A DNA stretch of 64,000 nt. Source: Bacillus salipaludis. GTDB taxonomy: Bacteria > Bacillota > Bacilli > Bacillales_B > DSM-18226. The DNA lies in the NCBI RefSeq assembly GCF_004358205.1, contig NZ_SMYO01000010.1:1-64000 (forward strand), in the 5' to 3' direction. Positions 1 through 64,000 of this stretch are shown here, piece after piece. The notes below the pieces were generated by a model that was not told the DNA's origin, ran no database searches, and saw nothing but the letters and a program-made list of their open reading frames with translations. Each line of letters begins with the position of its first letter. The first letter of the stretch is position 1. The translations under genes were made by a program, and so were the position numbers.

Positions 1-81
1 CTCCTATCGATTCGCTCGACTTGCATGTATTAGGCACGCCGCCAGCGTTCGTCCTGAGCCAGGATCAAACTCTCCAAGAAA
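1..81 (-). rRNA. 16S ribosomal RNA, 5' end (partial)
   Basis: Read on the minus strand, this is the universally conserved start of bacterial 16S rRNA, including the 27F primer region (complement of 57-75) and the following GACGAACGCTGGCGGCGTG segment. The mature 5' end is placed near 81 by comparison with the Bacillus terminus. The gene runs off the left edge, so this is the beginning of an rrn operon. Its position beside ygxA matches the rrnD neighbourhood of B. subtilis. Confidence 0.97.
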
Positions 82-203
82 GTTGATTTAGCTCGAATGT
101 TACGTTGGCTTCATTTCAAAAGAAATGAATATTATTGTTTGTTGACGTTTTTGTTTGTTTAGTTTTCAAAGATCAATATTTCTCAAGCATCGCTCAGAAG
201 CGA
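82..203 (-). promoter_or_regulatory. rrn leader with boxA-like antitermination element
   Basis: This stretch lies between the P2 promoter and the mature 16S end. It contains, on the minus strand, TCTTTGAAAACTAAAC (157-172), the boxA-type sequence typical of Bacillus rrn leaders. It would be transcribed and removed during 16S processing. The call rests on recognition of this element and on position. Confidence 0.7.
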
Positions 204-210
204 CTTTATT

Positions 211-240
211 AATATATCACAGCGTGTTACTTAATGTCAA
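211..240 (-). promoter_or_regulatory. rrn promoter P2
   Basis: On the minus strand a perfect -35 TTGACA (235-240) is followed after 18 bp by -10 TATATT (211-216). It lies about 130 bp upstream of mature 16S. Tandem sigma-A promoters with such boxes are usual for Bacillus rrn operons. Confidence 0.85.
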
Positions 241-303
241 CACTTTTTTTAAAACCGTCACCCACGAAAAGTTTTAAGCAATCATTTCGCAGCGACGGTT
301 ATT

Positions 304-332
304 AATATACCAAGGATCTAGAAAAAGGTCAA
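304..332 (-). promoter_or_regulatory. rrn promoter P1
   Basis: On the minus strand, -35 TTGACC (327-332), a 17-bp spacer and -10 TATATT (304-309). With P2 it forms the tandem pair expected before an rrn operon. It sits just beyond the stop codon of ygxA. Confidence 0.85.
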
Positions 333-354
333 TATGTTTTTTGTTTTTTTACGA

Positions 355-1224
355 TCATTTTTTATTAACACGATAACATCTGTGAAAAATCCCTGCCCCT
401 TTTGTCTCCACATTCACCACTTCTACTAAATGTTTATCAATCAAATATTCAAGGAGCACAGCCATATCAACAGAATAAGGGATTAATTCTTTTTCATTCA
501 TGATTTCATTAAATGACCAAAATTCCTTCTCACTAAGAATATCTAATAAATGAGTAGAACCAATCTTTGTTCTGGAATGAATCATAAACTCACTGGCAAG
601 GAAGAGTAATTCTAATCTCTTTTCAAGCGTTTCTTCACTATTGACAAGTTCTTCATATAGTTTAAAGATTTCCGGCTCAATTTGCTTTACCTGGTGCCAA
701 ACCGTTAATTCCGGATGAAGTCCATTTTCAATAATGGCTAATCTTGCTAAATGGTGCAAAGAGTGAACAACATAGTTATAAGCATCTAAATATAGATGAT
801 TTTCAAATAACGCTTTTCCATCCACATACCGCCGAATTAATTTGGCGAATTCCATCCCCATTTTAATTTTTCTTCCGTAAAACGGAAATTCCCGCAACTC
901 TTTTTTTAGATTTACAACATATTCATTACGATCAAATAAAATTCTAGCATCATCGATCCATTCAAATATCTTCCGATTCGAACCAAGTAGGATCCATTCC
1001 TTTAATAAATCCTCAACTATTATATGCATGGCCGCTTTTTTGTCTTGATAAGTATAATGCTTTATAAGTAACGGCTTTTCTGCCTTTTTTACAATAATCA
1101 AAAGAATATCGTCAAACGAGTCGGTTGTATGGCTTGATTTTTGTTTTTTCTCCACCATCAAAACTCCAAGAGTATTGGCTTGGCTTGCTCTTTCTTGATA
1201 AATCGGCCGAAGGATATCTTCCAT
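355..1224 (-). CDS. ygxA: YgxA-like nucleotidyltransferase-like protein
   Basis: A 289-residue soluble protein recognised as YgxA by sequence feel and by its place directly upstream of an rrn operon and divergent from ygzB, as in B. subtilis. The family is annotated as nucleotidyltransferase-like, and its biochemical role is unknown to me. The start at 1224 (MEDILRP) is chosen because GGAGG lies 8 bases before it; the longer reading frame to 1275 has no such site. The C-terminal third is helical and may be a winged-helix-like domain (inference). The stop codon is only 20-50 bp from rrn P1, so transcription runs into the rrn promoter region. Confidence 0.82.
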   Translation of the reverse strand: MEDILRPIYQERASQANTLGVLMVEKKQKSSHTTDSFDDILLIIVKKAEKPLLIKHYTYQDKKAAMHIIVEDLLKEWILLGSNRKIFEWIDDARILFDRNEYVVNLKKELREFPFYGRKIKMGMEFAKLIRRYVDGKALFENHLYLDAYNYVVHSLHHLARLAIIENGLHPELTVWHQVKQIEPEIFKLYEELVNSEETLEKRLELLFLASEFMIHSRTKIGSTHLLDILSEKEFWSFNEIMNEKELIPYSVDMAVLLEYLIDKHLVEVVNVETKGAGIFHRCYRVNKK

Positions 1225-1375
1225 TCTTAATTCCTCCATTTTTTTCAGGTAGCATAATATTTTCGACAATAACACGAAAACTCCTTCTTAAAATTGAGAC
1301 AAATTTCGACATTTCTTTCCCGTAGTAATTTTTCTATTTTCATAAATATGGTATAGTTTCATTAGGAGGGGTAAT

Positions 1376-1726
1376 ATGGCTAAATATTCAAGTAAAATAA
1401 ATAAAATAAGAACCTTTGCTCTAGCTCTAATCTTTATTGGATTCATTGTTATGTACGGAGGAATTTATTTTCGAACTTCACCACTTATTATGACCATCTT
1501 TATGCTTTTTGGTCTTCTTTTTATTATAGCAAGCACGGTTGTATATTTTTGGATTGGAATGTTATCAACGAAAACCATTCAAGTAAAATGTCCCAGCTGT
1601 GGCAAACCTACAAAAATGCTAGGCCGGGTGGATATGTGCATGTATTGCCGTGAACCTCTTACCCTCGACCAAAACCTCGAAGGAAAAGAATTCGACGAAT
1701 CCTATAATAGAAAATCAAGAACATAA
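1376..1726 (+). CDS. ygzB: YgzB family membrane protein (UPF0295)
   Basis: A 116-residue protein with two predicted membrane segments (about residues 12-33 and 37-60) and a short cytoplasmic tail carrying two CxxC pairs (Cys72/75 and Cys88/91) that look like a small zinc ribbon. Length and layout match the YgzB/UPF0295 family of Bacillus, always found next to perR and ygxA. A strong AGGAGGGG precedes the ATG. It is divergent from ygxA and followed by its own terminator. Molecular function is unknown. Confidence 0.85.
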
Positions 1727-1730
1727 ACTA

Positions 1731-1761
1731 AAGGTGTCCACATAAAAAGGACACCTTTTTT
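1731..1761 (+). terminator. rho-independent terminator of ygzB
   Basis: Perfect stem GGTGTCC / GGACACC (1733-1739 with 1749-1755) followed by six T residues, starting a few bases after the ygzB stop codon. Confidence 0.9.
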
Positions 1762-1805
1762 CATATCCCTGTGTTAAATAACAATGTTGAATTTTAAAAC
1801 CAAGG

Positions 1806-1825
1806 TGATTGGAGCGGAAATCAAC
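1806..1825. repeat. collapsed footprint of a Bacillus intergenic repeat
   Basis: The complement reads GTTGATTTCCGCTCCAATCA. This equals the left end of the repeat at 62626-62754 joined directly to its right end at the shared CCGCTCC. It is what a deletion between the two CCGCTCC direct repeats of a full element would leave. The call is by comparison within this window. Confidence 0.6.
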
Positions 1826-1898
1826 GGACAAGTTAAGAGAACCATACACAAAAAGGGGTGCCCTTAAAAGTTATACTTTCGGGACATCTTTTTCCATA

Positions 1899-1931
1899 AA
1901 AAAGAACCAATTCCATCGAATTAGTTCTTTG
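1899..1931 (-). terminator. terminator of perR
   Basis: An inverted repeat GAACYAATTC / GAATTRGTTC with a 4-base loop (about 1904-1927), flanked by A-rich sequence that becomes a T tract on the minus strand. It lies just beyond the perR stop codon. Confidence 0.8.
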
Positions 1932-1937
1932 CTTTTA

Positions 1938-2375
1938 TTAATGAACTTCTTTATCGGAACACTCCGGGCAGATTCCATAAATTTCCATACGGTGGTTATC
2001 TACTTTAAAGCCTGTTACATGTGAAGCTAAATGTTCCACTTCATCTAGGCCAGGATAGTGAAAATCGACAATTTTTCCACAACTTTCACAAATAACATGG
2101 TAATGCTGTGTGGTTATAAAATCAAAACGACTAGAGGCATCACCATATGTTAATTCGTTGACAAGACCAACCTCACGAAATACTCGTAAATTATTGTAAA
2201 CCGTCGCCACGCTCATGTTAGGGAATTTCCCTTCTAAAGCTTTATAAATATCGTCTGCAGTAGGATGTGACATCGAGTTTATTAAATATTCAAGTATCGC
2301 ATGACGTTGCGGAGTGATTCTTACCCCAGTTTCCTTCAAGGTATCCAACGCTTCTTTTAGCTGATTCATCGCCAT
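1938..2375 (-). CDS. perR: PerR, peroxide-sensing Fur-family repressor
   Basis: A 145-residue Fur-family regulator nearly identical in layout to B. subtilis PerR. The regulatory metal ligands fall at the same numbers (His37, Asp85, His91, His93, Asp104), and the structural zinc cysteines are Cys96/99 and Cys136/139. PerR with Fe(II) represses peroxide-stress genes and is inactivated by H2O2 oxidation of His37/His91. The first ATG keeps B. subtilis numbering. A second ATG at 2369 is better spaced from GAGGTG and could be the real start. A PerR-box match lies over its own promoter, so autoregulation is expected. Confidence 0.95.
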
Positions 2376-2405
2376 GCACCTCTTTTCTTAAAAAATATTA
2401 TTAGA

Positions 2406-2452
2406 TTATAATTGTTATAATTAGTTTACTAATTTTTTTATACTTTTGTCAA
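2406..2452 (-). promoter_or_regulatory. perR promoter with Per box
   Basis: On the minus strand -35 TTGACA (2447-2452), 18 bp, then TAAACT (2423-2428). Just downstream lies a 15-mer matching the Per-box consensus TTATAATNATTATAA at all positions but one (2406-2420). A box overlapping the transcription start fits autorepression by PerR. Confidence 0.8.
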
Positions 2453-2484
2453 TATTGTTACCTCACAAATAGGTCCACATTTGA

Positions 2485-3033
2485 TCAAGAATGCAAGGTT
2501 TGCTCTTTTTGTCCGAGCTGATGGTTCACATACCTCGCTGTTACAAACAACAGATCCGAAAGACGATTCAAGTAGGCCAAAACAATCGGATTCACATCTT
2601 CCCCTAGCGTTACAGCACATCTTTCAGCACGTCTTGCCGTGGTTCTGGCCACATGAAAGGCAGCTCCTGCGGGATGTCCCCCTGGTAAAATAAAATTGGT
2701 TAATGGTGGGAGAATTTCATTCCATTCGTCGATTTGTTTTTCCATCTCTTCGATATCAGCAGTTGAAAGGGACCATTTTACTTCCCTTCCTTTTGGTGTA
2801 GCTAATTCTGCACCGACATGAAAAAGATTTGTTTGTATTTTATGATACGCTTTTTCAATTATTTCTTTCCCTTGAAAAATTTCCTTGTTTAAATAGCTTA
2901 TTGCAAGCCCAATCATCGAATTGGTTTCATCACAGGTTCCGTAAGCTTCGACGCGCAGATCGTTTTTAGCCACCCTTTGACCGTAAATTAACGAGGTAGT
3001 TCCCTTGTCCCCTGTTTTTGTATAAATTTTCAT
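2485..3033 (-). CDS. PduO-type cob(I)alamin adenosyltransferase
   Basis: A 182-residue protein with the PduO-type ATP:corrinoid adenosyltransferase signature: TKTGDKG near the N-terminus (residues 5-11), VEAYGTCDETN (28-38), the Arg-rich helix VARTTARRAER around residues 128-138, and LNRLSDLLF near 154-162. It transfers adenosyl from ATP to cob(I)alamin to make coenzyme B12. B. subtilis has this family as YvqK at another locus, so insertion between perR and bcp is a difference from B. subtilis. The ATG follows GGGGG at suitable distance. No B12 riboswitch is visible upstream. Confidence 0.9.
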   Translation of the reverse strand: MKIYTKTGDKGTTSLIYGQRVAKNDLRVEAYGTCDETNSMIGLAISYLNKEIFQGKEIIEKAYHKIQTNLFHVGAELATPKGREVKWSLSTADIEEMEKQIDEWNEILPPLTNFILPGGHPAGAAFHVARTTARRAERCAVTLGEDVNPIVLAYLNRLSDLLFVTARYVNHQLGQKEQTLHS

Positions 3034-3155
3034 TCCTTGTACCCCCTTTTACTCCTGTTTTATATGTATGATGTAATATCAAAAAAAAACAATTCGTCAT
3101 GAATACTTTTATAAACATATTATAAAGCTTGAAATCATGATTGAATAGAACGGCA

Positions 3156-3180
3156 TAAAAAAAGGGGCCACTATGGACCC
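3156..3180 (-). terminator. terminator of bcp
   Basis: On the minus strand a GGGTCCA / TGGCCCC stem (3164-3180, one mismatch) is followed by seven T residues. It is 110 bp beyond the bcp stop codon and 120 bp upstream of the adenosyltransferase gene. The rest of 3034-3290 shows no gene. Confidence 0.6.
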
Positions 3181-3290
3181 GAAATTTTTATCTGAGGAGG
3201 TATGCCCTAATAAAATGATATTCAAACCTTGTATTATTGCATTGGACAAATGCCTTTACTGATGAAAATAGGCTTGAAATTGAAATAAAA

Positions 3291-3761
3291 TTATTTAAGA
3301 TTTTCGCGTATGTAGCTTAATGCTGCGTCAACATGGCCTTTTACTTGCACCTTTCGCCATTCCTTCACCAATTTTCCTTGTTTATCAATGATGAAAGTTG
3401 AACGCTCAATCCCCATATACTCTTTTCCAAAGTTCTTCTTTAGCTTCCATACATCAAAGCTTTCGGCGACTGCATGTTCTGTATCCGCAAGAAGTAAAAA
3501 TGGCAGTCCGTATTTCTCAATAAATTTTTGATGCTTATCAATCGGATCTGGACTGATTCCTAATATTACAGCATCTACATCTGTAAAGTCTTGAATTCGA
3601 TCACGAAAATCGCAAGCTTCTGTCGTACATCCCGGGGTCATATCTTTTGGATAAAAATAAACAACGACATTTGTTCCGCGGAAATCCGATAACTTTACTT
3701 TTTCACCATTACTGGCCTCCAACTCAAAATCCGGCGCAGTTACACCCAATTCTACAGTCAT
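3291..3761 (-). CDS. bcp: thioredoxin-dependent thiol peroxidase (Bcp/YgaF)
   Basis: A 156-residue peroxiredoxin of the Bcp/PrxQ class. The peroxidatic cysteine is Cys45 in PGCTTEAC with a possible resolving Cys50. It reduces peroxides using thioredoxin in the cytosol. The ATG at 3761 is preceded by GGGGTG at 6 bases; the frame could extend 9 bases upstream to a GTG, which overlaps that SD and is unlikely. Synteny with perR matches B. subtilis ygaF. A peroxidase beside the peroxide sensor suggests shared physiology, but no Per box is visible before it. Confidence 0.93.
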   Translation of the reverse strand: MTVELGVTAPDFELEASNGEKVKLSDFRGTNVVVYFYPKDMTPGCTTEACDFRDRIQDFTDVDAVILGISPDPIDKHQKFIEKYGLPFLLLADTEHAVAESFDVWKLKKNFGKEYMGIERSTFIIDKQGKLVKEWRKVQVKGHVDAALSYIRENLK

Positions 3762-3830
3762 TAAAAACACCCCAATTCATTCGTTTATATTGATAGACTA
3801 TCCAATTATAGGAAACAATGCAAACGATAA

Positions 3831-4223
3831 TCACTTCTCCCGATTAAGCATCGCTCTTGCCACAAATGCCGCAGGAAGGGTATAGCCGATTAACGCTTCC
3901 GTTACCGCAATAATTCTCCCAATCCCCAAAGGTATAATGTCCCCGTTTCCAACTGAGAACAGCATCATCGCACTAAAGTAAAAACTGGATTCAAATATAT
4001 TATTCCCGTGTTCATGATTGATTTCTTTAAGTAGTGGTATACCCTTTAGCTCGAAAAGCACATAAATCAAACCATAACCGATGATGACTGTTAAATAAAT
4101 GCACCCCAGGTATAAAAAATTTTCTACAGAAACAAATTTCCCTTTTACTGTATTTGGAACAAAGAGAGTTTTTAAACTCATAAAAATACAAAACACCACA
4201 ATCGGAAGCAAGAAATAGATCAT
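3831..4223 (-). CDS. two-TM potassium-channel family protein
   Basis: A 130-residue protein with an N-terminal membrane helix (about 1-20), a second hydrophobic helix (38-58), a pore loop (80-98) and a C-terminal inner helix (102-122). The selectivity-filter region reads SVGNGD (90-95), clearly related to the TVGYGD signature of K+ channels but with Asn in place of Tyr and Ser in place of Thr. There is no RCK or cyclic-nucleotide domain. The ATG follows AGGTGG. Ion selectivity is not predictable from sequence alone; non-selective or K+ conduction are both possible. Confidence 0.75.
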   Translation of the reverse strand: MIYFLLPIVVFCIFMSLKTLFVPNTVKGKFVSVENFLYLGCIYLTVIIGYGLIYVLFELKGIPLLKEINHEHGNNIFESSFYFSAMMLFSVGNGDIIPLGIGRIIAVTEALIGYTLPAAFVARAMLNREK

Positions 4224-4289
4224 GTTAAACCACCTCTATAAGAAACATCCGTTACACTATCTCTATGCAGGCTTGGCCCATAAAATATC

Positions 4290-4315
4290 AAAAACCAGAC
4301 ATTTTGCCTGGTTTT
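4290..4315 (-). terminator. terminator of the ABC-2 operon
   Basis: Stem AAAACCAGGC / GTCTGGTTTT with an AAAAT loop on the minus strand, ending in T residues, directly after the last gene of the transporter operon. Confidence 0.8.
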
Positions 4316-4327
4316 CTCCAAATGTAT

Positions 4328-5113
4328 TTAATTCCCTGCTCCCCGATATTTTTTTACTCCTTGATTCCAAAGCAGGATGGAAAGGGCAAAAAAGATTATA
4401 CCGATTACTGGAGTTAAAAAGGCATAAACGAACCATTCCTTTTTTCCAAGAAAATACGCCGCCGGATACACTCCCACAAAGGCAAACGGAAGCACCCATG
4501 TTAACACAAAACGAATAATTTTATTGTAAATATCAACAGGATAACGGCCATAATTACTAATGTTGTACATCATCGGCATAAGTGAAGTTCTTGCATCTGC
4601 CCAAAAACTGATGCAGGCGATCATGATAAAGACTCCACCATAAACTAGGGCACCGCCAACGACAAAAATCAGGAACAAGAAGGGATCATACCATTTCACA
4701 TCAAGACCGAGTTTAGCCCCCGAGTAAAACATAACAGCAAGACCGGTAATAGCACCTAATAACGATTCGAGTTCGATCCGCTCAAGGATAATTTGAAAAA
4801 GACTGTGAATAGGTCTTGTTAAAATCCGGTCTAGCTCCCCTTTCACAATATAGCGTTCGTTAAAATCCCAGATATTAAAGAAGGCTGAAAAAACAGCATA
4901 CGGAACAAGGAAAAAGCCATAAATAAAAATAATTTCATCTCGATTCCAGCCGTTTAGTAAACTTGTATGACCAAATACCACTAATATAAAGATTAGATTG
5001 ATCGCTTGAGATAATAAATCCGAGAAAAATTCTACAAATAAATCACCACGATATTGAAATCTTGTCTTTAAATATTGAGAAATATATTGAAAAAACATGG
5101 ATGTGTAAAACAC
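4328..5113 (-). CDS. ABC-2 family transporter permease, second subunit
   Basis: A 261-residue integral membrane protein with about six hydrophobic segments and the conserved early feature FQYRGDLFVEF of ABC-2 permeases in the DUF990-like family. It is the last gene of an ATPase-permease-permease operon and starts 4 bp after the preceding permease stop. The two permeases are of similar size and probably form a heterodimer with the ATPase. The substrate is unknown; relatives are often annotated as antibiotic or daunorubicin-type exporters, which I cannot confirm here. Confidence 0.85.
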   Translation of the reverse strand: MFYTSMFFQYISQYLKTRFQYRGDLFVEFFSDLLSQAINLIFILVVFGHTSLLNGWNRDEIIFIYGFFLVPYAVFSAFFNIWDFNERYIVKGELDRILTRPIHSLFQIILERIELESLLGAITGLAVMFYSGAKLGLDVKWYDPFLFLIFVVGGALVYGGVFIMIACISFWADARTSLMPMMYNISNYGRYPVDIYNKIIRFVLTWVLPFAFVGVYPAAYFLGKKEWFVYAFLTPVIGIIFFALSILLWNQGVKKYRGAGN

Positions 5114-5117
5114 TTGC

Positions 5118-5909
5118 TTACCCCCCTTGTATGATTAGCTGTTTTTTTGCCACAGACCACAGGAACTGAATAGGAATAATTAAGATTACTACCCAGAGGA
5201 TCTGTTGAAAGATGGCCTCCATTGCCTGTGAATGGGAAAAACCGCCAGTAAAAATCATACTTGGAATATAGCTAATCCCCTGAAAAGGAAGATATTTCAT
5301 GACTCCCTGCGCCCATCCAGGGAAAAAGCTGATGGGAAGGAGGAGACCGGAAAATAAATCAATAACCACTCGTTTAGCCCGAATCAATCCAGCATTATTA
5401 TATAAGAAGAAGGTTGTAATTCCAGTTAGTAAATTCAGTTGTGTATTAATGAAAAAACTTAATATCGTAGATAACGCAAATAACCCCCAAATCCCCGGGT
5501 CCCAAGTGAATTTAATTGGAAAAATAAACGAAACAATGATTAATCCTGGAATCGAGAAAAAGAAAAGCCGAAAAATCCCTTCGCCCAATCCCTGCATCGT
5601 TTTCATGCCAAGATAACTGTAGGGACGAATTAATTCAATGGCCACTTTTCCTTCCATAATTTCTAGCGCCATTTCCCGATCCAGATTATTAAAGTAAAAG
5701 GCACGGGCCATCCATGAAACGGCAACATAGGTAGTCATTTGAACAACGGAAAGGCCTTCAATATGCTCCTTCGACCCATATATAGCAGACCATAAAAAAT
5801 AATAGGCACCAATATTAATACTGTAAATCACAATCCCCGTATAATAATTAGTCCGGTAGGCAAGCATCATTAAAAAACGGATGCGGATCATTTCAAGATA
5901 TTTATCCAA
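5118..5909 (-). CDS. ABC-2 family transporter permease, first subunit
   Basis: A 263-residue membrane protein with about six transmembrane segments, paralogous in architecture to the downstream permease (both begin with a cytoplasmic helix followed by R..Y/RTNYYTG or RG-type motif before TM1). It begins 2 bp after the ATPase stop codon, implying translational coupling. The function is drug, lipid or polysaccharide export by inference from the class. Confidence 0.85.
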   Translation of the reverse strand: MDKYLEMIRIRFLMMLAYRTNYYTGIVIYSINIGAYYFLWSAIYGSKEHIEGLSVVQMTTYVAVSWMARAFYFNNLDREMALEIMEGKVAIELIRPYSYLGMKTMQGLGEGIFRLFFFSIPGLIIVSFIFPIKFTWDPGIWGLFALSTILSFFINTQLNLLTGITTFFLYNNAGLIRAKRVVIDLFSGLLLPISFFPGWAQGVMKYLPFQGISYIPSMIFTGGFSHSQAMEAIFQQILWVVILIIPIQFLWSVAKKQLIIQGG

Positions 5910-5911
5910 GA

Positions 5912-6937
5912 TTAATTGCCCCCTTCTACTTCCACCATACCTTTTTCATAAATATTACGGATAATTTCCTCAGTAGAGATTTCATTAATTTTAATGTCCT
6001 TAATTTTAAATGCACTGACCACTCTAGCGATCAGCAGGGAAATCAATTCTTCCGTATCCTCAATATTGGCAATATAAATGGCTTCCTTTTCATCTAACTC
6101 CCATTTAACAGGAAGTCCCCCAGTTATATCTTTAAGTTTCGCAATCTCAATCTTTTCAAGAAATTGAAATTGCAATTCCTTACGTTCCCCCCATTTTTCT
6201 TTAAGGTTTCTAAGAGCACCGTCATAAATGATTTTCCCCTCATCGAGCATAATCACCCGTTCACACAGCGCTTCAATATCTGACAAGTCGTGTGTCGTTA
6301 AAAGGATGGTTGTATTATATTTCTCATTTATTTCCTTTAAAAATTCCCGGATTTTTAATTTAACCAGCACATCCAGCCCAATCGTCGGTTCATCTAAAAA
6401 CAATAACGGCGGATTGTGGATGAGTGCTGCAGCGAGTTCACATCTCATTCTTTGGCCAAGCGATAATTTCCGTACTGGTTTATCTAAAAGCGGTTCAATA
6501 TCCAATGTTTTAATCACGTGTCCCATGTGGTTGTCGTAATCTTCGTCCGATACTTTGTAGACCTTTTTCAAAAGACGAAAGGATTCCTGAACAGCAATAT
6601 CCCACCAAAGCTGTGAGCGCTGGCCAAAAACAACACCAATCGTTTGAACAAATTTCTCCCGCTCCTTATGCGGGTTCATTCCATTGACAGTGATTTGACC
6701 GGACGTTGGCGTTAAAATCCCTGTCAGCATTTTAATTGTCGTCGATTTCCCTGCTCCATTTTCGCCAATATATCCAACCATTTCTCCCTGTTTTACGGTG
6801 AAGTGGATATCATTGACTGCAGGAACCACTTTATAATTACGGGTAAAAAGATCTCGGAAGGCACCTTTTAACCCCGTTCGACTTGAATACGCTTTAAACT
6901 CTTTTCGTAATTTATTAACTTCTATTGCATTTTCCAT
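5912..6937 (-). CDS. ABC transporter ATP-binding protein (ABC-2 exporter)
   Basis: A 341-residue ABC ATPase with Walker A GENGAGKS (58-65), signature LSLGQ (158-162), Walker B LLFLDE (178-183) and H-loop His216. The C-terminal 100 residues form the extra domain common in exporter ATPases of the NatA/DrrA type. An extra stretch before the first beta strand (TGLKGAFRDLF) resembles the arrangement in ABC-2 systems paired with DUF990 permeases. It heads a three-gene operon with tight spacing. RBS AGGAGG precedes the ATG. Confidence 0.92.
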   Translation of the reverse strand: MENAIEVNKLRKEFKAYSSRTGLKGAFRDLFTRNYKVVPAVNDIHFTVKQGEMVGYIGENGAGKSTTIKMLTGILTPTSGQITVNGMNPHKEREKFVQTIGVVFGQRSQLWWDIAVQESFRLLKKVYKVSDEDYDNHMGHVIKTLDIEPLLDKPVRKLSLGQRMRCELAAALIHNPPLLFLDEPTIGLDVLVKLKIREFLKEINEKYNTTILLTTHDLSDIEALCERVIMLDEGKIIYDGALRNLKEKWGERKELQFQFLEKIEIAKLKDITGGLPVKWELDEKEAIYIANIEDTEELISLLIARVVSAFKIKDIKINEISTEEIIRNIYEKGMVEVEGGN

Positions 6938-6970
6938 CGATCTTCCTCCTGAAACTTTCCCTAATGTGTT

Positions 6971-6999
6971 AGTTTAGCCAAATCACAACAGTAAAACAA
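6971..6999 (-). promoter_or_regulatory. probable promoter of the ABC-2 operon
   Basis: Minus strand: TTGTTT (6994-6999), 17 bp, TAAACT (6971-6976), about 35 bp before the ATPase start. Box quality is moderate. Confidence 0.5.
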
Positions 7000-7107
7000 C
7001 CGTTCTGCTTGATTTTAGGATTGATTTTATAAGGGAAACTGGCTTGATCCCCAAACCCCTTATGGTTTGTGGTTTCAGTCGCTTCGACCCCCAATTGGCT
7101 ACCCCTT

Positions 7108-7367
7108 GGTTTTATTGCCCGTTCCAGCTGGTTCACCTATTAAAGGGAAAAGGAACTCTGGTTCATTGCCCGTTCCGGCTGGTTTCACCCGAAAGAGGGA
7201 AAAGGAACTTTGGTTCATTGCCCTTCCGTGCTGGTTTCACCCGAAAAAGGGAAAAGGAACTCTGGTTCATTGCCCGTTCCGGCTGGTTTCACCCGAAAAA
7301 GGGAAAAGGAACTTTGGTTCATTGCCCTTCAGTGCTGGTTTCACCCGAAAAAGGGAAAAGAAACCTT
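7108..7367. repeat. tandem array of five 52-bp units (array 1)
   Basis: Five head-to-tail units of exactly 52 bp begin at 7108, 7160, 7212, 7264 and 7316. Each starts GGTTCATTGCCC and ends AAAAGGGAAAAGGAAC plus two or three bases. Two subtypes alternate: units 2 and 4 carry CCCGTTCCGGCT, units 3 and 5 carry CCCTTCCGTGCT, so a 104-bp dimer was probably duplicated. Unit 1 is diverged and unit 5 is degraded at its end. The unit ends are inverted repeats (GTTC/GAAC), so hairpins can form within a unit and across junctions. All three plus-strand frames stay open merely because the repeat lacks stops. The array fills the ABC/gsaB divergent intergenic region (6938-7519). Confidence 0.93.
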
Positions 7368-7519
7368 CTTTCGGTTGCACAGCCCCCCATTGGCAACCGA
7401 ACCCCCAATGCTGTTTCATTTTAATCACAAATCCGCCAATGCAATGATCAAAAAAATAGCAGGAAAACACTAAAATAAGTGCTAAAATAAGAAAGAATCG
7501 AATTTCAGGAGGAAATATT

Positions 7520-8815
7520 ATGCAATTTACTAATTCAGAACGAATACATAGTGAAGCGCTTGAGCACATTGTTGGCGGTGTAAACAGCCCGTCCCGTTCC
7601 TACAAAGCTGTAGGTGGTGGTGCCCCAGTGGTTATGGAACGCGGTCAAGGCGCTTATTTTTGGGATGTCGATGGCAACCAGTATATCGATTATTTGGCAG
7701 CATACGGCCCCATTATCACAGGACATGCACACCCACATATTACGGAAGCAATCAAACGTGCAGCTGAAACAGGCGTACTTTACGGTACTCCTACACTCCA
7801 TGAGGTAAAGCTTGCAAGAATGCTAAAGGAAGCCATACCATCAATGGATAAAGTCCGCTTTGTCAATTCTGGAACCGAAGCGGTTATGACAACCATTCGC
7901 GTAGCGCGTGCCTACACAGGAAGAGATAAAATTATTAAATTTGCCGGTTGTTACCACGGCCACTCTGACTTGGTCCTTGTTGCAGCAGGATCCGGACCTT
8001 CCACTCTAGGAACACCTGATTCAGCCGGAGTGCCAAAAAGTATCGCTCAAGAAGTCATAACTGTTCCATTTAATGAGATTGAGCCACTTAAAGAAGCATT
8101 AGAAAAATGGGGCGACCAAATTGCGGCAGTACTAGTAGAACCGATTGTCGGTAACTTCGGGATTGTTGAACCAAAACCGGGCTTCCTACAGCAGGTTAAT
8201 GAGTTAACGCATGCAGCAGGTGCTCTTGTCATCTATGATGAAGTCATCACGGCGTTTCGTTTCATGTATGGCGGTGCACAAGACCTTTTAGGAATCCAGC
8301 CTGATTTGACTGCACTTGGAAAAATTATCGGCGGGGGTCTGCCAATTGGAGCCTATGGCGGACGTAAAGAAATTATGGAGAAAGTGGCACCGCTTGGCCC
8401 TGCCTATCAAGCTGGAACAATGGCAGGAAATCCCGCTTCAATGCTATCTGGAATCGCATGCCTTGAAGTGTTGAAACAAGATGGAGTATATGATTATTTA
8501 GACAGATTAGGAGCGAAACTTGAAGAGGGAATTTTAGCGGCAGCAAAGGAACACGGAGTTTCAATCACGATCAATCGATTAAAAGGGGCTTTAACCGTTT
8601 ATTTTACAACAGAAAAAGTTGAAAACTACGAGCAGGCGGAAAATACCGACGGCGAAACATTTGCCAAGTTTTTCAAGCTAATGCTTAACCAAGGAATTAA
8701 TCTAGCACCTTCTAAATATGAAGCATGGTTCTTAACCATTTCTCATACAGCAGAAGATGTTGAAGCAACGTTACACGCGGTTCACAATGCATTTTCCTCA
8801 CTTCGAAATGAATAA
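7520..8815 (+). CDS. gsaB: glutamate-1-semialdehyde 2,1-aminomutase (GsaB)
   Basis: A 431-residue class-III PLP aminotransferase of the HemL family. The N-terminal [15 protein letters not shown], the catalytic-loop GTPTLHE and PLP lysine Lys268 in [11 protein letters not shown] are visible. It converts glutamate-1-semialdehyde to 5-aminolevulinate. B. subtilis has two paralogues, HemL in the hem operon and GsaB at this syntenic place, so GsaB is preferred. The start is set by GGAGG 8 bases upstream. It is followed by a strong terminator, so it is monocistronic. Confidence 0.93.
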
Positions 8816-8836
8816 TTATACATTTTTTATGCACCA

Positions 8837-8863
8837 AAAGGGAGTATTTCCCACTCCCTTTTT
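8837..8863 (+). terminator. terminator of gsaB
   Basis: Stem AAAGGGAGT / ACTCCCTTT with a 7-base loop and a T tract, 20 bp after the stop codon. Confidence 0.9.
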
Positions 8864-8876
8864 CTTAAAAACCCCA

Positions 8877-8890
8877 TGAAAACGTTTACA
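8877..8890. promoter_or_regulatory. cre site (CcpA) upstream of the glutamate synthase gene
   Basis: TGAAAACGTTTACA matches the cre consensus TGWAANCGNTNWCA at every position. Its centre lies about 112 bp upstream of the predicted transcription start. A site that far upstream would be more consistent with activation than with roadblock repression (inference). Confidence 0.75.
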
Positions 8891-8960
8891 ACAATATATT
8901 ACCATCTCAATCTGATATGATTTTAATCTAATATTGATATGCAATTTTCTGTATATTTAT

Positions 8961-8989
8961 TTGATTTCTGAAAATTCATATGATACTAT
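8961..8989 (+). promoter_or_regulatory. probable promoter of the glutamate synthase gene
   Basis: TTGATT (8961-8966), 17 bp, TACTAT (8984-8989). It predicts a leader of about 125 nt before the ATG at 9120. The intergenic region 8816-9119 otherwise holds the gsaB terminator, the cre site and the leader. Confidence 0.55.
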
Positions 8990-9071
8990 AAGATTATTAA
9001 TTTTCCCATTATACTTTACGCCTCAGATCAGTGGCTTACCACAAATATCATTCTCAATCTAGAAATTTCTT

Positions 9072-9119
9072 AGGAGGTGAATCGGCTTTAGAGGACACCC
9101 TTTTAAAGCCCGACCACAA
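9072..9119 (+). promoter_or_regulatory. displaced SD with intervening hairpin before gltA
   Basis: A near-perfect SD AGGAGGTGA (9072-9080) has no ATG, GTG or TTG at normal distance. Between it and the ATG at 9120 is a 7-bp perfect hairpin, GGCTTTA (9084-9090) with TAAAGCC (9104-9110). Folding would shorten the SD-start gap from about 42 to about 15 nt. The ATG is supported by the usual 20-residue propeptide length. Confidence 0.6.
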
Positions 9120-12100
9120 ATGACACAAAAATATAATCCTTCCATTTTTAAAGATTTCCATAAACATGAACACGATTCATGTGGTATTGTTGCCTGCCTT
9201 GAAAAAAGCAAGATCCCAACAAGAAAGAATATCTTCGATTGTATCAATGCTCTTGTAACGATGAATCACCGGGCCGGCTTTATTAACGGTGAAGGGGATG
9301 GCGTTGGTATTCATATGGATATCCCTGTTGCCCTTTGGAAAGAAAAATTACAAAACGCAGGAATTGATCCTGTGCTCGCTGAAAAAGAGGAGTTTGCTGT
9401 CGGGCATGTTTTTATCAGTCAAAAAGCAAACTGGAATTCTACTAAAAATGAATTGCTTCAAAAACTTGCAAAATATGAATTAGAAATGATTTTTGAAACA
9501 ACAGAAGTTACAGACCCTTCTGCACTTGGACCCATTGCCATCCAGGAAAACCCTGTTTTCTGGCAATTTGCATGTCTTTCTAAAAAAAGCGGCCAAGAAT
9601 TAACAAAGGTCCTCTTTGAGGCATTGGTTGATTTTGAAATCAACGATCAAATCCATGTTGCATCACTTAGTCAGAGCCATGTAGTTTACAAAGTAATGGG
9701 GGCAGGTGATATTCTCCCGCGTTATTATCAGGACCTTTCTAACCCGCTTGCCGCTTCAACTATCACTTTAGGGCACAATCGTTATTCAACAAATACCCTT
9801 TCCAGCTTCTTCAGAGTCCAGCCATTTAGTGTACTTGGACATAATGGTGAAATCAATACAATTGCTAAGCTTCGGGATGAAGCAAGAATGATTGGGATTC
9901 CACTTGTAAAGGATGGCAGTGACTCACAGGATTTAAGCCGGACAATGGAAACCTTAATCTCAAGGGATGGATATTCTTTATTTGAAGCCATGGATCTTCT
10001 ATTTCCGCCAATTATTAATGAAATCAAAGCCTATCCTGAAAAACTGCAGGATTTATATACCTACCTTCGCGAAGCTTGGGGGCATTACGCACAAGGTCCT
10101 GCCGGAATCATCTCAAGATATGGCGATGAAGCTGTATTTAGTGTGGATGCACTTGGTCTCAGACCGCTATGGATGCTTGAAACGGAAACCTCCTATCTGT
10201 TTTCCTCAGAACCAGGGATTATTCCTTCAAGCGAATATGTAAATGATCCAAAACCGCTTGCACCTGGTGAAAAGGTTGGCTTTAAATGGCATGGAGATCA
10301 ATTGGATGTATATGAGCAAAATCGTTTCCAAAATGAAGTCTATAATCGAATCTCTAAGCGGTTAACAATTGCTAGTTCACGGAATCGATTACAAGCACCT
10401 AGCTTAAATAAAACAGTAACCATGAATTATCCGGATAAAATCCATAATGGACAATATAAGGCTTTCGGATGGGAACGTGACCATATCCAATTAATCGAAC
10501 AAATGGCGGAAAAAGGGGTCGAGCCAATCCGTTCATTAGGTCATGATGCACCACTAGCAGCTTTAAACCCAGAACGAAAAAATATCGCTGATTACTTTAA
10601 AGAAAGTGTAGCGGTTGTTACAAACCCTGCGATTGACCGGGATCGTGAAACAGAACATTTTTCGACACGTGTGGTAATTGGCAAACGTCCTTCTCTTTTC
10701 GTAAAAGAGGAAACGAATACCGTTCTAGAACTAATCACTCCTGTCTTAGTAGAAGGAAAAGCAGGTTTTAATTGTTCTGGAGAAATCGGACAGCCAAGCT
10801 TTGACCAAGTGATTCAATATTTTAATGAACAAAAACTAGCTTCGTTTATCTCAACGACCTTCCGTAAAGATGAAGAAATCAACTTGGCACTTGAAAGAAT
10901 TGCCTCTGAAGCGGTTCAGGCTGTTCAATCGGGAAAAACATTACTTGTTCTCGATGATGCCAAAGCACATCAAGACGATTTTTATTGGATTGATCCACAT
11001 TTAGTAACTTCAGCAATCGATCAGGCATTGGTAAAAGCTGAACTAAGAAGAGACTGCTCTTTAGTTTTACGTTCTGCTGCTATCCGTTCCTTGCACGATA
11101 TTATCACTGTTTTAGGGTTAGGCGCTGATTTAATTAGTCCTTACTACATGTTTATGACTGTTCTCGATGAATCGACTAAGCCATTGACCAATTTGTACAG
11201 TGCATTAACAAAAGGACTGGAAAAAGTAATTTCAACCATTGGAATTCATGAGTTGCGTGGTTATGGAAGACTGTTTTCAAGTATCGGTCTTCACGAAGAT
11301 ATCGCAAAAGTTTTAAATATTGTAAACTTCTTTGGTTCAAAGGAACTCGAATTTGGCTACGAGGCTATGAAACTGGATGCATTTTCTAGGGCTGAAGATT
11401 ACCAGAATGAAAAGGAAAGAGTCGGAAAGACCTTCCACCTCTTCCCGCGGATTTGGAAAGCAATCGGTGAAGTAGCCGCAACCGGTGATTATAATCTGTA
11501 CCGGGATAAAATCTCAGAGCAGGAGTTGGAAAATCCAACGACCATTCGTCACTTGGCTAGCTTAAAAGTATCCAATCATCCAATTTCACCTGATGAAGTA
11601 GATATTCGTGTAGGTGATCATGATTTACCGTTTTTAATTTCATCCATGTCATTCGGGTCGCAGAATGAAATTGCCTTTAGAGCATATGCAGAAGGCGCTG
11701 ACCGTTTAAATATGGTGAGCTTAAATGGTGAAGGCGGCGAAATTAAAGATATGCTTGGTAAATATCCAAAAACGCGGGGACAGCAAATCGCCTCCGGTCG
11801 TTTTGGAGTAAATGCCGAGCTGTTAAACTCTTCGAACCTGTTAGAAATTAAAATTGGTCAGGGTGCAAAACCTGGTGAAGGCGGACATTTACCTGGCTCA
11901 AAGGTAACAGCAAAGGTTGCTGCTGCACGTAATGCAACATTAGGCTCTGATTTGATTTCGCCATCAAACAACCATGATATTTATTCGATTGAAGATTTAG
12001 CGCAAATGATTCTAGAATTAAAAACAGCAAACGATCAGGCAAAAATTGCTGTTAAAGTTCCTGTTGTTCCAAATATCGGTACGATTGCAGTTGGAATTGC

Positions 12101-13589
12101 GAAAGCAGGCGCAGATATTATTACATTAAGTGGTTTTGACGGTGGTACAGGTGCCGCAAGAATTCATGCTTTACAACATGTTGGCTTGCCAGTAGAAATT
12201 GGTGTAAAAGCAGCACATAACGCCCTATTAGAAAGCGGCCTCCGCCATAAAGTTGAAATTTGGGCAGATGGCGGTATGAAGAGTGCAATGGATGTAATCA
12301 AAATCATGCTTTTAGGGGCAAACCGTGTTGGCTTTGGAACATTAGCCATGCTGTCAATCGGCTGTACAACATGCCGCGGATGCCACTTAGATACTTGTCA
12401 TGTTGGGATTGCAACTCAAATTGAATCAGAGGTTCAAGCGAAGGAACATGGACTACGACGTTTTGTTCCACGCCAATTGGATTTAGCTGTACAAGGAATT
12501 ATGAATCTTTTCACTGCTTTCGGGCAGGAATTAAAGGTGCTTGCAGCTTCCCTTGGAATTCGTGACCTGCAGGAAGCAGTCGGCCGCTCGGATTTATTAG
12601 TCCAAACAAGCGGACACCAAAACTTAGACCTTTCTTATTTGCTAAAAACTCTTGAAATCAGCCAATTTACGAAGGCCGAGGTATCAAAAACAATTGCTGA
12701 AGCACATATGCAGGTAGCCGTTGGTGCAGAATATCTTGATGCAAGCATTGATCAATTGCATAGTTCCCGTGAGTTTGAAAGTGTTACATCAGAGCAAAGG
12801 GTACTGGGAAGCCGTGTATCTTGCCACCGTGTTAGAGGCAGACTTGATGGTTCATACAAACAGTTAAAGCCTGTACAGTTGAAATATCGGGAAGGTTCCA
12901 TTCCAGGAAATGGATTAGGGGCATATAACAGTGAAGGCATCGTAATAACCGTTAATGGCGGCGGTCAAGATGGTGTTGGTAAGACATCCTTCGGAGGTAA
13001 TATTCAAATCCTGAAAGCGAAAGGTAAGAATGGCCGTTATTACAATGGCTCAGTTGGAAAAGGCTTTGGATACGGTGCCCAAAAAGGACTTTTAATTGCA
13101 CAGGGGAATGCTGATGCCCGTGCTGGAATTCGTCTGTCAGGGGCTGATTTAATCATCGGCGGTTCAGTTAAAAAACAAATCCCTGAGCAGGAAAATGGAA
13201 ACATCGGCGCCAATGCAAACATTAAGGGATTTGCATTTGAATATATGACAAACGGCCGTGGTCTTGTTCTAGGAGACCCAGGTCCATGGATTTGCGCAGG
13301 TATGACCGGCGGTGTCGTGTATACACGCCTTCAACCTGAAATGGGATTAACAAAAGAGGCGATTCAAAGAAGAATTGCCAAAGGGGCTAAGGTTTCTGTT
13401 AACCCATTAAACGAAAATGGAAAAAATGATGTGAATGAACTTTTAGGTCAATACATCAGCTTACTCGAGAATGATGGCCAGGTTGAAGAAGCAAAACAGC
13501 TTCAATCCCTTCTCGCTAATCTCGAAGGCCATTTCGTACAAATTGTTCCGGTTAAAGAGCAAGCAGATCCATCCGTTTCAACAGAATGA
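9120..13589 (+). CDS. gltA: glutamate synthase large subunit, orphan lineage
   Basis: A 1489-residue protein with the full large-subunit architecture: class-II glutamine amidotransferase with nucleophile Cys21 in HDSCGI after a 20-residue propeptide, NGEINT, a central domain, the FMN/TIM-barrel synthase domain, a 3Fe-4S motif C1082-x5-C1088-x4-C1093, and a C-terminal GXGXG beta-helix. It makes glutamate from glutamine and 2-oxoglutarate. The N-terminal third is diverged from B. subtilis GltA, and no small subunit (gltB) or gltC is adjacent. The electron donor is therefore uncertain: a remote GltB or ferredoxin are options. It is inserted between gsaB and ygaE, which are neighbours in B. subtilis. 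Confidence 0.9.
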   Translation: MTQKYNPSIFKDFHKHEHDSCGIVACLEKSKIPTRKNIFDCINALVTMNHRAGFINGEGDGVGIHMDIPVALWKEKLQNAGIDPVLAEKEEFAVGHVFISQKANWNSTKNELLQKLAKYELEMIFETTEVTDPSALGPIAIQENPVFWQFACLSKKSGQELTKVLFEALVDFEINDQIHVASLSQSHVVYKVMGAGDILPRYYQDLSNPLAASTITLGHNRYSTNTLSSFFRVQPFSVLGHNGEINTIAKLRDEARMIGIPLVKDGSDSQDLSRTMETLISRDGYSLFEAMDLLFPPIINEIKAYPEKLQDLYTYLREAWGHYAQGPAGIISRYGDEAVFSVDALGLRPLWMLETETSYLFSSEPGIIPSSEYVNDPKPLAPGEKVGFKWHGDQLDVYEQNRFQNEVYNRISKRLTIASSRNRLQAPSLNKTVTMNYPDKIHNGQYKAFGWERDHIQLIEQMAEKGVEPIRSLGHDAPLAALNPERKNIADYFKESVAVVTNPAIDRDRETEHFSTRVVIGKRPSLFVKEETNTVLELITPVLVEGKAGFNCSGEIGQPSFDQVIQYFNEQKLASFISTTFRKDEEINLALERIASEAVQAVQSGKTLLVLDDAKAHQDDFYWIDPHLVTSAIDQALVKAELRRDCSLVLRSAAIRSLHDIITVLGLGADLISPYYMFMTVLDESTKPLTNLYSALTKGLEKVISTIGIHELRGYGRLFSSIGLHEDIAKVLNIVNFFGSKELEFGYEAMKLDAFSRAEDYQNEKERVGKTFHLFPRIWKAIGEVAATGDYNLYRDKISEQELENPTTIRHLASLKVSNHPISPDEVDIRVGDHDLPFLISSMSFGSQNEIAFRAYAEGADRLNMVSLNGEGGEIKDMLGKYPKTRGQQIASGRFGVNAELLNSSNLLEIKIGQGAKPGEGGHLPGSKVTAKVAAARNATLGSDLISPSNNHDIYSIEDLAQMILELKTANDQAKIAVKVPVVPNIGTIAVGIAKAGADIITLSGFDGGTGAARIHALQHVGLPVEIGVKAAHNALLESGLRHKVEIWADGGMKSAMDVIKIMLLGANRVGFGTLAMLSIGCTTCRGCHLDTCHVGIATQIESEVQAKEHGLRRFVPRQLDLAVQGIMNLFTAFGQELKVLAASLGIRDLQEAVGRSDLLVQTSGHQNLDLSYLLKTLEISQFTKAEVSKTIAEAHMQVAVGAEYLDASIDQLHSSREFESVTSEQRVLGSRVSCHRVRGRLDGSYKQLKPVQLKYREGSIPGNGLGAYNSEGIVITVNGGGQDGVGKTSFGGNIQILKAKGKNGRYYNGSVGKGFGYGAQKGLLIAQGNADARAGIRLSGADLIIGGSVKKQIPEQENGNIGANANIKGFAFEYMTNGRGLVLGDPGPWICAGMTGGVVYTRLQPEMGLTKEAIQRRIAKGAKVSVNPLNENGKNDVNELLGQYISLLENDGQVEEAKQLQSLLANLEGHFVQIVPVKEQADPSVSTE

Positions 13590-13592
13590 TAC

Positions 13593-13628
13593 AAAAAACG
13601 TCCGCATCATACAGCGGACGTTTTTTTT
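13593..13628 (+). terminator. terminator of gltA
   Basis: Perfect stem ACGTCCGC / GCGGACGT (13598-13605 with 13613-13620) and eight T residues. Confidence 0.95.
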
Positions 13629-13757
13629 GTAGAAAAATATAACATAAAATTCATATTAATTCTCTTGATTATATGTTTTAATCCATGTATAGTCATTTAT
13701 TGTTTCACATTGAACAAACTAGTATTAGACAATTTTTTGAAAGGAATTCATTTTTTT

Positions 13758-14834
13758 ATGAAGTTAGGCGCCCGCATTTTAAAAACGGGAATAGCAATCA
13801 TTTTGTCCCTTTATCTTGGTCAGCTGCTGCATTCGCCATCACCGGTATTTGCCGGCATCTCTGCCATCTTTGCGATTCAGCCAACCATTTATCGTTCGTA
13901 TTTAACTATTATTGAACAAATTCAAGGAAATATCATCGGGGCATTACTCGCGGTATTTTTCGTTCTCACATTAGGAAATCATTTTACTGTCATTGGATTA
14001 GCAGCCATTATTGCCATAAGTATCAATCTTAAGCTGAAACTAGAAAATACCATCGGTCTTTCCCTCGTCACATTGGTTTCGATTATGGAAACCACTGGCG
14101 GGAATTTCATACCGTTTGCGGCCATCCGGTTCTCTACCATCATGATCGGGGTATTTTCAGCTTTTATTGTCAATTTAGTGTTTATGCCGCCAAAGTATGA
14201 AAGTAAGCTTTATTTTAAAATATCGAGCACCACCGAGGAATTAATCCGGTGGATTCGCCTAAGTACCCGGCATGATTTTGAACATCATCTTCTGAAAGAA
14301 GAGATTGAAAAGCTCAAAGATAGTCTCATTAAAATGGAACAGTTTTATGGGATGTACAAGGAAGAACATAATTATTTTAAGAAAAAAAACTTGGAAAAAT
14401 CACGCAAGCTGGTGGTTTACCGGCAAATGATTTTTACGGCAAAAAAAGGTGTCGATACCTTAAGAAAACTTCATCGCTTTGAAAATGAAATTCTCCTGCT
14501 GCCGGAACATTTTCAACAGGCGATTCAAGAGCAGCTGGATAACCTCATTTACCACCATGAACAACTCATGCTTCGATTTATTGGGAAAGTGCCGGAACCT
14601 GCAACCGAATCAGGCGGAAATGATTTTCTAAATAAAAAAGAGCTTTACGATCTTTTTATCACTCACCAAAAGGAGTACACAGATCCAGATAATCCGCATC
14701 TTTACCATATCATGCAAATCACTGCCTTTATTATTGACTACGGAGAACAACTTGAGCATCTTGACACATTAATCTCGAGCTTCTATTCCTATCATGATAA
14801 CGAGGTTCCCATTGAAGAAAAAAGCCATGAATAA
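13758..14834 (+). CDS. ygaE: aromatic acid exporter family protein (YgaE)
   Basis: A 358-residue protein with six hydrophobic helices in the first 145 residues (ArAE_1/DUF939-type) and a long helical cytoplasmic tail. It corresponds to B. subtilis YgaE by position and layout. The family is related to aromatic acid exporters, but no substrate is known. The start at 13758 (MKLGARIL) aligns with the first membrane helix; the frame is open upstream to 13665, but that extension has no plausible SD. AAAGGA lies somewhat far (12-13 bases) from the chosen ATG. Confidence 0.8.
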   Translation: MKLGARILKTGIAIILSLYLGQLLHSPSPVFAGISAIFAIQPTIYRSYLTIIEQIQGNIIGALLAVFFVLTLGNHFTVIGLAAIIAISINLKLKLENTIGLSLVTLVSIMETTGGNFIPFAAIRFSTIMIGVFSAFIVNLVFMPPKYESKLYFKISSTTEELIRWIRLSTRHDFEHHLLKEEIEKLKDSLIKMEQFYGMYKEEHNYFKKKNLEKSRKLVVYRQMIFTAKKGVDTLRKLHRFENEILLLPEHFQQAIQEQLDNLIYHHEQLMLRFIGKVPEPATESGGNDFLNKKELYDLFITHQKEYTDPDNPHLYHIMQITAFIIDYGEQLEHLDTLISSFYSYHDNEVPIEEKSHE

Positions 14835-14867
14835 AAAACCGAAGCAGATTTATGCTTCGGTTTTTTC
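14833..14867. terminator. bidirectional terminator between ygaE and ygaD
   Basis: Perfect stem AAAAAACCGAAGC / GCTTCGGTTTTTT between convergent genes. A and T tracts flank both sides, so it can serve both. It overlaps the ygaD 3' end. Confidence 0.93.
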
Positions 14868-16616
14868 CTTTTGATCCAGCTGTTGTACCTGGAATAATTT
14901 ATAATAATTCCCTTGTTTCGCCATTAATTCTTCATGGCTTCCTATTTCGACAATTTCACCATGTTCGATGAGAACAATCCGATTGGCATGGGTAATCGTT
15001 GATAATCGGTGAGCAACAATAAAGGTAGTCCTGTCCTTTGCAAGCTCCTCAAGGGATTCTTGAATAAGATGTTCACTTTCCAAATCAAGGGCTGATGTTG
15101 CTTCATCCAAAATTAAGATAGGCGGATTCTTTAAGAATACGCGGGCAATCGCAATTCGTTGTTTCTGGCCGCCAGAAAGCTTTACACCCCTTTCCCCTAC
15201 CCGAGTGTTATACCCCTCTGTAAGATTTAATATAAATTCATGAGCATTTGCCGCTTTTGCCGCTTGAATGACCTCTTCATCTGAAGCATCTGGTTTTCCT
15301 AACAATATATTTTCTTTCACCGATTCACTAAAAAGAATATTATCCTGAAAAACCACTCCAATTTTGTCTCGTAAGGATTGAACTTTAAAGTGACGGATAT
15401 CAACCCCATCTAGAATGATTCTTCCTTCTGTTACATCATAAAACCTAGGGATTAAGCTTACGAAGGTTGATTTTCCACCGCCGCTCATCCCAACTAAGGC
15501 AATGGTCTCCCCCTTTTTAACATCTAAGGAAATATTCTTTAATACTTTCTCTTCTGCTGCTCCATACGAAAAATTAACTTTTTCGAATGAAAGGTCTCCA
15601 TTAACGGTTGTACAGTCAATGGCATTCGGTGCATCGACAATATCATATTTTTCATCCATAAATTCAAACACACGGTCCATCGATGCGAATGATTGAGTAA
15701 TGGTTGTTGAAGAGTTAACCAATCTTCTTAATGGATTATAAAGCTTATCGATATAAGCGAAAAAGGCCACCATTGTCCCTAAAGAAAGATCATGATGGAT
15801 GACCAAATAGGCAGAATAACCAATGACAATTAAGGGGGCAATATCCGTAATCGTATTAACTGCAGAGAACGCCTTTGCATTCCAGCTTGTGTGCTGTAGT
15901 GCTTTTTCTAAAAAGTTCTTGTTCTGCTTATCAAATTGAGTCTGCTCGTAGTCCTCAATCGCAAAGCTCTTAATAACAGGCATCCCTTGGACCCGTTCAT
16001 GTAAATAGCTTTGGACCTCAGCAAGAGCCTGTGAACGAATTCTGGTAAATTTACGCAGATTTCCAAAAAAGTATCTTACAGAAATAGCGTAAAGCGGGAA
16101 TAGCAGGATGGATACAATCGTCAGCTTCACATTCATCGAAAACATAATAATAATGGCAATGACAATGGTTGCAATATCCAACCATAGATTCATCAAACCG
16201 GAAATAACGAAGGTTTTCGTTTGCTCGACATCATTTATCACACGAGATATAATTTCACCGGCTCTTGTGTTTGCATAATATCTAAAGCTCAATTTTTGAA
16301 TATGGGTATATAGCTGATCGCGGATATCATAGAGAATTTTACTTGAAGTCCATTGTGCAAAGTATTGTCGATAATATTCAATTGGCGGCCTAAGAATGAC
16401 GAAAATTACAATCATTGCTCCCAGCATGGTCATTAACTTATGAATTTTCGCCTCATCGGCTAATGAGTGATTGTTAATAATATCATCGACCACGTATTTA
16501 ATCAGCATTGGGATGATTAACGGGATTCCGAATTTTATAACCCCGATCATAATGGTTCCAAGGATTTGCACCCTGTATGGCTTAACAAACTGTAGGTACC
16601 TGCGTATACTATTCAA
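14850..16616 (-). CDS. ygaD: ABC transporter, fused permease-ATPase (YgaD)
   Basis: A 588-residue half-transporter of the MsbA/LmrA type: six membrane helices in residues 1-300, then an NBD with Walker [10 protein letters not shown] (376-384), signature LSGGQ (480-484) and Walker B ILILDE (500-505). It should homodimerise as a lipid or drug exporter. The start is taken as TTG at 16616, because AGGGGAG is 6 bases upstream and the protein then begins like B. subtilis YgaD. The frame is open 81 bp further upstream without an SD. Confidence 0.88.
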
Positions 16617-16704
16617 AGAATTCTCCCCTGTTCTACATATGCTTTTCCATCCAAATAAAAACCTGTTGATGATTGTTTCAACAGGTCTAAAAAGCATTTT
16701 TTAT

Positions 16705-17235
16705 CTAGCGTCGATATGTTAAATAACGTTCGTACCAAATATCAATGAAGTCTGGCGCAAAAGGACCTTTTCGCTGACGAATCCAGCGAATGAGCTTATC
16801 TACGTTTTTCTTCAGAATTTGGTCGATTACTTCAGGGTATTTCATCTCTCGGCGATGGCGCTCATATTCATCTTCATCTAATAAATTGAATGTCATATCA
16901 GGATACACCTTTATATCCAAATCATAATCAATATATTTCAGCGCTTCCCCGTCAAAAATAAACGGAGAACTTAAGTTACAATAATAATAAATCCCGTCTT
17001 CCCGAATCATTCCAATCACATTGAACCAGCATTGGGAGTGAAAGTAACAAATAGCCGGTTCCCTAGTAATCCATGTTCTTCCATCTGATTCTGTTACAAT
17101 CGTCCGATCATTTCCGCCAATCACTAAATTTTGCGATCCTTTTAAAACGGTTGTTTCTTCCCAGACCCGATGGATGTGCCCATTGTGTTTATAGCTATGT
17201 ATTTGTACTGGTTCTCCTTCGATGGGTACGCCCAT
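16705..17235 (-). CDS. ygaC: nucleoside tri-/diphosphate phosphatase, DUF402 (YgaC)
   Basis: A 176-residue DUF402 protein closely resembling B. subtilis YgaC, with the strongly conserved [13 protein letters not shown] core and the acidic ligands in [13 protein letters not shown]. The family contains metal-dependent nucleoside tri- and diphosphate phosphatases (Ntdp of Staphylococcus aureus). The ATG at 17235 is chosen because AGGGGAG is correctly spaced. It lies 88 bp upstream of ygaD on the same strand and may be cotranscribed with it. Confidence 0.88.
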
Positions 17236-17365
17236 ATTCTCCCCTACCTTCATTCCTGAACGCTTTGTAACCTATTCGAAAAAATTTTTAAATACCGGTA
17301 AATGGCAACAAAGTACAATTCCTCTTTTATATTATTATAACGGTTGAACAAGGATTTTAAAACAA

Positions 17366-17391
17366 AAGAGCCATTGAATTCAATGACTCTT
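17366..17391 (-). terminator. terminator of ygaB
   Basis: AAGAGTCATTGAATTCAATGGCTCTT (minus strand) forms a long stem followed by a T-rich tract, between ygaB and ygaC. Confidence 0.75.
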
Positions 17392-17433
17392 AAGGAAAAA
17401 TTTACGTATTTTCTTATATTTATCCTTTTTTCT

Positions 17434-17691
17434 CTACCTTGAAGGGGTTAAGTTTGTTACTTGATAGGACTGGATGACTTCTTCTGTTTGTTTTTCAAAT
17501 ATTAATTGAATCTCTTTTAATTCCTTTTTCATTTGTTGAATATCAGTCTGAATACTCTCAAGCTCCGTTTCATTTTGCAGATTTTGCAATTCTGCTTCAA
17601 TCTCAAGACAGCGTTCCAGCTCGGCTTGAAGGTATAATAATTTTTCCATTGTGATCATTTGTTCGGAAACTAATCGGTTAAATTGATCCAT
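17434..17691 (-). CDS. ygaB: YgaB-like coiled-coil protein
   Basis: An 85-residue, highly acidic, almost entirely helical protein with heptad-like leucines through residues 10-70, matching YgaB by position between ygaC and sspE. The start at 17691 (MDQFNRL) has GAGG 3-5 bases before it and GGTGAGG slightly upstream. A GTG 9 bases upstream is an alternative. Function is unknown. Confidence 0.72.
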   Translation of the reverse strand: MDQFNRLVSEQMITMEKLLYLQAELERCLEIEAELQNLQNETELESIQTDIQQMKKELKEIQLIFEKQTEEVIQSYQVTNLTPSR

Positions 17692-17841
17692 TTCCCTCAC
17701 CGCCTTATATTTTGTACTTTATAAATATTCTTGAACAAATCCATTTATCCTTTGACTATTTATGTAAACTTTATGGAACATTTGTCGAATTTGAGAAGAT
17801 GTTTCTAAAAGGGACTTATTTGATCTATTTTACGATTACCT

Positions 17842-18852
17842 GATGAAGACCATATCCCACAACTTCTCCCTTCGTTTTGGCCTTCATCTACGTGATGAGG
17901 ACCATATCTCCCGACTTCCGCTTCGTTTTGGCCTTCCTGTACATGATGAAGACCATACCTTCAAGCTTCCCACTTCGTTTTGGCCTTCATGTACGTGATG
18001 AAGACCATATCCCCCGGCTTCTCGCTTCGTTTTGGTCTTCATGTACATGATGAAGACCATTTCTCTCAGCTTTTCGCTTCGTTTTGTCCCTCATGTACGT
18101 GATGAAGACCATATCTCGCGGCTTTTTGCTTCGTTTTGGCTTTCATGTACGTGATGAAAACCAAATCTCGCGGCTTCTTGCTTAGTTTTGTCCTTCATGT
18201 GCGAGATGAAGACCATATCTTCCAGCTTCCCGCTTCGTTTTGTCCTTCATGTATGTGATGAAGACCATATCTTCCAGCTTCTCGCTTAGTTTTGTCCTTC
18301 ATGTATTTGATGAAGACCATTTCTCTCAGCTTTTCGCTTAGTTTTGTCCCTCATGTACTTGATGAAAACCAAATCTCGCGGCTTCTTGCTTCGTTTTGGC
18401 TTTCATGTACGTGATGAAGACCATTTCTCTCAGCTTTTCGCTTAGTTTTGTCCCGCATGTACGTGATGAAAACCAAATCTCGCGGCTTCTTGCTTCGTTT
18501 TGGCTTTCATGTACGTGATGAAAACCAAATCTCGCTGCTTCTTGCTTAGTTTTATCCTTCATGTGCGAGATGAAGACCATATCTTGCAGCTTCCCGCTTC
18601 GTTTTGTCCTTCATGTATGTGATGAAGACCATATCTTCAAGCTTCTCGCTTCGTTTTTGCCTTCATGTACGTGATGAAGACCATTTCTCCTGGCTTCCGC
18701 TTAGTTTTGTCCTTCATGTACGTAATGAAGACCCTATCTCCCGGCTTCCGCTTAGTTTTGGTCTTCATGTACATGATGAAGACCATATCTTCCAGCTTCC
18801 CGCTTCGTTTTGGTCTTCCTGTACATGATGAAGACCATATCCCCCAGCTTCC
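17842..18852. repeat. tandem array of nineteen 52-bp palindromic units (array 2)
   Basis: Nineteen complete units plus a partial one run head to tail. Starts include 17842, 17894, 17945, 17997, 18049, 18101, 18153, 18205, 18257, 18309, 18361, 18413, 18465, 18517, 18569, 18621, 18673, 18724, 18775 and 18827. Sixteen are exactly 52 bp and three are 51 bp, each missing one base in the same CTTCCCGCTT run. Units begin GATGAAGACCA and end TTGGYCTTCATGTACRT; these arms are complementary, perfectly so in unit 4, so each unit and each junction can fold. Subfamilies repeat in blocks (units 10-11 resemble 12-13). The array separates ygaB from sspE, neighbours in B. subtilis. No protein is likely. Confidence 0.95.
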
Positions 18853-18872
18853 TGTGATAAATACAAAAAGAA

Positions 18873-18903
18873 GAAGGCACTCTTCCGATTGAGAGCGCCT
18901 TCC
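18873..18903 (-). terminator. terminator of sspE
   Basis: On the minus strand AAGGCGCTCT and AGAGTGCCTT form a stem around CAATCGGA, then a T-rich tail. It follows the sspE stop codon by about 18 bp. Confidence 0.82.
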
Positions 18904-18920
18904 ATCTGTGTTAACTTATA

Positions 18921-19253
18921 TTAGCTTTGACCAAATTGGCCAGAACCCTGGTTTTTACGAGCTTCTGCAGCTTGGTTTTGCTTTCTAACCTCTGCAGCAT
19001 TTGTTTCGCTACCGAATTCTGTACCAAATGCTCCAGCTGCACCTGCTGCACCTGCTGCACCTGCACCAGCATTAGCACGAGCTGATTGAGCATTTTGTTG
19101 TCTTACTTCTTGAGCATTTGTTTCACTCGCAAATTCAGTTCCAAATGATCCTGCAGCACCTGCACCTGCTTGAGATTGTGCATTTTGTTGTCTTACTTCC
19201 TGGATGTTAGTTCCAGCAGATGTTCTGTTAGCTTGTTGGTTGAATTTTGCCAA
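18921..19253 (-). CDS. sspE: gamma-type small acid-soluble spore protein (SspE)
   Basis: A 110-residue Gln/Asn/Ala/Gly-rich protein with two copies of the gamma-SASP repeat, each holding a germination-protease site of the TEF(A/G)SET type (about residues 39-45 and 79-85). Gamma SASPs store amino acids in the spore core and are degraded at germination. The second linker is expanded to AGAGAAGAAGAAG. Translation starts at TTG, with GGAGG 9 bases upstream. The fabL neighbour matches B. subtilis. Confidence 0.92.
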   Translation of the reverse strand: MAKFNQQANRTSAGTNIQEVRQQNAQSQAGAGAAGSFGTEFASETNAQEVRQQNAQSARANAGAGAAGAAGAAGAFGTEFGSETNAAEVRKQNQAAEARKNQGSGQFGQS

Positions 19254-19274
19254 CTTTAATCACCTCCACGAGAT

Positions 19275-19305
19275 TAATATACCCCCGAGGTGCGTGGACT
19301 ATCCA
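19275..19305 (-). promoter_or_regulatory. possible sigma-G promoter of sspE
   Basis: Minus strand TGGATA (19300-19305), 18 bp, TATATTA (19275-19281). The boxes resemble forespore promoters (TGAATA / CATACTA type), as expected for an SASP gene. The match is partial. Confidence 0.4.
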
Positions 19306-19331
19306 AATTATTTTTTAAAAATAACTTTTTC

Positions 19332-20096
<765 letters not shown>

Positions 20097-20113
20097 TCAC
20101 TCTAATTTGATTA

Positions 20114-20259
20114 CTGTCTAGCTCCAGACCCAGTGACTAGTGTACTTCACTCGCCTTCCCACGATAGGTTAACATCGAATCGACTTGAGCTCCCTGTTTC
20201 CTTTATCTCAGTCGACTCGCTCCAGTCCTGTCGTGTGTTAAACGGGCCCTTCCGCTTTT
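20114..20259. repeat. degenerate copy of a Bacillus intergenic repeat
   Basis: Begins CTGTCTAGCTCCAG and ends CCCTTCCGCTTTT. From memory these are the ends of a family of roughly 100-150 bp palindromic repeats scattered in many Bacillus genomes. The internal part is diverged, with weak symmetry around TCGACTTGAGCT / AGTCGACTCGCT. No gene is seen in 20082-20343 besides this. Confidence 0.5.
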
Positions 20260-20343
20260 CTATTTATTTTATCTTTTCCATGAATAGAAGACAATTGATA
20301 ACAAAACACTAAGTTGAATAACATGATTGAAAGGAAGAGGTAA

Positions 20344-20529
20344 ATGTATAATGGGCGGGATATGACAGAACTTTCAATGATGTCGATTAAAGAGTGGGAT
20401 GATCAAGAATTATCCTTTTTTCATCATTCATTGCAGCAAATGGTCCCATACTTAAATAGTGAAGGACAAACGATTCATCGGGAAATTATCGAAGAAATCA
20501 TGGATCGCGGGGGACTAAAAAAAGAATGA
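20344..20529 (+). CDS. yfhS: small YfhS-like protein
   Basis: A 61-residue charged protein between fabL and mutY, where B. subtilis has yfhS. The identity is by position and size; I do not recognise firm motifs. Two starts are possible: ATG 20344 after GGAAGAGG (short spacing), or ATG 20362 (MTELSMM) after GGGCGGG. It is closed by a strong terminator shared with mutY. Confidence 0.6.
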   Translation: MYNGRDMTELSMMSIKEWDDQELSFFHHSLQQMVPYLNSEGQTIHREIIEEIMDRGGLKKE

Positions 20530-20562
20530 ACACCGTAATTGTACGGCGTTCATTCTTTTTTA
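20519..20562. terminator. bidirectional terminator between yfhS and mutY
   Basis: Stem GAATGAACACCG / CGGCGTTCATTC (20524-20555) flanked by A and T tracts on the two sides, between convergent genes. Confidence 0.92.
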
Positions 20563-21650
20563 TATTCTTGATAAAGCTTCAAGATTTTTTGGGTAAAAAC
20601 TGGAAGGGCGTAATCATCTGTATGATCTAGTGAAACAAATTTCCACTCTTGACTTTCAGTAAAATCCGTTGAAATCATTCCAGTATAGACTTTTATCTTC
20701 CAAATTAAGTGGGAGAAAACATGCTCCACTTGACCAATCATCTTATCCAAATGAAGATTGAGACTTAAATCCTGTTCAAAAAGGCGGGTGATTTGATCAC
20801 GGTTATTTTGAATCGGATGGTTGATTTCCAAATTCGGAAATTCCCATAAATTAGCGAGAAGTCCGGACTCAGGTCGTTTATGAATAAGCAAATCTCCTTT
20901 TTCATTAGCGAGAACAACTGCAGCAAGCTGTACTTCACGCTGTTTATTTTTCTGAGATTTGATTGGAAGTTCCGTCTGTACTCCCTCATGGAATGCATGG
21001 CAATGTTCACGTACAGGGCAAAGCAAACAAGACGGGGAGGTTGGAGTACAAATCAATGCACCTAATTCCATTAATGCCTGATTAAATTCTGATGGTTCTT
21101 CATGGGAAATGAGTTCTCTTACAGCTTGCTCAAAAACCTTTCGGGAAGAGGGCTTGGCGATATCCTCCCAAATGGAGAGAATTCTTGATAAAACTCTCAT
21201 CACATTCCCATCCACTGCAGGCTCGGGTACTCCATATGCAATGCTTAAAATCGCTCCAGCCGTATAAGGTCCAACCCCTTTAAGAGTGGATATTTCCTTT
21301 GGTGTATTAGGAACAACCCCATCATATTTTACTTTTACTTCCTTAACTGCGGAATGTAAATTTCTTACCCTTGAATAATACCCAAGACCTTCCCATGCCT
21401 TCAGAACCTTATCTTCATTTGCCTCGGCTAAGGTCTCGATCGTTGGAAACCACTCAATAAAACGGTTGAAATAAGGTATAACCGTATCCACTCTTGTTTG
21501 CTGTAGCATGATTTCAGATACCCATACTTTGTATGGATCCTGATCCTTTCTCCAAGGCAGGTCACGCTGCTCATTTTTAAACCAAGTGATTAAATCATCT
21601 TGAAATTCTTTTATATTTACTTTCGTTAAATTATTCAGAACATTTTTCAT
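20550..21650 (-). CDS. mutY: A/G-specific adenine glycosylase MutY
   Basis: A 366-residue HhH-GPD glycosylase. Catalytic Glu46 is in EIMLQQT, the helix-hairpin-helix is [11 protein letters not shown] (123-133), and Asp147 is in VDGNVMRVL. The 4Fe-4S cluster ligands are Cys201-x6-Cys208-x2-Cys211-x5-Cys217. The C-terminal third is a NUDIX-like domain that reads 8-oxoguanine. It removes adenine mispaired with 8-oxoG. Synteny with yfhP and yfhS matches B. subtilis yfhQ. Confidence 0.95.
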
Positions 21651-21775
21651 TACATTTGGGCCTCCAACTTGTTAAACACTACAAAATGAGGGAATATAAT
21701 AGTATGCATTGTATTACGATAATCCATATTAGTCTTTTTGACAAGAATTGATTAGATTAAAGGAGGAACTTCCTT

Positions 21776-22756
21776 TTGGATACAGGAACTCACGTTGTCA
21801 TGGGGATTGCACTTGGAGGTCTGGCAACACTTGACCCCGTTGTAGCAAGCAGCCATGCAGCAACAACCAGCGTTTTAATTGCCACAATTGCAGGGTCACA
21901 AATACCTGATATTGATACTGTTTTAAAACTTAGAAATAATGCGATTTATATTCGCAATCATCGGGGGGTTACCCATTCCATCCCGGCAGTGATTCTTTGG
22001 CCGCTTGTACTTTTAGCTGTGATTTTCCCATTTTTCCCAGCCGTCAATTTACTGCATTTATGGGCATGGACATTTTTTGCAGTATTTCTCCATGTATTTG
22101 TTGATATCTTTAATGCTTACGGCACCCAGGCCCTTAGACCATTTTCGAATAAATGGGTGGCGTTAGGTGTCATTAATACATTCGATCCTTATATTTTTGC
22201 GATTCATGTTGTGGGGATTTTTATTTGGATATTTGGAGCAAATCCAGGATACACCTTTTTGATTATGTATTTTGTTATTATTGGTTATTATCTACTAAGG
22301 TTCCGTGTCCGACATAAGGTTTTATTGGAGGTCCGTAGAATTGTTCCGGATGCAACGGAAATTATCATTGCACCAACAATGAAATTCCACCAATGGCGGA
22401 TTGCCGCGATGAATGAGAAACAATTCTTTGTCGGAAAAGCCGTAAAGGATAAAGTGGAGATATTAGATTTATTTAATCGGATCCCAGTACCTGAAACCCC
22501 CGTCATTAAGGCAGCTAAAAAAGACAAAAACCTTTCTGCATTTTTATCCTTCTCACCTGTTTATCGCTGGGAAGTGGATGAATATGATGATTTTTATGAA
22601 GTCAGGTTTATTGATCTCAGGTATCGAAGCAATGGCCATTACCCTTTCGTTGCAGTTGTCCAATTAGATTGTGACCTAAACCGAATCAGCTCCTATACTG
22701 GATGGGTCTTCAGCGAAAAGAAACTGCGGAAAAAATTAAGTATTATACCAAGCTGA
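21776..22756 (+). CDS. yfhP: YfhP family membrane-bound metal-dependent hydrolase
   Basis: A 326-residue protein of the YdjM/YfhP family. The N-terminal half has about four membrane helices with conserved metal-ligand-type motifs (THVVMG, IPDIDT, NHRGVTHS, HVFVDIFNAYGT). The C-terminal half is a soluble domain rich in aromatics. The start is TTG at 21776 with AAAGGAGG 8 bases upstream. It is divergent from mutY, as in B. subtilis. YfhP has been linked to surfactin regulation in B. subtilis; the reaction is unknown. Confidence 0.85.
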   Translation: MDTGTHVVMGIALGGLATLDPVVASSHAATTSVLIATIAGSQIPDIDTVLKLRNNAIYIRNHRGVTHSIPAVILWPLVLLAVIFPFFPAVNLLHLWAWTFFAVFLHVFVDIFNAYGTQALRPFSNKWVALGVINTFDPYIFAIHVVGIFIWIFGANPGYTFLIMYFVIIGYYLLRFRVRHKVLLEVRRIVPDATEIIIAPTMKFHQWRIAAMNEKQFFVGKAVKDKVEILDLFNRIPVPETPVIKAAKKDKNLSAFLSFSPVYRWEVDEYDDFYEVRFIDLRYRSNGHYPFVAVVQLDCDLNRISSYTGWVFSEKKLRKKLSIIPS

Positions 22757-22760
22757 TAAA

Positions 22761-22799
22761 TAAAAAAGCGATGACATTTTATTTTGTCATCGCTTTTTA
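22761..22799. terminator. bidirectional terminator between yfhP and yfhJ
   Basis: Stem AAAAAAGCGATGACA / TGTCATCGCTTTTT with an AT-rich loop between convergent genes. It overlaps the yfhJ 3' end. Confidence 0.9.
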
Positions 22800-23044
22800 T
22801 TTATAAAATCCTTATATTTCGGATTCGTTGCGATAAAGTCATGAAGTCGATTTCCATAATTTTCAATCCATTGTTTTACAATCCGCTCCGTCATTTCGCT
22901 GCCAAGATAGTCTCTGCCTGCTTTTGCTGAGGTCGTTTCAAAATCATCCCATAATAATTCAATCCATGTTTGGGCCTCGTCATAGGTGAGTTGGTTATTT
23001 TTAGCCAGCAAATAATCGATTAATCGCTCATGATACTCGTTCAT
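22787..23044 (-). CDS. yfhJ: YfhJ family protein (WVELL protein)
   Basis: An 85-residue acidic helical protein with the family-defining WIELLWDDFE segment (residues 27-36). Size and motif match YfhJ of Bacillus, a WVELL-family protein of unknown function. The ATG has GGAG 8 bases upstream (rc of ACTCC). It is divergent from sspK. Confidence 0.85.
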   Translation of the reverse strand: MNEYHERLIDYLLAKNNQLTYDEAQTWIELLWDDFETTSAKAGRDYLGSEMTERIVKQWIENYGNRLHDFIATNPKYKDFINKKR

Positions 23045-23178
23045 ACATTCACTCCTTTGCCATTTTCTTATAACATAACTGAATCTAATTAAGCAAATAA
23101 TATTGTTACGTGGTTAGCATTGATCTTTTGGATGCTTTGCTTTTCACGATTTCTCATTCCTTTAGATGGAGGTATAGC

Positions 23179-23361
23179 ATGAGAAACAAAGCAAAAAATT
23201 TCCCAAACCAAAATAACAATAAGTTAGAGGGAGAGCCAAGAGCAAAAGCAGAGTATGCTTCAAAAAGAGCAGATGGAACCACTAATACGCATCCACAGGA
23301 ACGGATGCGGGCTTCTGGTCAGCGTGCCAATGATAATGATACACCTGATTCTTTAACCTAG
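23179..23361 (+). CDS. sspK: small acid-soluble spore protein K
   Basis: A 60-residue protein beginning [11 protein letters not shown] and containing [24 protein letters not shown], clearly SspK. It is a minor SASP made in the forespore. The ATG follows GGAGG at 6 bases. The C-terminal tail ([11 protein letters not shown]) extends beyond the B. subtilis protein. It sits 12 bp upstream of a YpzG-like gene, probably in the same transcript. Confidence 0.92.
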
Positions 23362-23373
23362 GGAGGCGTTACT

Positions 23374-23517
23374 ATGGGTAAACAGAAATTTTTTCAAAAT
23401 AAGCCATTTTCAACACCATGGGCGAGTGCAAAACACCAACATTCTCAGATAAATGGCGAAAGCAAACTTACCCAAGACCTCATTATTTTAAAGCACCAAA
23501 CCAGAAAGCAGTCCTAG
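23374..23517 (+). CDS. YpzG-like small protein
   Basis: A 47-residue ORF (MGKQKFF...QTRKQS) with a good SD (GGGAGG, 7 bases before ATG). The sequence, with its PFSTPWASAKHQHSQING and DLIIL elements, resembles the YpzG family of short Bacillus proteins, often sporulation-associated. It directly follows sspK and is followed by a terminator, so it is probably a forespore-expressed partner gene. Function is unknown. Confidence 0.7.
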   Translation: MGKQKFFQNKPFSTPWASAKHQHSQINGESKLTQDLIILKHQTRKQS

Positions 23518-23524
23518 AAAACAA

Positions 23525-23560
23525 CCAAACCAGAGAGCTGCTCTCTGGTTTGTGTTTTAT
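23525..23560 (+). terminator. terminator of sspK-ypzG-like operon
   Basis: Stem AAACCAGAGAG / CTCTCTGGTTT with a 3-base loop and T-rich tail between convergent genes. It may also serve yfhH. Confidence 0.9.
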
Positions 23561-23880
23561 TTTACCCGCCTTAACATGGAAATTGGCACAGCTTCTTCTT
23601 TTCCATCACCTTTCAAACGGTATCCCCAGGCAAAAACTCCATTTAGATAATCGATCTTAAAATATTGCCCCGGATCCCCTTCAAGTTCATAAATTTCACC
23701 CGGCTCAAAGGAATCGGGACTTATTAAATAGGCACGAGCCATCAATACTTTCCTTTCAAGGACAGCAAACTCATTTACCCTTCCTAATTGCTCCGCTTTC
23801 CGTGCTTTCTCCTGAAGAGTCGCAATTTCTTGGCGTAATTCATGTTCGCTCAATTCACTATATCGTTTCTCCTGGTGCAT
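23557..23880 (-). CDS. yfhH: YfhH family protein (DUF1811)
   Basis: A 107-residue protein with a helical N-terminus (RYSELSEHELRQEI, EKARKAEQLGRVNEFAVLERK) and a small beta domain ending YLNGVFAWGYRLKG. It matches B. subtilis YfhH closely. The start at 23880 follows GGGAGTG; the upstream GTG at 23913 is poorly placed. Function is unknown. recX is nearby, as in B. subtilis. Confidence 0.88.
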   Translation of the reverse strand: MHQEKRYSELSEHELRQEIATLQEKARKAEQLGRVNEFAVLERKVLMARAYLISPDSFEPGEIYELEGDPGQYFKIDYLNGVFAWGYRLKGDGKEEAVPISMLRRVK

Positions 23881-23959
23881 GTAATCCACTCCCAAAGTTT
23901 CGTTATCCACCACATTTAAGTATAATTATTTTTGTAGAATTAATAAAGGAGTTTAGCAA

Positions 23960-24637
23960 ATGAAAACAATCATGGTTACCGGTGCTGGTTCAGGGTTAGG
24001 GAAAGAAATGGCCTTATTATTTTCTGAGCAAAATTATCATCTGATATTAACGGGGCGGAACGAAGAAAAATTAAGGAGCACGAAAACGGAAATTGAAGCA
24101 ACTGGCGGGAGTGCAGATTATCTCCAATTAGATATTCGTAACCATAAAGAGGTACAAGAAAAAATCGCTGATATTAGCCAGTCTTATGAAATTTATGGAT
24201 TGGTCAACAACGCAGGAGTAGGACATTTTGGGCCTTTCCCGGAGATGACACAGCAGGAAATTGCGGAGATGCTGGACACGAATGTTCTTGGAACCATCCT
24301 GATGACAAAATCAGTTTTACCCTACTTGATTCATCGAGGTGAAGGAAAAATTATCAATATTATTTCAACAGCCGGGCTTCGCGGTAAGGTTAATGAAGCC
24401 ATTTATGCAGCTAGTAAATTTGCGATACGCGGCTTTACTGAAAGTCTTCAAAAAGAATTTGAGGGAAGCAAGATCCAATTTACCGCCGTTTACATGGGTG
24501 GTATGAATACTCCATTTTGGAATGAGGGCAATCATGTGAAAGACCCTTCCCGTTTCCGTTCCCCAAGAGAAGTAGCTGAAATAATTGTCCAACAAATCAA
24601 TCAAGATTCCATTATCATTGAAAGCAAAAAATCATGA
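23960..24637 (+). CDS. short-chain dehydrogenase/reductase
   Basis: A 225-residue classical SDR with NAD(P) motif TGAGSGLG (residues 7-14), NNAGVG (about 86-91), and the Ser...YAASK catalytic set (Tyr near 152, Lys near 156). The substrate is unknown. It replaces yfhF (a nucleotide-sugar epimerase-type protein) found here in B. subtilis. GGAG lies 7-9 bases before the ATG. Confidence 0.88.
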   Translation: MKTIMVTGAGSGLGKEMALLFSEQNYHLILTGRNEEKLRSTKTEIEATGGSADYLQLDIRNHKEVQEKIADISQSYEIYGLVNNAGVGHFGPFPEMTQQEIAEMLDTNVLGTILMTKSVLPYLIHRGEGKIINIISTAGLRGKVNEAIYAASKFAIRGFTESLQKEFEGSKIQFTAVYMGGMNTPFWNEGNHVKDPSRFRSPREVAEIIVQQINQDSIIIESKKS

Positions 24638-24660
24638 CATTTTGTCATGATTCTTCTTTT
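24626..24660. terminator. terminator between the SDR gene and recX
   Basis: Stem ATCATGAC / GTCATGAT (24631-24651), with T-rich sequence to the right and A-rich sequence to the left. It lies between convergent genes and overlaps both coding ends. Confidence 0.75.
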
Positions 24661-25454
24661 TCGGCTAAGAATTTTTCAATTAAATCCATCGAAAAACCTT
24701 TTCGATATAGGGCTTGTTTCATCTTTTGTTTATACTCAAAACCGCTAAAATGACAGTATTTCCGATAAACCTTTTCTCCTTGAAACCTGATTGCATCCAT
24801 TTCTGCATCATTATCCTTGTCCAGTTCACTTTCATTTACAGCAATTTGAATAATCCCAAATGGATACCCTTTTCGAAGCAGTAATCCTTCAAGCTTTTGC
24901 TTTACAATCCGCTCAGAGTCCTTTGTATTCTTTTCAAAAAATTTCCTAGCAAGTATCGAAGCTTTTTCAACCTGCAGTTCATAAGGAAAATCCTGTAGGG
25001 CTTGTCTTGCAAAGTCCTCTTTTATTCCCCTGTCTTTTAATTCCAACCAAATTAAATCTGGTCCCTTGTCGGTTGTATTTACTTGGGTTCTGACAAATGC
25101 GTGAGCATATTCCCAGTCATCAATATATTTTTGGGAGGTTAATTTATAAAGAACCTCGTTAATAATGGGCTCATCAATTTCTTTTTTCGTTAAATAATCC
25201 ATTATTTCTTTTTCGGACCGCATTCTTTTGGATAAATATTGGATAGCATGATGATAAGCTTTACGAATATCGTCCTGATACTGAATTTCTAGAAAGGAAA
25301 AGTCATCGAGCTCCATACCCTTTTTTAGCTGAAATTTTATTAAGACATCACTATCAACACTAAATGCAAATTCCTCGCCTTTTCCATAATCCATAAAAAC
25401 ATTATAGCGATCCTGATTTTTCTGCTGCGTGGTGATTTTCGTAATGATTGCCAT
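24645..25454 (-). CDS. recX: regulatory protein RecX
   Basis: A 269-residue RecX of the long Firmicute type, made of repeated three-helix modules with the signature helices (SKRMRSEKEIMDYL, KYIDDWEYAHAFV, KGPDLIWLELKDRGI). RecX binds RecA filaments and modulates recombination. Start ATG follows GAGGTGAGG. Synteny with yfhE/yfhD matches B. subtilis yfhG. Confidence 0.92.
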   Translation of the reverse strand: MAIITKITTQQKNQDRYNVFMDYGKGEEFAFSVDSDVLIKFQLKKGMELDDFSFLEIQYQDDIRKAYHHAIQYLSKRMRSEKEIMDYLTKKEIDEPIINEVLYKLTSQKYIDDWEYAHAFVRTQVNTTDKGPDLIWLELKDRGIKEDFARQALQDFPYELQVEKASILARKFFEKNTKDSERIVKQKLEGLLLRKGYPFGIIQIAVNESELDKDNDAEMDAIRFQGEKVYRKYCHFSGFEYKQKMKQALYRKGFSMDLIEKFLAEKEES

Positions 25455-25634
25455 TTTTCCTCACCTCAATACTACTTTACCATGTTTTTCATGAAATATC
25501 GCAAAGAATTGAAAATACACAGTATCATTCCTCCCCTATAAGGTAAAAATGGAAATAAGTACATATTGTGCTTAATTAAAATCCACTACGCTTAATGACA
25601 TTTAGCAAAAATATGTTGAAAGGAATGAGCAAAT

Positions 25635-25769
25635 ATGGCGGAAAAAAAGAAAAAGGATAAGGATCGGGGAAAATATTCCTTAACCAGTATGCAGGAAGTA
25701 AGCTATCAAAGGGAATTTAAAATGGCAGATCGGGCTGGAGGATTTTCAGACAGAAAAACCAGACTGTAA
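25635..25769 (+). CDS. yfhE: YfhE family small protein
   Basis: A 44-residue Lys-rich ORF containing LTSMQEVSYQREFKMADRAGG, which fits the YfhE family. AAAGGAATGA precedes the ATG at reasonable distance. It lies between recX (divergent) and yfhD, the same arrangement as B. subtilis. Function is unknown; it is probably sporulation-related by context. Confidence 0.75.
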   Translation: MAEKKKKDKDRGKYSLTSMQEVSYQREFKMADRAGGFSDRKTRL

Positions 25770-25874
25770 TTAAAACTTTGAAGCATTTCCCATTCATGGC
25801 CCTTTGTTTTTTGCTAACACTAAGAAAGGAACCAAGGAGGTTCCTGAAAGTTATCAATGAAAGGGGTTTTCGTA

Positions 25875-26063
25875 ATGGGTCGTTCACGTGGGCATGGGTC
25901 TCGTGGTAAAAATAAAGCATCACTTCCACAGGTGCCAAAAAATCTTAAATCAGATGGAATCGATGAAGAGTATTCTGCTGAATTAGCCGATCAGGCAGAT
26001 TTAGAGGCACAAGCACGAGCAAATGCAGCAAATCAGCGTGTAAATACCAAAAGAAATAGCTAA
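25875..26063 (+). CDS. yfhD: YfhD family small protein
   Basis: A 62-residue protein with a basic N-terminus (MGRSRGHGSRGKNK) and an acidic helix (AELADQADLEAQARA), characteristic of YfhD. The start at 25875 is favoured by AAAGGGG 8 bases upstream. An in-frame ATG at 25857 is too far from AAGGAGG (16 bases). Function is unknown. It is closed by a strong terminator. Confidence 0.8.
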   Translation: MGRSRGHGSRGKNKASLPQVPKNLKSDGIDEEYSAELADQADLEAQARANAANQRVNTKRNS

Positions 26064-26088
26064 CCTCTTTTAAAAAAGTTTGAATTTG

Positions 26089-26118
26089 AAAAAGAAGCAG
26101 GTGCCCTGCTTCTTTTTC
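26089..26118 (+). terminator. terminator of yfhD
   Basis: Stem GAAGCAGG / CCTGCTTC with a 3-base loop and five T residues, 30 bp after the stop. Confidence 0.93.
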
Positions 26119-26127
26119 GTTCTATTT

Positions 26128-26285
26128 TGTGGATAATGTGGATAATGTGGATTCAGCGTAAAAACCTCTTAAAATACAAGCTATAAAGCTTTTCACATTT
26201 TGTTAACAAATTTTGTGGGTAACCCTGTGGATAATGTGCATAAGTTTGTGGAATGCTTATAATATAGGACCTTTGATGTGGATAG
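26128..26285 (+). other. cluster of DnaA-box-like 9-mers
   Basis: Eight TGTGGATAA-like 9-mers lie in one orientation within 158 bp. Perfect matches are at 26128, 26137 and 26226; near matches are at 26214 (TGTGGGTAA), 26235 (TGTGCATAA, allowed in the TTATNCACA consensus) and 26277 (TGTGGATAG); weaker ones are at 26146 and 26247. The first three abut without gaps and those at 26226 and 26235 also abut. The region has no gene and is AT-rich. It is a candidate DnaA-binding cluster outside oriC. Confidence 0.7.
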
Positions 26286-26292
26286 TACAGTT

Positions 26293-26318
26293 AATAAATG
26301 AATTTTCATTCATTTATT
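26293..26318. repeat. AT-rich inverted repeat near a glycosyltransferase gene end
   Basis: AATAAATGAA and TTCATTTATT form a perfect 10-bp stem with a 6-base loop, beyond the stop codon of the minus-strand glycosyltransferase. No T tract follows, so it is a poor terminator; it could be a processing signal or part of the DnaA-box region. Confidence 0.5.
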
Positions 26319-26335
26319 ACAATTTAAAATAAACA

Positions 26336-27019
26336 TTAATTGGAATTCGAGACAATTGGGTAAAAATCTTCGGTATGGGCTACGATATCCCCCCACCCCA
26401 TAAAATCCTCATCCGACACCTTCCAGGTATGTTTTTCTGTATCGTGACGGACTACTGCAAAATGAAAACAATCAGTAGAATAAATTTCAAAGCCGGCTTT
26501 TTTACATTGATCGATAAAAAAGTAATCCTCCGCACGATTTACTTTTTCAAATTGAACCTTTTCACTAACTGCTTTTCGAAACATTAACGTTGCTCCGGCA
26601 ACCGTGTCTGAGAATGAATTTTCTTCACCAGGGACTAAGACCAAGGCCTTTTTATTCTTAAAATAAATATAATATGAACCTTTGCCGGCAATCGAAACCT
26701 TTTCGTTTTTAAAGGCCTGCATGGAACTGGTAATATACTCTGGGCCATAATAATCGTCATCATCGAATTTAGCAATAATATCATGAGTTGCCTTTAAAAC
26801 CCCAAAATTTAAGCAATCTCCCAATGTTGCTTTTTCATGAAGTTGAAAAACACGTACATTTGGGTAATTCTTTGCTTTTTCCATCCATTTGTCTATACTC
26901 ATTGAATCCTTATTAAGGACAATGATTAACTCTTTATCCTTCCATGTTTGCTGTTGATAATTTTTAAATACATTATTGATAAATTCATCTCTTATGGTAC
27001 AAGTAATAATGGAAACCAT
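26336..27019 (-). CDS. family 2 glycosyltransferase
   Basis: A 227-residue soluble GT-A fold protein beginning with the typical first strand MVSIITCTIRD, with the metal-binding acidic cluster DDDD at residues 86-89 and an acceptor-side acidic motif NRAEDYFF near 180. It has no membrane segment. ATG 27019 is preceded by GGAGGAG. It follows a LamG-glycosyltransferase gene by 28 bp on the same strand, so the two probably act together on a surface or spore glycan. Substrate is unknown, and the pair is absent from the B. subtilis locus. Confidence 0.85.
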   Translation of the reverse strand: MVSIITCTIRDEFINNVFKNYQQQTWKDKELIIVLNKDSMSIDKWMEKAKNYPNVRVFQLHEKATLGDCLNFGVLKATHDIIAKFDDDDYYGPEYITSSMQAFKNEKVSIAGKGSYYIYFKNKKALVLVPGEENSFSDTVAGATLMFRKAVSEKVQFEKVNRAEDYFFIDQCKKAGFEIYSTDCFHFAVVRHDTEKHTWKVSDEDFMGWGDIVAHTEDFYPIVSNSN

Positions 27020-27047
27020 TTTTCTCCTCCTTTCCTTCCGAATGCTT

Positions 27048-28865
27048 TTAGGAAGCAATAACTTTTTCAATGAAATTAGCCAGGTTTTTATATTTGCCTA
27101 GGTTACTTAGTTTCCGGAGATCAGATTTAAGGCCGTTTATTTGGTCTATTCCAAAACCGGCAGCTCCTAAAATATTAAAATGGCGAATATCCACTTTCAG
27201 TAAGATCGCAATCGTTTCAAGGACCAAGATGAATCTGTTTTGAAATTTTTTGGTTTTATCGCCGTATTTTTCAACCAAATTCTTATATTCTTGCAGAATA
27301 TCATTCATGGTTGTTAAACCCGTTATCCTCGATAGTTCTAAACCAAGAATAAGGATGTCCACTTCATGATGCTTCTTAATAAATAAATGATAATTCTCGA
27401 TGGCCTCTTTCCACTTGCTTTTTGCGACTGGATGTTCTTGGTGATAGGATATAACATTCTCGGCATTAAGATACTTCGCCCCTGCCTTATATAAGCGGTA
27501 TCCTAATTCCCAGTCTTCATAACCGTATTTCACAAATTCCTCATCAAAAACCCCTGCTTTATTTAAAAGCTCTCTTCTCAAAGAAACATTCCCTGTCAGG
27601 AAGGCCATCCATGGAAATTCAAACCCTTCTAAATCCGTTCCATATTTGCTGGTAAGGTTGCGAAACCACGAGTTCGCATCCTTAATTAAAGCACCATAGG
27701 CCTGATTTGTAATATCACTTTTATTAATGAGAGGATAAGGCTTTTCAGTTGTTTTTTCATAATTATCGAATTTACTTTTAAGGTTTTCATTCCCTTTTAC
27801 CATCTCAGCGATTTGGCCAAGTTTATCACGATCATATTTTGGAAAAATACAAGTAATTATATTCCTAGAATACATAACCCCAGACATAATAAGATTACTT
27901 TTTGCTTGGTGATACTTAACGTGATTGGTAACAAAATTAGGGTCAACAAGCATTTCAGCGTCTAAAAATATCAGGATGTTTCCACTCGATGCTTGAATTC
28001 CTAAGTTGCGCACCTTTGCCCTTCCAAGATTTTCATTGTTTCGAATATATTTGAATTGATATGGCGCTTGATAGTTTTTAAGGGAGTCTTCGGTTTGATC
28101 TGTAGAGGCATCATCAATGAAAATAACTTCCATTTTTTCCGAATTGAATGTCTGGTTTTCAAGAGAATATAGGGTGAATAGGTTTAGTGGATACTTATTG
28201 TAGGAAGGGATAATAATACTTACCTCTATTTTTTTATTCTGATTATTCGTCAAACCTCTATAATTATCAGTCTTTGTTTCATTATTCGCTGATACTGGTT
28301 CTCTCTTAATTTCTCTAGTGATTTTTTTAGGCCAAATGGCATATAGACCGTTCTCTCGCCCCTTCATTCTAACATTCATATTTACTTTCAGCTGATTTTC
28401 GCTTCTGCAATGATTCCAAATTCTAACTTCTTTAATATCCCCTATAAAGAACACTCCAGGCGGATAAACAATGGAACCTGATGGAGAGACATACTTTTTA
28501 GGACTCTTTTCCCCTTCTTTTACGAAAGTACCATTTATGAAAAGAAAGGGTCTTTTCTCCTTATAAACAACTGCCACATGTACCCACTCATTAATGGAGG
28601 TCTCATAAACTAAAGTGGCGTAAATATTGTTTTGTGTATATTCATAGACAGATACTCCATTCATGCCAATGGAGACGAAGATTCCGGAGCTATTTTGGTC
28701 CTCTCCTCTAGCAGGCCCAATAATATAATTTTTTCCATTGCTGTTTACTGGAACTTCCCTGGACTGTTTATCGATTTGATGTATGTTTCCAGGCTTAACC
28801 ATAAATTCATAGGTAAACGAATTTTTTATATTTCTGATCAATCGGTCAGTGATGTTTCCTGACAT
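27048..28865 (-). CDS. LamG-like domain fused to family 2 glycosyltransferase
   Basis: A 605-residue protein in three parts. Residues about 15-170 look like a concanavalin/LamG jelly roll (TYEFMVKPG, WVHVAVVY, LFINGTFV, GDIKEVRIWNHCRSE). A linker rich in Lys/Asn follows. Residues 214-460 are a GT-A glycosyltransferase (VSIIIPSYNK, DDAST near 251, LDAE near 301, EDWELGYRL at 450-458, as in chondroitin-polymerase-like enzymes). About 140 C-terminal residues are unassigned. No signal peptide is visible, so a LamG fold in the cytosol may bind the glycan acceptor (inference). Confidence 0.82.
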   Translation of the reverse strand: MSGNITDRLIRNIKNSFTYEFMVKPGNIHQIDKQSREVPVNSNGKNYIIGPARGEDQNSSGIFVSIGMNGVSVYEYTQNNIYATLVYETSINEWVHVAVVYKEKRPFLFINGTFVKEGEKSPKKYVSPSGSIVYPPGVFFIGDIKEVRIWNHCRSENQLKVNMNVRMKGRENGLYAIWPKKITREIKREPVSANNETKTDNYRGLTNNQNKKIEVSIIIPSYNKYPLNLFTLYSLENQTFNSEKMEVIFIDDASTDQTEDSLKNYQAPYQFKYIRNNENLGRAKVRNLGIQASSGNILIFLDAEMLVDPNFVTNHVKYHQAKSNLIMSGVMYSRNIITCIFPKYDRDKLGQIAEMVKGNENLKSKFDNYEKTTEKPYPLINKSDITNQAYGALIKDANSWFRNLTSKYGTDLEGFEFPWMAFLTGNVSLRRELLNKAGVFDEEFVKYGYEDWELGYRLYKAGAKYLNAENVISYHQEHPVAKSKWKEAIENYHLFIKKHHEVDILILGLELSRITGLTTMNDILQEYKNLVEKYGDKTKKFQNRFILVLETIAILLKVDIRHFNILGAAGFGIDQINGLKSDLRKLSNLGKYKNLANFIEKVIAS

Positions 28866-28997
28866 GTTGCACCCCTTTTCCTTCTTTATGCTAAACCACG
28901 TCCGATTTAGTATAGCTTTTACACAATATGTACAAGGGTATAAATTGGACTAGACTATCTCCCATTTATCTGTTGGTTTTTATTTTTTCATAAAAAA

Positions 28998-29033
28998 AAT
29001 AAGACAGCAGCCTCAAAATAAGGCCTGCTGTCT
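28998..29033 (-). terminator. terminator of hom
   Basis: Minus strand GACAGCAGGCCT and AGGCTGCTGTC form a stem (one bulge) followed by a T tract, 12 bp after the hom stop codon. Confidence 0.88.
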
Positions 29034-29044
29034 AAGGAAATTTT

Positions 29045-30280
29045 TTATATTGTAACGGTTAGGTATTCTTTTTTATTTTGAAGGATTTGCGTTCCATCCA
29101 GGATTGGGTAATAACTTAATGATGGAAACTCTTTAGCTTTCTGTAAGATCTCCTCATCAGTGGTCTCCACAATAAAAGTTTGATCTGACACTTGATCTAC
29201 AGGGTGGATGGATGGGCTTAATTCCGTTTTACTCACCCCGCTTATTAGCCAGAAATTATTTACTGAACCGGCAGCAAGGGGTAAAACTTCTATTACAGGA
29301 TTAGTCTGAAGCTTATTTTGCTGATTACTTTGGCTTACATAAACTAGGTCCTCGATAACTGCACTTGCGGTCGGAAACATTCCCGCGCCAGGACCTTGCA
29401 GAGTTATCCTGCCCACGATGTCTGAGAATACATTTACCGCATTTTCTACCCCTTCCACATGATAGAATGGATGGGACTTACTGACAAGCACTGGCCTTAC
29501 ACTTCCAATAAGTTTATCCCCTTCTTTTTGAATACTCACAACATGCTTGAACCGAAAACCAAGCTGGTCTGCCGTTTCAATTAAGTCACTTGTAATAGAA
29601 GTGATTCCAACTCGTTCCACAGCCTTCCAATTCGGTGCATTTCCAAAGGCCACTCTGCTTAAAACCATTAATTTATAAAAAGCATCAAAGCCTTCCACAT
29701 CATTGGTTGGGTCTGCTTCCGCAAATCCCTTTTCCTGAGCCAATTTTAAGGCATCAGCAAATGACTGCTTTTTCTCACGCATTTCAGTCAAAATGAAATT
29801 AGATGTCCCGTTAACAATTCCTTGAATTTGCTGAACACGATTGACCTTTAACAATTGTCTTAAGGTTTGAATGATTGGAACTCCACCCGCAACAGTCGCT
29901 TCAAAGCCAATCGATACTTGGTGTTCTTCAGCAAGATCCAATAGCTCTTTTCCATGGTGTGCAAACATTTCTTTGTTCGCAGTAATAATATGGCAGCCTC
30001 TTTCAATTGCTTGTTTTAAATAGTTAAAGGCTGGGTCTTTGCCCACAATCGCATCAACCACAATATCAAGTTGTGAAAGATTGATAATTTCATTGAAATC
30101 CGTTGTGATAAGAACATCCTTTGCGATTTTTCTTTCTTTTTGATTATTTTTAATTAGAACGGCCGCAACCTCCACTTTCTTTCCCAATAGTGCTTCCAGT
30201 TCACTTTCATGTGTTTGAATGGTTCGATAAACTCCTTCGCCTACTGTTCCGAACCCTAAAATGGCTACCTTTACTGTCAT
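29045..30280 (-). CDS. hom: homoserine dehydrogenase, riboswitch-controlled
   Basis: A 411-residue homoserine dehydrogenase: NAD(P) motif GFGTVGEG (9-16), substrate-domain signature NGTSNFILTEM and AEADPTNDVEGFDAFYKL with the catalytic Lys region, and an ACT-like C-terminal tail. It reduces aspartate-4-semialdehyde to homoserine for methionine and threonine. It stands alone, without thrC or thrB, behind a SAM-I riboswitch, which points to methionine as the main purpose. A second, ACT-less homoserine dehydrogenase is encoded at 37361-38401. Confidence 0.93.
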   Translation of the reverse strand: MTVKVAILGFGTVGEGVYRTIQTHESELEALLGKKVEVAAVLIKNNQKERKIAKDVLITTDFNEIINLSQLDIVVDAIVGKDPAFNYLKQAIERGCHIITANKEMFAHHGKELLDLAEEHQVSIGFEATVAGGVPIIQTLRQLLKVNRVQQIQGIVNGTSNFILTEMREKKQSFADALKLAQEKGFAEADPTNDVEGFDAFYKLMVLSRVAFGNAPNWKAVERVGITSITSDLIETADQLGFRFKHVVSIQKEGDKLIGSVRPVLVSKSHPFYHVEGVENAVNVFSDIVGRITLQGPGAGMFPTASAVIEDLVYVSQSNQQNKLQTNPVIEVLPLAAGSVNNFWLISGVSKTELSPSIHPVDQVSDQTFIVETTDEEILQKAKEFPSLSYYPILDGTQILQNKKEYLTVTI

Positions 30281-30304
30281 GATTGATCCCCCCGCTATTA
30301 AAAA

Positions 30305-30340
30305 ATGGAAAAAAGAAAACCCTCTTCATAAGAAGAGGGT
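30305..30340 (-). terminator. SAM riboswitch expression-platform terminator
   Basis: Minus strand ACCCTCTTC / GAAGAGGGT with a TTAT-type loop and a T-rich tail, immediately after the SAM-I aptamer and about 25 bp before the hom start. Confidence 0.92.
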
Positions 30341-30350
30341 CGTCATCCTC

Positions 30351-30462
30351 CTCTTATCTTTCAGGTTAAACATAACCTGCAGGAATTAGCACCTTTTCAA
30401 GGATTACCTTGAAGGTTGCCGGGCTTCATCGGGCCTAGTCCCTCCGCCGCTCTGGATAAGAG
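30351..30462 (-). promoter_or_regulatory. SAM-I (S-box) riboswitch aptamer
   Basis: On the minus strand the aptamer shows P1 strands CTCTTATC / GATAAGAG, the conserved AGAGCGGCGGAGGGACT, GCCCGATGAAGCCCGGCAACC, the variable P3 hairpin (CCTTCAAGG / CCTTGAAAAGG) and GGTGCTAATTCC. All are diagnostic of the S box. High SAM should favour the downstream terminator and stop hom transcription. Confidence 0.97.
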
Positions 30463-30504
30463 TATTTATAAAATTGTTAGTTGAATTTCCATGTTATGAA
30501 TGAA

Positions 30505-30533
30505 ATTGTAGTTGATTCCTGCAAAGCTGTCAA
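30505..30533 (-). promoter_or_regulatory. promoter of the hom transcript
   Basis: Minus strand TTGACA (30528-30533), 17 bp, TACAAT (30505-30510), about 45 bp upstream of the S-box aptamer. Confidence 0.88.
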
Positions 30534-30552
30534 TCTTTTTTGAAAATTCCTT

Positions 30553-31230
30553 TTACAGGGGTAATAAAGAAATTATGTCCCGTTCCTTCACTTGATTAAT
30601 CATTTCAAGCCATTCTTTAGGTTTATTTGAAAGAATTGAGTAATAGGTAGTCAGAAACTCTACTACTAAAGCTGCCTGTAAATGTTCCAATTCATCATCC
30701 ATTGGCATAAAGCATAAATCCAATCCTTTTACCGCTTCGCCATTATTCTCCCATGAAGGGTGGACATAGGAAAGGTCAAGACGTTTGTAGCCCAAATGAG
30801 ACAATACCTCCCTGCGAACATAAGGATCCATCACTTTTACTCCGCCAAACTCGTGATTTTGAACACGATACGGGTCATAGATTTCAGCAAACATACCAAA
30901 TAGTTCGTTTCCATTGTCTAGTGCTAGTTTTTTTAAGTCTTTTAATCTATTTTGAGCTAAGAATCGGCCAAGTCCAAGCCCAGGCTTACCGATAATCGTA
31001 AAATCTGTCATAGCAATATTCCATTCGGGATAATATCGATATTCAGTTGCTCCTACAACCTCATCCTCCTGTAACGCAACAAACACCCGAATACTTGGAT
31101 CCTCTAATGGTTCTCTCCATAACTCATACTCTAATACTTCTTCTTGGGGGAAAATTTCTCCCATTAATTGATGCAACTTTTTAAAATTCGGATCCTTAAT
31201 ACTCGTAATGCGTTTATAATCCATTTTCAT
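30553..31230 (-). CDS. GNAT-like acetyltransferase
   Basis: A 225-residue protein with a GNAT-type core in the first half (VFVALQEDEVVGATEYRYYPE, then GLGLGRFLAQNRLKDL resembling motif A of the acetyl-CoA site) and a helical C-terminus. The acceptor is unknown. It is the third gene of a nitrilase-GNAT-GNAT operon, 11 bp after the previous gene, with GGGGG before the ATG. The C-terminal 60 residues are not recognised. Confidence 0.75.
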   Translation of the reverse strand: MKMDYKRITSIKDPNFKKLHQLMGEIFPQEEVLEYELWREPLEDPSIRVFVALQEDEVVGATEYRYYPEWNIAMTDFTIIGKPGLGLGRFLAQNRLKDLKKLALDNGNELFGMFAEIYDPYRVQNHEFGGVKVMDPYVRREVLSHLGYKRLDLSYVHPSWENNGEAVKGLDLCFMPMDDELEHLQAALVVEFLTTYYSILSNKPKEWLEMINQVKERDIISLLPL

Positions 31231-31241
31231 TCATTCCCCCT

Positions 31242-31904
31242 TTATTTGAATGGGTTTTTCCATTCCATTAAAACAGCATAATTACAGGATTCTTCATCCT
31301 CAAGATAGTTTTCTGCAAGTCCGATTGGAACTCTGCCACAATGCAGCAGGAAAGTGATTACAGGGTCCTTAACATCTCCCTTTATGATTGCCTGCAAATA
31401 CTCTTCCGGCGTCATTTTATTTGCGAGTTTACGATAGCCCGGCATTCTCCCGCCGCCAAGCAACCGATCAAGGCCTTTTTGAATCACAATATGATACATG
31501 GACTGCATCATTAATTTACCAATTCCCAGCTTACGATATTTGGGGCGGACACCAATGTCGACAATGTACAACGTGTTTCCATTCGGTTGGTGATTGCGGA
31601 TATAGCCGTGGTCAGTAATCTCCTCCCACTTATGGCTTGGATGGTTGGGATCAAAATCGACGCACACCCCCGTCAGGGATCCTGCTAATTCACCATTCAC
31701 TTCAACGCATAATGCTCCGTCTTGAAAAAGGGTTACATGATTTATTAATTGTTCCTCGTTCCACCATAATTCTGAAGGAAATGGCGGTGGGAAACATTCT
31801 TTTTGAATGTCAATGAGCTGGGAAAAATCATTCTTTGTGTAATTGCGGACTATCACCGGAACAGGCAGATTTTTATCAAAAACATAAAATTCACTCCGAT
31901 ACAA
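31242..31904 (-). CDS. GNAT family N-acetyltransferase
   Basis: About 220 residues. GNAT motifs are clear: VEVNGELAGSLTGV, IVDIGVRPKYRKLGIGKLMM (acetyl-CoA loop RKLGIGK) and a Gly-rich GGGRMPGY. The start is set at TTG 31904, because GGGGGG lies 6 bases upstream. A longer frame to 31928 would overlap the nitrilase gene and lacks an SD. In other bacteria, including B. subtilis YhcX, a GNAT domain is fused to a nitrilase; here the two are separate adjacent genes. Confidence 0.83.
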   Translation of the reverse strand: MYRSEFYVFDKNLPVPVIVRNYTKNDFSQLIDIQKECFPPPFPSELWWNEEQLINHVTLFQDGALCVEVNGELAGSLTGVCVDFDPNHPSHKWEEITDHGYIRNHQPNGNTLYIVDIGVRPKYRKLGIGKLMMQSMYHIVIQKGLDRLLGGGRMPGYRKLANKMTPEEYLQAIIKGDVKDPVITFLLHCGRVPIGLAENYLEDEESCNYAVLMEWKNPFK

Positions 31905-31915
31905 TAGGATCCCCC

Positions 31916-32764
31916 CTATTTTTCCCAATCCGTATATAAATCCGTTCTTCGGTCACGCCAAGTTGTGACTGAGCCACGGTCTCTCACTTCATAAAGGAGC
32001 TCAAGGTCCAGGTCAGCCGTGACGATCATGTCATGATTGATTTCGCCTTCTGCTAAGATTCCTTGGGGTGGAAAAGGTATATCATTTGGTGTAATAATGG
32101 CTGCCTGGCCAAAATTTGCGCGCATAAAATCGACCGTCGGAAGGGAGCCGACCGTTCCTGTTAAAACAACATAGACTTGATTTTCAATCGCACGAGCATG
32201 GCTTGTGTAACGAACGCGGTGAAATCCATGACGGTCATCGGTACAGGATGGACAGAAAATAACATCCGCACCCTTTGCTTTTGCCATCCGTACGATTTCT
32301 GGAAATTCAATATCGTAGCAGGTAAGGATTGCAATCTTCCCTTTTTCCGTTTCAAAAATTTGAAAGGATTCCCCTGCTTCCATATTCCATTCGTTTACTT
32401 CAGTCGGTGTAATATGGAGCTTCGCCTGTTCGCCAATTCTTCCATCCGGATAAAATAAATGAGCGGTATTAAAAAGCTTGCCGTCCCTTTCCAAAACTTG
32501 GGTTCCGGCGATGATATGCATGTTGGTTTGTTTTGCGAAGTTGGAAAATAGTTCACGGTATTGGTCTGTAAAGCTTGGAAGTTCGTCAATTTTCTTTCCC
32601 TTTCCGATGGATAGGAGCTGAGTGGTAAAGAATTCGGGAAAAAGGACGAATTCGGCACCAAATTCTTCAGCAGTTTTTATATAATGCTCACATTGTTGGG
32701 CGAATTCTTCAAAGGATTGTATGGTATGCAGATGGTACTGGACCGCTGAAACTCTTAATTTCAT
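31916..32764 (-). CDS. carbon-nitrogen hydrolase (nitrilase superfamily)
   Basis: A 282-residue nitrilase-superfamily hydrolase with the catalytic triad Glu44 (LFPEFF), Lys115 (AKLHITPTE) and Cys149 (LTCYDIEFPE). It hydrolyses a C-N bond, probably an amide, and the substrate is unknown. It heads an operon with two GNAT proteins. Nitrilase plus GNAT suggests a release-and-acetylate or repair reaction on a small amide (inference). GGGGG precedes the ATG. Confidence 0.9.
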   Translation of the reverse strand: MKLRVSAVQYHLHTIQSFEEFAQQCEHYIKTAEEFGAEFVLFPEFFTTQLLSIGKGKKIDELPSFTDQYRELFSNFAKQTNMHIIAGTQVLERDGKLFNTAHLFYPDGRIGEQAKLHITPTEVNEWNMEAGESFQIFETEKGKIAILTCYDIEFPEIVRMAKAKGADVIFCPSCTDDRHGFHRVRYTSHARAIENQVYVVLTGTVGSLPTVDFMRANFGQAAIITPNDIPFPPQGILAEGEINHDMIVTADLDLELLYEVRDRGSVTTWRDRRTDLYTDWEK

Positions 32765-33018
32765 TTTTCTCCCCCTGTTACTGATTTAAAATGACACTTA
32801 TGAGAATTATCTATCATTTTGGTATTTTCTTCAATGGGAATGATTATAAAAAAGGGGGAGGATTTCTAAATCTCTTTGGGCTAATTTTAGCGGCTTTTTA
32901 TGAAGTCCTTATTAACATCATATTGGAATATTTTAATATAACTTATAAACTTCCTAAAACACTACATTTAAGTGCATTAACTCAATCTCCAAAACCAAAA
33001 TCCTTGCCCTTTTATATC

Positions 33019-33951
33019 TTACCTCGCCCATGCAGAAATGGTCGTTATATTCTCCGGTTTTGTCCTGCAGCAGCCACCAATCAATCGGGCACCGCATTCA
33101 TACCAGTGAAGGGTACTGTCGCCGTAAGTTTCATCAGATGATGCCCCATTCCAAGTTTTAGTGACTGCATCGTACTGCTCGCCTAAATTTGGATATACGA
33201 TGATAGGTTTAACTGTATGACTGTGCACTTTATTTATCAGCGAAGAAATGTACTGGGGCTGCGTGCAGTTTATGCCGACGGCAGCCACTTGATCATATTT
33301 ATCCAGCCATTCTGCACACTCAGCAACCAGGGTTCCATCACTAATATGAAGCCCGTCTTTTGCACTGAAGCTAATCCATGCATAGGTTTTGGGAAACTCT
33401 TCTAGTAACCTAACGATTGCTCTGGCCTCCATCAGACATGGAATAGTTTCGCAGGCCAGGATATCGGAACCGGCATCGATCAAGGCTTTCATACGGGGCC
33501 TATGGAAATTCATAAGTTCTTCTTCGGTCAACGTATAATCTCCTCGATATTCAGATCCATCAGCAAGAAATGCGCCATATGGCCCTACAGAACCGGCTAC
33601 TAAAGGCTTCGGCCGGTTTGAGCGGTTCTCGGGTATTCCCCAGAATTCATCGCGTGCTTTTAAGGCTATCTGCACGGATTTCTGGATGAGAATGAGCGCT
33701 TCAGCCTCGCTTAAACCGCGCCGGGAGAATCCTTCGACAGTTGCCTGGTAACTTGCAGTGATAGCACAGTCAGCTCCCGCTTTAAAATAATCCGTATGTA
33801 CCTGTTTGATAAGCTCAGGATTTTCGATAAGTATGGTTGCCGACCAAAGACTGTCGTTCAAATTACAGCCATGACGGTCAAGTTCAGTTGCCATTGCACC
33901 ATCTAATATAACTAACGGGAATTTCTCTAATATGTTTTCAATAGGATTCAT
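33019..33951 (-). CDS. mmuM: homocysteine S-methyltransferase
   Basis: A 310-residue zinc-dependent methyltransferase of the MmuM/YbgG family. Zinc ligands are Cys229 (GINCTQP) and Cys294/Cys295 (GGCC). It transfers a methyl group from S-methylmethionine (or SAM) to homocysteine, giving methionine. It lies downstream, on the same strand, of an amino-acid permease operon, but a hairpin and a candidate promoter separate them. No S box precedes it. In B. subtilis ybgG is paired with a permease (ybgF), a parallel to the arrangement here. Confidence 0.92.
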   Translation of the reverse strand: MNPIENILEKFPLVILDGAMATELDRHGCNLNDSLWSATILIENPELIKQVHTDYFKAGADCAITASYQATVEGFSRRGLSEAEALILIQKSVQIALKARDEFWGIPENRSNRPKPLVAGSVGPYGAFLADGSEYRGDYTLTEEELMNFHRPRMKALIDAGSDILACETIPCLMEARAIVRLLEEFPKTYAWISFSAKDGLHISDGTLVAECAEWLDKYDQVAAVGINCTQPQYISSLINKVHSHTVKPIIVYPNLGEQYDAVTKTWNGASSDETYGDSTLHWYECGARLIGGCCRTKPENITTISAWAR

Positions 33952-34322
33952 TATAGTACCTCCGATACAGTTAATTTTCTGTGATTCCGTAGAAATGATG
34001 AAAAGACGAGAACTTTTTATTTCTTATATAATCAGTGTTCATTGAGTTCATCAATATAGACCTAAGTTAGAAAAATGTCTTAGCCGTACTTAAGTTAAAC
34101 AGATTTTAGGTAGCGTCGAGGCGATGAATTTGGTTAAAAAGGACAGATCCTCCTGCGAAAGAGGTCTGTCCAAGGGCAGGTGAAATTCATTCAGCAATGG
34201 ATTGGATTAATAGAATAACAGTCTGACAACCGCAAGATATTTGTAGTATTTTTAATTGAATTTTTTCACAACACTATTAATAGTATTTTCCAGTTTAATA
34301 GATCTTTTAAACCAAGCCCTCT
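33952..34322 (-). other. intergenic region with terminator hairpin and mmuM promoter candidate
   Basis: This 371-bp gap holds a strong stem (34141-34171, GGACAGACCTC / GGAGGATCTGTCC on the minus strand) followed by five T residues, which would end the permease operon. Closer to mmuM is a candidate promoter: TTGATG (34049-34054), 18 bp, TATATA (34025-34030). No ORF or riboswitch is seen. Confidence 0.6.
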
Positions 34323-35759
34323 CTACTTAATATTATCTATATACTGATTGTGTTGATCATAAGAATCTAATAGATTCTTTTTTCCGCGATGTTTAATATA
34401 GTAGAAAAAATAGCATAAGCCAATGAAGGGTACTCCACTATATAGAGCAATTCGTTGGCTTTGATCGAAAGCAAGGCCTACACAAGAAGCAAAACATAAA
34501 ACAAAAGCAGTAATGGGCACAAAGGGATACAGAGGTGTACGAAATTTCAAATGTGTGATATCCCCTCCCTCTTTAATAAAACGCTTTCGAAACATATACT
34601 GCGATAACACAATTCCCATCCATACAGTAACCACGGCAAATCCTGAAATAGCTACAAGCACTAAATAAACTGTATCTGGTGCAACTACACTAGAGAATAA
34701 CGACAAACAGGCTACTGCCATACTTAAAATTAACGCATTAAGCGGCACTCCTTTTGATGTTACCTTTCCTAAGAGGGGGCTTATTGTTTTTCCGTTGGAA
34801 AGAGACCATAACATACGAGTAGATGCATAGAGACCGGAATTTGCTACGGATAATAAAGCTGTAAGAATAACGAAGTTCATGATGTCAGCTGCATAAGGAA
34901 TTCCTATATTATCAAAGACCATAACGAACGGACTTTCAATAACTCCTGCTTCTTTCCAAGAGATTAATCCAGATAATACAAATATAGCTCCGATAAAGAA
35001 AAAAACGGTTCTCCAAATTACATTTCTGACGGAACGGGGAATGTCTTTTTCCGGATTTTCGCTCTCTCCAGCGGCAATTCCAATAAGCTCTGTTCCTGAA
35101 AAGGCAAAGTTTACGGAAATCATAGCCATTAAAACTGGAAGCATCCCATTAGGAAAAAGACCTCCTTCACCAGTAAAATGTGAGAGCATCGGGGCAGATG
35201 CATGGCCTTTCATTGGTATGAAACCAAACATCGCAGCTCCCCCCAATACGATAAATAAAATAATGGTAATTACTTTAATTCCGGCAAACCAAAATTCTGC
35301 TTCGGCAAAAAATTTTACTGAAAAGGCATTTAGTAGAAAAAGGGCAATCGCAAAGATGGCACTCCATATCCAAACGGAGGTATCAGGGAACCATCTCTTC
35401 ATTAATAGACCGGAGGCGGTAAATTCCGATCCTACTGTTACAACCCAGGTAAGCCAGTACATTACACCAATAGTAAATCCGGTAGCAGGACCGACATACT
35501 TTGTAGCATAGGTTTGAAATGAACCGGTTACCGGCATGGCTACAGTTAATTCACCAAGACAAAGCATAACAAGATACATAATGAGTGCCCCAACCAAATA
35601 AGCGAGAATCGTCCCTCCTGGTCCAGCTTGATTAATGGTATAGCCCGTGCTTAGAAAAAGGCCTGTGCCAATTACCCCTCCTAGCGAAATCATAAACAAA
35701 TGTCTGCTTTTCATTGTACGTTTTAACTGATTTTGATCAGAATTTTTTACCTGTAGCAT
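34323..35759 (-). CDS. amino-acid permease (APC superfamily)
   Basis: A 478-residue APC-family transporter with about twelve membrane helices, the N-terminal consensus [13 protein letters not shown], and [13 protein letters not shown] in the helix 6-7 loop. This is typical of the AAT group, which includes S-methylmethionine, GABA and lysine permeases. The start at 35759 follows AAAGGAGG by 7 bases; the frame continues to 35837 without need. Fourth gene of the CGS-HSD-ALDH-permease operon. The substrate is likely an aspartate-family or sulfur amino acid by context (inference). Confidence 0.87.
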
Positions 35760-35849
35760 CCAGTTTCCTCCTTTGGTATAGGTAACCGCGTGTTCAAAAC
35801 CTATTAGGTCAATTCCTATTAAACTAGCATTTACCACTCCATTGCTTTA

Positions 35850-37304
35850 TTATCTTTTAACGGCAACCTTAAAACAAACAACTTTTGGTTCTGTCATTTC
35901 TTGAAGTGCAAATTTAATTCCTTCACGACCTATACCAGATCCTTTTACACCCCCAAAAGGCATCGCATCTATTCGATAATCGGAGCTGTCATTTACAATA
36001 ACCCCGCCTACATCCAGCTTACGTACAGCCCCCAAAGCATAATCTAAATTTTGAGTGAAAATACCTGCTTGTAAGCCGAAAGCCACGTTGTTAGATTGAA
36101 AAATAGCTGTATCAAGATCAGGAACACTATAAAGGGTAACAACTGGTCCGAACACTTCTTCCGTTGCCAGCTTGCAATCAGTTGGTACATTCTCTAGAAC
36201 AGTTGGATAATAAAAAGATCCCTTTCGTTTGCCGCCACAAAGCAATTTTGCTCCACTTTCAACGGCTTCATTAACCCAACTCTCCACCCGCTTTGCTTCC
36301 TTTTCTGATATCATTGGCCCCATATCGGTTTCCTCTGAAAATTTATTACCCACTCGATATTTTAGAGTACGAGCAAGGAACCTTCCGACAAAGTTTTGAT
36401 AAATCCCTTCTTGAACATAGACTCTTTGCACTCCGAGGCAATTTTGACCTGCAGCCCAAAAGGCTCCGGAAACAGTTGATTCAACGGCTTCTTCTAAATC
36501 AGCGTCTTCCAGAACGATAACCGGTGAGTTCGATCCTAACTCCATACTGAACTTTTTCATGCCCGCCTTTTGCATAATCTCTTGGCCAGTGGAAAGTCCC
36601 CCTGTAAAAGATATCATTCTTATCGCTGGATGGGTAATCAGGCTTTCTCCCATATCACTTGGATAGCCAGTAATGACGGATAAAACTTTAGGAGGCAAAC
36701 CTGCTTTTTCAAATGCTTCTGCCAATAATAGAGCACTTAATGGTGTAGCTGGTGCTGGTTTAACGATGATCGCATTTCCAGCAGCAATAGCTGGCCCCAC
36801 TTTATGTGCAACAAGGTTTAATGGATCGTTAAAAGGCGTGATCGCCAAAATGATTCCAATAGGAAAACGATAATAATATCCCATGCGATCTTCACTTCCC
36901 GGCATTTGGTCAAATAAAATCGTTTCTCCATTTATTCTCCTTGCCTCTTCAGCACTAATACGAAGAGTCTCAATACAGCGCAATACTTCTTTCCTTGCCT
37001 CTTTAATTGTTTTACTTCCCTCACATGCAATGGTGGCTGCGAACTTTTCTTTATGCTCATAAATCCAGTCAGCAGCACGATTTAAAATGGTGATTTTTTC
37101 GTGCGTCGACATGTCAGCAGCAATTTTTGCTCCCTTTTTTGCCTCCCCTATAGTATGAAGTACATCTTCCTCATTAGCGGCAGGGACAGTTGCGATTAAT
37201 CGATTATCTTGGGGGTCGAAGACTTTAATGCTTTTGGATCGGGATACCCACTTTCCAGCCAGAAACATCTTATTTTCTTTTGTCTGTGTCTCTATATATG
37301 TCAT
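35850..37304 (-). CDS. aldehyde dehydrogenase (NAD(P)+)
   Basis: A 484-residue ALDH with catalytic Cys289 (GQNCLG), general base Glu255 (MELGSNSP) and Asn159 (ITPFND). In the FxxP region ND replaces the more usual NFP, which is seen in ALDHs acting on small polar aldehydes. It lies between a permease and a homoserine dehydrogenase. Oxidation of aspartate-4-semialdehyde, or another product of homoserine breakdown, is the context-based guess. GAGGTGG precedes the ATG. Confidence 0.87.
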   Translation of the reverse strand: MTYIETQTKENKMFLAGKWVSRSKSIKVFDPQDNRLIATVPAANEEDVLHTIGEAKKGAKIAADMSTHEKITILNRAADWIYEHKEKFAATIACEGSKTIKEARKEVLRCIETLRISAEEARRINGETILFDQMPGSEDRMGYYYRFPIGIILAITPFNDPLNLVAHKVGPAIAAGNAIIVKPAPATPLSALLLAEAFEKAGLPPKVLSVITGYPSDMGESLITHPAIRMISFTGGLSTGQEIMQKAGMKKFSMELGSNSPVIVLEDADLEEAVESTVSGAFWAAGQNCLGVQRVYVQEGIYQNFVGRFLARTLKYRVGNKFSEETDMGPMISEKEAKRVESWVNEAVESGAKLLCGGKRKGSFYYPTVLENVPTDCKLATEEVFGPVVTLYSVPDLDTAIFQSNNVAFGLQAGIFTQNLDYALGAVRKLDVGGVIVNDSSDYRIDAMPFGGVKGSGIGREGIKFALQEMTEPKVVCFKVAVKR

Positions 37305-37360
37305 TGTGTAACCACCTCATATAACTAATTTTTCATTTTGTAAATTAATAGTGTAAAAGA

Positions 37361-38401
37361 TTACAATTGACCGCGGCTAATATTAATTAAATCAATAAGA
37401 ATCGAGAATCCGGTTTCCTTTCGGCCGGCTCCGGCACCAATAAGCGTGATTGGACCGGCTAAATCGCAATCATATGTAATGGCATTTTGTGCACCTGAGA
37501 CTCCAGCTAAAGGATCTGTAATCGGTATCGCTTCGGGACCCACCTTTGCGATGACTTTATCACCATCTTTTATACATTTAGCAATAAGTTTCCACTTTTT
37601 ACCCTCAGATTTTGCCCATTGGATATCTTGTAGTGTAAGATGACTAATTCCTTCACATTCTACTTCTTTTCGTTTCATCGGAACGTTCATGACAATATTA
37701 GCTAGAATAGTAGCTTTATATTGGGCATCATACCCCTCGACATCACTTGTAGGATCTGCCTCTGCATAGCCAAGAGTTTGTGCCTCAGCCAATGCTGCCT
37801 CATAACTCAAGCCTTCTTCCATTTTGGTTAAAATATAATTGGTCGTTCCATTTAAAATCCCACGTATTTCTGTAATATTATTTCCTGCCAATGCCACGAG
37901 GGGCATTCTCAATGCAGGTGTTCCGCTCATAACGGTTCCTTCAAAGCCCCATCGAACATGATTCTTTCTGGCTAACCCAATCAGCTCTTGGTAAGCTAAA
38001 GAAACTGGACCTTTATTGCTCATTACTACATTCTTTCTACTTTCAAATGCTGCCTTACAATGATTGATGGCAGGTTGGCCTGTTTTTACATCTGTAAAAG
38101 TAATTTCTACAACGGTGTCAGCATTACTTTCACGAATGGTCTGAAAACTATCCCATCCTCTTACCAAACCAGGGCTTTCCGGATAGCAATCAAGTTTCCC
38201 AGTTTCCTTTACAGCTTGCAATGCTTTAGCAATATCTAAGCCTTCTGGATGATAAAGAGATCCCTTAACAAAATCGGAAATCGCAACAATTTTGGCATCA
38301 AAGCCAAGTCCGCTGCGTAACAATTCACCTTTTTCTTCTAAAATTTCTGCAAATCCTTGACCAACTACACCAAAACCAAGCAACGCAATTTTATGTGTCA
38401 T
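37361..38401 (-). CDS. homoserine dehydrogenase, short ACT-less form
   Basis: A 346-residue homoserine dehydrogenase with NAD(P) site GFGVVGQG (8-15), NGTTNYILTKM and AEADPTSDVEGYDAQYK. It stops right after the catalytic domain, so it lacks the ACT regulatory domain, unlike the 411-residue Hom at 29045. Lack of feedback control and its place among permease, ALDH and CGS-like genes suggest a catabolic (homoserine-oxidising) role. Start 38401 has GAGG at 8 bases; the frame extends 18 bases upstream. Confidence 0.88.
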   Translation of the reverse strand: MTHKIALLGFGVVGQGFAEILEEKGELLRSGLGFDAKIVAISDFVKGSLYHPEGLDIAKALQAVKETGKLDCYPESPGLVRGWDSFQTIRESNADTVVEITFTDVKTGQPAINHCKAAFESRKNVVMSNKGPVSLAYQELIGLARKNHVRWGFEGTVMSGTPALRMPLVALAGNNITEIRGILNGTTNYILTKMEEGLSYEAALAEAQTLGYAEADPTSDVEGYDAQYKATILANIVMNVPMKRKEVECEGISHLTLQDIQWAKSEGKKWKLIAKCIKDGDKVIAKVGPEAIPITDPLAGVSGAQNAITYDCDLAGPITLIGAGAGRKETGFSILIDLINISRGQL

Positions 38402-38429
38402 ACTCAATACCTCTTCCATTGTTATATTT

Positions 38430-39650
38430 TCACTTGCTGCTATTAACAGGCAATTGCGATTCTAAAAGGGAAAAAGCTTGTTCTAAATCCGAAATAAGAT
38501 CTTCTGTATCTTCAATCCCTACGGAGATACGAACCAAACCTTCTGGAATACCAAGAGCTTTCCGTTCTTCAAGAGTACATTCAACATGGCTAGTGGTTCT
38601 TGCCGGTCCGTATATTGTTTCGACAGCTCCAAGATTTCCAGCTTTGTTTGCATACTGTAATTTTGGCAATAAAATTTTTATCGCCTCCATTTCATCTTTC
38701 AATACAAAACTTAAAATTCCGCCAAATCCCTTCATCTGTTTCTTTGCAATATGGTGATGTGGGTGTGTTTCTAATCCAGGATAATAAACTGCTTCCACAA
38801 GCTTTTGCTTTTGCAAATACTTTGCAATCTCCATTGCACTCTTTTCTTGTTGTCTGACACGAAGTTTTAACGTTTTCATCCCTCTTAAAATCAGATAAGC
38901 TGACCATGGATCCATGGTTGCTCCATTAATTTCGCGATAGTGATATACTCTTTTCATCAGTTCTTTGGAGCCGCACACCACACCCCCTAACGCATCGGCA
39001 TGCCCGCTTAAAAATTTAGTGGCACTATGGATGACGATATCAACTTCTAATTGAATTGGATTTTGATTAATAGGAGTAGCAAAAGTATTGTCTATTATCA
39101 CCAATGCCCCCATCGATTTTGCAGCTCTCACCATTCTTTCAATATCCGTAATTTTCATGGTAGGGTTGGTAGGAGATTCCAAATATAAAACCTTACATCC
39201 TTTGGCCACTTCTGCTTCAATTTCTTCATGATTTCCAGTGTTACATAACGTTACATCTACATCGATATTCGGCAAGAATTCAGTAAAGATTTTATTGGTC
39301 CCTCCATATGTATCTTTCACGGATATTACCCGGTCGCCTGGTCTTAAAAAGGTATATAAAGTACTGCTAATAGCAGCCATTCCCGATGAGAAAGCAATCG
39401 CTTCCTCTGCCCCCTCAAGAATTCGTACCTTTTCTTCAAAAGCTTGTACAGTTGGATTTGTCATTCGATTGTAAATATGTCCAGGTTTATTTCCGATAGC
39501 AACTTCTTGCCACTCATCCACGTCATCGTAATTGTAGGCTACACTAAGCACCACCGGTACTTGGGTTGCATTGTAAGCAAGAGATTCCTTTTCTCCTGCC
39601 CATACAGCTTTTGTACCGTCTTGTATATCTTTAAAGTTTCTTTTGCTCAT
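38430..39650 (-). CDS. cystathionine gamma-synthase family PLP enzyme
   Basis: A 406-residue Cys/Met-metabolism PLP enzyme. PLP lysine is Lys212 (SATKFLSGHAD), Asp187 binds the pyridine nitrogen, and DTYGGTNK (113-120) replaces the YGCT of methionine gamma-lyases. It is therefore nearer to cystathionine synthase/lyase types. First gene of the operon divergent from GntR. Possible reactions are gamma-elimination or gamma-replacement on homoserine derivatives or methionine. The RBS GAGAGGTGG sets the start at 39650. Confidence 0.87.
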   Translation of the reverse strand: MSKRNFKDIQDGTKAVWAGEKESLAYNATQVPVVLSVAYNYDDVDEWQEVAIGNKPGHIYNRMTNPTVQAFEEKVRILEGAEEAIAFSSGMAAISSTLYTFLRPGDRVISVKDTYGGTNKIFTEFLPNIDVDVTLCNTGNHEEIEAEVAKGCKVLYLESPTNPTMKITDIERMVRAAKSMGALVIIDNTFATPINQNPIQLEVDIVIHSATKFLSGHADALGGVVCGSKELMKRVYHYREINGATMDPWSAYLILRGMKTLKLRVRQQEKSAMEIAKYLQKQKLVEAVYYPGLETHPHHHIAKKQMKGFGGILSFVLKDEMEAIKILLPKLQYANKAGNLGAVETIYGPARTTSHVECTLEERKALGIPEGLVRISVGIEDTEDLISDLEQAFSLLESQLPVNSSK

Positions 39651-39806
39651 GTTTCTACCACCTCTCATTTTTTATAAAACTAAAAATATGTACTTTTGAA
39701 TCCCAACTAAATTTCGTTTAAAAAAGTACCCCCTTTATGCTAAATTTTGTACTTCTTTTTTTAATGCAGTGCGTTCTTTGGACACCTTCTAATTAAGACA
39801 CTTTAA

Positions 39807-39835
39807 ATTATACAATATATTGCGTAATGTATAAT
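39807..39835. promoter_or_regulatory. candidate operator in the CGS/GntR divergent region
   Basis: ATTATAC (39807-39813) and GTATAAT (39829-39835) form an inverted repeat with an inner near-palindrome ACAATATATTG. It lies midway in the region between the divergent operon and the GntR gene (39651-40172), which otherwise holds only AT-rich sequence. Binding by the GntR protein is inference. Confidence 0.4.
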
Positions 39836-40172
39836 ACGCTGAATTATCTGAAAATTGTCCATGTAAAAATTATATAATGGACCTTTTGTATTTTCAATGT
39901 TAAATTTTAAAAAAATATTTTAAAATTTAACTGTCTTGTTTTAATAATTAAGATATATTTGTATTAACCGGTCTTAAAAAACCACCGCTTCGTTTCTTCT
40001 GCTATTCTTTTAACTTTCCTCAAATAGGAATCTACTTTAAAACATAATAGACTTGAAGATAATAGATTTAAAAGAATAATGAGTTACTTTGGGGACGATA
40101 TTGAAGGATTTGGATGCTCATGCTAATATAAAAAACAAGAATTTCCACTTTTTTTACTTAGGGGGAATAACT

Positions 40173-40817
40173 ATCAAAAAGAGGTACCGATCACTAAAAG
40201 ACCATGTATATGATTATATCGCCGCAGAAATTCAGAATGGAACATTACTTCCCAAACAAAAAATAAATGAAATAGCACTAAGCGAGAAATTAGAAGTAAG
40301 CAGAACCCCTGTGAGGGAAGCCTTAATCCAACTAGCTTCTGAAAATTTACTAGAGTTCTTTCCCCGAAGAGGATTTATCGTTAAGGAAATTGACACAAAG
40401 AAAAAGCTAGATGTTTTTAGTGTTGTTGGTGTACTAGATGCCTTTGCAGCAACTTTAGCTCTGGAGAATTTGACCGAAGATGATATGGAACTAATGGAAG
40501 AGTTGGTTAGGAAAATCGACCTTTCCATTTCTCAGAAAAATTATTCAGATTATCAAAAATACCAAAACCAATTCCATAAAGTATACATTGAGAAGTGTTG
40601 CAACCCTACATTAATTGAGCTTCTTGATTCTTTACAGAATAGTTTTGTCAGGCAGATTTATTTAAGTAAAGATGAAGAGAAACTCTTTACAGCATTAGAA
40701 CAAATGAATGAACAGCATAGACAAATTATTGATTACTTTAAGAATAAAGACAAAGAAAACTTGGAGCACCTGATTAAGAATGAACATTGGAAAATAACTC
40801 ATATCGATATGATATAA
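40173..40817 (+). CDS. GntR/FCD transcriptional regulator
   Basis: A GntR-family regulator: N-terminal winged helix (SLKDHVYDYIAAEIQNG, LSEKLEVSRTPVREALIQLA, RGFIV) and a C-terminal FCD ligand domain. It is the likely regulator of the divergent CGS-HSD-ALDH-permease operon. The start is unusual. A strong SD (GGGGG, 40161-40165) is 7 bases before ATC (40173), where family members begin with Met. The nearest in-frame canonical starts are TTG codons at 40089, 40101 and 40110, with weak or no SD. The protein is 214 residues from ATC or 242 from TTG 40089. Confidence 0.85.
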   Translation: MKKRYRSLKDHVYDYIAAEIQNGTLLPKQKINEIALSEKLEVSRTPVREALIQLASENLLEFFPRRGFIVKEIDTKKKLDVFSVVGVLDAFAATLALENLTEDDMELMEELVRKIDLSISQKNYSDYQKYQNQFHKVYIEKCCNPTLIELLDSLQNSFVRQIYLSKDEEKLFTALEQMNEQHRQIIDYFKNKDKENLEHLIKNEHWKITHIDMI

Positions 40818-41148
40818 AATATGGGGCCGGTTAAATGATTTACTAGAAAAGTAATTTAAGTCAAATGATTTTCCTGGGTAAATTTCGATTCCCGTAAAGA
40901 CATCGAAATGGCGCTCTTATCAGCGCCCCCAGCCTTCTTCCACAATATGAAACACCTGCTTTATGCTCCATTTCAAAAAAATCCCCCCAAGAAAAAACAG
41001 CGATTAGCATATGCCATCGCTGATCTAAATTACTAATTAACCTGTAACATTTGAATAAATCCTTTTCCACATTTCAGTAATAAATACATAACAAAGACCG
41101 GCAGCCCCTGGCTGCCGGCTTGCTATCACTATTCTGTTCTCAAATCGA
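40818..41148. other. intergenic region between gntR and argH, with argH terminator
   Basis: This 330-bp gap between convergent genes holds one clear element: a stem GCCGGCAGCC / GGCTGCCGG (about 41096-41118) with a T-rich tail on the minus strand, which should terminate the argGH transcript. A 69-codon open frame within it has no SD and no recognisable protein character. Confidence 0.75.
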
Positions 41149-42525
41149 TTATTTCTGCAGTTTTCCTTCAGCAAGCTTAATTTGTCCTAGAACTTGCTCA
41201 GGTGCAGTACCGCCAAAGCTGTTACGAACCGCCACCACATGCTCAGGTGCTAAGACTGTATAAATATCATCTTCAAATAACGGGCTGAATTCTTGATATT
41301 CTTCCATCGTTAAATCAAGCAAAAACTTTCCTTGTTGAATGGCATATAATACAGTCTTCCCAATCACCTCATGCGCCTCACGGAACGGCAAACCTTTACG
41401 CACTAAATAATCGGCAATATCGGTAGCATTGGAAAAATCGTTATTAATGGCCTTGCGCATGACATCCTTATTGACGGTCATCGTTTCAATCATAGGAGCT
41501 AATAATTTTAGTGAACCTTCAAGGGTTTCAACCGTATCAAACATACCCTCTTTGTCTTCTTGAAGATCCTTATTGTAAGCAAGCGGCAAGCCTTTTAAAA
41601 CGGTTAACAGCCCAATTAAATTCCCATACGTACGTCCGGTTTTTCCTCTTAGTAACTCTGGTACATCCGGGTTTTTCTTTTGCGGCATGATGCTTGAGCC
41701 TGTACAGAATGAATCGTCGAGTTCAACAAATTGAAACTCTTGGCTTGACCAAATCACAAGCTCTTCAGAAAAACGCGAGATATGTGTCATAATAATAGAA
41801 CCGATTGATAAAAACTCCAGGATAAAATCGCGGTCGCTGACAGCATCCATACTGTTTGGATAGATGGTTTCGAACCCTAATAGATCCGCCACTTTTTCTC
41901 GGTCAATCGGGAAGGTTGTTCCAGCCAAAGCTCCTGAACCAAGAGGCAGCCAATTGATTCTTTTTAAACTATCAATCAATCTTTCTTTGTCGCGCTCAAA
42001 CATCCAAAAATAAGCCATTAAATGATGCGCAAACGATACAGGCTGAGCACGCTGCAGATGTGTGTATCCAGGAATTAATGTTTCTACATGCACTTTCGCC
42101 TGCTCAACTAAGGCTTGTTGAACATTTTCAACTAACGTAATCAATTCAGTTGTTTTTGTTCGTAAATAAAGATGCATATCTGTAGCTACTTGGTCATTAC
42201 GGCTCCGCCCTGTGTGCAGCTTTCCGCCAACAGGTCCGATTTTTTCAATTAATAGTTTCTCGATATTCATATGAATATCTTCATCTTCTACTAAAAATTC
42301 AACTTCCCCATTTTCAACCATTTGTTTAATGGAAAGAAGCCCCTGTTTAATTGTTTCCGCATCTTCTACCGGAATAATGCCGCACTCCCCGAGCATTTGC
42401 ACATGTGCCATACTCCCTGCAATATCCTCTAATGCTAATTTTTGATCAAATGGAATAGAGGCTGTGAATTCCTCAACGAGCTTATTTGTTTCCTTTGTAA
42501 AACGGCCGCCCCAAAGCTTAGACAT
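41149..42525 (-). CDS. argH: argininosuccinate lyase
   Basis: A 458-residue fumarase/aspartase-superfamily enzyme with the signature [11 protein letters not shown] in the flexible loop and [13 protein letters not shown] (residues about 87-99). It cleaves argininosuccinate to arginine and fumarate, the last step of arginine synthesis. It lies 96 bp downstream of argG; a palindrome sits between. GGGGGAG precedes the ATG. Confidence 0.96.
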
Positions 42526-42555
42526 TGCTGCTCCCCCTTAAATATGAACAAGATT

Positions 42556-42578
42556 GCCCCCGAAATATTTCGAGGGCT
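42556..42578. repeat. palindrome between argG and argH
   Basis: GCCCTCGAAATATTTCGGGGGC (minus strand) is an almost perfect palindrome, CCCYCGAAATATTTCGRGGG. No T tract follows, so full termination is unlikely. It may protect or process the argGH mRNA or cause partial termination (inference). Confidence 0.55.
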
Positions 42579-42621
42579 TCAAATGATTATTTGAAAAAAC
42601 GTATTTCAGCAGACTAAAAAA

Positions 42622-43833
42622 TTATTTTACTACTGTGTCCTTTTGGTTAACCTCAGAGTACACCTTTGTTGGAAGACCCCAAAGTTTGATAAAACCAACC
42701 GCTGCATTATGATCAAATGCATCGCCTTTTGCATAAGTTGCCAATTCTTCATTGTAAAGGCTGTGCACAGACTTACGGCCGACAACCATATGATTGCCTT
42801 TATGAAGCTTAACGCGGATAGTACCAGAAACTACTTTTTGCGTTTCATCAATAAATGCATCAAGAGCACCTTTAAGTGGTGAATACCAAAGACCTTCATA
42901 AACAATTTTTGCCATGTGCTGGTCAACCTGTGTTTTAAATTGGGTTACTTCACGAGGCAAGGTTAAAAATTCTAATTCTTTATGTGCATTAATTAAAATT
43001 AATGCTGCCGGATTTTCATAGACTTCTCTTGATTTAATTCCTACTAATCTATTTTCAATATGATCGATACGACCAATACCATGCTTGCCGCCAAGTAGAT
43101 TCAAAGCTTCAATCAATTGAACCAATGGAAGTTTTTCACCGTTTAGAGCTACAGGAACACCTTGTTCAAACTCAATTTCAATATATTCCGCTTCATCTGG
43201 CGCTAATTCAATTGGATTGGTCCAGTCATAAGCTGCTTCCGGAGCTTCCGCCCAAGGATCTTCTAAAACTCCCGCTTCACAAGCACGTCCCCAAATGTTT
43301 GCATCAATCGAGAAAGGATTATCTAAATCTACTGGAATTGGAATACCATTTTTCTCGGCATACTCAATTTCTTCATCACGGGTCATACCCCATTCACGTA
43401 CTGGAGCTACAACCTTTAAGCTTGGATTTAATGCTTGAATCGAAACCTCGAAACGGACCTGGTCATTCCCTTTACCGGTACAACCGTGTGCAACAGCTGC
43501 TGCCCCTTCTTGTTCAGCAACTTCGACCAATAATTTAGAAATGAGTGGTCTAGAAATCGCAGAAGAAAGTGGATATTTTCCTTCATATAAACAATTCGCC
43601 TTTAAAGCTGGTAAAATATATTCTTTTGCTAGCAATTCTTTGGCATCAATCATAATCGCTTTAATAGCGCCGACATTTAACGCTTTGTTTTTGATTGCCT
43701 CAAGATCTTTTCCTTCCCCTACATCAAGACCTAAAGCAATAACATCATACCCATATTTTTCTTGAATCCATTTAACTGATACTGATGTATCTAAACCGCC
43801 TGAATAGGCTAATACGATTTTTTCCTTTGCCAT
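42622..43833 (-). CDS. argG: argininosuccinate synthase
   Basis: A 403-residue ATP-pyrophosphatase enzyme with N-terminal P-loop AYSGGLDTS (residues 9-17) and [14 protein letters not shown]. It joins citrulline and aspartate. The start is set by GAGGAG 8 bases before the ATG. An ARG-box match lies immediately upstream, and argF ends 79 bp away, so arg genes form one continuous block here; in B. subtilis argGH lies elsewhere. Confidence 0.97.
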
Positions 43834-43854
43834 GACTAATCTCCTCGCACTATC

Positions 43855-43872
43855 TTTGTATTTAAATTCATT
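43855..43872 (-). promoter_or_regulatory. ARG box upstream of argG
   Basis: On the minus strand AATGAATTTAAATACAAA matches the ArgR/AhrC consensus TNTGNATWWWWATNCANA at all positions except the first. A TATAAT lies just upstream (about 43883-43888). Arginine-dependent repression of argGH is expected. Confidence 0.75.
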
Positions 43873-43912
43873 TGATAGTATTATTATACATCAATATTCA
43901 AAAAAATAAAGA

Positions 43913-44884
43913 CTATTTTTGCAAGAATTCTTTTAAAATCGCTTTTTGTGCATGAAGACGATTTTCTGCTTCATCAAAAACAACTGAATGAGGACCGTCA
44001 ATAAGATCAGCTGTAACTTCCTCCCCGCGGTGTGCCGGCAGACAGTGTAAAAAGATGAAATCACTTTTTGCATGTTTACAAAGATCTCCGTTTACCTGAA
44101 AGCCTTCGAATGCCTTTAGACGTTTTTCTGTTTCAGCTTCTTGCCCCATACTGGTCCAGACATCTGTTACCACAACATCAGCATTTTGAATGGCTTCAAC
44201 CGGATTATGAGTAATCGTGATTTGTGCCCCTGTTTCCTTGGCAATTTGCTTTGCATTCTCAACAATCGTTTGATTTGGCATATATCCTTCAGGGCTAGCA
44301 ATACTGATATCGATTCCTACCTTAAGCGCCCCTTCAAGCAAGGAATGGGCCATATTATTATACCCATCACCAATATAGCACATCTTTAAACCGGCTAACT
44401 TGCCTTTGTGTTCAAGAATCGTAAGAAGATCTGCCATCACCTGGGTTGGATGCTGTAAGTCCGTTAAGCCATTGATGACTGGAATTTCAGCATGATGGGC
44501 AAATTCCTCAATCGATTCATGGGTAAAGGTACGAATCATTAATGCATCCACATAACGGGAAAGCACTTTCGCAGTGTCTGAAATGCTTTCCCCTCTTCCC
44601 AACTGACTATCCTTCGAGCTCAAGAAAATTGCCTGTCCACCTAGCTGCATCATCCCTACTTCAAAGGAAACTCTTGTACGTGTAGAGGACTTGTCAAAAA
44701 TCATTCCTAATACCTGTCCGCTTAAGTATGGATGTGGCTTTCCTTGTTTTTGCATAGCTTTTAGTTCCACGGCGACATCTAGTAAATACAGAATTTCATC
44801 TGTAGTAAAATCCGAGAGTTGCAAAAAGTTTTTCCCTTTAAAGTTAAACTGTTTTGAATCATTTTTTTGCATTGTCTCAATCAT
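43913..44884 (-). CDS. argF: ornithine carbamoyltransferase
   Basis: A 323-residue transcarbamylase with the carbamoyl-phosphate motif SSTRTR, the HPTQ motif (LQHPTQVMADL) and the ornithine-binding HCLPAHRGEE. It makes citrulline. The start at 44884 has AGAGGTG at 6 bases and lies 3 bp after the carB stop, so the genes are translationally coupled. Order carAB-argF is as in B. subtilis. Confidence 0.97.
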   Translation of the reverse strand: MIETMQKNDSKQFNFKGKNFLQLSDFTTDEILYLLDVAVELKAMQKQGKPHPYLSGQVLGMIFDKSSTRTRVSFEVGMMQLGGQAIFLSSKDSQLGRGESISDTAKVLSRYVDALMIRTFTHESIEEFAHHAEIPVINGLTDLQHPTQVMADLLTILEHKGKLAGLKMCYIGDGYNNMAHSLLEGALKVGIDISIASPEGYMPNQTIVENAKQIAKETGAQITITHNPVEAIQNADVVVTDVWTSMGQEAETEKRLKAFEGFQVNGDLCKHAKSDFIFLHCLPAHRGEEVTADLIDGPHSVVFDEAENRLHAQKAILKEFLQK

Positions 44885-44887
44885 CGA

Positions 44888-47800
44888 TTACACCTCTATC
44901 CCAATTTTATAATATTCGCTTACAGTAAGAACTTCAAAATCTGATCGTAATTGATCATCAAGCCCCATCATCGCTTCTACCGTATCTAAATGTGTAAATA
45001 CTTTTACATTGTAGCGGGTTGCTTGTTCACGGATATAAAAACCAAATTTCAGTTTGTTCCGTCCCTGATTTGGAATATTAATAACCGCACTTACTTTTTG
45101 ATGGCGGAAAAGTTCATTTACATCTTTTTCATCTTTTATGATATTTGCAACGGCAACACCATTTTTTTCGAGAAATAATGCTGTTCCTTCCGTTGCAGCA
45201 ATTTTATATTGATTGTTCACCATTCCCTGTATGATTGGCAGGCTGGCGGACTTTTCCCGGTCTGAAATTGAACAGAAAATATATTTTTCCTCATCTTGCG
45301 ATTTGAAAGGGACAGCCTTTGCCAATGCCTCTTTGAAACTGGCACCTAGACCTAGAATCTCACCCGTCGATTTCATTTCCGGTCCAAGAACATGGTCAAC
45401 ACCTTTTAATTTAGTAGAAGAAAACACCGGTGCTTTGACTGAATAATAATTTGGTTCCGGCAGCAGCCCCGATATGGCACTGATTTCAGTAAGAGAAACA
45501 CCAAGCTGGACCTTGACCGCCCATTCAATCATCGATACTCCTGTTACTTTGCTGATAATCGGCACCGTTCTTGATGAACGTGGGTTTACTTCAAGCACAA
45601 AAACTTGATTTTCATAGATGACAAATTGGATATTCATCATCCCAATAATTTCAGCAGACATTGCAATTCGGTTTGCATAGTCAATGAGCGTTTCCTTCAC
45701 CGAATGAGACATCGTAATCGGTGGGAAAATCGAGATACTATCCCCAGAGTGAACCCCGGCTTTTTCAATATGTTCAAATATTCCCGGAACGACAATATTT
45801 ACGCCATCGCTGATGACATCAATCTCACATTCTAATCCTGGCAAATATCGGTCAACTAATAATGGCCACATACTCTCCTGCGAATTTTCCTGTAATTGTT
45901 CGATATAACTTTGAAGTTCCTCTTCTGAAAAAATCGTAAACATCGATTGCCCGCCGATGACATAAGATGGACGAACCAAAACAGGATAGCCTAATTTTTC
46001 TGCGGCTTCCACCAGCTCATCTGCATGGGAGACCGTTTTACCTTCGATATGAGGTATTTTCAGGTCTTCAAGAAGCTGATAAAATTCTTTACGATCCTCC
46101 AAGCGATCGACATTTTCAACTGGCGTTCCAAGAATCTTTATTCCTTCTTCTTGTAAAGTATGTGCCAAGTTAATCGCTGTTTGCCCGCCGAATTGGATGA
46201 GAACTCCTTCGATATTCTCCTTTTCAATGACATGGAGAACATCCTCTGCAGCCAACGGTTCAAAGTAAAGACGATCCGCAACAGAATAATCTGTACTGAC
46301 AGTCTCAGGATTATTATTAATCACAACCGCTTCATAGCCCATTTTCTTTATTGCTTTTGCAGCATGAACCGAACAGTAATCAAACTCAATTCCCTGGCCA
46401 ATTCGAATCGGACCGGACCCAATAACAAGAATCTTTCTATTATTAGACACCTCAACCTCGTCATAGCCCATCCAAGTAGAATAATAGTATGGTGTAACGG
46501 CATCGAATTCCGCCGAACAGGTATCAACCATCTTATAGCCTGGTTTCCAGTTAAGAACCTTCCATTTAAGTCTGATCTGTTTTTCCGGAATATCATAAAT
46601 TTGCGAAAGCAGTTTGTCAGAAATATTTTTCCGTTTCGCATCCTTTAACAGTGAGGCCGGAACCTCATCCCAGGTATAGGAAGCTAAATCCTTTTCTAAA
46701 TCAACAATCAAGCAAATTTTATATAAAAACCACGGATCAATCTGGGTAAGTTCCTGAATTTTATTAAAAGAAATATCCCTTTTAAACGCCTCTGCAATGA
46801 CAAATAGACGCTGATCATTGGCTGTCTTCAGTTTTTCAAACAGAGCAGCCTCTCCTAGGTGCTGATAAGTCTTTGTGCAAAGCCCAAAAATATTCATTTC
46901 CATCGAGCGAATTGCTTTATTTAAAGCCCCTTCAAACGTGCGGTCAATCGCCATTACTTCCCCAGTTGCCTTCATTTGCGTGCCTAATGTACGATCTGCC
47001 TCGGGAAATTTATCAAATGGAAAACGCGGCAGTTTGACAACGATATAATCAATTGCTGGTTCGAAGGAAGCAAAGGTATTTCCTGTTATCGGATTGATAA
47101 TCTCATCTAAATGGTAGCCAATTGAGCATTTTGCTGCCATCCGGGCAATCGGATAACCGGTTGCTTTCGAGGCTAATGCAGATGAACGGCTGACCCTCGG
47201 ATTTACTTCGATAATATAATATTGATTGGATTCAGGATGAAGAGCGAACTGAATATTACAGCCGCCGATAATCCCCAATTCACGAATGACTTTGACCGAA
47301 GAATCACGGAGCATCTGGTATTGTACATCTGTCAAGGTTTGCGATGGAGCGACTACAATTGAATCACCCGTATGAACGCCAACAGGGTCCATATTTTCCA
47401 TATTGCAGACAATGATACAGGTATCATTTGCATCACGCATAACCTCGTACTCAATTTCTTTCCAACCTTTGATGCTTCTCTCTACCAACACTTGATGGAT
47501 TGGACTAGCTGCTAGCCCTTTTTTAAGAACACTTTCGAGTTCATCATCATTATGGGCAAAACCACCGCCATCCCCTCCAAGGGTATAGGCAGGTCGAATA
47601 ATAACTGGATAGCCGATTTCTTTGACAAATTGTACTCCCTCTTCAAAGCTATGAATTATGGCTGATTCAGGAATCGGCTCATCGATTTCAATCATTAAAT
47701 TACGGAATTTTTCACGATCCTCACCGTTTTTAATCGATTCGACAGGAGTCCCTAACAACGCCACACCATATTTTTGTAAAATGCCCTGTTCATATAGCTC

Positions 47801-48100
47801 AACAGTCAGGTTTAAACCTGTTTGCCCGCCAAGTGTTCCGATAATACCATCCGGCTTTTCTTTCATAATAATTTTTTCAATGGCTGTAACATTGAGTGGT
47901 TCAATATAAACCTTGTCAGCAACCGTTTCATCCGTCATGATTGTAGCCGGATTATTATTGATTAAAACAACCTCGATTCCCTCTTCTTTAAGGGCTATAC
48001 ATGCTTGTGTTCCCGCATAATCAAATTCTGCGGCCTGACCGATCACAATTGGTCCAGAGCCAATGACGAGAACTTTCTTTAGATTTTTATTTAACGGCAT
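44888..48100 (-). CDS. carB: carbamoyl-phosphate synthase (arginine-specific), large subunit
   Basis: A 1070-residue protein with duplicated ATP-grasp halves, each opening with LVIGSGPI.IGQ.xEFDY (near residues 10 and 560), and a C-terminal MGS-like allosteric domain. It combines bicarbonate, ammonia and ATP. The position between carA and argF identifies the arginine-repressible enzyme rather than the pyrimidine one (pyrAB). Its start overlaps the carA end by 14 bp. Confidence 0.96.
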   Translation of the reverse strand: MPLNKNLKKVLVIGSGPIVIGQAAEFDYAGTQACIALKEEGIEVVLINNNPATIMTDETVADKVYIEPLNVTAIEKIIMKEKPDGIIGTLGGQTGLNLTVELYEQGILQKYGVALLGTPVESIKNGEDREKFRNLMIEIDEPIPESAIIHSFEEGVQFVKEIGYPVIIRPAYTLGGDGGGFAHNDDELESVLKKGLAASPIHQVLVERSIKGWKEIEYEVMRDANDTCIIVCNMENMDPVGVHTGDSIVVAPSQTLTDVQYQMLRDSSVKVIRELGIIGGCNIQFALHPESNQYYIIEVNPRVSRSSALASKATGYPIARMAAKCSIGYHLDEIINPITGNTFASFEPAIDYIVVKLPRFPFDKFPEADRTLGTQMKATGEVMAIDRTFEGALNKAIRSMEMNIFGLCTKTYQHLGEAALFEKLKTANDQRLFVIAEAFKRDISFNKIQELTQIDPWFLYKICLIVDLEKDLASYTWDEVPASLLKDAKRKNISDKLLSQIYDIPEKQIRLKWKVLNWKPGYKMVDTCSAEFDAVTPYYYSTWMGYDEVEVSNNRKILVIGSGPIRIGQGIEFDYCSVHAAKAIKKMGYEAVVINNNPETVSTDYSVADRLYFEPLAAEDVLHVIEKENIEGVLIQFGGQTAINLAHTLQEEGIKILGTPVENVDRLEDRKEFYQLLEDLKIPHIEGKTVSHADELVEAAEKLGYPVLVRPSYVIGGQSMFTIFSEEELQSYIEQLQENSQESMWPLLVDRYLPGLECEIDVISDGVNIVVPGIFEHIEKAGVHSGDSISIFPPITMSHSVKETLIDYANRIAMSAEIIGMMNIQFVIYENQVFVLEVNPRSSRTVPIISKVTGVSMIEWAVKVQLGVSLTEISAISGLLPEPNYYSVKAPVFSSTKLKGVDHVLGPEMKSTGEILGLGASFKEALAKAVPFKSQDEEKYIFCSISDREKSASLPIIQGMVNNQYKIAATEGTALFLEKNGVAVANIIKDEKDVNELFRHQKVSAVINIPNQGRNKLKFGFYIREQATRYNVKVFTHLDTVEAMMGLDDQLRSDFEVLTVSEYYKIGIEV

Positions 48101-49172
48101 AACGTGTCTCTCCCAAGGAAGTAATTTCTTTTACAAACTCTGTAAGGATATGTGCTGTATCGCTTGGTCCAGGATGTGCCTCCGGATGAAATTGAACCGT
48201 TTGAATAGGGTACTGATGGTGCTTTAGCCCTTCGATAGACTTGTCATTGACATTGCGATAGGTTACAGCAAATACATCTGTGTCAATACTATTGTCAACC
48301 ACTACATAGCCGTGGTTTTGTGCAGTGATTTTCACCTTTCCAGTCATTAATTCTTTCACTGGATGATTGCCTCCGCGGTGTCCATATGCAAGTTTTTCCG
48401 TTTTTGCACCGAAGGCAAGCGCTATTAGCTGGTGCCCAAGACAAATCCCTAATGTCGGGAAGTGCTGGCAAATTTTCTTGATTTCCGGGAACCACTTTTT
48501 CAATTCCATTGGATCTCCAGGTCCATTACTAAAAAGAACTCCATCTGGATTTAAGGCTTTTATTTTTTCAAAAGGAGTGTTATAAGGTACGATGGTCACC
48601 GAGCAATTCTCCGCTAACAATGCTGTTAAAATCGACTTTTTAAATCCAAAGTCCATTAACACTACATGTGGTCCATTGTTTTTAAAATATTGAATTTTTT
48701 TCGTTGATACTTTTTCCACCCAGAGGGAAGAATTCAGTGTTGAAGCAATCCCTTCCACCTTTTTAGTACTTAAAAAACCTTTTACTGTTCCGCGGCTGCG
48801 GATGGTTTTGACTAAGAGTCTTGTATCTACCCCTGCAATCCCGGGAACACCTGCCTCCATCAGCTTTTCTGAGAATTTACTGATAGACTGATAGTGACTT
48901 GGCGTTTCACACAAATCCCCAATGATTACCCCGGAAAGGGCCGGATGGACACTTTCATCATCCTTTGCGTTAATTCCATAATTCCCGATGATTGGGTAGC
49001 AAAAGGTAATGATCTGTCCTGCATAGGATGGATCGGTGATGATTTCTTGATAACCGGTCATACTTGTATTAAAAACGACTTCTCCAAGAGAGTCCTTATT
49101 TGCACCAATTAAAATTCCTTCAAAAACTTCTCCAGTTTCCAAAGTAAGATATCCTTGCTCCACTTTCCTCAC
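48087..49172 (-). CDS. carA: carbamoyl-phosphate synthase (arginine-specific), small subunit
   Basis: A 361-residue class-I glutamine amidotransferase subunit with nucleophile Cys in GICLGHQ, and the His/Glu pair in QFHPEAHPG. The N-terminal domain GYLTLETGEVFEG is typical. It begins with GTG: either 49172 (MRKVEQGY) or 49163 (MEQGY) is possible, as GAGTGAGG sits between. It overlaps carB by 14 bp and lies 8 bp after argD. Confidence 0.95.
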   Translation of the reverse strand: MRKVEQGYLTLETGEVFEGILIGANKDSLGEVVFNTSMTGYQEIITDPSYAGQIITFCYPIIGNYGINAKDDESVHPALSGVIIGDLCETPSHYQSISKFSEKLMEAGVPGIAGVDTRLLVKTIRSRGTVKGFLSTKKVEGIASTLNSSLWVEKVSTKKIQYFKNNGPHVVLMDFGFKKSILTALLAENCSVTIVPYNTPFEKIKALNPDGVLFSNGPGDPMELKKWFPEIKKICQHFPTLGICLGHQLIALAFGAKTEKLAYGHRGGNHPVKELMTGKVKITAQNHGYVVVDNSIDTDVFAVTYRNVNDKSIEGLKHHQYPIQTVQFHPEAHPGPSDTAHILTEFVKEITSLGETRYAVK

Positions 49173-49180
49173 TCGCCTTT

Positions 49181-50368
49181 CTATATACTTTGGAATGTCT
49201 TTTCTAACTTGTTGATAAATTCATTGATTTCTTCTACTGTTGCCGTTAATGGTGGCAGTACCCTAACCACATTTGGCCCCGCTGTAAGAATAAGAAGCTT
49301 GTTGCCGATTGCTTTTTGTACGATTTCCGCCGCATTCACTTCGACGACAATCCCCTTCAGCAAGCCTTTTCCACGAATACCTTTTATAAACGAATACTTA
49401 TCTTTTAAAGTTTGGAACTCAACATCCAAGTAAGTTGAGATTTCTTCAACATGTTTTAATAATTGGCTTTCTACAATATGGGTGATGGTTGCAACACCTG
49501 CAGCAGTGGCCAAAGGATTTCCACCAAAGGTGCTGCCGTGGCTGCCCGGATCAAACCCTTTTGCCGCCTTTTCTTTAGCGATAATTGCCCCGATTGGAAA
49601 ACCGGAGCCAAGACCTTTGGCAACACTTATTACGTCCGGTTCAATGGAGTATTGCTCATAAGCAAACAATGTACCGGTCCGTCCGATGCCCGTTTGGATT
49701 TCGTCAACCATCAATAAAATATCGTTCGCTTCACAAATTAATGCGAGTTTCTTTACCCATTCCTTGTTTGCTGGAATGACTCCTCCTTCACCTTGAACAA
49801 GTTCAAGTAAAACGGCAGCAGGTTTGATTTCCGCCAGCTGTTCAATTGCTTCGTTATCATTAAAAGGTAAATAGCGGAAGCCTTGAACCAAAGGCAAGAA
49901 TCCCTGTTGAATTTTCTCTTGGCCCGTAGCTGAGAGGGTCGCCAAGGTTCTGCCGTGAAAGGATTGCTCGAAAGTGACAATTTCATAAGAGTCCGTCCCT
50001 TTTACCTTTTGTGCATATCGACGTGCCAATTTAATGGCTGCCTCATTTGCTTCCGCGCCGCTGTTGCAAAAGAAAACTTGATTCCCACAGCTGTTTTCTG
50101 TTAAAAGGGCAGCAAGTTCCTGTTGATTCGGTATATTATAGAGATTGGAGCAATGCCATAAATTTTGGACTTGTTCCTCAAGTTTTTCTTTAACTGAATC
50201 CGGTACATGACCTAAATTACATGTAGCAATACCAGAAGTGAAATCTAAAAATTGAATTCCTTTGTCGTCCCACACATAGCTTCCTTTTCCTTTTACTAAT
50301 GTAACTGGGAAACGATTGTATGTAGCCATTAGTGGCGATTCAAGGGAAACGGAAGTGTTATTTGCCAT
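49181..50368 (-). CDS. argD: acetylornithine aminotransferase
   Basis: A 395-residue class-III PLP aminotransferase with SGIATCNLGH, NSGAEANEAAIKLAR, DEIQTGIGRTG and PLP Lys in SVAKGLGSGFPIGA. It makes N-acetylornithine. The ATG overlaps the argB stop codon (TAATG), with GGAG upstream. Part of argCJBD-carAB-argF. Confidence 0.96.
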   Translation of the reverse strand: MANNTSVSLESPLMATYNRFPVTLVKGKGSYVWDDKGIQFLDFTSGIATCNLGHVPDSVKEKLEEQVQNLWHCSNLYNIPNQQELAALLTENSCGNQVFFCNSGAEANEAAIKLARRYAQKVKGTDSYEIVTFEQSFHGRTLATLSATGQEKIQQGFLPLVQGFRYLPFNDNEAIEQLAEIKPAAVLLELVQGEGGVIPANKEWVKKLALICEANDILLMVDEIQTGIGRTGTLFAYEQYSIEPDVISVAKGLGSGFPIGAIIAKEKAAKGFDPGSHGSTFGGNPLATAAGVATITHIVESQLLKHVEEISTYLDVEFQTLKDKYSFIKGIRGKGLLKGIVVEVNAAEIVQKAIGNKLLILTAGPNVVRVLPPLTATVEEINEFINKLEKTFQSI

Positions 50369-51165
50369 TACACAATCTCCTCTTCTAGAACGATTTTCGT
50401 ACCAATCTTTTTACCGTTTACATAGTCTATTAGACTATTTTTCTCAAAGCCGTTGATAATGGCAACCTCTGGTATATTGTGAACAAGTCCGTCAATTGCG
50501 GCGGTAACCTTTGGAATCATTCCTCCATAGATGGTTTTATTTTGAATCAATTCCTCAACTGCCGCCTTCGATACTTGATCAAGCTTCTTCTTTTCACCAT
50601 TTGCTTCAATTAAAATTCCTGGAATATCACTGATAAAGCAAAGGTTTGCTTCTAACACTTTCGCAACGGCGCTTGCAGCAATATCCCCATTTATGTTGTA
50701 ACGCTGCCCATTTTCATCAATTCCAATTGGTGATATGACGGGAATATATCCCTGATCAATGATGCCTTCCACTACACTTTTGTTCACTTCGACAACTTCG
50801 CCGACAAAACCAATTACTTCGGAATTCCCCACCGGTTTCGCCTTTAAAAGAGAGCCATCTACCCCGCTGACACCATAAGCATTACCGCTCGCTTCAATAA
50901 TATTTCTAACCACTTGTTTATTAACTGACCCGCTTAGTACCATTTCCACGATATCCAGAACCTGAAGGCTCGTTACGCGCAGGCCGTTCACAAAGGTGGT
51001 TTCAACATTTAAGTTTTTAAGTAATCCTGTAATTAAAGGGCCTCCACCGTGGACAATAATAGGAGTCCACTCGCCCGATTCGTGGATTTTTACGATATCC
51101 TCATAAAATGATCTCGGCAGATTTTCTAACACACTGCCGCCACACTTGATAACTAGGTATTTCAC
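50368..51165 (-). CDS. argB: acetylglutamate kinase
   Basis: A 265-residue amino-acid kinase with N-terminal IKCGGSVL (Lys-Gly-Gly phosphate motif), HGGGP (residues 40-44) and a NINGDIAA substrate segment. It phosphorylates N-acetylglutamate. The Bacillus form lacks the N-terminal helix of arginine-inhibited types, so control is at transcription. Starts 15 bp after argJ. Confidence 0.96.
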   Translation of the reverse strand: MKYLVIKCGGSVLENLPRSFYEDIVKIHESGEWTPIIVHGGGPLITGLLKNLNVETTFVNGLRVTSLQVLDIVEMVLSGSVNKQVVRNIIEASGNAYGVSGVDGSLLKAKPVGNSEVIGFVGEVVEVNKSVVEGIIDQGYIPVISPIGIDENGQRYNINGDIAASAVAKVLEANLCFISDIPGILIEANGEKKKLDQVSKAAVEELIQNKTIYGGMIPKVTAAIDGLVHNIPEVAIINGFEKNSLIDYVNGKKIGTKIVLEEEIV

Positions 51166-51180
51166 TTTTGTGCCCCTCCT

Positions 51181-52407
51181 CTATGTGCGATAGGATCCAT
51201 TGATTTTGACATAATCATAGGTTAAATCGCATCCCCAGGCTGTAGCACTGTGATTTCCTAGATTTAATTCAACAAAAATTTTGATGGTTTCCTGCTCTAA
51301 ATAGTTTTTAACTTCCGCTTCATCGAATGGACAAGGCAAGCCATTTTCAAACACTTGGTAAGGCCCAATCGCTACCTTGATGGCATTAGGCTGAATTTGC
51401 ACACCACTATAACCAATCGCCGTAACAATTCTGCCCCAGTTTGCGTCCGTTCCAAAGATAGCCGTTTTAACCAGACTGGAAGAAATAATAGATTTCCCGA
51501 CTATGCTTGCATCCTTCTGATTTTGTGCTCCTTCAACGGTTACCTCGATTAATTTTGTTGCTCCTTCACCATCACGGGCAATCTTTTTAGCCAGCTCCTC
51601 GGAAACGATTTTTAAACCCGTTACAAATCCATCCCAATCAGGATGATCTTTAGTTAGTAGATTGTTTTCTGCAAGTCCGTTGGCCATAACCAACACCATA
51701 TCATTTGTACTTGTATCCCCATCAACGGTAATCATATTAAAGGTTTGATTTGTCACCTCTTTAAGGGCAAAAAGAAGATCCTCATGGGCTATATTTGCAT
51801 CAGTTGTAATAAAACCAAGCATGGTTGCCATGTTTGGATGTATCATTCCCGAGCCCTTTGCAGCTCCGCCAATACTGACTGTTTTCCCGTCAATTTGAGT
51901 TTGGACCGCAATATGCTTCACAGCCGTATCTGTTGTTAAAATCGCTTGTATAAAGTTTTCTTCAGCCTCATTTTCTGCCTGTAAAATTTGGCCGATTCCC
52001 GGATTGATTTTTTCCATTGGAAGCAATTCTCCGATTACGCCCGTTGCAGTTACAGCAACAAGGTGTTCAGGTATTCCCAATTCATTGGCAAAAGCCTTTT
52101 GCATTGTGGAGGCATCTTTTAGTCCCTGTTCCCCTGTGCAAGCATTGGCATTACCAGAATTCACAAGCACAGCCTGAATTTTATGTTCTTTCGCAATGCT
52201 TTCTTGTGTAACGACTAACGGCGCTGCCTGAAAGATGTTTGTTGTATATACCCCGGCCGCTGTAGCGGGAACTTCCGAAACGATATAGCCTAAGTCCAGT
52301 TTTCCCTTTTTAATCCCGCAATTCATCCCGCCTGCGTTAAATCCCTTTGGTAAGGTAACGCCTTTTTCTTTTAAGACAACCACTTTATGATTAGAAATTG
52401 CTTGCAT
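51181..52407 (-). CDS. argJ: glutamate N-acetyltransferase / amino-acid N-acetyltransferase (ArgJ)
   Basis: A 408-residue ArgJ precursor. The self-cleavage site is MAT|MLG, where the Thr becomes the N-terminal nucleophile of the beta chain. It transfers acetyl from acetylornithine to glutamate; in Bacillus it can also use acetyl-CoA. The ATG at 52407 follows GGAGGG, and a TTG just before it is not needed. Confidence 0.96.
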   Translation of the reverse strand: MQAISNHKVVVLKEKGVTLPKGFNAGGMNCGIKKGKLDLGYIVSEVPATAAGVYTTNIFQAAPLVVTQESIAKEHKIQAVLVNSGNANACTGEQGLKDASTMQKAFANELGIPEHLVAVTATGVIGELLPMEKINPGIGQILQAENEAEENFIQAILTTDTAVKHIAVQTQIDGKTVSIGGAAKGSGMIHPNMATMLGFITTDANIAHEDLLFALKEVTNQTFNMITVDGDTSTNDMVLVMANGLAENNLLTKDHPDWDGFVTGLKIVSEELAKKIARDGEGATKLIEVTVEGAQNQKDASIVGKSIISSSLVKTAIFGTDANWGRIVTAIGYSGVQIQPNAIKVAIGPYQVFENGLPCPFDEAEVKNYLEQETIKIFVELNLGNHSATAWGCDLTYDYVKINGSYRT

Positions 52408-52443
52408 CAAGTTTTCCCTCCTGTGCTTCCCAAAAATAATGTT

Positions 52444-53490
52444 CTATGGATACATTGGAATATCGCTAAGCCCAGTCTGTTCATCCCAACCGTTCATAAT
52501 GTTTGCATTTTGAATTGCTTGCCCTGCAGCCCCTTTTACTAGGTTATCAATCACCGAAATAATGGTTAGACGGGCGGTCCGTGGATCAACATGCAACCCG
52601 ATGTCACAATAATTACTGCCAAGGACCTCTTTAGTTGAAGGAAGGTTACCTATTGGTCTTACCCTTACAAACGGCTTATTTTTATAAAATTCATCATATA
52701 ATTCATGCACTTCTTCAGTTGAAATATTATCCTTTAAGTTTATATAAGTCGTACACATGATTCCTCTTGTCATGGGCACTAAGTGAGTTGTAAAGGAGAT
52801 TGTGATCGGTGTTTGCGCTTCATCACTAAGAGTTTGCTCAATTTCCGGTATATGTTGATGGGCTCCAAGTTTATAGGCCCTTATGTTTTCATTTATTTCT
52901 CCGTAGTGTGAGGTTAATGAAAGCCCTCTTCCTGCTCCAGATACCCCCGATTTTGCATCAATGATAATAGACTTATAATCTGCTAAACTTGTTTTCAAAA
53001 TTGGTAAAAGCCCAAGTGTAGCTGCCGTTGGGTAGCACCCCGGATTGGAAAGCAGATTAGCATTCTTTATATTTTCTGTGTAAATTTCACTAAGTCCATA
53101 GACAGCCTGATTTAAATAATTTTCATCTGCGGGTGAATGTTTATACCACGATTCGTATTCAACAGTAGACCTTAGTCGGAAGTCACCGGATAAGTCTACG
53201 CATTTGATTCCGGCTTTTAAAAGCTGCGGAACCATGTCCTTACTTACACCTGAAGGAGTTGCAAGAAAAACCATTTCATTATTTTTGCTTAATTCACTTG
53301 GGTCAAATGTTTCGAGCGATAAATCTACTATATTCAACAAGTGCGGATATGCTTCACTAAATTGGGTACCTGCTTGCGAGTTAGATACAACGGTACCAAT
53401 TTCTAAATATGGATGTTTATTAATTAATCTGATTAATTCAATTGCCCCGTATCCCGTTCCACCGATAATCGCAACCTTCAATCTTTTCAT
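52444..53490 (-). CDS. argC: N-acetyl-gamma-glutamyl-phosphate reductase
   Basis: A 348-residue NADPH-dependent reductase: nucleotide site IIGGTGYGAIELIRL near the N-terminus, catalytic Cys in SNPGCYPTA and the conserved AHQHIPEIEQ. First gene of the arginine operon, with two ARG boxes and a good promoter upstream, and a cre site further out. GGGAG (rc of CTCCC) precedes the ATG. Confidence 0.96.
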   Translation of the reverse strand: MKRLKVAIIGGTGYGAIELIRLINKHPYLEIGTVVSNSQAGTQFSEAYPHLLNIVDLSLETFDPSELSKNNEMVFLATPSGVSKDMVPQLLKAGIKCVDLSGDFRLRSTVEYESWYKHSPADENYLNQAVYGLSEIYTENIKNANLLSNPGCYPTAATLGLLPILKTSLADYKSIIIDAKSGVSGAGRGLSLTSHYGEINENIRAYKLGAHQHIPEIEQTLSDEAQTPITISFTTHLVPMTRGIMCTTYINLKDNISTEEVHELYDEFYKNKPFVRVRPIGNLPSTKEVLGSNYCDIGLHVDPRTARLTIISVIDNLVKGAAGQAIQNANIMNGWDEQTGLSDIPMYP

Positions 53491-53509
53491 CTCCCGAATT
53501 CGTCTTCTT

Positions 53510-53547
53510 AATGAATTATTATACTTACAGATTAATAATTATTCAAT
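53510..53547 (-). promoter_or_regulatory. argC promoter with two ARG boxes
   Basis: Minus strand -35 TTGAAT (53541-53546), 17 bp, perfect -10 TATAAT (53518-53523). Two 18-bp ARG-box matches (53510-53527 and 53530-53547, two or three mismatches each) cover both elements with centres 20 bp apart, about two helical turns, as expected for ArgR/AhrC hexamer binding. Confidence 0.82.
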
Positions 53548-53598
53548 ATCAAAAGTACTAAATTATCAGTTTTAATTGAAATTTTAATAAAAATATAC

Positions 53599-53612
53599 TG
53601 AAAACGCTTTCA
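53599..53612. promoter_or_regulatory. cre site (CcpA) upstream of argC
   Basis: TGAAAACGCTTTCA matches TGWAANCGNTNWCA at every position. Its centre is about 95 bp upstream of the predicted argC start of transcription and it lies downstream of the DUF4395 terminator region, so it most likely belongs to argC. Confidence 0.75.
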
Positions 53613-53646
53613 TTTTTCCTTGTTAGATTATACATTTTTTATACAA

Positions 53647-53691
53647 ATAAAAAAGCAGAACGCCCACAGTTTGCAGGATTCTGCTTTCTCT
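53647..53691 (-). terminator. terminator of the DUF4395 gene
   Basis: Minus strand AGCAGAATCC and GGGCGTTCTGCT form a stem with a T tract, just past the stop codon. Confidence 0.82.
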
Positions 53692-53694
53692 TTT

Positions 53695-54129
53695 CTAATT
53701 AGAGTGGTTTTTGTTTCTTCTATAAGAGTACATTTTCCATTGATAATGGATGAAGCATCCAATACAAAATCCTAATATTGCAACGAAAGCTGCTATTGCA
53801 ACAAGAATAGTAAATACATAACCGACTGTATTCCATCCTGTAATAAAGCCTATGAAGCTTAATCCTAAACATATAACGGCAATTTTTTGGTTAAATTGCT
53901 GTTGATCCCAATCTTCAGGAATGTAAGCCTTTGGCTCTTTACGCAAAAATCTCTTTGCAATCTGCATAATGGGATTAAACCCAAAAAACAGTCCAAGGAG
54001 ACCAGATATAAATGGTATCAGTAAAAACCATTCTTGGCCCGAAAATAATGTTAAAACAGAACATATAACAATGACCGATTGATTTGTCCTGACAAGCGGT
54101 CGTGGTATAGAGCGGATAGATTTTGACAA
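53695..54129 (-). CDS. DUF4395 membrane protein
   Basis: A 144-residue protein with four hydrophobic helices and an N-terminal SIPRPLVRTNQ, which is characteristic of DUF4395. Two cysteines (GFCIGC) lie in the last helix. Function is unknown; members are often near rhodanese or thioredoxin genes, which is not the case here. It is flanked by terminators on both sides and so is monocistronic. GAAAGG precedes the start weakly. Confidence 0.78.
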   Translation of the reverse strand: MSKSIRSIPRPLVRTNQSVIVICSVLTLFSGQEWFLLIPFISGLLGLFFGFNPIMQIAKRFLRKEPKAYIPEDWDQQQFNQKIAVICLGLSFIGFITGWNTVGYVFTILVAIAAFVAILGFCIGCFIHYQWKMYSYRRNKNHSN

Positions 54130-54240
54130 TTTAATCTAACCTTTCTTATTGGATTTATCGGTTTAATATTACTAATATTTTATCCATTTTATCTCGTTTT
54201 GTACACACAATAAACTTTCCACTTTTTAGAGAGGCGAATA

Positions 54241-54277
54241 AAAAAATCGTTAAAGCTTGGAGCTTTAACGATTTTTT
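54241..54277 (-). terminator. terminator of the ammonium transporter operon
   Basis: Perfect stem AAAAAATCGTTAAAGCT / AGCTTTAACGATTTTTT with a 3-base loop. Confidence 0.95.
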
Positions 54278-54288
54278 CATTTTTACCT

Positions 54289-55557
54289 TTAATCTTCATT
54301 TCTATTTAAATAATCATTCACTTGGAGGAACTCAGGGGATGTATGGGTTGCCATGATACCATGGTAACTTATATCCAGACCAAGATCTTCTTCATCATTT
54401 GAGGCTCGAATTGGTACCCATTTATTGATGAGCTTTAAACCTGCCCATGTAAGCAGGAATCCCCATCCGCATAATATGATTAATCCTAACAACTGAATCA
54501 ATAATAAATGCCAGCCCCCTCCTTCTAAAAGGCCCCCTTTTGTTGCGAAAAGACCGACAGCAATTGTTCCCCATACACCAGAAACAGCATGCACTGGAAA
54601 TGCGCCAACTGGGTCATCGATCCGCTTTGCTTCCAACCAATTCGCCGCACCCATCATCAACAAACCAGAAATTGCCCCTATTAAGATGGATGACTGGTCG
54701 CTTACAAAGGCACAGCCAGCTGTTATTCCCACAAGCCCGGCGAGGGAGGCATTAATGACAGACGGGGCATCCGAGCGACCGTATCGGAATAAAGTATAGA
54801 TTAATGCGGTTGCTCCGCCTGCAGCAGCTGATAACATGGTTACAATCGCGATGTGACCTATTCTCACATCAGTAGCTGTCAGTGTACTTCCAGCATTAAA
54901 TCCAAACCAGCCGAACCATAATAAAAATGCTCCTACTGAAGCAAGAGGCAGGTTGCTAGGCAAAGCAATGGACGAGGAGTTTTTTGACGTAAATTTACCT
55001 TTCCTTGGTCCGATTAAAATGGCTGCGGCTAATGCCGAGAATCCTCCCAACGCATGTATAACGGCTGAGCCTGCAAAATCTTCCATCCCCAATTTCCCTA
55101 ACCAGCCGCCTCCCCACACCCAATGCCCGGCAATGGGGTAGATGAACATCGTCATCAATAGGACATATAAAAGATAGGCACGGAAATTAATTCTCTCCGC
55201 TACAGCACCAGAAACAATGGAAATTACTGCGATAACAAAAGCACCTTGAAAAAGCCAAAAGGTATCCGTCGAAATAGATAATTTTAAATGGGTAAAATTC
55301 CCTTTTAACATGAATCCATCCGTACCAATTACACCCAAAAGGTCTGAACCATACATAAGTGCAAAGCCGACTAAGTAATAACAAAGTGTACCAATCGTAA
55401 TATCGGCAAATACCTTCATAATAATATTCACACTGTTTTTCGAGCGAACAAAGCCTGCTTCAAGCAGAGCAAATCCGCCTTCCATTAATAAAATCATGGC
55501 TGCAGTCAGAACAACCCAGATCGTATCAAGACCTGTATGAATGGCATGTATTGTCAT
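54289..55557 (-). CDS. amt: ammonium transporter (Amt family)
   Basis: A 422-residue Amt protein with about eleven membrane helices. Twin pore histidines lie in AVIHALGGFSALAAA and FPVHAVSGVWGT, and WVWGGGWLGKLG and GWFGFNAGS are conserved. The cytoplasmic tail ends LDISYHGIMATH, the region that contacts P-II proteins elsewhere. It corresponds to B. subtilis NrgA, but is preceded by an unknown gene with which its ATG overlaps (TAATG), and no glnK/nrgB P-II gene is adjacent. Confidence 0.94.
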   Translation of the reverse strand: MTIHAIHTGLDTIWVVLTAAMILLMEGGFALLEAGFVRSKNSVNIIMKVFADITIGTLCYYLVGFALMYGSDLLGVIGTDGFMLKGNFTHLKLSISTDTFWLFQGAFVIAVISIVSGAVAERINFRAYLLYVLLMTMFIYPIAGHWVWGGGWLGKLGMEDFAGSAVIHALGGFSALAAAILIGPRKGKFTSKNSSSIALPSNLPLASVGAFLLWFGWFGFNAGSTLTATDVRIGHIAIVTMLSAAAGGATALIYTLFRYGRSDAPSVINASLAGLVGITAGCAFVSDQSSILIGAISGLLMMGAANWLEAKRIDDPVGAFPVHAVSGVWGTIAVGLFATKGGLLEGGGWHLLLIQLLGLIILCGWGFLLTWAGLKLINKWVPIRASNDEEDLGLDISYHGIMATHTSPEFLQVNDYLNRNED

Positions 55558-55964
55558 TACGATTGTCCCCCTATTCCTTTATAGCTTTTAAGTTCCTCTA
55601 TAACACTATGAGAAAGAACAATAGCTTGTTTCTCCTCGTTTTGCACCATAACTATAATTCTCTCTAAATCATTAATTTTTCTCTTAATATCTTCTATGTT
55701 CATTAATCGCTGTTTCACATTAACAAGGTACTCAACTGCTTGATGATGGCTGGGGGGACGTCCTGTGAAAAACTTTTTTATAGCTGGTAATGATTGATAC
55801 CAAGCCTCATGTGTTCTTCTTTTTTCTTCGTACTTTATAATTTTGTTTTTAATTTGAACTATTTCTTTTTCCTTATAAATCTTTATTTCTTGCAAGATAT
55901 GAACTAATTCTTTGGGATCAAATTGAAATTCTAAAGTGCGATATAATTCATCAATGACGTCCAT
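55557..55964 (-). CDS. unknown coiled-coil protein coupled to the ammonium transporter
   Basis: A 135-residue protein that I do not recognise. It is almost all helical with two charged coiled-coil stretches (about 25-55 and 85-115), separated by a Pro-containing IKKFFTGRPPSHHQ loop. There is no membrane segment and no P-II features (no T-loop, no GlnB signature). Its stop overlaps the amt start, so the two are made together. A role in transporter control, in the place usually taken by GlnK, is an inference from context. ATG 55964 has GAGGAG at 7-8 bases. Confidence 0.8.
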   Translation of the reverse strand: MDVIDELYRTLEFQFDPKELVHILQEIKIYKEKEIVQIKNKIIKYEEKRRTHEAWYQSLPAIKKFFTGRPPSHHQAVEYLVNVKQRLMNIEDIKRKINDLERIIVMVQNEEKQAIVLSHSVIEELKSYKGIGGQS

Positions 55965-56000
55965 GTTATATCTCCTCACATGAAATGTTACTTTTTTCTG

Positions 56001-56029
56001 ATTATATTGAGTATTTCAATTTTAGTCAA
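56001..56029 (-). promoter_or_regulatory. promoter of the coiled-coil protein-amt operon
   Basis: Minus strand TTGACT (56024-56029), 17 bp, perfect TATAAT (56001-56006), 37 bp before the first ATG. I found no convincing TnrA/GlnR box. Confidence 0.88.
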
Positions 56030-56059
56030 TATTTAGTTCTCCCCTTTTTATTCCCATAA

Positions 56060-56094
56060 AAAAAAGAACCCCTATATATATGAGGTTCCTTGCA
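56060..56094 (-). terminator. terminator of gabPTD
   Basis: Minus strand GGAACCTC and GGGGTTCT form a stem with an AT loop followed by eight T residues, just after the gabD stop. Confidence 0.92.
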
Positions 56095-56102
56095 TTAATA
56101 TT

Positions 56103-57533
56103 TTAAAACGCAATCGATACATATTTTACTTCGAGATATTCATCAATCCCGTAATGTCCGCCTTCGCGTCCTAGACCACTTTCTTTAAATCCTCCGAACG
56201 GTGCCTGTGCAACCGTTGGAAGTGCATCATTTAGCCCGACGATTCCATACTCAAGCTTTTCACTAATCCGAATCGCTCTGCTTAGGCTTTCCGTATAAAC
56301 ATAGGCAGCCAATCCGTATATTGAATTATTCGCTCTCTCAAGTACTTCCTCTTCTGTTTTAAACGTTGCCACCGGTGCCAGCGGTCCAAACGTTTCCTCT
56401 TTCATACAAAGCATTTCATCCCCAGCATTTGTGATAATTGTCGGCTCAAAAAAGTAACCCTCTGCAATATTAGCTCTGCTGCCGCCTTGAAGCAGTTTCC
56501 CGCCCTTACTAAGAGCATCATCAATTTGTTCCTTTACTTTATCAATTGCATGTGAATCAATCATTGGACCAATGTCTGTTCCTTGATCTAATCCATCTCC
56601 AATCTTTAATTTTGCAACGGCTTCACGGAATTTTTCATTAAATTCGGCTTCAATTGATTCATGAACATAGATACGATTCGTACAAATACAAGTTTGACCG
56701 GCATTCCTGAACTTCGAGCCAACAACCCCTTCAACCGCCTTATCAATATTTGCATCATCCATCACGATAAACGGCGCATGACCGCCTAATTCTAAAGAAA
56801 TTTTCTTAACGGTATCTGCCGCACCCTTCATTAGCATCTTACCAACCTCTGTCGAACCGGTAAATGTTAGTTTACGAACGCGCTCATCTTGCAGCCAAGC
56901 ATCACCAATTGCCCGGGAATCTCCAGTCACGACATTTAACACGCCTTTTGGAATTCCAGCCAAATGTCCAAGCTCAACCATCTTTAAGGCCGTTAACGGA
57001 GTTTGAGTGGCCGGCTTAATAACAGCCGTACAACCGGCTGCCAGTGCAGGTGCTACCTTTCTAGTAATCATCGAGGCAGGGAAATTCCATGGTGTAATCG
57101 CTGCAACTACACCTACCGGTTGTTTCTGAATAAGAATTCGTTTATTCGGATGGGAGGATGGAATCGTTTCGCCATAAATCCGTTTTCCTTCTTCTGCATA
57201 CCAGGAAACATAGCTGTTCGCATTAATAATCTCACCCAACGCCTCTTTCAAGGGCTTCCCTTGCTCTTCTGTCATAATCCGTGCGAGTTCTTCTTTATTT
57301 TCATCTATCAATTGAAACCATTTCATTAATAATTGACTGCGTTCCTCAGCCGTTTTAACAGACCATTCCTTAAAAGCGGCAAATGCTGCATCTACCGCCT
57401 TTTTCGCTTCAACCATTCCCCCTTTTGGAACTTCTGCGATCACCTGATTATTCGCGGGGTTAATTACCTTAATCATTTCCTTACTTTCACTTTCAACACT
57501 TTCCCCGTTGATCTGCATTAAATGTGTGCTCAT
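56103..57533 (-). CDS. gabD: succinate-semialdehyde / glutarate-semialdehyde dehydrogenase
   Basis: A 476-residue ALDH with ITPWNFP, FTGSTEVGK, SLELGGHAP and catalytic Cys in NAGQTCICTNR, the signature of GabD/DavD enzymes. It oxidises succinate semialdehyde to succinate. Because a glutarate hydroxylase gene lies nearby, glutarate semialdehyde may be an equal substrate. Third gene of gabPTD, 42 bp after gabT. Confidence 0.93.
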   Translation of the reverse strand: MSTHLMQINGESVESESKEMIKVINPANNQVIAEVPKGGMVEAKKAVDAAFAAFKEWSVKTAEERSQLLMKWFQLIDENKEELARIMTEEQGKPLKEALGEIINANSYVSWYAEEGKRIYGETIPSSHPNKRILIQKQPVGVVAAITPWNFPASMITRKVAPALAAGCTAVIKPATQTPLTALKMVELGHLAGIPKGVLNVVTGDSRAIGDAWLQDERVRKLTFTGSTEVGKMLMKGAADTVKKISLELGGHAPFIVMDDANIDKAVEGVVGSKFRNAGQTCICTNRIYVHESIEAEFNEKFREAVAKLKIGDGLDQGTDIGPMIDSHAIDKVKEQIDDALSKGGKLLQGGSRANIAEGYFFEPTIITNAGDEMLCMKEETFGPLAPVATFKTEEEVLERANNSIYGLAAYVYTESLSRAIRISEKLEYGIVGLNDALPTVAQAPFGGFKESGLGREGGHYGIDEYLEVKYVSIAF

Positions 57534-57575
57534 AAGAATTCTCCTTTTCTATTATTTCTCATAAAAATTATACGT

Positions 57576-58934
57576 TTATACTAAACTAACGCTGCCAGAA
57601 GAAACGAGCGCTGCCTCAATGGAATTCTCTAAAATGGTTAACCCTTCCGCCAATTGCTCATCGGTAATGACCAGCGGCATAAGCAGACGAAGGACATTGC
57701 TATATATACCCGCGCTTAAGATTAACAATCCTCGTTTGTTCGCTTCCTTAATAATCTGATTGGTCAAATCTTTTGCCGGCTCTTTTGTTTTCCGATCCTT
57801 TACAATCTCAATGGCACACATGGCCCCAAGTCCTCTTATATCACCAATGCAATCAAATTTGTCATAGAATACCTTAAACTTATCCATGACGATTTTTCCG
57901 ATTTCTTCCCCGCGCTGATTTAACCCTTCTTCTTCAATAATATCCAAGACAGCTAAGGCCGCTTTACATCCCAATGGGCTGCCGCTATAGGTTCCGCCAA
58001 GTTCCCCTGGATCTGCTGCGTCCATAATTTCTTTACGTCCAATCACACCGCTGATTGGTACGCCCGCTCCCATGGATTTTGATACCGTAAGCAGGTCTGG
58101 AACCACATCGAAATGCTCAATAGCAAAGTAACGGCCGGTACGGGCAAATCCAGTTTGAATCTCATCTGCGATAAAAAGAATTCCATTTTCTTTACACAAT
58201 TGAGAGACTCCCTGTACGAAGCGTTTTCCAGGAACAATAAATCCACCTTCACCTTGGACCGGCTCCATCACAACGGCTGCAATTGATTCCGGTGCCACAT
58301 CACTTACAAAGAAATTACGAAATTCCTCAAGCACAAAATCTTCATACTGCTCTTCTGTTAACCCATCAGGGCGTCTGTACATATACGGAAACGGCGCTCT
58401 ATAAACCTCAGGAGCAAACGGTCCAAATTCAAATTTATAAGGCTTAACCTTACTTGTCATGGTCATCGTCATTAAGGTCCGGCCGTGATATCCCCTTGAA
58501 AAAGAAATAATCCCTTGTCTTTTAGTATACTTTCGTGCAATTTTCACGGCATTTTCAACCGCTTCTGCACCGCTATTTTGTAAAAGTACTTTCTTCTCAT
58601 GTTGCCCTGGTGCGAGACTAGCAAGTTTTTCAGCAAGCTCAATATAGGATTCGAACATCATTACATTAAAACCTGTATGGATAAATTGATCCACTTGTTC
58701 ATGTAATGCTTGTTTCACTTTCGGATGACTGTGTCCTACGTTTTGTACTCCGATTGCTCCAACAAAATCAATAAAGGTATTCCCATCCACATCTTTGATC
58801 AGCGCCCCATCGGCTGATTCAGCAAAAGCCGGAACCCCATAGCTCACGCCTTTTGGTACGATATTTTCACGTCTTTCAACTAAACTTTTTGATTTTTCCC
58901 CTGGTAAATTTGTATTCATTTTTGCAAAACTCAT
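57576..58934 (-). CDS. gabT: 4-aminobutyrate (5-aminovalerate) aminotransferase
   Basis: A 452-residue class-III PLP aminotransferase with NSGAEAVENAVKIARKYT, EPVQGEGGF, DEIQTGFARTG and PLP Lys in TVSKSMGAGVP. It transfers the amino group of GABA (or 5-aminovalerate) to 2-oxoglutarate. The start at 58934 (MSFAKMN) has GAAAGGATGA 5 bases upstream; upstream in-frame Met codons are poorly spaced. Confidence 0.92.
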   Translation of the reverse strand: MSFAKMNTNLPGEKSKSLVERRENIVPKGVSYGVPAFAESADGALIKDVDGNTFIDFVGAIGVQNVGHSHPKVKQALHEQVDQFIHTGFNVMMFESYIELAEKLASLAPGQHEKKVLLQNSGAEAVENAVKIARKYTKRQGIISFSRGYHGRTLMTMTMTSKVKPYKFEFGPFAPEVYRAPFPYMYRRPDGLTEEQYEDFVLEEFRNFFVSDVAPESIAAVVMEPVQGEGGFIVPGKRFVQGVSQLCKENGILFIADEIQTGFARTGRYFAIEHFDVVPDLLTVSKSMGAGVPISGVIGRKEIMDAADPGELGGTYSGSPLGCKAALAVLDIIEEEGLNQRGEEIGKIVMDKFKVFYDKFDCIGDIRGLGAMCAIEIVKDRKTKEPAKDLTNQIIKEANKRGLLILSAGIYSNVLRLLMPLVITDEQLAEGLTILENSIEAALVSSGSVSLV

Positions 58935-58962
58935 TATGCTCATCCTTTCGTTCATAAAATAA

Positions 58963-60372
58963 TTAATCATTTACTATTTTTTCAGAATTAAATCCAATAT
59001 CCGACTGGTTTTTGACCTTCTCCTTTTTTCGAAAAAAAAGAAAGTAAGAACCAATTACGAGGATCGTAAGAAGTGAAGTAAGATAGAATTGTTCACGCAT
59101 TGAATCGATAAAAGCTTGGGCAACAAATATAATAAATAGGGCGATAATCGTAGCATAGGTTAAGTGAGGAAATAACCACATTTTCACTTTAAGTTTCTTA
59201 GGATCATTTTTTTCTGCTCTTAATCTCAAGCGTATATGGGAGAAGGCTATAAAAATATACATCACGATGGTTACACCACCAGAAGCATTAGCCAAAAATA
59301 CAAACAATCCATTCGGCGAGACAAATTTAAACGTTGTGAATATATAGGTAAAGATAACGCTTACAGCTAAGGCCCAAAGCGGAATCCCCCTTTTGCTGAC
59401 TCGTGATAGGAATTTTGGCGCCGTTCCCTTTTTTGATAGAGAGTATAGCATCCGCGAACTTGTATAAAGTCCGGAATTCAAAACAGAAAGAAGCGAAATG
59501 AAAATAATTCCATTCATGACTTGAGCAGCAGCGGGAAGACCGGCCATATCGAAAACACTGGCATAAGGTGATTGCAACAAATCCTTGGCATTTTGCGGAA
59601 TAATCATAACTAAAATAGCTACGGAACCGACAAAGAAAAGCAGAAGCCGCCAAACTACAGCATTGATCGCCTTAATAATATTCTTTTCCGGATTTTCGGA
59701 CTCTCCCGCTGCAATCGCTGCTACCTCACTCCCTGATAGTGAGAAGGTAATAAAGATGACACTTAGTAGTACAGGCATCCATCCATGCGGGAAGAAGCCT
59801 GAACCTGACATCAGGCTGGTAATCCCTGTCGCTTTAACTCCTGGAAACCAACCAAAAATGATTACTGTACCTACACATAGAAAAATAATAATGGCAGAAA
59901 CCTTAATAAAAGCTAACCAGTATTCAAACTCCCCATAGGCTTTAACCGAGAAGACATTCGTAGCAGTCATTAAAATAGGAAAGACTAAACTTGCCACCCA
60001 CGCAGGTATGGAAGGAATCCAATTGTGAACAAACGTTCCCAATAAGGTTGCTTCAATCGCTACAATAATCACCCAATTGAACCAGTATAACCAGCCAATC
60101 GTATACCCGGCCCACGGACCAAAGGCCTGCTGCGCGTAAGTAGCAAACGAACCACTATCAGGGTTTACAACTGCCATCTCTCCCAGCATCCGCATGACTA
60201 GAACAATCATTAATCCTGCAATGATATAAGAAATCAATGCACCCGGTCCTGCCGACATAATCATCGTTCCACTTCCTATAAATAGGCCGGCACCGATAAC
60301 ACCGCCAATCGAAATCATGGTTACATGCCTTGTCTTCAGATCATGTTTCAGTTCATGATTTTGAATCCCCAC
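58963..60372 (-). CDS. gabP: GABA permease-like amino-acid transporter
   Basis: A 469-residue APC-family permease of the AAT group with twelve membrane helices, HDLKTRHVTMISIGGVIGAGLF and [12 protein letters not shown]. It heads the gabPTD operon. The start is taken as GTG at 60372 because a run of eight G residues lies 7 bases before it. An upstream ATG (60405) would coincide with the predicted sigma-54 transcription start, so it cannot be used. Confidence 0.87.
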   Translation of the reverse strand: MGIQNHELKHDLKTRHVTMISIGGVIGAGLFIGSGTMIMSAGPGALISYIIAGLMIVLVMRMLGEMAVVNPDSGSFATYAQQAFGPWAGYTIGWLYWFNWVIIVAIEATLLGTFVHNWIPSIPAWVASLVFPILMTATNVFSVKAYGEFEYWLAFIKVSAIIIFLCVGTVIIFGWFPGVKATGITSLMSGSGFFPHGWMPVLLSVIFITFSLSGSEVAAIAAGESENPEKNIIKAINAVVWRLLLFFVGSVAILVMIIPQNAKDLLQSPYASVFDMAGLPAAAQVMNGIIFISLLSVLNSGLYTSSRMLYSLSKKGTAPKFLSRVSKRGIPLWALAVSVIFTYIFTTFKFVSPNGLFVFLANASGGVTIVMYIFIAFSHIRLRLRAEKNDPKKLKVKMWLFPHLTYATIIALFIIFVAQAFIDSMREQFYLTSLLTILVIGSYFLFFRKKEKVKNQSDIGFNSEKIVND

Positions 60373-60414
60373 TAAACATCCCCCCCCAATTTTATCGATA
60401 TACATCTATATTTA

Positions 60415-60432
60415 ATGCAATTACCGTGCCAA
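60415..60432 (-). promoter_or_regulatory. sigma-54 (-24/-12) promoter of gabPTD
   Basis: Minus strand TTGGCAC-GGTAA-TTGCAT matches the sigma-54 consensus TTGGCACNNNNNTTGCAT at every fixed position. Transcription should begin near 60405. The divergent gene encodes a sigma-54 activator, so the pair is coherent. Confidence 0.95.
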
Positions 60433-60483
60433 CAGTAATTTCCCTTAATTTAGACAAAAAAGTCGAACTTTTTTAAAAAATCG

Positions 60484-60549
60484 ATTCATTTTCGAATTAA
60501 AAGTAGATTATTTTGATTCACTTATTGATTATTAATTCGATTCTGAATT
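60484..60549. promoter_or_regulatory. candidate activator binding sites (UAS) for gabPTD
   Basis: Two similar imperfect palindromes, ATTC-N6-GAAT at 60484-60497 and AATTC-N6-GAATT at 60534-60549, have centres 51 bp apart. They sit about 86 and 137 bp upstream of the predicted start, in the range for enhancer-binding proteins. They are proposed from symmetry only. Confidence 0.45.
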
Positions 60550-60587
60550 ATATTTATAGTAGATTACAAGGTAGAAAAGGAGCGCCC

Positions 60588-61979
60588 ATGTCGATAGCAG
60601 AAATTATTTTAGAGACCATTGTAAAAACTTCCAATAACAATATCACCATCACGGATGAAAAAGGGGTTATTTTGTATACCAATAGTGAGCATTGGACGGT
60701 TTATGAAGACGGACCAAAAGAATACATTGGGAAATCTATTTTTGAACTTCAGGAACTAGGGATCTTAACGCCCTCGATTACAGCAAAAGTACTCACAGAA
60801 CAAAAACCCATTCAAATTATGCAAAACACAAAAAAAGGAAAAGTCATCATGTCGACCGCTTATCCCATTTACAATGATAAGGGGGAAATCATCCGCGTTA
60901 TTAGTTACGCTCTTGACCGAACGGAAATTAGCAGCCTTCAGGCTCAATACGAACAATTAGAAAGAAAGTTAAAAGAGTATCAAATCGAGATGGAGGAATT
61001 AAAGGGCAGAGAGGATATCCTCTATCGAAGTAAGGAAATGCAGCAAATCGCGAAAACCATCCAGAGGGTAGCCCCTACCGATGCTACAGTGTTGATGTTA
61101 GGAGAGTCTGGAGTTGGAAAAAGCATGCTAGCCCGAAAACTGCATTCTTATAGCAACCGGCATAAGAAGCCTTTTATCGAAGTAAATTGCACAACCATCC
61201 CAGCAAGTTTATTTGAATCGGAAATGTTCGGTTATGAATCCGGTTCCTTTACAGGCGCACAAAAAAATGGGAAACCAGGATTGATTGAACAAGCCCATGA
61301 AGGGACGCTATTTTTAGATGAAATCGGTGAACTACCCTTGTCTATCCAAGCAAAATTATTAAAGGTTTTACAAGAAAAAAAGTTTATCCGAGTGGGCGGA
61401 ACGAAAGAGCGGCATGTTGATTTTAGGTTAGTAACAGCTACAAATAAAAATTTAGAAGAAATGGTGCAAAAAGGGGAATTCCGTCTTGATTTATATTATA
61501 GATTAAATGTAATTCCTCTTCCCATACCTCCCCTACGCAATCGAAAGGAAGATATTTCTCTATTAATTAACCATTATATCGAGTTAATGAACAAGAAATA
61601 TAAAACGGCGAAAAAATTACACCCTTCCTTATTTGAAAAACTACTTAATTATAAATGGCCTGGGAATGTTCGGGAATTAGAGAACTTACTTGAAAGACTT
61701 GTTTTAACTACCGAAGAACCCATTATTCGTCAGCATTCACTCCCCACTTCCATTTTGGGTGATGGATCCACACACGAGGAGGATGTCTCCCTAATTGAAA
61801 ATCTGATAACAGAAGAAACGGATCTTAAAACTGTATTAGATCTGGTGGAAAAATGGATGCTGGAAAAAGCTCAAAAGCATTGTAAATCCACTTATGAAAT
61901 AGCTAAATATCTTGGTATCAGCCAGCCATCGGTTATTCGTAAACTAAAAAAACACAAAGAAGACTTAGATAATTTCTAA
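60588..61979 (+). CDS. sigma-54-dependent activator, PAS-AAA+-Fis type (GabR-like)
   Basis: A 463-residue enhancer-binding protein: N-terminal PAS sensor (about 10-110), coiled-coil linker (120-150), AAA+ domain with Walker A GESGVGKS and the sigma-54-contact loop GSFTGA (Ser replaces the usual Ala), arginine-finger region, and a C-terminal Fis-type HTH (STYEIAKYLGISQPSVIRKLKK). The start at 60588 follows AAAGGAG by 5 bases. Divergent from gabPTD, like the sigma-54-type gab regulators known in the Bacillus cereus group. The PAS ligand is unknown, perhaps the amino acid or its semialdehyde. Confidence 0.92.
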   Translation: MSIAEIILETIVKTSNNNITITDEKGVILYTNSEHWTVYEDGPKEYIGKSIFELQELGILTPSITAKVLTEQKPIQIMQNTKKGKVIMSTAYPIYNDKGEIIRVISYALDRTEISSLQAQYEQLERKLKEYQIEMEELKGREDILYRSKEMQQIAKTIQRVAPTDATVLMLGESGVGKSMLARKLHSYSNRHKKPFIEVNCTTIPASLFESEMFGYESGSFTGAQKNGKPGLIEQAHEGTLFLDEIGELPLSIQAKLLKVLQEKKFIRVGGTKERHVDFRLVTATNKNLEEMVQKGEFRLDLYYRLNVIPLPIPPLRNRKEDISLLINHYIELMNKKYKTAKKLHPSLFEKLLNYKWPGNVRELENLLERLVLTTEEPIIRQHSLPTSILGDGSTHEEDVSLIENLITEETDLKTVLDLVEKWMLEKAQKHCKSTYEIAKYLGISQPSVIRKLKKHKEDLDNF

Positions 61980-61994
61980 TAAACCTAGTTATGA

Positions 61995-62031
61995 AAAACA
62001 CCTCATTCGTTCTAAATGAGGTGTTTCGTTT
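61995..62031. terminator. terminator between the activator gene and the GNAT gene
   Basis: Stem AAACACCTCATT / AATGAGGTGTTT with a 7-base loop between convergent genes. Confidence 0.88.
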
Positions 62032-62485
62032 ATCCGATATATTTGATCATGGCTACTTCATCACAGCAATTAAACTTAGGGCAGTTCATACAATCCACCC
62101 AAACCTTTTCAGGCAAAGTCTCCTTTGCCACAATTTCAAAGCCGCACTTTTTGAAAAACTCAGTTTCATAGGTGAAGGACATTACACGGCTAATTCCAAG
62201 TTCAGGTGCATCCTCTACAAGGCGATTTACCAGTTTACGGCCAATCCCCTTCCCGGCATGCTCCGGAGATACAACTAAAGAACGAATCTCTGCAAGATCC
62301 TGACCTAAAACATGTAAACCAGCTACACCTAGTATTTTATTATTCTCTTTCATAACATATAAACATTGTAAGTGCTGATAAAGTGATAAGTACGTACGCG
62401 GCAATACAATTTCTTTTTCCGCATAAATTTGAATTAATTTATAAATATCTTTTACATCACTGGTAACTGCATGATAAATATCCAT
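62030..62485 (-). CDS. GNAT N-acetyltransferase, short ArgA-like type
   Basis: A 151-residue GNAT with LPRTYLSLYQHL at residues 28-39, acetyl-CoA loop AGKGIGRKLV (77-86), and a cysteine-rich end KVWVDCMNCPKFNCCDEVAM. These elements resemble short stand-alone N-acetylglutamate synthases (argA-like). If so, it could prime the acetyl cycle used by argCJBD 9 kb away. ArgJ may already do this, so the substrate is uncertain. GGAGC precedes the ATG. Confidence 0.78.
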   Translation of the reverse strand: MDIYHAVTSDVKDIYKLIQIYAEKEIVLPRTYLSLYQHLQCLYVMKENNKILGVAGLHVLGQDLAEIRSLVVSPEHAGKGIGRKLVNRLVEDAPELGISRVMSFTYETEFFKKCGFEIVAKETLPEKVWVDCMNCPKFNCCDEVAMIKYIG

Positions 62486-62625
62486 CTGATTGCTCCTTTT
62501 GCAATAATATTATAAATATACAACTATATGTATTTTTACTCAATAAAAATATTTTAAAAATACAATATATTATTGTGTTCTATTTTTCAACAAATGTTTC
62601 TTTAAAGGCTATGTTAAACTTGGTT

Positions 62626-62754
62626 GTTGATTTCCGCTCCAGGCACTTCGCTTTCCGTGGGCGGTTCGGGGAGCCTCCTCGTCGCTTCGCTCCTGCGGGG
62701 TCTCCCCTGTCCCGTACTCCCACAGGAGTCTTCGTGCCTTCCGCTCCAATCAAC
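62626..62754. repeat. full-length Bacillus intergenic palindromic repeat
   Basis: A GC-rich 129-bp element in an AT-rich gap (62486-62885). The left end GTTGATTTCCGCTCCAGGCAC and the complement of the right end GTTGATTGGAGCGGAAGGCAC are imperfect inverted repeats, and the inside has further symmetry (GGGGAGCCTCC / TCTCCCC). From memory this family is scattered through many Bacillus genomes. A collapsed relative lies at 1806-1825. Confidence 0.75.
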
Positions 62755-62792
62755 GTCGTTCGAAATCAACATTGTCCTTTAACACAGCTAAA

Positions 62793-62844
62793 TAAAAAAG
62801 ACAAATTCAATTCCTGAACAAAGGTCCAGGAAAATGAATTTGTC
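62793..62844 (-). terminator. terminator of glaH
   Basis: Minus strand GACAAATTCA...TGAATTTGTC with inner TTCCTG/CAGGAA forms a long stem followed by a T tract, about 40 bp past the stop. Confidence 0.88.
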
Positions 62845-62885
62845 TGTATATTTACCCAAAGGGGTTGGGTACAAAATAATGATTT

Positions 62886-63824
62886 TTATTGATTAAATCG
62901 TCCGCGCTGACGAAGTAATTCCCGATTTAAGTTTGGATTCTTTTCAAACGCTGCACGGCCATGAAGCCAGAAAATATTATTAACAACAACAAGATCTCCA
63001 ACTGGAAGTTCCAACTCCGTTACACTCTCGTCATTTTCCATTGAGGCAGACAAGTCACGAAGATATTTTGCTTGTTCAATTGTTTCAGGGTACACAAATT
63101 GATCGATAAAACACATACCAGGTTTGTTATTATAATTGAAAAAAGTTAGGCGCTCAATCTCTTGGTCGACATTTTTACTTCTTGGTGCTTTATAGGTAAA
63201 TTTGTAGTTTGCTAACGGATGGCTAGTATAATAGTCGAGCTCCTTCCAGTCATCAAGATGTAATAATCGTGATTCCCCGCCAACTGCATTTTCTTCCACC
63301 ATCTTCATCATTAATAACCAATCGGTAGGTTCATCCACAAACGTACCATCCGTATGGAGGGTAAATAAACGATACGCTTGGCGCAAATACGAATCACTGC
63401 TATCTGTATCCTTTACGCTAAACCGTGCATAATATTTTCCTGACATAGAATCATGGTTAGGACTTCCTAATAAATGAGAGATGGCTGTTGCAAAAATAAC
63501 ATATTCGTCTGTATTTTCGGTGACACCTTCTAAACCAAGGGTAAAGCCACCTGATTCCCTGTCATGAACAATGCCGCGAAGGATTTCACCAAACTCTTCT
63601 CCTACCTGGTCTAATAAATAGGAAGCTACAAGAATACGAGCATATGGTGTGTATTCCAAGTGCTGAACAGAATAATTTTCCTGGGCTACACGATTAAGGA
63701 ATTTAACAATGCTATCTTTTGACAGCTGAATGTGGTATAAACGGTTCGTCTGTGGATGAACCTTTACTTCATAGTTTTCCGTAACCCTTTCAAATTTCGC
63801 AAATGTTTTTTGTGCAATACTCAT
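62886..63824 (-). CDS. glaH: glutarate 2-hydroxylase (CsiD/GlaH family)
   Basis: A 312-residue Fe(II)/2-oxoglutarate dioxygenase of the CsiD family. The iron triad is His157-x-Asp159 (LHTDGTF) and His288 (WLHGRAAF), with a downstream Arg for 2-oxoglutarate. It hydroxylates glutarate to L-2-hydroxyglutarate. In Escherichia coli csiD lies with lhgO and gabDTP in a lysine-to-glutarate route, so nearness to gabPTD is meaningful. GGAGG precedes the ATG. No sigma-54 site is seen upstream; a terminator hairpin lies 50 bp before it. Confidence 0.92.
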   Translation of the reverse strand: MSIAQKTFAKFERVTENYEVKVHPQTNRLYHIQLSKDSIVKFLNRVAQENYSVQHLEYTPYARILVASYLLDQVGEEFGEILRGIVHDRESGGFTLGLEGVTENTDEYVIFATAISHLLGSPNHDSMSGKYYARFSVKDTDSSDSYLRQAYRLFTLHTDGTFVDEPTDWLLMMKMVEENAVGGESRLLHLDDWKELDYYTSHPLANYKFTYKAPRSKNVDQEIERLTFFNYNNKPGMCFIDQFVYPETIEQAKYLRDLSASMENDESVTELELPVGDLVVVNNIFWLHGRAAFEKNPNLNRELLRQRGRFNQ

Positions 63825-63877
63825 CTTTCATTCCTCCGATTTTTAATGAATTTAATATTTTAAAAACAGGAAATATA

Positions 63878-63938
63878 AAAAAGCCAGTTGCAAAAGGATT
63901 CCTAAACAATAAGGAATTTACTTTTTTGCAACTGGCTT
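63878..63938 (-). terminator. terminator overlapping the end of the upstream gene
   Basis: GCCAGTTGCAAAA (63883-63895) and TTTTGCAACTGGC (63924-63936) form a perfect 13-bp stem, with an inner ATTCCT/AGGAAT stem, and a T tract on the minus strand. The upstream arm (minus strand) encodes the last residues of the partial gene. Confidence 0.85.
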
Positions 63939-64000
63939 GGGTTCACTTGGTCGTTCTACGGAAATAGAATCGTAGCGAATAGGCAGTCTGTTATTATTTT
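63918..64000 (-). CDS. 3' end of an unidentified gene (partial)
   Basis: A minus-strand frame open from the window edge to a TAA at 63918-63920. It encodes 26 visible residues rich in Pro, Arg and Lys (LPIRYDSISVERPSEPKPVAKK at the end). The clear terminator directly overlapping the stop supports a real gene end. The product cannot be told; lhgO or a transporter would be expected next to glaH, but this tail does not prove either. Confidence 0.55.
   Translation of the reverse strand, partial: NNNRLPIRYDSISVERPSEPKPVAKK

Follow-up and report, generated by a model that had tools for sequence, protein, structure and literature searches.

The repeat array lying between a gamma-type small acid-soluble spore protein (SASP) gene and ygaB is one member of a large class found in related spore formers, the arrays of which seem not to encode protein. 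Computation across this class reveals a 52-bp spacing, a 27-bp dyad whose arms covary, an A-T rhythm locked to that dyad and a leading-strand polarity of the spacer, and it also reveals an enrichment between convergent genes as well as shifts in copy number and the replacement of one family by another among relatives. The clade-wide extent of the class, its many arm sequences and an orientation that follows replication all go beyond the earlier note on this DNA. Our preferred reading, held tentatively and at somewhat less than even confidence, is that such an array may be an element of double-stranded DNA, namely a helically phased platform of dyads for a putative wrapping or topology protein, with a preferred direction relative to replication.

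The focal array and its class

The focal array was analyzed within a stretch of 64,000 nucleotides from Bacillus salipaludis, hereafter the window. Cut at the repeated ATGA(A/G)(G/A)ACC, it resolves into 16 units of 52 bp and 3 of 51 bp, followed by a partial unit (Table 1). Tandem Repeats Finder (TRF) places it at 17837-18851 with a period of 52, 19.6 copies, 83% matches and a score of 1246, and its nineteen 27-bp dyads follow one another in steps of 52 bp (15 times) and 51 bp (3 times), such that the earlier description of a phased 19-unit palindromic array is confirmed. Within the focal dyads, pairing lies between 0.79 and 1.00 for spans 9-19, drops to 0.16 at span 21, recovers to 0.53 at span 23 and reaches 0.89-0.95 for spans 25-27; the dip at spans 21 and 23 marks the focal dyad as imperfect. 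The two genes that flank the array are, we presume, also neighbours in B. subtilis.

Table 1 Positions of the arrays and neighbouring features in the window.
Feature	Position	Strand	Remarks
Second period-52 array	7107..7401 (TRF 7114-7401)		sequence unlike focal array; dyad score 7/10; weak spacer polarity
ntdP	16705..17253	minus	next after ygaB; anchor for orthologous loci; family model
ygaB	17434..17700	minus	focal array on its 5' side; family model
Focal array	17842..18852	minus	19 units (51-52 bp) and a 26-bp piece; spacer rich in purines (0.76) on minus
Nineteen 27-bp dyads	17878..18837		typical form on minus TGGTCTTCAT-N7-ATGAAGGCCA; first 17878-17904, last 18811-18837
Partial unit, 26 bp	18827..18852	minus	SASP-side end of focal array
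Terminator-like hairpin of gamma-SASP gene	18873..18903	minus	between gene and array; by eye
Gamma-type SASP gene	18921..19253	minus	focal array on its 3' side; family model

Comparison of ntdP places the window nearest to Bacillus sp. UNC438CL73TsuS30 and Neobacillus records. At the focal site itself, the 19 units of the window compare with about 30 bp of one unit in the nearest named relative (L007), and the array is absent in L008. In a further locus (L045, 8805-9551) the SASP-ygaB interval is occupied by a different repeat with the word AAACGGCACATAAAA. Elsewhere, the window opens at the edge of a 16S rRNA gene (1-80), carries a SAM riboswitch (30351-30462) and, on the minus strand at 26128-26285, holds three exact and three one-mismatch copies of TTATCCACA, which we take to be the DnaA-box consensus, within 160 bp; with up to one mismatch this word occurs 21 times in the whole window, which equals the chance expectation.

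The earlier note proposed looking for a second locus, and the window supplies one in another period-52 array of different sequence (Table 1), besides many loci in relatives. An ntdP-anchored sample comprised 80 loci from named relatives; at least one array is present in 33 of the 80 by a lag criterion. Loci L001, L002, L005 and L006 were omitted from most counts as duplicates. When these loci were pooled with the window and six loci of genome G001, TRF returned 41 rows at period 52, 8 at 51 and one each at 50 and 53, with further rows near 104 and 156. Autocorrelation gave 7272 windows at lag 52, 1186 at lag 51, 170 at lag 53 and 137 at lag 50, and 3.2 Mb of unselected DNA gave 19474 at lag 52, 931 at lag 51 and 2434 at lag 53. 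Unit sequences are mostly unrelated between arrays that share period 52, and the statement that length is far better conserved than sequence, made for the focal array, thus extends to the class.

The first 400 kb of contig C1 of G001 contain six arrays with periods of 51-53 and several arm types, and a single genome of the group, G244, harbors many arm families, for example TGTCCGATAGA, TGTCCGTCAT, TGTCCGAAG, TGTCTATAAAA, GGGTACG and GGGCACATA. We found 83 arrays in 1.74 Mb of G244, and array DNA makes up 1.94% of that sample, which combines contiguous runs (0.20-0.62, 1.40-1.62 and 3.60-4.22 Mb) with pieces picked in most cases for their closeness to arrays already known, irrespective of polarity (0.92-1.38 and 3.06-3.48 Mb). 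Beyond these samples, a tandem geometry with outer TGTCC and at most two mismatches was found in 58 of 248 genomes of the order, representing 30 of 105 genera, with up to 417 matches per genome and at most 3 for a reversed control. A sample of the phylum matched in 2 of 299 genomes, one being G001 itself and the other giving one single two-mismatch match. Both scans covered the TGTCC type only, and a genome without that type is therefore not equal to a genome without arrays. A viral or plasmid origin was rejected, as two array patterns gave no exact match in viral contigs and the focal array gave no match in plasmids.

Searches of a body of literature that leaves out most subscription journals brought up no description of such arrays. 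Similarity-based annotation misses them as one class, and some coincide with assembly gaps. Two arrays of G001:C1, near 64.5 and 234.9 kb, lie beside what appear to be runs of N, and runs of N also occur inside or beside the arrays at L056 (8665-9563) and L309 (G086).

Spacing, dyad and helical rhythm

How strictly is the spacing kept? Dyads of the TGTCC type were collected from unselected DNA with no spacing rule, and 141 of 155 close pairs were 52 bp apart, the others being separated by 51 bp (7 pairs), 53 bp (6) and 42 bp (1); a further 21 neighbours within 110 bp lie 101-106 bp apart. Spacers unlike any neighbour gave spacings of 52 bp three times, 51 bp twice and 42 bp once in the unselected DNA, a sample of only six pairs, and 34 of 38 stood at 52 bp in a set that was partly selected for 52 and in which many spacers had no neighbour to compare. 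In locus L152, two arm families of opposite polarity succeed one another in phase, 105 bp apart.

A typical unit consists of one dyad, 27 bp across its outside with arms of ~10 bp around a 7-bp centre, and a 25-bp remainder. Across the 38 arrays of 45 that have odd centres, pairing is 0.49-0.68 at spans 21 to 27 and 0.25 at span 29, the dyads having been picked on spans 9-19 only. Among 63 non-redundant units, odd-centre dyads score at least 6 of 10 pairs in 62 units (46% of shuffles) and at least 8 of 10 in 45 (0.9% of shuffles), and even centres pair at chance; many of these units stem from loci obtained by matching TGTCC patterns (as were all of L107-L136 and the majority of L137-L169), and because units share ancestry within and between arrays the shuffles overstate their independence. 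One 27-bp frame fits the arms TGTCCTTCAT, TGTCTAATAGA, TGTCCTCATGA, TGTCCGAAT, GGGCTTATAGA and GGTCACT.

Covariation was assessed on 136 distinct 27-mers selected in tandem for exact outer TGTCC and GGACA, with the interior ignored. Positions 6-10 pair at 0.77, 0.87, 0.97, 0.85 and 0.56, compared with 0.44, 0.41, 0.35, 0.44 and 0.32 after shuffling, and positions 11-13 pair at chance; it is this boundary that defines arms of ~10 bp and a 7-bp centre. The 42 non-redundant units of G244 behave likewise, with arm pairing of 0.64-0.95 at positions 1-10 and of 0.33, 0.24 and 0.12 at positions 11-13. The earlier proposal that compensating changes keep the stem is thereby borne out, although by other arrays: the pair said to be restored in units 11 and 13 of the focal array is weak evidence, as its author had allowed, and the covariation is seen in other arrays. 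Arms differ wholesale between arrays while their complementarity persists. At one site that is probably orthologous, given a neighbouring gene of 225-226 codons, one of four units in L043 reads TGTAC/GTACA, with both arms changed relative to TGTCC/GGACA in L016 and L024; the remaining three units of L043 are mixed. Mismatches within the arms of G244 are skewed toward purines on the leading strand (A-A 257 versus T-T 32; G-G 99 versus C-C 54).

An odd-centred dyad of fixed 27-bp size resembles the CIRCE site of HrcA, which is built 9-9-9 over 27 bp, and one hypothesis is that the arrays bind one or several sequence-specific dimeric regulators with a geometry of that kind. The outer TGTCC/GGACA, which recurs in 30 genera, would fit such sites. 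However, many arm families coexist in the one genome G244, and the arrays favour the 3' sides of genes over promoters, and for these reasons we regard dedicated regulator sites as quite improbable.

The A-T content of the units carries a rhythm of its own. In the 63 units, the fifth harmonic, at 10.4 bp, holds 0.100 of the power compared with 0.039 in shuffles (2.6-fold, z 12.3), and the remaining harmonics listed hold at most 0.045; the 42 non-redundant units of G244 give 0.107 (z 11.3), and in the focal array this harmonic is the strongest of 12. The rhythm is locked in phase to the dyad centre, with R of 0.93 in 39 units of the TGTC type and 0.55 in 23 others; the value for random genomic 52-mers is 0.045. 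At 10.4 bp per turn, 52 bp corresponds to five helical turns.

Orientation, genomic place and turnover

Units run head to tail, and the 25-bp spacer is purine-rich on one strand in most arrays, with a single polarity per array; in L152, a switch of polarity accompanies the switch of arm family. Contig C1 of G244 opens with dnaA, dnaN, recF, gyrB and gyrA, as read from translations; seven samples taken as far as 2.5 Mb have a positive GC skew, and the one at 3.0 Mb has a negative skew. Against this reference, 65 of 81 scored arrays have their purine-rich strand as the leading one, 10 show the reverse and 6 are undecided (binomial p 5e-11, with arrays treated as independent). In other intergenic DNA of G244, the purine fraction of the leading strand averages 0.521 (sd 0.052, n 947). 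Leading-strand polarity prevails by 29 to 6 where the flanking genes run with the fork, by 10 to 0 where both run head-on, by 21 to 1 between convergent genes and by 5 to 3 between divergent ones.

Two other genomes were read among the arrays listed, which are of the TGTCC type. In G104, agreement with GC skew holds for three listed arrays before 1.6 Mb and for four beyond 2.9 Mb, and a further listed array, at 2.34 Mb, falls between skew samples at 2.1 and 2.5 Mb. In G119, whose sequence starts inside dnaA as judged from a peptide word, 11 arrays are listed between 0.5 and 1.7 Mb, of which 10 agree with replication and one is neutral. For the window, 7 of 8 bins have a negative GC skew, which makes the minus strand probably the leading one, and the focal spacer is purine-rich on that strand. 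Taking the ntdP loci together with the window, the purine-rich strand is the ntdP strand in 24 arrays, the other strand in 4 and undecided in 8; ntdP lies on the leading strand in G244. When the leading strand was approximated by gene lengths in 20-kb loci, polarity was split 13 to 13, and this proxy was replaced by chromosomes of known origin or skew. In the same 20-kb loci, strong-polarity arrays between co-directional genes ran 14 with the genes and 6 against.

These results bear directly on a second hypothesis, also raised in the earlier note, that the arrays are transcribed into strings of RNA hairpins, for example in 3' untranslated regions. Stems of ~10 pairs with 7-nt loops would suit such hairpins, many arrays begin close behind a gene (a median of 79 bp in the 20-kb loci, compared with 244 bp to a facing gene start), and the leading strand of G244 shows a mild excess of G-T over A-C mismatches (191 to 142). 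However, G-U and A-C are equal on the purine-rich strand (152 to 142; 25 arrays versus 29), the arrays of G244 divide 32 one way and 29 the other, the focal array is preceded by a terminator-like hairpin, and polarity tracks replication even where genes run opposite. Rfam gave no match on an array in six sources at gathering scores and none on the focal region up to E 1. Since G-U pairs are not generally favoured and orientation follows replication against the genes, a role at the transcript level is unlikely; with no general G-U excess and no Rfam match, structured RNA was rejected and we consider it very improbable. Orientation tied to replication sets this class apart from transcript-level repeats, and the other idea of the earlier note, a DNA-level role in chromosome architecture or replication, emerges as the better of the two on the strength of dyad, A-T rhythm and polarity, with binding itself putative.

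The arrays also occupy a preferred place. Flanking genes in G244 are convergent at 25 arrays and divergent at 9, compared with a background of 154 and 232 (odds 4.2, p 2e-4, relative to simple gene calls). Arrays were masked before gene calling, such that their position between genes is partly by construction; in an unmasked check, 7 of the 83 G244 arrays were more than half covered by an open reading frame of at least 100 aa.

Turnover is rapid. Within one genus, an orthologous gene-end site was compared between 21 genomes; it is readable in 19, and 15 of the 19 carry an array, of at least five arm types. The TGTCCGTTAGA type occurs with 11 units in G244, 5 in G548, 9 in G555 and 4 in G195; the TGTCCGTCAT type in G553, G545, G086 and G559; a GGGTACC type of period 53 in G550 and G549; and a GGG-ACATA type in G547 and G558, the latter cut by a contig end. 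Three other arrays are found in G116 and G551, which are alike, and in G554. The array is absent in G556, G546, G144 and G221, and contig ends cut the site in G557, where a remnant is seen, and G552. At a second orthologous site, read in G244 and 15 congeners, one array family is present in G244, G548, G557 and G556, a single unit or remnants (by eye) in G553, G559, G551, G116 and G555, and no array trace in 7 of the 16 genomes, which indicates that no single array is essential. The ends of 49 G244 arrays tend toward dyad centres, and the natural unit would accordingly be half a dyad, a spacer and half a dyad.

In loci L137-L144 of G135, two to four array units lie within a dispersed repeat of ~670 bp whose copies are 75-98% alike where matched, and one flank of this repeat looks like the end of a transposase gene. 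The gene-end intervals of L079, L046 and L320 hold another dispersed repeat, with words such as CGCTTCCGCTTTTC and GCTTGTCGGG or its complement.

Rapid change of copy number between relatives, whole units set head to tail and array ends near dyad centres are what a neutral minisatellite would produce if slippage and duplication spread a chance unit, template switching repaired its palindrome and slippage favoured one orientation. This explanation is improbable in our view. One period of 52 with the same 27-bp dyad and the same A-T rhythm recurs in mostly unrelated units, for which a plain neutral minisatellite is insufficient, and one arm family gives way to another without loss of phase (L152); spacings between units whose spacers are unlike their neighbours also center on 52, in the small unselected sample as in the partly selected one. 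The earlier note would have read drifting arms, variable unit length and a lack of other loci as neutral; the arms covary, the unit length is nearly invariant and other loci are many.

What remains after RNA and minisatellite is an element that acts at the level of DNA, and the main rival to a wrapping platform, or its partner, is spread through single-stranded DNA. According to this hypothesis, the arrays are mobile or selfish repeats that move or grow via single-stranded DNA and need no host function; hairpins on the lagging-strand template, copied or inserted there by an enzyme, would fix the orientation relative to the fork. The covarying arms agree with such hairpins, as does the spacer, whose purine-rich strand has leading-strand sequence and is the lagging-strand template. 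Gain, loss and family replacement among congeners, copies within the dispersed G135 repeat and the enrichment on gene 3' sides are likewise in its favour. On the other hand, a helical A-T rhythm would be unexpected, focal units fold weakly as single-stranded DNA (z -0.9 to -1.8), and single dyads are not enriched, with 13 single and 104 tandem compared with 1-13 single and 0 tandem for four control cores. PF01797, which also covers IS200-type enzymes, was found in 26 of 29 array-rich genomes and in 21 of 30 'array-free' ones, the latter lacking the TGTCC type only, and it is absent from the array-rich G086 (312 tandem matches), G221 and G135. Dependence on a RAYT enzyme was rejected for that reason, as no Y1 (RAYT/IS200) transposase gene serves these three genomes. 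Overall, we judge purely mobile repeats to be unlikely, though a serious contender.

We therefore return to the preferred reading, a wrapping platform. Dyads would recur every five helical turns and A-T-rich stretches every 10.4 bp, with the arrays located mainly at the 3' sides of genes. The geometry may be kept because a putative dimeric protein, recognizing structure instead of letters, binds to one face of the array and wraps or supercoils the DNA. Gyrase would be the leading candidate, as on BIME-2 of E. coli, and a nucleoid protein such as one related to Lrp or HU an alternative. The elements themselves may spread as extragenic repeats, with one orientation relative to the fork predominating at entry or in survival. 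Against this platform, the arms covary as in a hairpin, although simple wrapping would not require it, and among the 81 scored G244 arrays polarity is unclear in 6 and wrong in 10.

More broadly, and with a caution that grows with the scope of the claim, many Bacillales genomes could possess a chromosome system coded by geometry, in which letters are free while spacing, pairing, rhythm and fork direction are kept for a putative structure-specific reader. If so, dyads phased at 52 bp, numbering up to hundreds in a genome, would serve as polar platforms for wrapping or tracking in replication or segregation. Conservation of geometry without conservation of sequence is unusual.

Comparison with known systems

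AIMS, KOPS and the SpoIIIE recognition sequence are short, dispersed, purine-rich words oriented with replication. The present arrays share the purine richness and the orientation but are palindromic arrays rather than dispersed words; among 68 unit consensuses of G244, the SpoIIIE octamer is found in just one, AGCGG in 3 and its complement in 2.

BOX elements are built from sequence-conserved modules of about 45 bp, and to our knowledge they have no replication polarity. Like the present arrays, the BOX elements of Streptococcus pneumoniae (PMC3049150) are intergenic and modular with tandem hairpin modules. CRISPR arrays also contain palindromic repeats at regular spacing, but here the spacer repeats with the unit and it is the palindrome that varies. 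Minisatellites and VNTR loci have head-to-tail units of variable copy number in common with the arrays, and differ in that the latter keep one period, dyad and rhythm in mostly unrelated units.

We know of no counterpart among gyrase sites to the replication polarity seen here. The accessible part of the source on E. coli gyrase describes a symmetric motif of about 130 bp with a GC rhythm of 10.75 bp, and BIME-2 elements as gyrase sites independent of transcription (PMC6379681). Dyad symmetry, an A-T/G-C rhythm of ~10.5 bp and a sequence that is not strict are thus common to that motif and the arrays, whereas the motif described there is single, 130 bp long and of 10.75-bp rhythm, and the arrays consist of 52-bp tandem units with a rhythm of 10.4 bp (PMC6379681).

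Extragenic imperfect palindromes in high copy number, which are a criterion for REP/BIME elements, are what G244 contains, with its 83 arrays in 1.74 Mb. BIMEs are located on the 3' sides of genes, as are the present arrays. REP/BIME-2 of E. coli, as far as the accessible parts of the sources extend, further share extragenic palindromes in regularly spaced groups at high copy number (PMC6379681, PMC2817692) and a helical GC rhythm comparable to that of the gyrase motif (PMC6379681). The present arrays differ in several respects: units run head to tail in a single orientation and not as alternating palindromes; many arm families exist per genome, without shared sequence; and the 52-bp step is fixed, with orientation tied to replication and no dependence on a Y1 transposase. 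Lacking the shared sequence, the alternating orientation and the RAYT association of REP/BIME elements, the arrays are not members of that family, yet by analogy they would work like BIME-2. As naturally occurring phased DNA, they also offer testable material on how spacing and direction might be sensed on the Firmicute chromosome.
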